A stretch of DNA of 33,717 nt from Lachnospiraceae bacterium (GTDB taxonomy: Bacteria > Bacillota > Clostridia > Lachnospirales > Lachnospiraceae). Positions 1 to 33,717 of this stretch are shown here, piece after piece. Within the stretch, counting starts at the first letter, position 1. Every line of letters begins with the position of its first letter. Both the position numbers and the translations under genes were made by a program. A model generated the notes under the pieces. The model saw only the letters and a program-made list of their open reading frames with translations, made no database searches and had not been told where the DNA came from. The DNA lies in NCBI GenBank assembly GCA_017449765.1, contig JAFTFE010000035.1, positions 1 through 33,717 on the forward strand. Reading direction: 5' to 3'.

Positions 1-1
1 A

Positions 2-640
2 GCACAAAATGATTTTTATCCGGGATATCCTATCATAAAAAGAGGCATATATTATGCAAGCCGCATGATATCCTCGCAGTATGAAACGATATTTACCAAC
101 TCTCACTATGAGAAGCTTAAGAAGGTTCGTTCCATATGGATATGTACCAGACCGCCGAAGAAAAGGCAAAATACCATATCCCGGTATAACCTTACGAAAG
201 AAGAAGTATTCGGACATTTTGAAGAAAACAAAGATGATTATGACTTAATCTCTGTTTCCATTATATGTCTGAATGATAATAATAACGACAGCAATGACAA
301 GCTCATACAAATGCTATCTACCCTGCTGTCAAAGACAATAAATACGGAAGATAAAAAGAAAAGATTAAGCGAAGAATTTAATATTCCTATGACCAAAGAA
401 TTAGAAGGTGGTGTAAGAAGTATGTGTAATTTAAGTCAGGGTGTATATGATGACGGATTTAATGATGGTTATGATTCGGGTTATAATTCAGGCATTGAAG
501 AATCAACCGTAAACAGTATCAAAAACCTAATAGAAAATATGGATTTAGATATTGATAAATGTATGGACATTTTGAAAATATCCAATGATAAAAGAGAAAA
601 ATACAAAGACATCATATTAGACGAATCTGTTACTGTTTAA
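2..640 (+). CDS. Rpn-family recombination-promoting nuclease / PD-(D/E)XK transposase-like protein, 3' part
   Basis: The reading frame is open from position 2, so the gene begins before the window and the ATG at 65 is internal. The visible first residues (NDFYPGYP, KRGIYYASRM, SSQYETIF) match the middle of Lachnospiraceae proteins annotated as Rpn-family or PD-(D/E)XK nuclease family transposase. The nuclease core itself should lie upstream and cannot be seen. The end holds a Gly/Tyr/Asp repeat (DDGFNDGYDSGYNSG) and then a charged helical tail, both typical of the family. Rpn proteins cut DNA and promote RecA-independent recombination, and are often multicopy; here this is family knowledge only. 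The gene ends just before a strong terminator and has no functional link to what follows. Confidence 0.72.
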   Translation, partial: AQNDFYPGYPIIKRGIYYASRMISSQYETIFTNSHYEKLKKVRSIWICTRPPKKRQNTISRYNLTKEEVFGHFEENKDDYDLISVSIICLNDNNNDSNDKLIQMLSTLLSKTINTEDKKKRLSEEFNIPMTKELEGGVRSMCNLSQGVYDDGFNDGYDSGYNSGIEESTVNSIKNLIENMDLDIDKCMDILKISNDKREKYKDIILDESVTV

Positions 641-670
641 GTTATATGATTAAGCAAACAAAACAAAATC

Positions 671-713
671 GCCGGTATCGACGCGGGAGTTTGCAATCGA
701 TACCGGCTTTTTT
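671..713 (+). terminator. Rho-independent terminator of the Rpn-like gene
   Basis: A perfect 11-bp stem (GCCGGTATCGA at 671-681, TCGATACCGGC at 697-707) with a 15-nt loop is followed at once by TTTTTT at 708-713. It starts 30 bp after the stop codon at 640. This is a textbook intrinsic terminator on the plus strand. Confidence 0.93.
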
Positions 714-799
714 GCTTATAGGGTTTTATTATGCTAAAGCATAGTTAATAATGTCTACATGCGATATTTTATTATGATTATTTTTTAATTTCAAGATGA

Positions 800-842
800 T
801 GTGCCGATTTGTCACATTATATGAGTGTGCCAATTTGACACA
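800..842. promoter_or_regulatory. Tandem near-palindromic operator sites upstream of the XRE-REC gene
   Basis: Two 17-bp near-palindromes share the form TGTGCC(A/G)ATTTG(A/T)CACA: site 1 at 800-816 and site 2 at 826-842, with starts 26 bp apart. Site 2 is identical to a site at 13411-13427. Both lie just upstream of the probable promoter at 856-885, with centres about 84 and 58 bp before the inferred transcription start, where an activator would bind. The rest of the 641-961 gap holds only the terminator at 671-713, AT-rich sequence and this promoter. The binding protein is unknown; the adjacent XRE-REC regulator is the simplest candidate (inference). Confidence 0.55.
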
Positions 843-855
843 TTTTATATTTTTC

Positions 856-885
856 TTCAAGTTTTAGTCAAAGTTATGGTACAAT
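856..885 (+). promoter_or_regulatory. Extended -10 promoter for the XRE-REC / LytS pair
   Basis: TACAAT at 880-885 is preceded by TGG at 877-879, giving an extended -10 element. The best -35 candidates (TTCAAG at 856-861 or TCAAGT at 857-862) are poor, which fits a promoter that needs an activator bound at the operators just upstream. The inferred start is near 892, leaving about 70 nt of leader. Confidence 0.5.
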
Positions 886-961
886 GAACATAGAATCAGC
901 AAAAGTGGGGAAATTTACAATATAATCATAATATATAAGCATTACTGACAGGAGAGATAGC

Positions 962-1561
962 GTGAGCAGTCCATTTGGTGAAATTATAAAAAACTTAAGA
1001 CAACAGAACAATTTGTCCCAACAGCAATTAGCCGAGCGGTTATTTGTAGACCGTTCTACGGTTGCAAGATGGGAAAACGGGCAACGTACACCGGACGCAC
1101 TTCTTTTGCCACGGCTTGCTTTATGCCTTAATGTGGACTTAGCCACACTGCTTAAAAGCATAGATGAACCGGAGGATACCAAAAATGTTATCTTGGTTGA
1201 TGATGAACGTATCATCCTTACGGGCGGTCTTCCTATCCTTGAAAAGGTTTTGCCAACTGCCTCCATAACAGGCTTTATCAAACCGTCCGACGCAGTAAAA
1301 TTTGCCGAAAGTCATAATATCGCCCTTGCATTTTTAGATATAGAGATGGGAAAGATAAGTGGATTTGATTTATGCCACAAGCTTCTCGATATAAATCCAC
1401 GTACAAATGTAGTTTTCCTTACTTCTTATATAGAGCATTCCTTTAAGGCATGGGATACCGGCGCCTGCGGTTTTTTAATGAAACCACTTTCCAAAGCAGA
1501 TGTCGAAAAACAACTTACAAGACTCAGATTTCCTGTCGTATGGGGAGGCACTAATGAATAA
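962..1561 (+). CDS. XRE-type helix-turn-helix / receiver fusion response regulator
   Basis: Starts at GTG 962, with AGGAGAG 5-11 bases upstream. Residues about 7-63 form an XRE/HTH_3 DNA-binding domain (LSQQQLAERL, STVARWENG). Residues about 75-190 form a receiver with acid pair D80/D81, phospho-acceptor D126 (FLDIEM), T154 and K174 (MKPL). The order is reversed from most response regulators, which have the receiver first, and there is no LytTR domain. The stop overlaps the next gene, a LytS-type kinase, by 8 bp, so the two are very likely translationally coupled partners. It probably acts as a cytoplasmic transcription factor controlled by phosphorylation. Candidate targets are the palindromes at 800-842 and 13411-13427 (inference). 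Confidence 0.88.
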   Translation: MSSPFGEIIKNLRQQNNLSQQQLAERLFVDRSTVARWENGQRTPDALLLPRLALCLNVDLATLLKSIDEPEDTKNVILVDDERIILTGGLPILEKVLPTASITGFIKPSDAVKFAESHNIALAFLDIEMGKISGFDLCHKLLDINPRTNVVFLTSYIEHSFKAWDTGACGFLMKPLSKADVEKQLTRLRFPVVWGGTNE

Positions 1562-2816
1562 CTGGATTGATTTAACAAACTTTGCCACAGCCGTAGGCGG
1601 ACTTGTGGTTGCAGTTTTGGGATTATCTTTGGTAATTATTTCGCCTTATATTTCAGGCTTTCAAAAGAAGTATTTTACTGTATTTTTTTCTTTTTTATTT
1701 TTATATATAGCTTCCGACCTTATTTCACAGATATCACTTGATTTTTTAGGAGAAAACTATTCTTTACTTTCAAAACTGGCAATATTCGGAGAATCCTTTT
1801 TTTCTTCTATTTGTATGCAATTTTTAACTGTTTACATTCTTTATACCGCAAAAAATACCCCTACAAAAAACATAATAATTTATATATCATGGTTTATCTG
1901 GAATATTTATTTTGCAACTCTGATTATCACTCAATTTACAAAGGGAATTTACTATATAACTGATGATAATGTGTATCAGAGAGGACCGCTTTATCCTGTA
2001 CTGCTTGTGCCTCTTATTATTCTTTCAATATATAATTATATTGTACTTATCTATAAACGAAAGAATATCTCCAAAAAAGAATTTATAGCATTTATCATCT
2101 ACCTGACCATACCTTCCGTCTGCATGCTCATACAAATGTTTTCATACGGTCTTTTGCTTGCGGTTATCGGTACTTCGATTGCATCAATATTTATGTTTCT
2201 TTTTATTTTATCCGACCAGATAGACCAGTATATCTTACAAAAGGAAGAAAACGCAAAGCAGCGTGCCAGCATAAGAGTTTTGGAAATGCGCCCTCACTTT
2301 GTATATAACACCTTAACAAGCATATACTATCTTTGCGAACAAAATCCCGAAAAGGCTCAGGAGCTTATACTTAATTTCAATACTTTCTTAAGGAAAAATT
2401 TTACTGCGATAGCAAAGGATAACACCATTCCGTTTACAGAAGAATTAGAGCATACAAAAGCATATCTTGCAGTTGAAAGCGTGCGTTTTGAGGACAAGCT
2501 TTTTGTAGAGTATGATACTCCTCATACTAATTTCCGCATACCACCTCTTACGCTTCAGCCTATAGTAGAAAATGCAGTTAAGCACGGTATAGATCCCGAG
2601 CTTGAACCGCTCCACATACTAATCCGCACAAGAGAAACAGAAAACGGCAGTGAGATTGAAGTATCCGATAACGGTCCGGGCTTTACAGGTGATGAGAACA
2701 ACGAACCGCATATCGCACTTGCCAATATAAAAGAAAGACTTGAATTAATGTGCAAAGGGAATCTAATTATTGAAGCAAATGAAAATGGTGGAACACGCGT
2801 GATTATTAATGTATAA
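1554..2816 (+). CDS. LytS/YehU-type membrane sensor histidine kinase
   Basis: The start is placed at ATG 1554, which follows GGGGAGG at 1541-1547; an in-frame ATG at 1500 lies inside the previous gene. The product is 420 residues. The first ~225 residues are hydrophobic, with six or seven membrane segments and no large extracellular domain. A short coiled linker (QKEENAKQRASIRVLE) leads to a His_kinase (PF06580) domain whose acceptor histidine lies in RPHFVYNTL. A HATPase domain follows, with N-box LQPIVENAVKHGI and G-box SDNGPGF. These are hallmarks of the LytS/YpdA/YehU class, which phosphorylates a receiver encoded beside it, here the XRE-REC protein. The stimulus is unknown. The stop is only 2 bp from the end of the convergent kinase gene at 2819. 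Confidence 0.9.
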   Translation: MNNWIDLTNFATAVGGLVVAVLGLSLVIISPYISGFQKKYFTVFFSFLFLYIASDLISQISLDFLGENYSLLSKLAIFGESFFSSICMQFLTVYILYTAKNTPTKNIIIYISWFIWNIYFATLIITQFTKGIYYITDDNVYQRGPLYPVLLVPLIILSIYNYIVLIYKRKNISKKEFIAFIIYLTIPSVCMLIQMFSYGLLLAVIGTSIASIFMFLFILSDQIDQYILQKEENAKQRASIRVLEMRPHFVYNTLTSIYYLCEQNPEKAQELILNFNTFLRKNFTAIAKDNTIPFTEELEHTKAYLAVESVRFEDKLFVEYDTPHTNFRIPPLTLQPIVENAVKHGIDPELEPLHILIRTRETENGSEIEVSDNGPGFTGDENNEPHIALANIKERLELMCKGNLIIEANENGGTRVIINV

Positions 2817-2818
2817 TT

Positions 2819-5800
2819 TTATTGCAATACTTCGAGTAAACCTTCATAGTCATAGCTTTCTGCGTATTTTTTTATCTCGGAAAAACGCTCTGTGTGAGCT
2901 TTAGGTATATCATAAGCTTTTATGCTTTCCATTATCCCGTCAAGCTTATCACAATCCATCTCCTCTGCCGCTTCACGTATGCCCTCATATACACTTTGCA
3001 TCAGAGACTCATCTAAAGCCGGCTTATCCGAAGTTTTTGATACATCTTCATCTCTTTTTGTAAATGCATTATCCAGTACTTCTTCAAAGCTTATATAATC
3101 CTTCATGAAAGACTCATGATTAGCATGTATATATTCTGCATCCTTTTCCTTACCTGCCATCTCGAGCTTTTCGGCAGACTCTGCAAGCTCCATGGCACCT
3201 ATAAGCTTTGCAGAGCTTTTTAAGGCATGCACCTTGATGGTATAATTATCCCAATCCTCATCAGAGTAATAGTTACTAATCTCCTTGGACTTTTTTTCGA
3301 TAGATTCATGGAATATCTTTAACACTGTTTCGAAGGACTCCTCGGAACCGCTGTTTTTAATTGCTATATCTCCGTTTATTCCTTCTATGCCTTCGTACCA
3401 CTTTCTTTCTGAAGCCATGCTATCTTTAGCTGCTTTATCTAAACCTTTTTTATCTGTATCTTTTTTATCTGCAGCTCCATCATATAAAGCTTCTTCATAC
3501 GAAGCTTCTTTAGCATTATCTTCCTCTGTATCCTCTTCATCATACAAGTCATAGTCATAATCATTTGCTTCATTTATCCTGTCAAAGAATGAACTGAAAT
3601 TATACTTCTGATCTGATTTGGTCATGTACAAAATTCCAAAGGTTCCCTCACCACAGTTTGTGCTAATACCTGCAGATGCTTTTTGAAAAATGATATGTTC
3701 AAATCTAACTATTTTTTTAAGCTCATCTTCTATCCATAGCAAATCTTCTTCATCCATTCCGGCATATGTAATAAATGCAAATGAAGTTTCAGGATAATCA
3801 TTTTTTGAAAAGACACTCTTTATATATTTTTCATAGCATTTTCTTGCACTTCCCATAAAAAGCTTACCAACCCTTAAGCCGTCATTTTTAGTCTCAAGCA
3901 TAGGTCTTAGCCAGAATATATTCATGATGCGATTCATGAAAGGACTTATTCTATCACGCCTTGCCATAACATCGGTTGTTTTTATAACAAAGCTGCATCT
4001 GATATGCTTCTTTGCCTCTTCGATTTCAGATATGATTCTCTCGACCGGAAGATTCTGGCTTGCAAGCCTTGCAGCATACATTACAAGTATACCGGTTGCA
4101 CTTGAAACACACTCTGAATTAATAATTGTTACATTTTCAAACACCTCGGCAGCTTTTTTTGCACGTTCATACTCATTGCTGTTACCCGAAGTAATGGTAA
4201 TAAATATCAGATGATGCGCCTTTTTTAATTCAGAAGAGAAAAAGCGTATGTATTCTTCTACTGTCGGTGCATCCGAGGATACAGGTCTTAATTCAGTACC
4301 CATATATCGGAGAATTTCTTCGGAATCAATATCAATATTATCGTAGAAGGTACCCTCCTCCGTATATATTTTACTCGGGATGATTCTAATCTGCATCTCA
4401 CTTTGTATATAACCCGGAATGTCAGCCATACTTCCTGTTGCAATTGCAACCGATCTCTTTTTGGAATATCCGGCTGCTGTATTCATAGAAGCTCCTGTCA
4501 TTTCAGTGACACCGGTTCTCACAATTTTTTCCTCCGGAAGGAATTTAAGAAGTTTGTCCTCTAACTGTAATCCTGATACAGGCTTTACCAGATAATCATC
4601 AAAGCCTGCATTGTTATAAAGCTCCATATTATCACTTCCGGCATTTGCCGTAAGTACGATAACAGGTACATTGGAATTCATTTCTCCCTTTTGGGTGGTT
4701 ATATTTTTATAACATTCTATACCATCCATTTCCGGCATAAGATGATCCATAAATATAACATCATACCGGCAGTTAAGAGTAAGTAAAAGAGCCTCTTGTC
4801 CCGACTTGGCCAGGTCTATGTTCATCCCGGTTCCTTCAAGCAGCTTCTTTTCCACTTCAAGATTCATCTCGTTATCATCAACAATTAAAATTCTCGCATC
4901 AGGTGCATGGAAGCTATGTGCAAATCTCTCTGCATTTGATATGCTGCCTGTACCGGATATATTGATATTACCTATGTGCTTTTCTGATGAAATTCCCTGT
5001 CCGAGTGTGACAGTAAAGGTTGAACCTTCAGAGTAAACACTGTTTACGGTAATCTCTCCACCCATCAATTCCACAAGCTGCTTAACTATCGAAAGTCCAA
5101 GTCCCGTACCCTCTATATGGCGGTTCTTCTCCTCATCCACTCTCTTAAATGTATCAAAAAGGAACGGAAGAGCTTCAGGCTTTATTCCTATTCCTGTATC
5201 GGATACTACTATCTTCAATAAAACATTTTCATTATCGGTTGTCTCACATTCCATATGTAAGCTGATGGAGCCTTCTTTGGTATACTTTACAGCATTATTA
5301 AGCAAATTAATAAGTATCTGTTTAATCCTTACCTCATCACCAAATAAAGTTTCAGGGACATCAGGATCGATATCAACATTAAATTTAAGTCCCTTTTCTT
5401 CTGTCTTAAGCCAAATCATATTAACGATTTCAGACAAAAGTGATGCCACATTATAGTTTACGGGAACTATATCCATTTTACCCGCTTCTATCTTGCTGAC
5501 ATCAAGGATATCATTTATAAGCGCCAAAAGAAGCTTACCGGCTCCCTGGATATTTCTTGCGTCCTTTTTGATTTCTTCAGATGCATCCTCCTGACGCAAA
5601 ATAATCTCATTCATTCCAAGCACTGTATTGATAGGAGTACGAATTTCATGGCTCATGCTGGAAAAGAAACGATTTTGTGAACGGTTTAATTCCTCGGCTC
5701 TTTTGGTCTCCTCTTCAGCACGCTTATTCTCATTTATGAACAGCATTTTCTGAAAACATACCACAGCGTATACTACAAAGCCGACAAGAATTACAGATAC

Positions 5801-6286
5801 AATCGCATCCTTAAAAAAGGCATCAAAATCATGTGTGTAAACGATTTCCGGATTGAAATAATATATAAGAAACTCTGCAAATGTTATCAAGCTTAGTATG
5901 GAAACCATGATTACACGCCATTTGCCGGACAGTATCAATCCTGCATACATATATGTTACGGCAAGCCAGAACACACCACCTCCCTTAGGACCTCCACCAA
6001 AGAAAAAGGTAATCGGCATTACAATAAAAACAAGAGCAGCGACCTGCAGCTTGCCTCCAAGCGACACCCTGTTGTGTCGTATGCACCATTTAGTGGTAAC
6101 GGGTACCGCTATAATCAATATGCCCAAAGCAACTGTTTCAACAGGATTTTCACCGATTGCTATATCACCTAACATTGCCAAAAACAAAGCTATATCACTT
6201 ATAACGGACATAAATGTAATCATATGCTGTTCAAAGCTGATATTGGGATTATGAATTCTGCTATAAAGGTCTTTAATTATACGCAT
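2819..6286 (-). CDS. Hybrid histidine kinase with receiver, DegV fatty-acid-binding domain and HPt
   Basis: An 1155-residue membrane phosphorelay protein. It has about six membrane segments (residues 24-181), HisKA with H213 (SHEIRTP), HATPase (N-box near 327-335, DTGIGI 363-368, GTGLGL 393-398) and a receiver (D470/D471, D514, T546, K568). Residues about 611-890 match the DegV/EDD fold: RSVAIATGSMADIP, an ITITSGNSNEY motif, and a C-terminal GEGTFGILY. DegV proteins bind fatty acids and supply them to FakA-type kinases; the canonical TDS start motif is TGS here. An acidic linker follows, then an HPt (H1020, KVHALKSS) and a 64-residue tail shared with the hydrogenase protein. The ATG overlaps the upstream gene's stop by one base (TAATG), so translation is coupled. 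DegV inside a hybrid kinase is very unusual and suggests lipid sensing (inference). Confidence 0.88.
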   Translation of the reverse strand: MRIIKDLYSRIHNPNISFEQHMITFMSVISDIALFLAMLGDIAIGENPVETVALGILIIAVPVTTKWCIRHNRVSLGGKLQVAALVFIVMPITFFFGGGPKGGGVFWLAVTYMYAGLILSGKWRVIMVSILSLITFAEFLIYYFNPEIVYTHDFDAFFKDAIVSVILVGFVVYAVVCFQKMLFINENKRAEEETKRAEELNRSQNRFFSSMSHEIRTPINTVLGMNEIILRQEDASEEIKKDARNIQGAGKLLLALINDILDVSKIEAGKMDIVPVNYNVASLLSEIVNMIWLKTEEKGLKFNVDIDPDVPETLFGDEVRIKQILINLLNNAVKYTKEGSISLHMECETTDNENVLLKIVVSDTGIGIKPEALPFLFDTFKRVDEEKNRHIEGTGLGLSIVKQLVELMGGEITVNSVYSEGSTFTVTLGQGISSEKHIGNINISGTGSISNAERFAHSFHAPDARILIVDDNEMNLEVEKKLLEGTGMNIDLAKSGQEALLLTLNCRYDVIFMDHLMPEMDGIECYKNITTQKGEMNSNVPVIVLTANAGSDNMELYNNAGFDDYLVKPVSGLQLEDKLLKFLPEEKIVRTGVTEMTGASMNTAAGYSKKRSVAIATGSMADIPGYIQSEMQIRIIPSKIYTEEGTFYDNIDIDSEEILRYMGTELRPVSSDAPTVEEYIRFFSSELKKAHHLIFITITSGNSNEYERAKKAAEVFENVTIINSECVSSATGILVMYAARLASQNLPVERIISEIEEAKKHIRCSFVIKTTDVMARRDRISPFMNRIMNIFWLRPMLETKNDGLRVGKLFMGSARKCYEKYIKSVFSKNDYPETSFAFITYAGMDEEDLLWIEDELKKIVRFEHIIFQKASAGISTNCGEGTFGILYMTKSDQKYNFSSFFDRINEANDYDYDLYDEEDTEEDNAKEASYEEALYDGAADKKDTDKKGLDKAAKDSMASERKWYEGIEGINGDIAIKNSGSEESFETVLKIFHESIEKKSKEISNYYSDEDWDNYTIKVHALKSSAKLIGAMELAESAEKLEMAGKEKDAEYIHANHESFMKDYISFEEVLDNAFTKRDEDVSKTSDKPALDESLMQSVYEGIREAAEEMDCDKLDGIMESIKAYDIPKAHTERFSEIKKYAESYDYEGLLEVLQ

Positions 6287-8330
6287 TAGTTTTCACCCCC
6301 ATTAACAAATTTGGCTGTTTCCGGCAAAACCCTTTTCATAACTCTTTCAAACTCAATTATATCTATTGGCTTTGCAATAAATCCGTCAAAGCCTTCCTTT
6401 ATAAACATTTCTTTTGCTCCGCTTAAAGCATTGGCAGTAAGTGCGACTATTATCGGTGTTCTTCCATCCGACAAAGCAATCTGCCTTATCTGCTTCATAG
6501 TCTCGACACCATCCATCTCCGGCATCATATGATCCATAAATATAATATCATAGCTGCCTGATTCGTATTTCCTGATAGCTTCCTTTCCACTCTCTGCCGA
6601 ATCAACAATCATCTTATAATCTCTGAAAAGCCCTGATGCAACCACAAGATTCATAGGCTCATCATCCACAACAAGAGCACTCACCCCAGGGAAATATATT
6701 TTTTCTTCCTGATTTGAATTAATATTATTATCTTCCTCACCATTAAGTATCCGTACAACAGGAAAAGCATACAGAGGTTTTTGCATTACCAACACACGGC
6801 TTCCGTCAGAAACCTTAAATCCTGCATCTGCCGATACCACAATTTTATAACCATCCCTTGATAATTGCTCTATCCAATCTGCTTCTGCCTCATATTCTTC
6901 CACTCCCATAAAGATATGAGATACATCCATTTCTTCCAAAAGATGCTCAAGCTCTTTTCTGTCACTCGCAGAGTAAAGCCTTGTTTTAAGACCGGTAGCA
7001 AGGTTGATTACCATATTTTTGTAGAAATCTCTTACTTCAGGTACCTTAAACTTGTCAAGTCTTGAATAGAATACAAGACCATCCTTCACATTGTCATTGG
7101 TCATAAGACAAGGAGACATATCTACTACCTTCTGCGGGATAGTAAGTCTTACAGTTGTTCCTTTTTTCTTTTCACTGTTTATCATTACAAAGCCGCCCAT
7201 TTTATGAACAAAGCCGTATACTATAGGCAGACCTATTCCGATACCTCCTGTGCTCCTGTTGCGTTTTTTATTTGCCTGATACATTCCTTTGGAAACACGC
7301 GCCATATCAGCACGGGTCATACCGATTCCGGTATCCGTAATCTCTATCGTCAGATTTACTCCCTGTTCATGATGCTCGGTAAAGATCTTTAAATTAATAC
7401 CGCCCTTTCTTGTAAATTTGACTGCATTGTCAATCAGGTGTCTAAACAATTTATGAAGCTTCCTTATATCTCCGTAAAGAACGGAAGGAGTTTCCGGAGC
7501 CAGATCTATGATAAGCTCAAGCTTACTGTCCTTATAAATTGAATTATAATTAGCTACAACATCATTGATAAGGGAAACACACATATAATTCTCTTCCTCA
7601 AGAACAAGCTCTTCCCTCTTTATCTCTGTATAATCCTGAATGTCTTCTATCTGATGAGCCAGTCTGATTCCTGCCTCTTTTATAGACGTAAGCTCATGGC
7701 TGTCATTATTTTTTTGCATAAGCGTTGTCATACCGCTTATAACATTTACGGGAGTACGTAATTCATGAGATACGTTAGACAGGAAATCCTCCATATCACT
7801 ATCATTTTTCAAAACGGATTCCTGCCATTTTTCTATCCTCTCACGTTCTGTATTCCTGTTACTTACGGTAATACGACTGAATACATACATAACAAGCACA
7901 GTACCCATATGATAGACTATCCTCATGGTATCAAAGGCACTCATATCAATCTGATTATTGGTATAAAGAAAATAGAACTGTATCAGCATAACTACTGCAT
8001 ATTCTATCAGAATCATATTAAGCATTATGACTTGATCAACAATATTAAATGTAGCAATAAAGAGTGCTGCGGACACTGAAAGATCAAAAAGACTTGTATC
8101 ATGGATGCCATGATAAAAAGCATAAAAGCAGCATAAAAGAAATACATCCACATTCTTGTCATGGAATTGGTTTTTTCTGTCAGATGAATCCACCATAAAA
8201 CCACTCCTGCGGCAAAAACCACCCAAGGCACCCAGAATTCCCAATCTCCGAAATAGTTTTGCAATATACAGGATATTCCTGCCAATGTGGTAATAATTAT
8301 AACAAGACGCTCTTTTCTAATGTCCTCCAT
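6286..8330 (-). CDS. Hybrid histidine kinase with pseudo-receiver and receiver, interrupted by a one-base frameshift
   Basis: Two overlapping frames form one gene. Frame A starts at ATG 8330, has a good site (AAAGGAG) and encodes membrane helices. Frame B carries everything from about 8118 to the stop at 6286. Restoring one T to the run at 8115-8119 (A5 on the plus strand) joins AAFMLF to YHGIHDTSLF and gives exactly 681 codons. The rebuilt protein has about six membrane segments, HisKA with H189 (SHELRTP), HATPase (N-box N302, DTGIGM, GGIGIGLP), a degenerate receiver at about 413-534 that lacks the phospho-aspartate but keeps KP at 518-519, and a full receiver at about 550-669 (D556/D557, D600, T632, K654). 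The break may be a mutation, an assembly error or programmed slippage on UUUUU. Without it, no membrane-anchored kinase is made from the natural start. Confidence 0.82.
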
Positions 8331-8350
8331 CGTATGCTCCTTTCCTCACA

Positions 8351-10996
8351 CTATTGCAATGCTTCCTGCACTCCGTCATAGTCGAAATTTTCAATACATT
8401 TTTTTATTTGTGAAAAACGTTCTGTCTCTGCTTCAGGCACCATATAATCGTTCATATTATCCATTATTTCATCAAGCCTGTCGCAATCCATCTCTTCTGC
8501 AGCAGCTTTAATGTCGGCATATATCTGCGACATCATAGCATCATCTGCCTCTTGTTTATCTGCATTATCTTTCTCTTCGTTATCACATATATCCTTAAAT
8601 AATTCTTTGACACTTATCAGGCTGTCAATGAACAGGGAATTGTTTTCAGATATAAAAGCCGTATTCTCAAGCTTTCCGGCATTTTCAAGCTTTTGCGCAT
8701 ACTCTCCCAGATTAATCGCACCTATAATTCTAAGCGAACTCTTTAAAGCATGAACCTTAATTGTATAATTCTTAATATCTCCCTCGTCCAAAAATGTTAT
8801 AAGCTCATTAATTTTATCCGAAAGAGTATCATAAAATATCTTTACAAGCGACATGTAGGAATTAATATCACCACTATTGTTTATTCCTGTTCTAACATCG
8901 ATTAAATCCGAATCAGAAAGCGCCTTGAGCGTATCCGGTAAATCATCCTCTGCAAAGTCGGAAGAATAATCCTCCTCATTAATCTCCTCAATACATATCT
9001 TATCCTTTGGAAGATACTTTATAAACATATCCTCCAGCTTGTTATAATCAACCGGTTTTGTAAGATAATCATCAAAGCCCTCTGATATATACTGTTCCCT
9101 CGCACCTGAGATGGCATTGGCAGTAAGGCATATAACCGGAGTGCTGTAATTAGGATTACCTTCCTTTGCTTTAAGCTCGTGCAGAGTCTCAATACCATCC
9201 TTTTCGGGCATCATATGGTCAAAAAACATAATGTCATATTTCTTTTTGTCCGTAAGTACCAAAGCTTCATCCCCACTTTGGGCAGTATCGATATTTAACC
9301 CGGTCTGCTTGAGCAGATTTTGGAATACCGTCAGATTCATAGGATTATCATCCATCGCAAGGACATCTGTATCTTTCGCCGTAAACTTTCTCCTATAGCT
9401 TCTGCTGCTTAAATTCTTATCAATGTCTGTAGACATAGTCTCCGTTTTACCTGACTCGATTTTTGAAAAATTAAGGAGGTTATCAACAAATCCGAGCAGC
9501 ATATCACCTGAACTTCTTATATTCTCTGAATATGAAGTGATATTCGGATCATTGCTCTCTCTTAAAATCATTTCATTCATACCAAGAACGGCGTTGATAG
9601 GGGTTCTTATCTCATGAGACATATTGGCTAGAAATTCCGCCCTTGTCCGGGCTGCCTCTTCAGATATAACCTTTTCAAGCTCGAGTTCGTGAACCATAGT
9701 CTTTTCATAATAGATACAGTTTTCCTTATGGTTAAAACCGTTATATATGGCAACTGCCATCTGCCGGCAATTATCATAACCACAGCAGGTACAGTCAATT
9801 TTTCTTGATTCCTCGGTTATCTTATTCATCGATAGATATATTTCTTCAAGCTGTTCTTCATCAGGAAGCTCATAACGACATTCCGCTGATCTGTCTGTAT
9901 ATCCCCTAAGATAATCAGAAAGTGAAAGATTTTCAAACTGCTTGTTATAGTTTTTAAGACGTTCATCAGGTGTGTCATATCTTGACCATGCATCACCGCT
10001 TTTTTCCTTCTTTGAAGACTCCCTTATATCCAACAACGCATAAAGCGCATCATCCGTATGTGATTTGTCAGGATTAACTGCCGTACCACAGATACATCCG
10101 TTTTCACAATTCAATGCATCTATAAATAAGAAAGGGGTCTTATCATGTTCTATGCGGTTCTTATTAATATGCATCCAGTCATAGAGATGCCTTTCCCCTT
10201 CAATCTGTCTTATATATACCTGATCTCCCAAAAACCAACGTACATTCTCGGCAAGTCCTCCCGGAGTAGGATAAAAGGAGCCGAGTCCGTACTCAATCTC
10301 ACTATGTGCGGCTTTTCCCTCTATGCCATGTTCCTTCACATAACGCATAAGGTGTTCAAAGGTAACATTGTACTGAACAAGCCCTGCATTGTGCTCATCT
10401 TCTATCTCAAGCTTCTTGGCAATACAAGGACTTATAAATGCAAATTTATCTGTTAATCCAAGCTCCTTACGTGCATATATTGCAGCGCACATAAGCGGAC
10501 TTTGTACAGGGAAAAGTTTAGGCAACAGTTCCGGAAGATATCTTTCGATATATGAAACCACAGCCGGACACGGCTGCGATATACCACCTAAGAAATTATA
10601 ATATTTGATATAGTTAAGATAACCCCATGTACATATATCCGCACCAAAGGAAACACTTATAATGCGGTTAACACCCATACCTTTAAGACCACCCAACACA
10701 CTCTCATACTCATCAGGGTAGTTAGCCTTAAACGCAGGTGCCAAAAGTAATGAAATTTTTTCTCCGTTTTTGAGATCATTAAAGAAACGCTCTGTGTCGT
10801 CTTCGAATTCACGAGCCTTATGAACGCAGACATCTATACAGCTTCCGCAGGCAACGCACTTGCTTCCGTCAACCTCAATACGTGCCCTGCCGTTTTCCTC
10901 CTTGGATATGCATGCTCCTATAGCACTGCACACCTTTATACATTTGTTACACCCAATACAATTATCATTTGTAAAAACTATACTGTTTTTTCCCAT
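8351..10996 (-). CDS. Sensory [FeFe]-hydrogenase fused to HisKA-receiver-HPt, lacking a HATPase domain
   Basis: An 881-residue soluble protein. Two [4Fe-4S] ferredoxin motifs (C13/16/19/23 and C47/50/53/57) precede a hydrogenase large-subunit domain holding the H-cluster motifs: QPCP with C143, SPCIAKK with C191, and NCENGCICG with C297 and C301. The proton-relay Cys of catalytic enzymes (CCP) is Pro142, as expected of sensory (group C, histidine-kinase-linked) members. A second Fe-S motif follows (C402, C405, C410, C427; PF04060-like). Then come HisKA with H461 (SHEIRTP), a receiver (D549/D550, D593, T625, K647), an HPt (H749) and the shared 64-residue tail. Between the end of HisKA (SKIESGK, 511-517) and the receiver there are only ~25 residues: the N, D and G boxes are absent. 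It should sense H2 or redox state but needs another kinase for phosphate. The ribosome-binding site is weak. Confidence 0.9.
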   Translation of the reverse strand: MGKNSIVFTNDNCIGCNKCIKVCSAIGACISKEENGRARIEVDGSKCVACGSCIDVCVHKAREFEDDTERFFNDLKNGEKISLLLAPAFKANYPDEYESVLGGLKGMGVNRIISVSFGADICTWGYLNYIKYYNFLGGISQPCPAVVSYIERYLPELLPKLFPVQSPLMCAAIYARKELGLTDKFAFISPCIAKKLEIEDEHNAGLVQYNVTFEHLMRYVKEHGIEGKAAHSEIEYGLGSFYPTPGGLAENVRWFLGDQVYIRQIEGERHLYDWMHINKNRIEHDKTPFLFIDALNCENGCICGTAVNPDKSHTDDALYALLDIRESSKKEKSGDAWSRYDTPDERLKNYNKQFENLSLSDYLRGYTDRSAECRYELPDEEQLEEIYLSMNKITEESRKIDCTCCGYDNCRQMAVAIYNGFNHKENCIYYEKTMVHELELEKVISEEAARTRAEFLANMSHEIRTPINAVLGMNEMILRESNDPNITSYSENIRSSGDMLLGFVDNLLNFSKIESGKTETMSTDIDKNLSSRSYRRKFTAKDTDVLAMDDNPMNLTVFQNLLKQTGLNIDTAQSGDEALVLTDKKKYDIMFFDHMMPEKDGIETLHELKAKEGNPNYSTPVICLTANAISGAREQYISEGFDDYLTKPVDYNKLEDMFIKYLPKDKICIEEINEEDYSSDFAEDDLPDTLKALSDSDLIDVRTGINNSGDINSYMSLVKIFYDTLSDKINELITFLDEGDIKNYTIKVHALKSSLRIIGAINLGEYAQKLENAGKLENTAFISENNSLFIDSLISVKELFKDICDNEEKDNADKQEADDAMMSQIYADIKAAAEEMDCDRLDEIMDNMNDYMVPEAETERFSQIKKCIENFDYDGVQEALQ

Positions 10997-11075
10997 ATTT
11001 CTTCGTTAGTTGTTTCCTTCTCACCATACATTATATTATATATTATGTTATTTATTGTTTTATCTATTGTTTCAT

Positions 11076-11852
11076 CTACTTCATTTTATCAAACTGAGCT
11101 TTCAAGGAATTTAAAAGATCCTCTCTGGTAGTGGACTTAAGGATATATCCGTTAGGCTTAAGTTCCAACACCCTTGCAACTCCCTCACGTGAGCCAACCC
11201 CCGTAAGGAATACCACAGGAATTTTCTCCAATTCAGGCTCCTGTCTTAACATCTGAAGTACCTGTGGTCCGTCCACTACAGGCATCTCATAATCAAGCAG
11301 GATAAGATCCACCTTATTTTTCATAAGATATGTAATAGCCTGCATACCCGCAGTCACAATACCGACATTATAATCATCCTTAATCCATTCTCTTACCATC
11401 CTTGCATAAGAAGGATCATCATCAACGATGAGGATCTTTTTCTTTTCCCCGGTATCAGAAGTTTTATTTATTTCATCCTTAACAATCTGAGCTATCAGAT
11501 TAATATCTATAGGTCTGTCAAGCCACTTATAACTTTTGAGAAACGGCAGCTTTAAAATAAGCTCATTATGATACCTCTTCTCACCGATAAGTATCATATT
11601 GCGATTATTATTAATAATAGTATGGCATATTTCCGTAAAGGTAGAAAGCTCCAATTTGTCATCCGCAATCTCATCCGGAAGATATACGATATATATTGAT
11701 TCTTTTTGAGTATATCCCTTTAGTTTTTCTATATCATCTACAACAGATTCTACATTAAAATTAAGTTCTGAAAGTTTTTTCTCAATTCCCTTGGCTACCA
11801 CACTGTACTGAAACTGTACAATAATAATGTTTGTGCTGTTAGCTTCACCCAT
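11076..11852 (-). CDS. Two-receiver response regulator (degenerate receiver plus active receiver), no output domain
   Basis: The start at ATG 11852 (258 residues) is preferred because AAAGGTGG precedes it at good spacing; the GTG at 11864 lies inside that site. Residues about 8-128 look like a receiver fold without the acid pocket, ending in LDRPID where an active receiver would have KP. Residues about 138-258 are a complete receiver with D144-D146, phospho-acceptor D187 (LLDYEMP), T217 and K239. There is no DNA-binding or enzymatic domain, so it likely works as a phosphate shuttle, a sink or a protein-interaction switch. It lies between the REC-GGDEF and hydrogenase genes and is a natural acceptor for the HPt domains encoded downstream (inference). 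Confidence 0.83.
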   Translation of the reverse strand: MGEANSTNIIIVQFQYSVVAKGIEKKLSELNFNVESVVDDIEKLKGYTQKESIYIVYLPDEIADDKLELSTFTEICHTIINNNRNMILIGEKRYHNELILKLPFLKSYKWLDRPIDINLIAQIVKDEINKTSDTGEKKKILIVDDDPSYARMVREWIKDDYNVGIVTAGMQAITYLMKNKVDLILLDYEMPVVDGPQVLQMLRQEPELEKIPVVFLTGVGSREGVARVLELKPNGYILKSTTREDLLNSLKAQFDKMK

Positions 11853-11946
11853 AATCAATACCACCTTTTCTTGTTATCTTTAATCAATAGTGAAATTATA
11901 CCCTCGTTGTCAAATTCTTTTACCTTTTTAAATTATCTTAAATCTT

Positions 11947-13296
11947 TTAACCTTCGGAAAAGCTCATATATTCCTTAATAAACTCTACTCTTATTTTGTC
12001 CTTATACTCCTCCTCATTCCACGTATTCATTATCCGCTCTACAATCACATCGACATATTCATCCGTAAGTCCGGGAAGCAGCGCCAAAAAAAGGTTCTTC
12101 TTATGCTGCATCATAATGTCACATTTTCTGATATTTTTTTGAAGTATCAAACCAAATCTGTCAATAGCATCCTTAAGCATCTCTTCATCCTGTGATTCTT
12201 TAGTCGAAACTGAGAAGAATAGCTTTGTCGCTACATCCTTATTTCGTTTCATATATCTGATTATGAAACGATATGCCCAGGTAAATGCATCCAGATCTAC
12301 CCACAAGGCTCCTTCGGATGTATTTCTCTCCTCAACAATTTTTGTGATAATTGCAAGCTCATTCTTTAAAGTTTCATTACCCCTTAAAGTTTCATCAAGC
12401 TTTGAATTATATATTGAACAGCTGTGCTTTCCGTTCTTTTTTACATAATATAATGTCTTATCCGCCAATTTGAATAAGCTGTCATAATCATTATCATTTT
12501 CAGATACCACTACACATCCCACTGAAACACCTATATCAATACTAAAGTCACTTCCCATCAGTAAGATACATTTATCCCTCAGCTGACTATTAAGCCGCTT
12601 TGTAAAGTTGACAGTAACCCCCTCCTCAGCAAGGTGAGTGAAAAACACGAGAAATTCATCCCCACCGATTCGCCCCAATATATCTTCGGCTCCTGTATTG
12701 CTTCTAACGATATCTGCAAAAGAAGAAAGTACCTTATCACCCATATCGTGTCCGTATATATCATTGATAAGCTTGAAATTATCCAAGTCAATTACAGACA
12801 GTACACCTGTCTCTTTCTTGCACAGCTCTGCCATCTTTTTGTTAGTGGCAGCCTTATTAAGAAAGCCTGTCAATCCGTCAACTGTAGCCTCTTCAGTCAG
12901 GGTTTCGATTTTCTTATTTTTCGTAATGATATTGCGTATACGCCACAGCAGGCTTTCTTTATTAAATGGCTTACGGATAAAATCAGACGCTCCGATTTCC
13001 AGACCTTTTTGTTCAGACTCAATGTCTTCATTTCCCGTAAGAAATATAACCGGTGTCCTGTTACGTTCTTCCCTGTCCTCGAACTCCCTAAGCTTTTCAT
13101 AGGTTTCAAAACCATCCTGTTCAGGCATAAGGATGTCAAGCAAAATAAGGTCCGGATCGTTCTTTTCCATAAATGCAAGTAATTCACGTCCGGACTTCAC
13201 ACAGCTAACCTTTATATTCTGTTCTATCAAGATGTTTCGTGCATTTTTAAGACTAAGCACGTCATCATCAACCACAACTACCCAACTATCATTCAT
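11947..13296 (-). CDS. Receiver-GGDEF diguanylate cyclase response regulator
   Basis: Residues 5-125 form a receiver (D10-D12, D54 in LLDILMP, T87, K109). A GGDEF domain follows at about 133-300 with DGLTGFLN (140-147), DLDNFKLIND (170-179) and an intact GGDEF at 211-215, so it should make c-di-GMP when phosphorylated. The RxxD inhibitory site normally just upstream of GGDEF reads GAED, so product inhibition through that site is unlikely. Residues about 305-449 resemble the degenerate GGDEF-like module seen at the C-terminus of many Lachnospiraceae cyclases. ATG 13296 has GAGGA at good spacing. It is the first gene of the signalling block and the only recognisable enzymatic output in it. The palindrome at 13411-13427 lies upstream. 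Confidence 0.9.
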   Translation of the reverse strand: MNDSWVVVVDDDVLSLKNARNILIEQNIKVSCVKSGRELLAFMEKNDPDLILLDILMPEQDGFETYEKLREFEDREERNRTPVIFLTGNEDIESEQKGLEIGASDFIRKPFNKESLLWRIRNIITKNKKIETLTEEATVDGLTGFLNKAATNKKMAELCKKETGVLSVIDLDNFKLINDIYGHDMGDKVLSSFADIVRSNTGAEDILGRIGGDEFLVFFTHLAEEGVTVNFTKRLNSQLRDKCILLMGSDFSIDIGVSVGCVVVSENDNDYDSLFKLADKTLYYVKKNGKHSCSIYNSKLDETLRGNETLKNELAIITKIVEERNTSEGALWVDLDAFTWAYRFIIRYMKRNKDVATKLFFSVSTKESQDEEMLKDAIDRFGLILQKNIRKCDIMMQHKKNLFLALLPGLTDEYVDVIVERIMNTWNEEEYKDKIRVEFIKEYMSFSEG

Positions 13297-13400
13297 ATAT
13301 ATTCCTCTTTCTATGATATGATATTATCTATTTTAAAAAAGCATATAGTATCACCTATTATAAACTGTATATAATATATCGACATAATATCATATAATAA

Positions 13401-13434
13401 AAATAAAAAGTGTGCCAATTTGACACACTTTTAA
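13401..13434 (-). terminator. Palindromic hairpin: terminator of the ATPase gene and possible operator
   Basis: AAAAGTGTG and CACACTTTT flank a centre that pairs further after one mismatch. On the minus strand the hairpin is followed by TTTTTATTT, and it lies 34 bp after the ATPase stop, so it fits an intrinsic terminator for that gene. Its core 13409-13427 (AGTGTGCCAATTTGACACA) is identical to 824-842, which has no terminator job there. It also lies about 69 bp upstream of a likely start for the REC-GGDEF gene (TATAAT, minus strand, at 13357-13362; no good -35). A double role is likely. Confidence 0.6.
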
Positions 13435-13467
13435 TTTTTACATCTACTTAATAGATTCCACTCATAT

Positions 13468-14856
13468 TCATCGTTTATACATTTCATCTAAAGAAATCAA
13501 CTTACACCCTTTTGAATTATCTTTTACATATTCAGAAAAGCCACCTAGAGAAAAAATGCACACTAACGGATTATTTGATGGAATGTATTGGATTTTATCC
13601 AAAAATATTTCATATTCTGCTTTATCAAACTTGGAATTTTTAAACTTACATTCTCCAACCAAAAGAATCTGTTTTCCATTCTTTCCAAGTAAGTCTATTT
13701 CTATTTGTTTCTGCATTTTATTTTCATCTAAAACTATATCTTGGTAATCTGTAATATCTGTAAGAACCGGAAAATCACCTGTGCCTGCATTAGCCAGAAG
13801 ATATTCCTTGGCCATTTTTTCAAATACTTTCCCCATAAAATCATGCAAATATTCTTTTACCGATGAATAATAATATACTTCACCATTATCTGCGTTGATA
13901 AGACTTGTTGCCCTATTTACATAACGAAACCAGAACTCAAGCATAGTATCATTAAGAACATAGTATGGTCTTTTTGCAACTCTTCTTTCTAACAATTCAG
14001 CTTTAACAAGAACTTTTAGCGAATAAGTTATATCATCTACTCCTACATACGATGCAATCTCATTATTTTTCGTATGCCCGGTCGCTACCGCTGAAATAAT
14101 TGAATTATATAATGCCGGATTTTGTTTTTCATTTGTAATTACAGTTTTAATCTGTTCCTCTGAAAAGTATCCTCCAATTGAATAAAACTGTTCAATTATG
14201 TTCTCTTCCAAAGTCTCACTCACATCAAACTGTTCGATATACTTTGCTACTCCATTTGTAAGTCCATAGCATATAGCTTTTTCCTCGTTTGTATATCCAT
14301 CTAAAAATTCTGCTGTTTCAATATAATTAAAAGGTCTTAATTTTAATTCCAAATCGCTTCGTCCATACAACGGTGCCGTTTCAGCTAACACTTCATCTTT
14401 CATAAAGCTAACTAAAGAACCACATATTATAAAGAACAAATTTCCCTTTTTCCATTTTAGATCAATCTGTTTTTGAAGAACCGATTGAATATAGGGGCAC
14501 TGTTTAGCAAGATACGGATATTCATCTATAAAAAATATAATTCTCTCCTTTTCAGCTTGTCTTCCAATAAAGTCAAAAAGATTCTCAAAACTGTTAAAAA
14601 AAACACTCCCTACCAATTCAGGAGTCAAAGCATTTAAGACAGATTCCGTCATCATTGATAGTAGTTCTGCCTCACCTCTTTCAACTGCAGTAAAAGAAAC
14701 GCTCCTGCATTCATGATCATGAATAAATTTATTTATAAGCTTCGTTTTACCAACTCGCCGCCTTCCATATAAAACTGTCATCACAAAACCACTCTGCATA
14801 TACTTTTTATCAAGAATTTTTAATTCAGTATCTCGTCCTCTAAAAATATCCGGCAT
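13468..14856 (-). CDS. AAA-type ATPase with DUF234 and PD-(D/E)XK-like C-terminal region
   Basis: ATG 14856 is chosen because GGAGG lies 6 bases upstream; the longer frame to 14880 has no such site. The 462-residue product has Walker A GRRRVGKT (31-38) and Walker B IIFFIDEYPYL (from 106), a sensor-like FFIICGS strand, a winged-helix region (about 255-320) ending in YVLNDTMLEFWFRYV typical of DUF234, and near 390-415 an EIDLLG...GECKF pattern that fits a PD-(D/E)XK nuclease fold. Such ATPases are common, multicopy and poorly understood in anaerobic Firmicutes, Bacteroides and archaea, and are thought to act in defence or selfish-element roles. It has its own promoter and terminator. Repeats around the promoter suggest tight regulation. 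Confidence 0.85.
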   Translation of the reverse strand: MPDIFRGRDTELKILDKKYMQSGFVMTVLYGRRRVGKTKLINKFIHDHECRSVSFTAVERGEAELLSMMTESVLNALTPELVGSVFFNSFENLFDFIGRQAEKERIIFFIDEYPYLAKQCPYIQSVLQKQIDLKWKKGNLFFIICGSLVSFMKDEVLAETAPLYGRSDLELKLRPFNYIETAEFLDGYTNEEKAICYGLTNGVAKYIEQFDVSETLEENIIEQFYSIGGYFSEEQIKTVITNEKQNPALYNSIISAVATGHTKNNEIASYVGVDDITYSLKVLVKAELLERRVAKRPYYVLNDTMLEFWFRYVNRATSLINADNGEVYYYSSVKEYLHDFMGKVFEKMAKEYLLANAGTGDFPVLTDITDYQDIVLDENKMQKQIEIDLLGKNGKQILLVGECKFKNSKFDKAEYEIFLDKIQYIPSNNPLVCIFSLGGFSEYVKDNSKGCKLISLDEMYKR

Positions 14857-14881
14857 ATTACACCTCCATAAATCAAACAAA

Positions 14882-14984
14882 ATTTTACCGAAATCATTTT
14901 CGCCTAAATCAATTTAGGTAAAATTATTATATATATATGTGCATAAAAATTCAAGTGGATTTTTTATCCAATTTTACCTATTTA
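14882..14984. promoter_or_regulatory. Repeated ATTTTACC-type elements around the ATPase promoter
   Basis: Related elements are ATTTTACCGAAAT (14882-14894), ATTTTCGCCTAAAT (14896-14909), ATTTAGGTAAAATT in inverse orientation (14912-14925) and ATTTTACCTATTT (14971-14983). The middle pair forms a perfect inverted repeat, CCTAAAT-CA-ATTTAGG, at 14903-14918. One copy lies upstream of the -35; the others start at the -10 and run into the leader. This placement is typical of repressor operators. No regulator gene is adjacent, so the binding factor is unknown. Confidence 0.5.
14926..14954 (-). promoter_or_regulatory. Sigma-A-type promoter of the ATPase gene
   Basis: On the minus strand TTGAAT (14954-14949) is separated by 17 bp from TATAAT (14931-14926). 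The inferred start is near 14919, inside the CCTAAAT/ATTTAGG inverted repeat, so occupancy there would block transcription. Confidence 0.7.
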
Positions 14985-15021
14985 ATATATTTTAATCAAA
15001 CTCATAATACGCGAAGCGTAT

Positions 15022-15141
15022 CGGTTGTATATGGGTATAGAAAATGAGTACCGAAAAGTTGCTAAGCAAAGCGTTAAGCGTCAGCGTGCTTTGCTAGTAA
15101 CTATTTCGGTACTCACTTTTTTATACCATCATATACAACCG
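15022..15141. repeat. 120-bp imperfect inverted repeat (MITE-like or structured RNA)
   Basis: The arms at 15022-15072 and 15088-15141 are nearly perfect complements. The outer ends CGGTTGTATATG/CATATACAACCG pair fully and the inner GAGTACCGAAA/TTTCGGTACTC pair fully; a few bulges and mismatches lie between. The loop is about 15 nt. It begins 9 bp past the symporter stop (15151) and is followed by a small ATACGC-GAA-GCGTAT hairpin at 15007-15021. There is no T-tract next to the long hairpin, so a simple terminator is less likely than a small non-autonomous repeat or a folded RNA. No other copy was seen in this window. Confidence 0.7.
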
Positions 15142-15150
15142 ACCATCTTT

Positions 15151-16668
15151 CTACTTGTCGCTAGGAATCTCATCCTTTATGTAGCAGGAAAATACATCCT
15201 CAATCTTTTCCTTCTTAAGCTTCGGAGTGATAACACTTATAACAGGTACGATGACAAGACCTGCAAGCATTGCAAAGGCTCCGCAGTTAATAGGTGACTG
15301 TAAAACCTCCGGGAAGCTCGGACGCCAGAATAAGTTGGCTGTCATAATACCGGCACCGAAGATGAAGTTTATTACAACTGCAAGCTTGGTAACACCCTTC
15401 CAGTAAAGACTGTAGATAAACGGTGCAAGGAATGCTCCTGCAAGTGCTCCCCATGATACACCCATAAGCTGAGCGATAAAGGTAACATTATTCTTATACT
15501 GTATAACAGCAATGATTGCTGATATTGCTATAAATATAACGATAAACACTCTCATGATAAGAACCATTGTTTTTTCCTTTGGATTCTTGATAATTGTACC
15601 TTTAATTAAATCAAGCGTAAGCGTGGAGCTTGAAGTAAGCACAAGTGATGAAAGTGTGGACATGGAAGCTGAAAGTACAAGAATTACAACTACTGATATA
15701 AGGAACGGAGAAAGCTTCTCAATCATTCCCGGAATAATTGCATCAAAACCCTTACTTGCCACATCAACACCGCTTATTCTTCCGAAGCCGCCGAGGAAAT
15801 AACATCCACCGGCTACAATAAGAGCAAATATTGTTGATATAACTGTTCCTGTCTGAACCGACTTCTCACTCTTAATCGCATAGAACTTCTGAACCATCTG
15901 AGGAAGTCCCCATGTACCGAGTGAAGTAAGAATTACTACACATAAAAGTCCAAAAGGATCAGGTCCGAAGAAGGAGTTAAATACACCCGGTGTATCAGAT
16001 ACTGTAGCATCGGTTACATTAGCAAGTTCATTTAAGGATGCCATAAATCCACCATGTGATTTAAGTACTGCTCCGATAACTGCAACTATACCGACCAGCA
16101 TTATAATACCCTGTATAAAATCATTTATGGCAGTAGCCATATATCCACCAACGATAACATATACTCCGGTAAGAATCGCCATAGCAACTATACATACAGT
16201 ATAGTCGATATTAAATGCCATACCGAAAAGTCTTGAAAGGCCGTTGTAAAGGGAAGCAGTATATGGAATAAGGAAGATAAATACTATAAGTGATGCAAAT
16301 ATCTTAAGTCCCTTTGAATCAAATCTTGTACCGAAGAAATCCGGCATTGTAGCACTGTGCAAATGCTGTGTCATGATTCTGGTTCTTCTGCCAAGGATAG
16401 CCCATGCAAGAAGAGAACCGATAATCGCATTTCCAAGTCCTATCCAGGTTGATGCAAGACCGAACTTCCATCCGAACTGTCCGGCATATCCTACAAATAT
16501 AACCGCCGAAAAATACGAGGTTCCGTAAGCAAATGCAGTAAGCCACGGGCCTACATTTCTTCCACCTAACACGAAACCGCTTACATCTGTTGCATGCTTT
16601 CTGCAGTATACTCCGACTCCTATCATAACGCCGAAGAATAATACAAGCATAAGTATCTTTGTTACCAT
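15151..16668 (-). CDS. Sodium:solute symporter (SSS/PutP family)
   Basis: ATG 16668 has AGAGAGG just upstream; the longer frame would need a TTG at 16686. The 505-residue protein has about 13 membrane segments. SSS-family signs are GGRNVGPWLTAFAYGTSYFS in the first helices, VGGYMATAINDFIQG mid-protein, and a Ser/Thr-rich helix ASMSTLSSLVLTSSS that in PutP-like carriers holds the second sodium site. It probably takes up a small organic solute (amino acid, carboxylate or vitamin) with Na+ at the cell membrane; the substrate cannot be read from sequence. It is transcribed alone from a strong promoter with a structured leader. Confidence 0.9.
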   Translation of the reverse strand: MVTKILMLVLFFGVMIGVGVYCRKHATDVSGFVLGGRNVGPWLTAFAYGTSYFSAVIFVGYAGQFGWKFGLASTWIGLGNAIIGSLLAWAILGRRTRIMTQHLHSATMPDFFGTRFDSKGLKIFASLIVFIFLIPYTASLYNGLSRLFGMAFNIDYTVCIVAMAILTGVYVIVGGYMATAINDFIQGIIMLVGIVAVIGAVLKSHGGFMASLNELANVTDATVSDTPGVFNSFFGPDPFGLLCVVILTSLGTWGLPQMVQKFYAIKSEKSVQTGTVISTIFALIVAGGCYFLGGFGRISGVDVASKGFDAIIPGMIEKLSPFLISVVVILVLSASMSTLSSLVLTSSSTLTLDLIKGTIIKNPKEKTMVLIMRVFIVIFIAISAIIAVIQYKNNVTFIAQLMGVSWGALAGAFLAPFIYSLYWKGVTKLAVVINFIFGAGIMTANLFWRPSFPEVLQSPINCGAFAMLAGLVIVPVISVITPKLKKEKIEDVFSCYIKDEIPSDK

Positions 16669-16711
16669 TGTTTTTACCTCTCTCAATATATTATTGTGTA
16701 AATCATTTTAT

Positions 16712-16787
16712 CTGCTTTAATAAAGAGCGATACATAAAAGATATCGTCACGTTATCGCGTTACGCTTTAACGCATTAAAGCAGCAAT
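16712..16787 (-). promoter_or_regulatory. Structured 5' leader of the symporter gene with mutually exclusive hairpins
   Basis: In the transcript, CTGCTTTAAT (16783-16774) can pair with nearby TTAAAGC (16770-16764, 7 bp, short loop) or with distant ATTAAAGCAG (16721-16712, a perfect 10 bp). The two pairings use the same 5' strand and cannot coexist. The far partner lies 30-45 nt before the ribosome-binding site. This suggests attenuation or translational control. It matches no riboswitch class I can recognise. Confidence 0.4.
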
Positions 16788-16793
16788 AATGCT

Positions 16794-16822
16794 ATTATGC
16801 CATAAAAAGATACTGCTGTCAA
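16794..16822 (-). promoter_or_regulatory. Strong sigma-A promoter of the symporter gene
   Basis: On the minus strand, consensus TTGACA (16822-16817) is followed after 17 bp by CATAAT (16799-16794). The inferred start is near 16787, giving a leader of about 120 nt before ATG 16668. Confidence 0.8.
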
Positions 16823-16838
16823 TCATTAAGTTATTTGG

Positions 16839-17813
16839 TTATTCGGGAAACAAATCCTTAAGTATCTCCTCAGGTGTCATATTATCATAACCGTCAGGAT
16901 CTGATAATATATTTCTGTTCCAATGCATCTGGTCATAATTTGTAAGAAACGTTGTATCCCTTATACATGAATCATACCTTGCATAGCTTTCGGGATAAAA
17001 TTTACTCATATACTCTCTTGCAAGACCTACCGCTTCGCTGTTATTGTTACCGCTTGGTGCAGGCGTACCGCACAGTGATACAACCGGAGGTGAGGCCTGT
17101 AAGAATAAAAGACTTCCATCATTACATTCTCCTATAACCATAAACACATGTCCGCTTTTGCCCATTATATCTCCGGGATAATATCTGTCTATATCATACC
17201 GGCTTATAAATGTGCTGTCGAACATGCCCGCATATTCACTCACCATGTCTTTCGATTTGAATACATATCCGATATCACTGTATGTATCCCCGAAAAGCTG
17301 ATACACGGTATATCCCACATAGCCTGTGCAGTCCAAGCCGTCATGTATCTGATACAAAGTATTTTGATAATTATATGAAGCATTGTTCTCATCAAAGAAC
17401 TCTTTCCATCTTGGACTTACCCCGTAAGAAAGTGCTTCCACTCCTGCTGCCGTATCCTCTTCATTCCAACCGCCGCCGTATACATAAAGTGTTGTTCCAA
17501 CCGGCTCAAGTGCCGCCGTTAGTAATTTTTTAACGGTCGGGACATCAGATAAATCTTCAACAACTTCTTCTTCACTATTATCTTCTTCGACATAATAAAA
17601 GTCTGATGAATCGTTATCTTTCATAGTTTCATCGGTAATGTCAATACCAACATAATCCGTAACATCAAAATCATCCTCATAAGATTCGGTAATCTCTGTG
17701 TAATCATTGCCTTCTGTATCTTTATCGCTTTCCTGAAGCAGCTTCACAATTATTCCCGTTATTAAAACACCAATAAGAAACACCAAAATATATACATATC
17801 TTTTTCCGGACAT
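16839..17813 (-). CDS. Membrane-anchored NlpC/P60-type cell-wall cysteine peptidase
   Basis: ATG 17813 is preferred (GGAG 6 bases upstream); an ATG at 17825 has a poorer site. The 324-residue product has one N-terminal membrane helix (about residues 6-26), then a long acidic, Tyr/Asp/Glu-rich stretch (about 30-90) that would span part of the wall. The catalytic domain has YVYGGGW, then LDCTGYVGYTVYQL with nucleophile C162, and KSGHVFMVIG with H222; Q239 in LFLQAS is the likely third residue. NlpC/P60 enzymes cut peptidoglycan stem peptides outside the cell. It lies 77 bp after the last polysaccharide gene on the same strand, so a role in wall remodelling during polymer display or attachment is plausible. 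Confidence 0.78.
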   Translation of the reverse strand: MSGKRYVYILVFLIGVLITGIIVKLLQESDKDTEGNDYTEITESYEDDFDVTDYVGIDITDETMKDNDSSDFYYVEEDNSEEEVVEDLSDVPTVKKLLTAALEPVGTTLYVYGGGWNEEDTAAGVEALSYGVSPRWKEFFDENNASYNYQNTLYQIHDGLDCTGYVGYTVYQLFGDTYSDIGYVFKSKDMVSEYAGMFDSTFISRYDIDRYYPGDIMGKSGHVFMVIGECNDGSLLFLQASPPVVSLCGTPAPSGNNNSEAVGLAREYMSKFYPESYARYDSCIRDTTFLTNYDQMHWNRNILSDPDGYDNMTPEEILKDLFPE

Positions 17814-17890
17814 AACTTTCTCCATACATATATCTCATAAATCATCTACAACAATACTATACTTAAAAAGATGCAAATATTACATAATAT

Positions 17891-18391
17891 TTACATCTGA
17901 TCTACATACCATATGAATTTTTCAAGTTGTTTTTCTGAATAATAATTCAAAATATGCTCAGGTATTTCTTTTGATCGATGGTAATTATTCTTATCATAAA
18001 ATCTTATCGCCCGCTTATTATCTTCCGACACACACCAATATATCTTGTCAAGTCCTAATGCACCATGACCAAGCTTAATAATATCCTCCATAGCCTTGCC
18101 TGAATAACCTTTTCCCATCGCTTTGCTTCTGACTGATATTGCAAACTCAGCGGTACTGTTAATCCTGTCAATATGCTTAAGACTTACCGTTCCCATATAT
18201 TCATCCCGATTATTAACTATAGCCAGATGCAAATCATCCTGTGCTTCGTCATTGCTTGCATCGATAAATGCATTGCAATCGTCTAAATTTTTTTCTGCAA
18301 AATTAGCGCCTAAAAATTCAGTTACATTATCATCATGCATCCATTCTAACATAAACGGTGCATCCTTTTGTTCAAGATGTCTTAGTTTCAT
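17891..18391 (-). CDS. GNAT-family N-acetyltransferase (RimJ/RimL-like)
   Basis: A 166-residue acetyl-CoA-dependent acetyltransferase. The acetyl-CoA loop is RSKAMGKGYSG (88-98) and the C-terminal VSEDNKRAIRFYDKNNY (121-137) is classic GNAT. Strong AAGGAGG precedes ATG 18391, which lies 20 bp inside the previous gene, so it is co-translated with the TagF-like gene. Because the operon makes a dTDP-3-amino sugar (FdtA/FdtB) and lacks the usual hexapeptide-repeat FdtC acetyltransferase, this enzyme may acetylate that amine, as the GNAT WecD does for dTDP-Fuc4N. That is inference; acetylation of a protein or antibiotic is also possible. Confidence 0.85.
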   Translation of the reverse strand: MKLRHLEQKDAPFMLEWMHDDNVTEFLGANFAEKNLDDCNAFIDASNDEAQDDLHLAIVNNRDEYMGTVSLKHIDRINSTAEFAISVRSKAMGKGYSGKAMEDIIKLGHGALGLDKIYWCVSEDNKRAIRFYDKNNYHRSKEIPEHILNYYSEKQLEKFIWYVDQM

Positions 18392-19679
18392 TTTGCCTCC
18401 TTAATCTATGTTTGTAATCATCAAATAAATCATCGGCGATTTTAGCGGATATTCCGGACATATCATCACCAAATAATTCCTTACGTATTTCTTCTCTTTT
18501 GTCTGACAGATAATCTTTTCCCAATCTTAGTTCATCTATTGTTTTTACCAATTCATCCTTATTTTTAACCACATAACAGCCCTCTAACATTCGATCCGTC
18601 ATTTTGGTATTTTTGACATCAGTATTAGTGTCACAGTATATAACAGGCTTACCGATTGAAAAATATTCGGCAACTATACTTGATGGATCAGATATTAGCA
18701 CTGATGATTTCCACATGGTGGCTTCATATTTTTTTTCATTATCCAAAACAATATTGTCTGATTTATCAATCTTGGTTTTAAATATCTCAACTTCTTTTTT
18801 ACTCATCTCACCTGTTTTAATAAAATTATCGAACATAAGCGGATGAGGTCTGAATACAAAATCAATATCCTTGTGAGTTCCTGCATATTCCGTAAGTACA
18901 TCTTTATATTCAAAAAAATTGGTTCCTCCAAGACTCTTGTCTGTAGTCCATCTTGGACTCCATATTGCCCTGAAATCATTTTTAGAAAAATCCCATATCG
19001 GAGCAGGACTATCTTTCTCATTATAAAAAGTTTCTAAAAAAGGAGCTCCATAATACACACTGCGCTTTACCTTCTTTTGAATCTTTTTTCTGTATTTTTG
19101 CCTGTAAAAGAGTTCAGAATAAGCTGTTTCTGCGTAATAACAATATGTGTATCTGAAAAAATCATCATTGAACACACTTGAATATGTATCCTGAATCAAT
19201 GCCAGTGCATAAAGCAAAACACACACTCTCGCATATCTGCTTATAGCATGGTTTGAATATTCTCTCGGCATATAAGTATTATAGGTTCGACAGCAAAACA
19301 CGTAATCTAATTCAAGTTTTTTTAAATCCAGCCATTTTTCCCTGCCAATCAAAGTATTAATTGCTTCATCATATCCCTGTTCCGTAAAATATTCATAGGT
19401 ATCATTTAAAAGGCTGTCCGGTTCAACCAGTTTATGCTTAGTAATATTAAGTGGAACACATAATAAATATGTGTCAAATCTTTTGTCAGTTTTAAGAGTC
19501 TTATAAAGCGCTTCCATCTTTCCCCATGCAGGTATATACTGACACAAAAAAGCAACCCGGATTTTACGTTTTGACTTATTTATATGCCTTTCTTTGCTAA
19601 GTGCAAAATCAGCCATAACATCGTCTATTAAACCGTATCCCCATAAAGCTGTATTATAAAAAATCTTTCCTATACCCAT
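18372..19679 (-). CDS. CDP-glycerol glycerophosphotransferase-like protein (TagF/TagB family), diverged
   Basis: A 435-residue cytoplasmic or membrane-associated transferase. The GT-B-like C-terminal half has IWSPRW (239-244), RPHP (277-280) and SDPSS (330-334), followed by SIGKPVIYCD, all family landmarks. TagF-type enzymes move glycerol-phosphate or a related group from a CDP donor to a growing polymer. It is a diverged paralogue of the upstream gene (19720-20970). The conserved His region there (YVTHDS) reads ALIQDT here, so one expected catalytic base is missing, which hints at altered donor or acceptor use. ATG 19679 has GGAG upstream. Confidence 0.8.
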   Translation of the reverse strand: MGIGKIFYNTALWGYGLIDDVMADFALSKERHINKSKRKIRVAFLCQYIPAWGKMEALYKTLKTDKRFDTYLLCVPLNITKHKLVEPDSLLNDTYEYFTEQGYDEAINTLIGREKWLDLKKLELDYVFCCRTYNTYMPREYSNHAISRYARVCVLLYALALIQDTYSSVFNDDFFRYTYCYYAETAYSELFYRQKYRKKIQKKVKRSVYYGAPFLETFYNEKDSPAPIWDFSKNDFRAIWSPRWTTDKSLGGTNFFEYKDVLTEYAGTHKDIDFVFRPHPLMFDNFIKTGEMSKKEVEIFKTKIDKSDNIVLDNEKKYEATMWKSSVLISDPSSIVAEYFSIGKPVIYCDTNTDVKNTKMTDRMLEGCYVVKNKDELVKTIDELRLGKDYLSDKREEIRKELFGDDMSGISAKIADDLFDDYKHRLRRQNETKTS

Positions 19680-19719
19680 TTTTTCTCCATATAATAAATA
19701 TTACTGCAATATTTATTCT

Positions 19720-20970
19720 TTACTGTGAGGTGAAATCATCATATACAAACTCTAAGATACTGCCTGTTGCATCATTGTATTTATTTTTTTGTAATTCAAG
19801 ATAATGTTCTCTTTGCTCTTTCATGTAGTCATTACCATTAAGCAAATCATCAAGGATTCTCTTAACGTCTTCCCAGCTTTCGGCAATATACATAAGCTTG
19901 ACAATTTCATCCAATTCCTCTGATAGTTCTACATCACACGGGCAATATATTATAGGCTTTCCGGTATAGAAAAACAGCCACAATATAGATGACCAATCGG
20001 ATATTAATATATCCGTCTTTTTAAAGCTGTCTTCTATCATCATATTATTATCGAATTTAATGCAGTTTTCTTCACATTTTTTCTTATAGTTTTGGACCTC
20101 ATTTTCACTCATTATCCCTGTTTTAATAATATTAGGAAACATAAGCGGATGTGGTCTTTCAACTATATCTACGGATTTATTATCCAAAGCAAAATCAAGC
20201 ATCTCATCCTTATAATCCAGAAAATGACTTCCTCCTATTTCCTTAGTAAAAGCCCATCTTGGCGCCCACATTATACATTTTTTATCGTGTGGTATATCTT
20301 CTAAAGTCCTGCATATATCTAATATTGGATAACCCAAATTCACAAACTTATGATATTTAAGATTCTTTTCAGAAAATGATTTTTTCAAATTTCTGCAAAA
20401 TATCTCACTGTTTGTAAATCCCATATATACATGTCTGTAAAAGTCCCTGTTAAAAATTCTGCCTTTGTCAGCAGAGTCATGTGTTACATAAGGCACATAG
20501 CAAACCTTTGAAATTCTACATACCTTAGAAGCCTTTAATGTATCAGGAAGATAAATATCATAAGGTCTTTCATAAAATATATAATCAAATTTATATTTTG
20601 CTATATTTATTAATTCTCCCGACTTATTAATTGCCAATAAAAACTTTGCGTCAGGATATTTTTTATGAAAAAATTTTCTTTCTCTTCCGTATTCTCCTAT
20701 TTTATTATTTTGAAAATCATATTTCGGAACAATAATAAAACTTACATCAAATCTTTCGTCCTTCGCCATAGCCTCATATACCGGCTGTTGCTTGTCCCAG
20801 ACTTCCGGCATCTGAACAACATATGCCACCTTTATCGGTAGAGTTTTTTTTCTTTCTTCCAAAGAATCAAGATGTTTCTTTATCCTTGACATACTTCTCT
20901 TGTCTAAATACCAGTCCATAGGTCTGTCTAAAACCATATGCCCTATCTTCTTTAAAAAATCAATATTCAT
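19720..20970 (-). CDS. CDP-glycerol glycerophosphotransferase-like protein (TagF/TagB family)
   Basis: A 416-residue member of the same family as the next gene. It has MWAPRW (234-239), RPHP (272-275) and SDWSS (324-328) before YTGKPIIYCP. It keeps a histidine at H164 (PYVTHDS) in the N-terminal domain, where TagF-type enzymes hold a catalytic His, though not the standard WHGTPLK context. It likely adds a phosphate-linked alditol or sugar to the repeat unit or chain made by this operon. The gap to the next gene is 40 bp, with a good ribosome site before ATG 20970 (GGGGAG). The actual donor cannot be inferred. Confidence 0.82.
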   Translation of the reverse strand: MNIDFLKKIGHMVLDRPMDWYLDKRSMSRIKKHLDSLEERKKTLPIKVAYVVQMPEVWDKQQPVYEAMAKDERFDVSFIIVPKYDFQNNKIGEYGRERKFFHKKYPDAKFLLAINKSGELINIAKYKFDYIFYERPYDIYLPDTLKASKVCRISKVCYVPYVTHDSADKGRIFNRDFYRHVYMGFTNSEIFCRNLKKSFSEKNLKYHKFVNLGYPILDICRTLEDIPHDKKCIMWAPRWAFTKEIGGSHFLDYKDEMLDFALDNKSVDIVERPHPLMFPNIIKTGIMSENEVQNYKKKCEENCIKFDNNMMIEDSFKKTDILISDWSSILWLFFYTGKPIIYCPCDVELSEELDEIVKLMYIAESWEDVKRILDDLLNGNDYMKEQREHYLELQKNKYNDATGSILEFVYDDFTSQ

Positions 20971-21022
20971 AATCTCCCCTAAAATAAATCTCCTTTACAA
21001 ATTTTTAAACTCCCCTTGAAAA

Positions 21023-22465
21023 TCACATGTTTCTTATTATGTTGATATACTTAATCACAACTTTACGCTTAATTATCAAAGCAACAAGTACAACAGCTAT
21101 TATAGCATATCTTATCAATAAATACTTATATAATATCGCCGCCAACATGGATAGAACAAAAAATACTATAAAAATTAATACCAATAATTTATAGTTGTAT
21201 ATATTATTCTCCAAATTCTCTTCCTTTAAAACTTTCTTCATAGCAATGTAATTAGCTATTACAAAAACTATATAACTGAACAATGTAGTATATCCGGCAA
21301 CCACAAATCCGAATTCCGGAATAAATATGGCATTAAGTACAATATTAATAACTGCTGATGCAACGGACGCAAATACCAAATCTTTTTTTCTTTCAAAATA
21401 AAATTCAATATTAATAAAGAACTGAGAATAAAAAAGAAGAAGCACGCTCATCGCTACGGGTGGTACGACCCATATGGCAGACATATATTTTTTACCCGCC
21501 ATAACACGTATAATCTCCGGCGCAAGCCATATCACTCCTGACAGCAAAAACGCAATAAGAATAGAAAGCATACATGCTATAGACTGATTTTCCTTTTGTT
21601 TTTTTTCTTTTATTTTGCCGTACAACCAAGGCACATATGAGTTATTTATCGCATTTATCACGAAGATTAAAACTATCGCTAACGAATATGCTACTCCGTA
21701 TATTGCTGCCTCAGACTTACTCTCATAATGCTTGATCATAATTCTGTCACTCTGATTAAATATAACCTGTGACAGATAGTAAAAAATAAGCGGCAAATTA
21801 AATCCCAAAGCATATTGCCAAAATTCTTTTACGAATATTTTTTTCCCTTTAATCAGATTATATATAAATATATATCCGCCGATTACAATCGTGACCGATG
21901 CATAACCCATTATCATAGCATAGCCTTTTTCATCAAAATTCAAAACCAGCACAAGAGCAAGAACCGGTGCAAGAAATGACTCAAGCAGCGTAACAACTAT
22001 TACTTCTTTATATTTGAATTCGAATCTTTTTTTTCCGCTCCAGAACAGAATACCTGCATTACCTAATTTTTCTAATGTCATAATGATAATAACAGCTATA
22101 GGAAAATCCAGATTACCCTTCCACAATCTGCTAAACGAAGAATATATCAGTAAAAAAATTGACGCACACACAAGACATACACCTTCGGCAGATGCTATAT
22201 ATTCATTACGTTGATCCTCATACTTAACCATAGCCGTGCTAAATGAACCATAAGGAAGATTCAGCGTTATAAATATAACGAATATTGCAGCCCAAGTAGT
22301 GTATAATGTGTAGTCTCCGTACTGCTCAGTAGTGAGAATTCTTGCAAATATCGGAAGCGCTATAAAAGCTATACAATTCTGTAATATACTGCATACAGCG
22401 TAGGCAACAGAAGCCTTTGCCTCAAGAGGCATATTTTTAAAATTCGTTAAGCTTTTCAATGACAT
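21023..22465 (-). CDS. Wzx-type oligosaccharide flippase (PST/MOP family)
   Basis: A 480-residue polytopic protein with 12-14 helices. The opening ([33 protein letters not shown]) is the hallmark of polysaccharide-transport family flippases; [19 protein letters not shown] and a basic C-terminal end also fit. It would move undecaprenyl-linked repeat units across the membrane. ATG 22465 lies 29 bp inside the aminotransferase gene, with GGAGG 13 bases upstream; an internal ATG at 22432 is a weaker option. No Wzy polymerase is obvious unless one of the two large membrane proteins upstream serves. Confidence 0.88.
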
Positions 22466-23531
22466 AACTTACTTCATCCTCCGTCATACCATAAAACATA
22501 GGTATGCTAAGTTCAGTATTTGAGATAGCTTCTGCTATCGGATACGTACCCTCAGGAATATTCAAATCCTCATATGCCTGCTGTAAATGTATAGGAATAG
22601 GATAATGCTTGTTGGTGCCTATTCCATTATTATTAAGATACTTTTCAAGTTCATCGCGTCTTTCACATCTTATACCAAAAATATGATATACATGTGTCAT
22701 ATCAGGTGCAGTAACAGGTAGTATTATATCGTCATTTTTAATTTCATTGATATAACGTAATGCAATCTCATTTCTCCTTTTGTTCCACCTGTCAAGCTCT
22801 CTTAATTTTATTCTCAATAATGCAGCCTGAACCTCATCAAGTCTTGAATTATTTCCCTTATAGATATGGTGGTATTTATAATCCGAACCATAATTACCGA
22901 GTGCACGGCATTTCTTTGCAAGCTCCATATCGTTCGTTACAATTGCACCGCCATCTCCCAGCGCCCCAAGATTTTTACCGGGATAAAAACTAAATCCTGC
23001 CGCATCTCCCAGATTACCTGTCTTTATACCTTTATATGTGGCTCCGTGTGCCTGAGCCGAGTCCTCTATAACCTTTAGATTATATTTTATTGCTATGGCA
23101 CGTATCTCATCCATCTTCGCCGGCTGTCCATACAGATGTACTGCCATAATCGCCTTAGTCTTATCGGTTACAGCATCTTCTATACAAGCAGGATTTATAT
23201 TATAATATTCTATCTCAGGTTCGACAAATACAGGTTTTGCACCTGTATATGATACTGCCAATGCTGTGGCAATATATGTATTAGACGGAACTATTACCTC
23301 ATCACCTTCGCCAATTCCATACGCTTTGAGTATAAGAAAAAGAGCATCTAAACCATTACCGCAGCCTATGCAATACTTAGCTTTGCAATAATCGGCAAAC
23401 TCCTTTTCAAATTCTTCAACTTCATTTCCCTGTATAAACCAGTTTTTTTCATATACATTTTTAAATGCCGCAAGCATTTTCTCCTCTATCTCGCCATGCA
23501 TTACTTCAAAAGAAACAAAAGGTATATTCAT
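22437..23531 (-). CDS. fdtB: DegT/DnrJ/EryC1/StrS sugar aminotransferase, FdtB-like
   Basis: A 364-residue PLP enzyme. The PLP lysine is K186 in [14 protein letters not shown]157 and Q160 (EDSAQAHGA) hold the cofactor ring, and the N-terminus (PFVSF...[16 protein letters not shown]) is typical. Because it directly follows an FdtA-type 3,4-ketoisomerase, it most likely transaminates dTDP-3-dehydro-6-deoxy-hexose at C3 to give dTDP-Fuc3N, or dTDP-Qui3N if the isomerase is of the QdtA kind. The sequence alone does not settle which epimer. RmlA/RmlB, which supply the dTDP-4-keto-6-deoxyglucose substrate, are not in the window. Confidence 0.88.
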
Positions 23532-23556
23532 CTTCCCAATTTCTCCTTAAGATTTA

Positions 23557-23958
23557 TTATTCTTTTCCGATGTATTTTCTAAAATCTTTATAGTTCCTTA
23601 TATAATCAGACTCATCATAATATTCGGATGCAAGCACCATAAGAACAGCATCCGGTGAAAAATCAAACATTTCTCTCCATATGGCATTCGAAATATAAAG
23701 ACCTTCATAAGGTTTATCCAGTAAAACCTCGACCTTTTCATCACCATCATCCAAAAGTATCTTACATGTGCCGTGAATACAAATCAAAATTTGTTCGAGA
23801 CATTTATGTGCATGAAATCCTCTTCTTACGCCCTCTCCTGTATCATACATATAATATACCCTCTTTATCTCAAAAGGTATATCTCTCATTTCCTCAAGAG
23901 CCACAAGCTGTCCTCTGTCATCACCATGAATCTGAAATTGATATTTTTTTATCTCCAT
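23557..23958 (-). CDS. fdtA: dTDP-4-keto-6-deoxyglucose 3,4-ketoisomerase (FdtA/WxcM-type cupin)
   Basis: A 133-residue small cupin, full length for the family. The active-site motif RRGFHAHK holds H49 and H51, the two catalytic histidines of FdtA-type isomerases; RGQLVALE near the start and ISNAIWREM also match. It moves the keto group from C4 to C3 so that the next enzyme (FdtB-like, 25 bp downstream) can add an amino group. ATG 23958 is 3 bp from the stop of the upstream glycosyltransferase gene, with GGAGG 8 bases before it. FdtA (galacto product) and QdtA (gluco product) cannot be told apart here. Confidence 0.9.
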   Translation of the reverse strand: MEIKKYQFQIHGDDRGQLVALEEMRDIPFEIKRVYYMYDTGEGVRRGFHAHKCLEQILICIHGTCKILLDDGDEKVEVLLDKPYEGLYISNAIWREMFDFSPDAVLMVLASEYYDESDYIRNYKDFRKYIGKE

Positions 23959-23961
23959 TTA

Positions 23962-24921
23962 TCAATCCTCCCGAAATGAGCTGTCATTCATAAATCCTTC
24001 GCCACTCTTCTTATCCTTATGCATACCCATTATTCTTTCTATATAAGTTACAAACAAATAAGGTACGGCACCGGGATTAACAAACATTCTTGCTAATGTC
24101 CTGAGATACAGATTTTTGATTTTGAAAAAAGGAGATACAACTTTCCTCTTTTTCACATACTTATTATCAGGATATGTTTCAAAAATCATATTGAAGAAAT
24201 TCACCACATCCTTAAGCAGAAGCTCTGTAAATTTACTGCTTCCTCCGGTTGAAACACCTATATTCATCTCATACCATACAAGATACCTGTCAAATAATTC
24301 TATATCAATACCGTCTAATGCTGCAAGCACGACAAATATATCCTCTTCATATTTAACATATTTGCTGATTTTAATCAAATAATCTTCGAATACTTCTCTT
24401 TTTACACACAAAGAAGCACCTGATGGATTGTCACCGTACAGGACAAGATTCTTAATCTTTCTGTCTCTTGCTTCCTTTTTCCTATATGCCTGAATATCAA
24501 ACGGATGACAGAAATCCCGAACAAGAAGCTCTCCATCCTTTATCTGATATCCTTTCAGAAGTCCGAAACATATGTCACACTTTTTCTTTTCAAGAAATAC
24601 GTTAAGCATCCTCAATGTATCCTTGGAATAAAATGTATCACCGGGGCCAAAATCACGTATATAATCACCTGTAGAATGAGCAAATGCATCTATCAGATTT
24701 TTTACGGTTCCTTGATTTTCTTCATGCGGAACCAACGTATAATCACTGAAATTATATTCCTCAAAGATTTCCTCAATATAATCAAAATGATTTTCTTCGG
24801 AGCCATCATCCGAGACTACAATCTCATAATTCTTATAAGACTGCTCCAATATGGACTTAAGTGTAAGCCTTAATTTATATTTATCCGGATTGTAAGTTAT
24901 TACAACAATTGAAAATCTCAT
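23962..24921 (-). CDS. Family 2 glycosyltransferase
   Basis: A 319-residue GT-A enzyme. The nucleotide-binding start is FSIVVITYNPDKYKLRLTLK and VSDDGS (36-41). The metal-site region reads GDYIRDFGPGDTF (85-97), where the usual DxD is replaced by GPGD, and YEEDIF later supplies an acidic pair. It probably adds one sugar to the undecaprenyl-linked repeat unit; neither sugar can be predicted. A basic tail after about residue 250 suggests membrane contact. Start GAGGG then ATG 24921; the stop is 3 bp before fdtA. Confidence 0.86.
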   Translation of the reverse strand: MRFSIVVITYNPDKYKLRLTLKSILEQSYKNYEIVVSDDGSEENHFDYIEEIFEEYNFSDYTLVPHEENQGTVKNLIDAFAHSTGDYIRDFGPGDTFYSKDTLRMLNVFLEKKKCDICFGLLKGYQIKDGELLVRDFCHPFDIQAYRKKEARDRKIKNLVLYGDNPSGASLCVKREVFEDYLIKISKYVKYEEDIFVVLAALDGIDIELFDRYLVWYEMNIGVSTGGSSKFTELLLKDVVNFFNMIFETYPDNKYVKKRKVVSPFFKIKNLYLRTLARMFVNPGAVPYLFVTYIERIMGMHKDKKSGEGFMNDSSFRED

Positions 24922-24940
24922 ATTATACCCTCATAAAAAT

Positions 24941-26338
24941 CTATAAACAGTTTATTTTCAGGAAATAAACCATTATACAAAGTATAAAGAATTCACACAA
25001 CAACAATTTATATGAAAAAATTTCATCTTCATTTTTTCTTTTTCTTGGAACAAATGCAAATGCAAGCATCGGCAAAGCAGCAATAAAATATCTTCCCTGT
25101 ACTCCCTGTACTACAAGTTCTCCTGCAAAATTTATCCTTGTATCTCCTACATATATACCTATCACAATGCCGGCATATATTATAAAAAATATTATCAATG
25201 TTAAAATTTTGTCTCTTACTCTTATATTAATATCCGGTTTATTAATTTCGCTTCCGACAACGTAAAACACGAATGCAGGAATAATGTATATAAGCGGTCC
25301 CAATTGATAATTAAGCGAGCCGAGCACATCAAGCCAATACACATAATCGGTAAGTTTGTATAAAAACGAATAAATCAACAGTTTAATAATATTTACCGGA
25401 TTACCAAGAAGAAATTCCAGAGGCGTCATGGCTGAGGTTCCCTCTATGATTCTTTCATTAGCGGATTCCGCTCCGGACGTTATGGCAGAAACAGCAGCAT
25501 ACACAGCTATTATTCCAAAAATTAATACAGGTATTAATCCGATAATAAACTTTTTTATATATTCTTTTTTATCTCCGAATTTATTCTTGGGAATAATAAA
25601 AACAAGCAAGCCTAATGCTACATATACATATTTACATAAAAATATAAAGGCAAGAAGTATCCCAAGTTTTATAACATCTGATATTCTTATCTCCTGTTTG
25701 TCTCCATAAGCATAATAAAAAACAAGTGCAGCAAATAAAAAGCACAAGCCATTAAGCATCGAATCAGGAGAAAAGGAAGCAGCCTGATAAAGCGACATAG
25801 GTAAAAGTGCAATCACCACCATTGTATTTTTCAAAATAGGTGTAATCCTGATTGCAGTATATGCAAACGCCAAATAAATCAGAAGATTAAATATTCTTCC
25901 AAATATTACCCACCCATAAATACTAAGACCTAATAACCTGGCTACAGCAACTCCCAATGCCTGAGGATAATAAAATACTGACATAGTTCCTGCATAAAAA
26001 GTCATTTTTATAGTATTTTTCGATGGTTTTATGCTTTTTAACAAATTTCTGAATTCTTTACCTTCATTGGTTCCCGGATCGGTTAATCTGTATTTTACCT
26101 CTCCAAAATTCTCAGGTACAACAGCCTGGCCATCATCATGATTTAATAATATTACCGGCGAAAAAAGATTTCCGTATGATACGTCAACCCCTCGTATAAA
26201 ATGTTCCCATCCGTCGCTTTCCTGAATGGGTGTTCCAATAAAAACAATAGCCAAACCAAATACTAATGCAAGAATCAGAAAAATATTTTCAACATTAAAT
26301 ATTTTTTTATTTTTAAATATTTCAATATTTTTATCCAT
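24941..26338 (-). CDS. DUF2142 family polytopic membrane protein (GT-C-like)
   Basis: A 465-residue protein with about 11-12 helices. DUF2142 landmarks are the first outer loop with TPIQESDGWEHF, the FYYPQALGVAVARLLG segment, the SFSPDSMLNG motif, KYVYVALGLL, and the late VVQGVQGRYFIAALPM. The family belongs to the GT-C clan and is regularly found in capsule and teichoic-acid loci. It may use a lipid-linked sugar to decorate the polymer outside the cell, or act as a polymerase (inference). It sits between another large membrane protein and the GT2 gene with 15-20 bp gaps. ATG 26338 follows GGAGGG. Confidence 0.85.
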   Translation of the reverse strand: MDKNIEIFKNKKIFNVENIFLILALVFGLAIVFIGTPIQESDGWEHFIRGVDVSYGNLFSPVILLNHDDGQAVVPENFGEVKYRLTDPGTNEGKEFRNLLKSIKPSKNTIKMTFYAGTMSVFYYPQALGVAVARLLGLSIYGWVIFGRIFNLLIYLAFAYTAIRITPILKNTMVVIALLPMSLYQAASFSPDSMLNGLCFLFAALVFYYAYGDKQEIRISDVIKLGILLAFIFLCKYVYVALGLLVFIIPKNKFGDKKEYIKKFIIGLIPVLIFGIIAVYAAVSAITSGAESANERIIEGTSAMTPLEFLLGNPVNIIKLLIYSFLYKLTDYVYWLDVLGSLNYQLGPLIYIIPAFVFYVVGSEINKPDINIRVRDKILTLIIFFIIYAGIVIGIYVGDTRINFAGELVVQGVQGRYFIAALPMLAFAFVPRKRKNEDEIFSYKLLLCEFFILCIMVYFLKINCL

Positions 26339-26355
26339 ACTCCCTCCGGATATAA

Positions 26356-28143
26356 TTACTCCCCTATAACAGCAACATAACCCATGGAATTTTCATATAT
26401 CCTTTTCAAACCATCAAAATAGGAATTATGCTGTCTGTAAAAATCATTATCATTAAAAACAATTATATAATGTATATTATCTTTTTTAAGATTATCAAAA
26501 AAGCTGTCATCACCGTAATTCCAATATTGAAAATCGGCCGAACGCTGATTGGTGATTGCCTGCATCCAATAATAATCATCTATACCGGATACAACAGGTA
26601 TATAACTTTCCTCATTATTCATCAGATTTTCATTTACATACTCATAAATGTCAATCTTATACGGAGAATAATTCCTCATATTCATAAATATATAATTAAA
26701 TGTATATATGTGTGACAGATACTCCGCATTAACCTGAGGACTCAACAATTCATTTTTGGCACGCAGGCGGTTCTCAATATTAAGCAGACTCATACTTAAC
26801 ATCCCAAGCCATAATATTATCGTAAATGCGGCAACAAGCCTTGAATTCTTCTCAAGATATGTAAGTCCGATATAAAATAATACCCATGCTAAAAGCCATA
26901 ACATATAATAATTTTTATAATAATAATATGCTGATACTTTATGCTTAACCGCTTCGCACAAAAGTGCAAATACAAATATTACATCAAGTATTGTGAGATA
27001 GATTATTAATCGTCCGTTATCTTTTTTTATCAGACAGATAATTCCCACCAAAGCAACCGGTATTAAAAAGATAAAATTAGAGTATAAATCCTCATACACT
27101 CCACCTTCAATATTTATGGCTGAAGCAACCGTTACTCCACCGGAGCCTCCCTGTGACGAACCGAATATTCCTCCATAAGTATACAGAAAGCCAAATACGG
27201 TAGCGAACAAAAACACACCCAGACCAACCCATATCGTATCTAAGCCAAATAATTTTTTATCTTTATATTGTCTGATTAAAATACAAATCAAAGCCGCAAA
27301 AAAAGTAACCGGCATGAAAAGCACATAGGTTTGGAATATACTATAGCATCCCAAAGCCATAAGTATTATATTAAACCATCTGTTAATATCCTTATCAACA
27401 TAAAAATCCATAAGGGCAAGTATATAAGCAATAACCGTTACTCCCATTCCAAGATACGAAAACCCAAAAAGCGTGCTGTTAAGCGGATATCCGTATAAAT
27501 ACATTAATACAATTATTATTCCTGACATTTTAAGAAAGTTATCTTTTGCCCATCTTCTTATCAGTCCCCAGAACATAAATCCCGCCAAGCACAAATGCAT
27601 GACATCACTTAACACATACACTCTATGTAGTCTGCCTGCTCCGCCAAAAGCACCAAAGGCTTCTAAAAAAAGTCCATTATGCAAAGTTGAATAATACATT
27701 CCGTTTACGCTTTGAGAATTAACAACATTTCTTGCCTGTCCAAAATGTACTGCGGCATCTACAGAATTATAATTTATTAAAAGTTCTGATCCGTACCTTT
27801 TTCCCGCAAACACTATAACCGTTAAAATAATAATTATCCATATTACAAAATCAATCCACTCATATTTATATTTCTGATATTGCTTATTTTTAATTATAAA
27901 AATCCATAAAATTACAGCAGGAATCAAATCAAATAATCCAATTGATATTATATTTACAGGAATATGTATAAGATTAATTATACCTGCAACAAATGTCTGA
28001 TACCCCATCAATGTCAAAAAAGTAACAGGCAACCATGTTCCTGCATATAATTTATTATCTGTTTTTTTATACAAATAAAATCCCGAAACAGCTGCAAGCA
28101 TACATATTATGTAAAAACAGGCTGCTATAACCGATAACTTCAT
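26356..28143 (-). CDS. Large polytopic membrane protein, probable GT-C glycosyltransferase or polymerase
   Basis: ATG 28143 is chosen because TTTTGGAGGAAAC precedes it; the frame extends to 28194 but without a ribosome site. The 595-residue product has about 13-14 membrane helices and then a soluble C-terminal part (from about residue 470) with YSPYKIDIYEYVNE and many Tyr/Asn. An outer loop after an early helix reads INYNSVDAAVHFGQARN, with an acidic-His pattern like the catalytic loop of GT-C enzymes. I do not recognise a named family. It is the first gene of the polysaccharide operon and could be the missing polymerase or a GT-C transferase. Confidence 0.7.
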   Translation of the reverse strand: MKLSVIAACFYIICMLAAVSGFYLYKKTDNKLYAGTWLPVTFLTLMGYQTFVAGIINLIHIPVNIISIGLFDLIPAVILWIFIIKNKQYQKYKYEWIDFVIWIIIILTVIVFAGKRYGSELLINYNSVDAAVHFGQARNVVNSQSVNGMYYSTLHNGLFLEAFGAFGGAGRLHRVYVLSDVMHLCLAGFMFWGLIRRWAKDNFLKMSGIIIVLMYLYGYPLNSTLFGFSYLGMGVTVIAYILALMDFYVDKDINRWFNIILMALGCYSIFQTYVLFMPVTFFAALICILIRQYKDKKLFGLDTIWVGLGVFLFATVFGFLYTYGGIFGSSQGGSGGVTVASAINIEGGVYEDLYSNFIFLIPVALVGIICLIKKDNGRLIIYLTILDVIFVFALLCEAVKHKVSAYYYYKNYYMLWLLAWVLFYIGLTYLEKNSRLVAAFTIILWLGMLSMSLLNIENRLRAKNELLSPQVNAEYLSHIYTFNYIFMNMRNYSPYKIDIYEYVNENLMNNEESYIPVVSGIDDYYWMQAITNQRSADFQYWNYGDDSFFDNLKKDNIHYIIVFNDNDFYRQHNSYFDGLKRIYENSMGYVAVIGE

Positions 28144-28176
28144 GTTTCCTCCAAAATACAAATATTTACAGTATGA

Positions 28177-28205
28177 ATTATATAATAACTCCATAATTAT
28201 TTCAA
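28177..28205 (-). promoter_or_regulatory. Sigma-A promoter of the polysaccharide operon
   Basis: On the minus strand TTGAAA (28205-28200), a 17-bp spacer and TATAAT (28182-28177). The inferred start is near 28170, about 27 nt before ATG 28143. No internal terminator was seen from here to 16839, so all ten genes may be one transcript. Confidence 0.8.
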
Positions 28206-28218
28206 TTATAATTAAAGT

Positions 28219-28250
28219 AAAAAGCGCATCTGCAATATTTTTGCAGATGC
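28219..28250 (-). terminator. Rho-independent terminator of the 61-residue repeat gene
   Basis: A perfect 10-bp stem (GCATCTGCAA at 28226-28235, TTGCAGATGC at 28241-28250) with a 5-nt loop. On the minus strand GCTTTTTAC follows; on the plus strand ACTTACTTTTTT follows, so it could also act in both directions. It insulates the small gene from the polysaccharide promoter just beyond. Confidence 0.88.
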
Positions 28251-28271
28251 ACTTACTTTTTTATACATTCT

Positions 28272-28457
28272 TTACTTCTTTATCTTGTTCTCAACCTTAT
28301 CCTTGATATCTCCAACCTTGTCCTTGATTTTATCATCAATATCGGTCTTATCAAGTATATCCTTAGCCGTTTTCTTTATCTTTCCGGCATTTGCCTTGAT
28401 TTTGTCATCAATGTCCGTTTTCTCAAGTGCGTCATCAACCTTCTTCTTAATATCCAT
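28272..28457 (-). CDS. Small Lys/Asp-rich protein with internal repeats
   Basis: ATG 28457 is chosen because AAAAGGAG lies 6 bases upstream; the frame extends to 28484 without a site. The 61-residue product is almost all Lys, Asp, Ile, Val and Ala. It holds two copies of a unit ending KTDIDDKIK, at about residues 8-19 and 31-42, each followed by an alternating charged helix (KIKKTAKDIL, KDKVENKIKK). It should form an amphipathic helix or coiled coil and has no signal peptide. It recalls small stress or antitoxin-like helical proteins, but I cannot assign a family. It has its own strong promoter and terminator, so it is a single, probably abundant transcript. Confidence 0.75.
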   Translation of the reverse strand: MDIKKKVDDALEKTDIDDKIKANAGKIKKTAKDILDKTDIDDKIKDKVGDIKDKVENKIKK

Positions 28458-28547
28458 TTTAATTCTCCTTTTCTTGTTTTTCATAGCTTCAAGCTTTCTC
28501 TTAATCCGTATTTTGAATCATCAAAAAGTATGCCTGAATCTCCTCTC

Positions 28548-28576
28548 ATTATACCCATTGTATTATAAAATGTAAA
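28548..28576 (-). promoter_or_regulatory. Sigma-A promoter of the 61-residue repeat gene
   Basis: On the minus strand TTTACA (28576-28571), 17 bp, TATAAT (28553-28548). The inferred start is near 28541, leaving an untranslated leader of about 84 nt before ATG 28457, longer than its neighbours. Confidence 0.78.
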
Positions 28577-28581
28577 CAAAA

Positions 28582-29331
28582 TTAGCGCTTACGTCTTCGT
28601 CTTTTTTTGAAACTCTTCTGTGTAATTAATCTTCCTTTGGCAGCCTGTTCAACCATAAGTTCAAGTTTTTTCTGCGGATCAGTCTCTGCTTCCAGCTTCT
28701 TCTGAATCTCTCCCTTTCTATACTCCTTGAGAGTTTCTTCTACGGTATTATAATCTCGTTCGAACAAAACCTCACTTATCTGTATGTTTAGTTTGCTTAT
28801 ATCAATCCTGCCTTTCCTATCATCAGGCAATTTTGTTCTTTCAATTATTTTTTTTATTACATAATCCTTACTCTTATCCTTGTATTTAGGCATAAGATTA
28901 AGCTCCTGTATATGTGCAAGCTCAGGGCGCCATAATATCTGCAGCTTTCTTTCGGGACTAAGCTTAGGATTTCTCTCAGGCTTTCGCAGTATATAAAAGT
29001 CAAATTCATTATCGACGTATTCAACCGTTATCACACCCCAGTATGACGGTACATGTTCTCTTATGTGCATAGCATGGCTTGTACCGACTACAGCTATATT
29101 ATAATCATAATACTTATCATAGTCCTTAACCTGCCCTTCAAGCCTTGTATAAGAATCCGCATCGCTTTTTATTTCAAGACCATACAGAGCATCCTCTGTA
29201 ACCATAACCACATCTGCTCTTGACGAGCCCATAGTCTTCTCTTCAATTATCCTGACCTTGCCATAGCTTTCCTCAAGAAAGTCAAAAAGCGGCTCCCTTA
29301 TGTCCGCATCTTTAAGTACAGTATTCTTCAT
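28582..29331 (-). CDS. sce7726 family protein (PD-(D/E)XK-like)
   Basis: ATG 29331 has GGAG 8 bases upstream; the longer frame begins with TTG at 29406. The 249-residue product starts with IREPLFDFLEESYG and has an acidic nuclease-like core: SSRADVVMV with D40, then LEIKSDADSYTRLEGQ with E53 and K55, followed by KDYDKYYD and the buried strand NIAVVGTSH. This D...ExK order with a trailing Q is the sce7726 version of the PD-(D/E)XK fold. The C-terminus is very basic (KKRRRRKR), suggesting nucleic-acid binding. The function of the family is unknown; a defence or DNA-handling nuclease is plausible. It follows the TtcA-like gene by about 80 bp. Confidence 0.75.
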   Translation of the reverse strand: MKNTVLKDADIREPLFDFLEESYGKVRIIEEKTMGSSRADVVMVTEDALYGLEIKSDADSYTRLEGQVKDYDKYYDYNIAVVGTSHAMHIREHVPSYWGVITVEYVDNEFDFYILRKPERNPKLSPERKLQILWRPELAHIQELNLMPKYKDKSKDYVIKKIIERTKLPDDRKGRIDISKLNIQISEVLFERDYNTVEETLKEYRKGEIQKKLEAETDPQKKLELMVEQAAKGRLITQKSFKKRRRRKR

Positions 29332-29410
29332 ATCAGATACTCCATAATAAATTTTATCTGCCTTACAGATGCATATAAAACCTCTATAAAGCAGATATTT
29401 TGTCAATCAT

Positions 29411-30568
29411 TTAATAATCATCCAGAAAATTATGAACTATTCCGTCTTTTTTGTAAGCTATCAGTGTATCAAGACTTACATTTTTTACACTATTGAATAT
29501 ATTGGTCTCCACAAATGGATTGGTTTCCTTAAGCTTAGCAATAAGCTTCTTTGTCTCCATACGTTTCGATACAGATACCCCATCATCTCGACATGAACTG
29601 CATGTATCGGTAAAATGGCAGGCACACTGTATAAAATGAAGATTATTGTAATCCCTCCATGCCTTAATATCATCCTCACGTATCAGATACATGGGGCGTA
29701 TTAATTCCATGCCTTCAAAATTCGTACTGTGAAGCTTAGGCATCATAGTCTGAACCTGTGCGCCCCACAGCATTCCCATAAGTATAGTCTCTATTACATC
29801 ATCGTAATGATGTCCCAATGCAATCTTATTACAGCCAAGCTCCTTGGCCTTACTGTACAGATGCCCCCTGCGCATACGCGCACACAGATAACACGGAGAT
29901 TTTTCAATATCATATACCGCATCAAATATCGTAGTCTCAAATATCGTAATTGGGATTCCAAGCGAAGCGGCATTACTTTCAATTATAAGCCGATTAAGCT
30001 CATTATATCCCGGATCCATAACAAGAAATACAAGTTCAAAGGAAAACTTCTTATGACGTTTTAATTCCTGAAATAATTTTGCCATAAGCATAGAATCCTT
30101 ACCACCCGATATACACACGGCAATCTTATCGCCCTCTTCGACCAGATTATATGTCTTGATAGCTTTGGTAAATCTGCTGAATAAGCTCTCCCTGAATCTT
30201 CTGTTCTTCATTATCGAGCTTTCTATCTCAGAGCTTCTGTCTGTGCTGCTCATGGACTTTCTAAGCCATGCTCCGTAACCATCCTTTAAGCTGTATGCGT
30301 CATAGCCCATATTTCTTAATTCATTTGCTGCTTCAGCACTTTGAGTGCCATGCATACAAAGAAGTATAAGTTTTCTATCCTTAGGCAGCGTTTTGTCTAT
30401 CGCACTTTTGAATATATCAGGACAGCTTACAGCCTCCGGCATAGAGCCATAGCTGTAGGATATATCGTCACGGATATCAATAAGTGTATAGGTGCCCTCC
30501 GGCAAATCAGCCATTTCTTCTAAAGTAATATCTATGTTATCTGTCGGCACTATCTGTTCCTGCGGCAT
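29411..30568 (-). CDS. Rhodanese fused to TtcA/TilS-like PP-loop ATPase (tRNA thiolation)
   Basis: A 385-residue protein with two domains. Residues about 12-105 are a rhodanese with active-site C71 in LLCMHGTQSAE. Residues about 125-385 are a TtcA-type PP-loop enzyme: SGGKDS (154-159), CYLCARMRRG with C226 and C229, and LGHHYDDVIET. TtcA-type enzymes thiolate C32 of tRNA with a [4Fe-4S] cluster held by three Cys. Here C315, C317, C323 and C326 give several choices for the third ligand. The fused rhodanese probably carries persulfide sulfur to the PP-loop site. Start AAAAGGAG before ATG 30568, 14 bp after the MCP stop, so they are co-transcribed. Confidence 0.86.
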   Translation of the reverse strand: MPQEQIVPTDNIDITLEEMADLPEGTYTLIDIRDDISYSYGSMPEAVSCPDIFKSAIDKTLPKDRKLILLCMHGTQSAEAANELRNMGYDAYSLKDGYGAWLRKSMSSTDRSSEIESSIMKNRRFRESLFSRFTKAIKTYNLVEEGDKIAVCISGGKDSMLMAKLFQELKRHKKFSFELVFLVMDPGYNELNRLIIESNAASLGIPITIFETTIFDAVYDIEKSPCYLCARMRRGHLYSKAKELGCNKIALGHHYDDVIETILMGMLWGAQVQTMMPKLHSTNFEGMELIRPMYLIREDDIKAWRDYNNLHFIQCACHFTDTCSSCRDDGVSVSKRMETKKLIAKLKETNPFVETNIFNSVKNVSLDTLIAYKKDGIVHNFLDDY

Positions 30569-30582
30569 TGCCTATACTCCTT

Positions 30583-32664
30583 TTATTCCAATGTAAATTT
30601 GGACATTTCATTTTCTATCATCTCAGATGCAGCATCCATATGTTCAACCTTCTCGGCAATCTCATATATAGCTTCTGTCTGTTCCATGATATGTATTGCC
30701 GCCTGCCTTGCATCCTTCTCTGTCTTCTTGGATATCTCATAAATATTATCAACAGAGGATACAACTTCTTCATTTACATTATCTGCTGTATCTATCAATG
30801 TTTCTACCTGCTCTACAGCTTTCCATGACTCCTGTGAAGATTTATGGAAATGCGCAAATGATTCCTCAACATTACTCATAGATAATATCTCATCCTGGAA
30901 TAAATCCTTGATATAATCTATCTCTACAACTATATCTGATATCTGTTTTTGAATATCCGACACTATACCCTCTATATTTTCAGTTGCAACAGCCGAGTTA
31001 TCTGCCAATGATGAAATCTGCTCTGCGACTACGGCGAAGCCTCGTCCCTGCTCACCGGCTCTTGCAGCCTCGATTGATGCATTTAACGAAAGAAGACTCG
31101 TCTCACTTGATATATCATTAATTTCCTGTACTATCTTGCCAATCTGTTCGGAGGATTTGTTAAGCTCCATAACCTTGTCATAAGATGATTGAACGGCTAC
31201 CAAACTTGCCTCGCTCTTGGACTTAAGCTCATTTACATTTCTAATACCTGTATCGCTTAACTCCTTTGTAGCCTGTACTCCGCGTACCAAAACCTTACTC
31301 ATCTCATGAAGCTGTTCATGACAATCCTTTAACTGTTCGGTAAGTTCAACTACCTTACGAGTATCATCCGATTGCGCAACTGCGCCCTCAGATATACTTT
31401 CCATATCTGAAACCACATTCTCTGATTCTTTGGAAATATCTGACAGCCTGCTTGCACTGCCATGCACATCATGAAGGAGTGAAACCGTTTCATTTAATAC
31501 TCGTGATACCTTGTCGGTAAGTACATTGAAGCTTTCAGCAAGAACTCCAACCTCCGTATTATTATCGGTATCTGCTTTGATCGAGAAATCTCCTTCCGAA
31601 GCAGCTCCGATAATACCTGTTATATCGACTATAGGATTAGTAACCTTTTTAGCAATTCCATTTACTATAAATGCCGCTGCCACCAATGCCAATGCAGTGA
31701 TAATAAGTGCTATCATAACCACAACATATATCGGCATCATAAGCTTTGACCTTCTTTGCAAGGTAACTACCGACCATTGGTCAGAATATCCGTCTAATGC
31801 AACGGGCGAATATGAAGCATAATACTTGCCATCCTCCATTTTGATGATTTTGTTTCCGCTCTTGCCCGACATAACATCACTAATCATATTTTTAAAGGAT
31901 TCTGTCTCATATATATTTTCTTCCTGAGTAAGTATATTACCATCCTCATCTGTTTTGGCATTTCCGTTTGAATCCTTGACAGATACAGTCTTGGTATATG
32001 TAACATAGTTATATAATTCTTCAATATATGTAGCATCAGGGTGTGCAACTATATTTCCTTCGCCGTCTATTATGAAAACAATTTTATCATTATCAACATC
32101 AGAATACTCATTTACCATTGATACAAGATAATCAAGCTTTATATCGGTTGCAAAAACTCCGATAAAACTGCCGTCATCATACATAGGAAAAAATACAGAA
32201 GCACACGGCATACCCGTATTTACCGAATAATATGATTTTGATACAAAAGGCTGCTTGTCCGCCATTACCTGCTGAAACCACCATCTTGTACTTCTGTCAG
32301 CCAGTTCTCCGCTTGAACGACCGGTCTGCATTCCCGTAGTGTCCTGTATATAGAGAAGTTCAAGATAGTCATTTCTGCTTACGCAATCCTCCAATATCGG
32401 AGTCTGCACATCAGTTTCCATAGTAAGTATGTCAGGAGAGTTCGCAAGTTCCTCCGACAGAGCATATGCCTCAGACATAAACGAAGACACATTCTTAGCA
32501 ATCAGTTCGTTCTCAGCCTGACTGTCCTTCCTGATTTGATTTTGAAAAGCCCTGTATGATGTAATACCAAGCACACAAAGAATTGTAAGTGCAAGTATGC
32601 CCATTACAAGCAATATTGGTCTTAAAAATTGATTAAGTATTTTGGCATTCTTATTTTCTTTCAT
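30583..32664 (-). CDS. Methyl-accepting chemotaxis protein with dCache sensor
   Basis: A 693-residue transmembrane receptor. TM1 is about 15-37 and TM2 about 311-335. The outer region (about 40-305) is a dCache sensor with RWWF (127-130), SKSYYS and [10 protein letters not shown] (D174). This is close to the amino-acid-binding R-x-W-(Y/F)...D pattern, although the leading Tyr is not seen. HAMP is about 337-390. The cytoplasmic hairpin tip is conserved ([21 protein letters not shown], about 530-550) and should bind CheA and CheW. The C-terminus (FTLE) has no CheR-tether pentapeptide. Other chemotaxis genes are not in the window. Confidence 0.92.
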
Positions 32665-32713
32665 TCTACATCTTCCTTTAATAATACATCTAAGCAGTTT
32701 TGCTTAATTTATC

Positions 32714-33016
32714 CTACGCCTCATAATCCATACACACTCGTGATTTGGTAAATGGTCTCACCTTACCGTCTGCAACCGCAACATGCTCAGGATGAACTGC
32801 ATATCCCTTTAGTGCACTCTCATCTTCAAAACTCGAATCAAGCATAAGGTCTGCATTGGAGCTTTCCAATCCATATATATTGACCGTAATATCAATAAGC
32901 CCCGGTATCTTCCCCTTTAAACCTTCCAAGCCTTCCTTTATTTCTTTTTTAGCGCTTTCCCTTTCCGACTCCGAAAGTTCATCTTTTAGCTGCCAGAGTA
33001 TAATATGTTTTACCAT
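32714..33016 (-). CDS. Dabb family protein (stress-responsive A/B barrel)
   Basis: A 100-residue single-domain protein, full length for the family. VKHIILWQLKDE at the start and YAVHPEHVAVADGKVRPF near the end are the two Dabb landmarks (PF07876). These dimeric barrels are found in plants and bacteria with mostly unknown roles, sometimes as small-molecule-binding or enzyme-like proteins. GGGAGGTG precedes ATG 33016. It is 49 bp upstream of the MCP gene on the same strand; a weak TAAGCA/TGCTTA hairpin at 32691-32706 without a T-tract lies between. Confidence 0.88.
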   Translation of the reverse strand: MVKHIILWQLKDELSESERESAKKEIKEGLEGLKGKIPGLIDITVNIYGLESSNADLMLDSSFEDESALKGYAVHPEHVAVADGKVRPFTKSRVCMDYEA

Positions 33017-33108
33017 TCTTTAACACCTCCCAAGTGCATAAAATACCTTATATATTTTATCATACATGAAACAATTTTACCATATCATAATAATTTATTC
33101 TTTCACTT

Positions 33109-33717
33109 TTAAAATGCGAACTGACTGTTGTACAAATCGGCGTAGAATCCGTTTGCTGCAAGGAGTTCGGTATGAGTTCCGCTTTCCACGATGTCACCGT
33201 CTTTCATTACGAGGATGCAGTCTGCATCTCGTATGGTAGATAAGCGGTGTGCGATTACGAAACTGGTTCTGCCTTTGGTGAGGTTATGCATACCTCTTTG
33301 TATTCTTGCTTCGGTTCTTGTATCTACACTTGAAGTTGCTTCATCAAGTATGAGTATCGGACTGTTGGCAAGCACAGCTCTTGCTATGGTAAGAAGCTGC
33401 CTTTGTCCCTGTGATACGTTAGTCGCATCCTCGTTTAGCTCGAAGTTGTAGCCATCCGGAAGTGTGGATATGAAGTGGTGCGCATGTGCTGTCTTAGCCG
33501 CTGCGATTACCTCCTCATCGGTTGCATCTTCACGACCGAATCTTATATTTTCCATAATTGAACCCTTAAAGAGCCAGGTGTCCTGAAGTACCATTCCAAA
33601 TGCCGAGCGAAGCTCACGTCTGTTAAAGTCCTTAACATTATGTCCGTCAACTTTAATTGCTCCGCCGTTTACATCATAAAAACGCATCAAAAGCTTAACC
33701 ATGGTGGTCTTGCCTGC
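33109..33717 (-). CDS. ABC exporter ATP-binding subunit, C-terminal part (gene continues past the window)
   Basis: The frame runs through 33717. The bases before the internal ATG 33702 encode AGKTT, the end of Walker A, so the gene starts outside the window. Visible parts are the Q-loop (MVLQDTWLF), signature VSQGQRQLLTIARA, Walker B ILILDEATSSVD and switch AHRLST. The signature reads VSQGQ rather than LSGGQ, a common form in one half of heterodimeric multidrug exporters. The upstream membrane domain should be fused on the N-terminal side. No clear terminator was seen in the 92 bp that follow. Confidence 0.93.
   Translation of the reverse strand, partial: AGKTTMVKLLMRFYDVNGGAIKVDGHNVKDFNRRELRSAFGMVLQDTWLFKGSIMENIRFGREDATDEEVIAAAKTAHAHHFISTLPDGYNFELNEDATNVSQGQRQLLTIARAVLANSPILILDEATSSVDTRTEARIQRGMHNLTKGRTSFVIAHRLSTIRDADCILVMKDGDIVESGTHTELLAANGFYADLYNSQFAF

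Follow-up and report, generated by a model that had tools for sequence, protein, structure and literature searches.

The gene at 8351-10996 in the window (the whole 33,717-nt stretch of Lachnospiraceae DNA analysed here) encodes a receptor with a hydrogenase-type sensor and the three phosphate-accepting domains of a phosphorelay, and raises the question of how such a protein would obtain its phosphate with no ATP-binding domain of its own.

A hydrogenase-type receptor without an ATP-binding domain

The open reading frame on the minus strand encodes 881 amino acids, and Pfam places ferredoxin, Fe_hyd_lg_C, FeS, HisKA, Response_reg and Hpt along the chain in that order:

8351..10996, minus strand: HATPase-less HydS receptor, 881 aa (open reading frame, Pfam; identical layout in the G024 orthologue)
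10814..10969, minus strand: ferredoxin-type 2x[4Fe-4S] region, residues 10-61 (Pfam Fer4_7, 12-61, and Fer4_21)
10085..10747, minus strand: [FeFe]-hydrogenase large-subunit (H-cluster) domain, residues 84-304 (Pfam PF02906; alignment to solved hydrogenases)
9710..9802, minus strand: extra Fe-S cluster motif, residues 399-429 (PF04060, 21.9 bits, slightly below the curated cut-off of 23)
9449..9643, minus strand: HisKA, residues 452-516, phosphoacceptor H461 (Pfam PF00512; conservation)
9365..9448, minus strand: 28-residue HisKA-receiver linker, residues 517-544, the HATPase gap (alignment with HATPase-bearing L071 and L072)
9026..9364, minus strand: receiver domain, residues 545-657, D593 (Pfam PF00072)
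8666..8848, minus strand: HPt domain, residues 717-777, H749 (Pfam PF01627)

The preliminary description of this DNA had named H461, D593 and H749 as the relay residues of HisKA, receiver and HPt, and all three were found at those positions. It had also held that HisKA and receiver lie about 25 residues apart and that no ATP-binding domain fits between them. The gap is indeed short, its measured length being 28 residues against the 111 positions of the HATPase_c profile, and HATPase_c was found neither by Pfam over the whole chain nor by our own profile. The identical Pfam scan detected HATPase_c in both neighbouring kinases and is therefore able to see the domain; a HATPase hidden elsewhere in the receptor chain was ruled out, Pfam giving no match. 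Of the hallmarks of a histidine kinase, the receptor thus has HisKA with its phosphoacceptor histidine and lacks the HATPase_c ATP-binding domain, and, as in a split kinase, it is a phosphoacceptor protein without an ATPase. With no HATPase, the receptor should not phosphorylate itself. Automatic annotation would probably name such proteins kinases, a function that is impossible for them alone.

The ATPase domain was probably lost from an intact, selected gene

An 881-aa orthologue, 95% identical and of equal layout, is present in another species of the genus, G024 (L070; Lachnospiraceae bacterium RGIG4472, from the omasum of roe deer), with the five-gene order of the window. Because this separate species genome carries the 881-aa layout, a one-off assembly error is excluded, and a strain-specific deletion was ruled out in the same way. 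Searching for orthologues that lack the domain had been proposed in the preliminary description; besides G024, HydS receptors without HATPase were found in G416 and G458 (another genus) and in L073, so the absence is not peculiar to this strain. Between the window and G024, the receptor gene carries 100 synonymous and 45 nonsynonymous changes (omega 0.099), and its HisKA 7 synonymous and 2 nonsynonymous changes, which are small numbers. The window receptor, HisKA included, is under purifying selection. Similarly, the comparison of G416 with G458 gave an omega of 0.076 for the gene and 0.045 for HisKA (15 synonymous and 3 nonsynonymous changes).

The HydS receptor of L072 has the order HisKA-HATPase-receiver-HPt, with HATPase_c scored by Pfam, stands ahead of equivalent companion and DegV kinases, and is 65% identical overall to the window receptor. 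Since this syntenic relative retains HATPase, the domain was probably lost from the window receptor and not primitively absent. The recent in-frame deletion that had been offered as an alternative is thus probably right as to loss and wrong as to a recent, single-strain event. That such a loss left a decaying gene, a non-functional relic, is very improbable: a HATPase-bearing relative in the equivalent place and an adjacent companion gene that looks frameshifted would suit this explanation, but the 881-codon frame is intact in two species at an omega of 0.099, the G416/G458 pair (0.076) behaves likewise, and the architecture recurs with its relay residues retained.

Thirteen HydS-HisKA proteins were read, five without HATPase and eight with it (one of the eight, from G344, is cut at a contig end). 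Judged by eye, the window protein keeps the start of the pre-HATPase stretch, L073 the post-HATPase stretch and G416 parts of both, and these differing junctions suggest separate loss events. In a tree of the HydS domain, for which long branches were warned of, a single HATPase-less clade was not rejected (p-AU 0.40), and several losses within HydS alone were therefore left unsupported by that tree. A tandem of two receptors, each with HATPase, forms a single 1929-aa protein at L071 (8237-14026); the first looks Cache-type by eye, and the second carries HydS. The idea that HydS relatives in the genus are mostly kinases was rejected for the eight read, which by eye appear to end in an MCP signalling domain (L005, L006, L010, L013, L015, L016, L017 and L019, with a Pfam check on L005).

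The receptor lies in a conserved kinase cluster

Four further genes make up the cluster with the receptor:

2819..6286, minus strand: DegV kinase, HisKA-HATPase-receiver-DegV-HPt, 1155 aa, candidate partner (Pfam)
6286..8330, minus strand: companion kinase, HisKA-HATPase-receiver, no HPt (open reading frame, Pfam, comparison with G024)
11076..11864, minus strand: receiver protein, 262 aa (Pfam; relatives in other cluster copies)
11947..13296, minus strand: receiver-GGDEF (diguanylate cyclase) protein, 449 aa (Pfam; relatives in other cluster copies)

The DegV domain of the kinase is presumably of the fatty-acid-binding type. The companion gene consists of an open reading frame at 6286-8244 (652 aa, TTG start) and another at 8025-8330 in a different frame, the latter matching the N-terminus of the 681-aa companion kinase of G024. 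Relative to that copy it appears frameshifted near the N-terminus, through either a real break or an assembly error; the G032 companion (L064, 7817-9879) is likewise in two pieces, of 560 and 144 aa. Beside the cluster, at 962-2816 on the plus strand, lie an HTH-receiver gene and a LytS-type kinase gene, which are perhaps a further output of the cluster. Relatives of these genes occur near other cluster copies or a HATPase-less receptor in L064, L065, L202, L205 and L209.

At least 20 close relatives of the companion kinase were found in 397 family genomes, a lower bound with three candidates scored per genome (set defined by at least 591 bits and open frames of 676-719 aa; the next match, at 546 bits, had a longer frame). 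In 19 of these 20 loci the companion kinase gene is followed by one for a DegV kinase; the remaining locus runs into a contig end. A receptor is present in the cluster at eight of the 20, HATPase-less in three (G000, which is the window genome, G416 and G410) and HATPase-bearing in five (G344, G062, G195, G394 and G390); G416 additionally has a HATPase-bearing one. Among the 12 loci without a receptor, those of G311, G252 and G292 have a contig end near or within the cluster, where a receptor could be missed. Beyond the 397-genome sample, clusters in G024, G458 and G032 have a receptor without HATPase and those in L071 and L072 a receptor with it. The receptor-free loci and the mixed receptors together indicate that the core pair of kinases can stand without a receptor and that the receptor's ATPase is optional. 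Relatives of the receiver protein were found in 18 of 27 loci and of the receiver-GGDEF protein in 17, the window and two G410 loci that overlap being counted among the 27.

The preliminary description had considered the HisKA sequences of the adjacent kinases close to that of the receptor. This was borne out for the DegV kinase, with 47% identity, and not for the companion, with 22%. Four further clusters gave 41-50% for the DegV kinase and 29-31% for the companion, and an adjacent HATPase-bearing kinase shares 69%, 36% and 28% HisKA identity with the receptor in G252, G064 and G216, respectively. An identity of 47% within one broad family falls short of demonstrating pairing. Among the titles and abstract openings listed by our literature searches we found no DegV-kinase cluster, no kinase-DegV fusion and no HATPase-less hydrogenase receptor.

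HATPase-less HisKA-receiver proteins recur across the family

At least 17 distinct HATPase-less HisKA-receiver proteins were found in Lachnospiraceae. They occur in at least four of 37 genomes of the window's genus (G000, G024, G032 and G012), at least ten of 397 family genomes (G000, G416, G252, G410, G062, G292, G203, G064, G216 and G422) and at least four of seven genomes of the G416 genus (G416, G458, G460 and G456), with a further protein in L073. G000 and G416 were each found twice, and the counts are lower bounds, seven candidates having been scored per family genome. HATPase_c was absent by Pfam in all 17; G228 was dropped as a candidate, its HATPase being present (L147). The N-terminus is HydS in five and 7TM in G062. 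It is Cache-like in G032, G410, G252 and G012, above the Pfam cut-off only in G012, and for the remaining proteins Pfam reported no sensor family. Our own profile found HPt in 15 of the 17, the exceptions being the short proteins of G460 and G456. Pfam scored ten of these 15 above its cut-off and three below (G252, G203 and G216), with no match at E 0.001 in L073 and G064. The two short HisKA-receiver proteins, with no sensor and no HATPase, lie at L169 2282-3013 (G460) and L170 4925-5695 (G456), in related genomes. At L152 8505-11183 (G203), a HATPase-less HisKA-receiver-HPt protein is extended by another receiver and an HD domain; the gene overlaps that of a HATPase-bearing kinase, and the HPt scores below the Pfam cut-off.

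A tree of the 15 HPt-bearing HATPase-less proteins with 71 HATPase-bearing ones requires ten changes. One loss for all HATPase-less proteins was rejected (AU test p 0.0045; the tree was quickly built and has long branches, and the group tested was defined by the trait itself).

A same-strand HATPase-bearing kinase lies within 6 kb of 10 of the 17 HATPase-less genes, compared with seven of 20 controls (p 0.19), the controls being HATPase-bearing hybrids hand-picked among the most similar and not at random; counted once per lineage, the figures are 8 of 14 against 7 of 20 (p 0.30). Within 300 bp they are 7 of 17 and 2 of 20 (p 0.052). Among the seven controls counted at 6 kb, four have a DegV kinase in that range. 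No same-strand HATPase-bearing kinase was found for the other seven HATPase-less genes: L073, despite nearly 10 kb of flank on each side, G062 and G422 (flanks of 4.8-7.0 kb), and G292, G012, G460 and G456 (shorter flanks). As it is not significant, neighbour-kinase enrichment was set aside as proof of a partner.

The phosphoacceptor helix is kept and the ATPase-side stretch decays

Agreement with a consensus of 142 HATPase-bearing HisKA was scored for 14 HATPase-less lineages, the near-duplicates G024, G458 and G456 being dropped. In the phosphoacceptor helix it was 241/280 (0.86) for HATPase-less and 2366/2840 (0.83) for HATPase-bearing proteins, and in the first part of helix 2 it was 57/70 (0.81) and 598/710 (0.84), respectively. 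Towards the missing ATPase, the end of HisKA agreed at 73/182 positions (0.40) in HATPase-less proteins against 1454/1846 (0.79) in HATPase-bearing ones. The phosphoacceptor helix is therefore as conserved as in complete kinases and the ATPase-side stretch decays; the search for relatives used the window HisKA as query, which biases towards its retention, and that query also held the decayed end. The phosphoacceptor histidine is present in 16 of the 17 proteins (Gln in G456), compared with 99% of HATPase-bearing ones, and is followed by Glu in 15, Asp in G410 and Lys in G292, while R464, T465, P466, N468 and G472 are conserved in all 17. Equally, the receiver Asp is kept in 17/17 and the HPt His in 14/15, being lost in G064 (the HPt of G422 and the receivers of G460 and G456 were scored by eye).

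These residues bear on two other explanations. The HisKA could serve only to hold dimers or hetero-oligomers together, H461 staying unphosphorylated while a partner kinase is controlled allosterically, as by RetS. There is precedent in RetS, which controls GacS through a heterodimer and whose own phosphorelay residues are dispensable or not fully required (PMC4866733). For the receptor we regard this as improbable, as all three relay residues are nearly always retained and control of the RetS type would not need an intact relay.

Alternatively, the receptor might be a phosphotransfer or phosphatase subunit, its receiver and HPt taking phosphate from the HPt-less companion in the manner of RcsC and RcsD and its sensor-controlled HisKA draining or dephosphorylating a receiver. 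As in an RcsD-like arrangement, an HPt-bearing receptor stands beside a HisKA-HATPase-REC companion with no HPt, and in the Rcs system phosphate goes from RcsC to the RcsD HPt (PMC7418988). Retention of the HPt His in 14 of 15 proteins fits, as does that, as H461-E462-T465, of the HE/DxxN/T motif that is linked to phosphatase activity (PMC3591291); such activity has also been raised for archaeal HisKA proteins without HATPase (PMC5847659). Nevertheless, we think this explanation unlikely, though it is the one we would weigh most seriously against dependence on partner kinases: a histidine kept in 16 of 17 proteins goes beyond what a pure phosphatase should need, and the DegV kinase already has an HPt.

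The sensor may read redox state in hosts without HydG

The cluster cysteines C143, C191, C297 and C301 are conserved in 32 of 32 aligned HydS. At the position of the usual proton-path Cys, the alignment places P142 in the window receptor; this position is altered in sensory hydrogenases (PMC10055695). The maturases HydG and HydF were both found above cut-off in G000 and G024. Across the family, HydG was found in 39 of 80 HydS-holding genomes and, at E 1e-60, not in the other 41; among the 63 HydS genomes with a completeness of 90% or more and a contamination of 5% or less, it was not found in 32. Because HydG was not found in 41 of 80 genomes, H2 sensing cannot be assumed for the HydS family. 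In genomes without HydG, 18 aligned HydS keep the four cluster cysteines and K194; in these hosts, HydS either lacks the [2Fe] part and acts as an Fe-S redox sensor or is matured differently. G416 and G458, which hold HATPase-less HydS, gave no HydG and no HydF above cut-off, and in hosts such as these the sensor may read redox state rather than H2.

A receptor probably fed by partner kinases

Retention of H461, D593 and H749 under selection argues for a working relay fed from outside, and our preferred reading, to which we give a probability of roughly 0.6 on sequence evidence, is that the receptor depends on partner kinases for its phosphate. It would be a phosphorelay plug-in to the conserved adjacent kinase pair that has lost its own ATP-binding domain. 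The Fe-S/H-cluster part would sense redox state or H2 and alter the HisKA helices of the receptor. The phosphate would most economically come from a neighbouring kinase, either passed to the receiver and HPt or, in the simplest scheme, placed on H461 in trans by the ATPase of the DegV kinase after its HisKA pairs with that of the receptor. That H461 is phosphorylated in this way, within a heterodimer, is a tentative proposal that we place a little below an even chance. Phosphate would then pass from H461 to D593, H749 and the receivers of the cluster, and the output is likely to be c-di-GMP made by the receiver-GGDEF protein. The Lys beside the His in G292, the His lost in G456 and the possibly broken companion gene of the window count against dependence on a partner.

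A broader and rather doubtful possibility is that the companion and DegV kinases form a shared hub with interchangeable sensors, and that receptors have shed their ATPase repeatedly since the hub phosphorylates HisKA in trans. If true, receptor and kinase would divide the work of one phosphorelay between them, as chemoreceptors do with CheA, and the hydrogenase-type redox or H2 sensor would be one plug-in. The cluster could also offer a concrete route from such a sensor to a c-di-GMP output in ruminant-associated bacteria.

Comparison with known systems

The preliminary description had called the arrangement a new way of coupling sensing to a relay. In general form the idea is known, split or incomplete HisKA kinases without HATPase being already in print (PMC3591291, PMC5847659). 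A count from SMART gives 1556 of 42417 HisKA proteins without HATPase, EnvZ keeps activity in vitro with HisKA and HATPase on separate chains, and CheA3 of Rhodobacter sphaeroides is phosphorylated only with CheA4 present (all PMC3591291). The receptor resembles these split kinases in having phosphoacceptor and ATPase on different proteins and in keeping HE/DxxN/T. However, CheA3/CheA4 are CheA-type proteins whose trans action is shown biochemically (PMC3591291), whereas here a sensor-HisKA-receiver-HPt protein beside kinases is known from its gene. Archaeal HisKA proteins without HATPase share the conserved His, and AF_1472 combines REC with HisKA (PMC5847659); an Archaeoglobus family is also described in PMC1183210. 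Those described in PMC5847659 have PAS/GAF domains, whereas the window protein is bacterial, with an HPt, a hydrogenase-type sensor and a kinase cluster.

Like sensory (group C) [FeFe]-hydrogenases, HydS (PMC10055695, PMC6776011), the receptor has the cluster cysteines, an altered proton-path position and a signalling module. It differs from them in that the module is a HATPase-less phosphorelay, and a Pfam scan found no PAS domain in it.

RcsD is not known to have a receiver. In the RcsC/RcsD system, as might occur here, a receiver-bearing kinase gives phosphate to the HPt of a kinase-like partner, but RcsD keeps an inactive HATPase (PMC7418988), while the window receptor has none and has a receiver and an intact phosphoacceptor His. 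Hybrid or unorthodox kinases of the GacS, LadS and BarA type have HisKA, receiver and HPt in equal order, and LadS donates phosphate to an HPt in another kinase (PMC4866733); the receptor, being HATPase-less, should differ in lacking autokinase activity of its own.

Phosphate exchange between different full-size receptors is known for the proteobacterial LadS/GacS and RcsC/RcsD. To our knowledge, such exchange is known from few proteobacterial cases. The Lachnospiraceae provide a natural series, in which one and the same cluster has a receptor with or without the ATPase and HATPase-less receptors occur in more than one lineage, so that trans-phosphorylation is open to testing by simple reconstitution.
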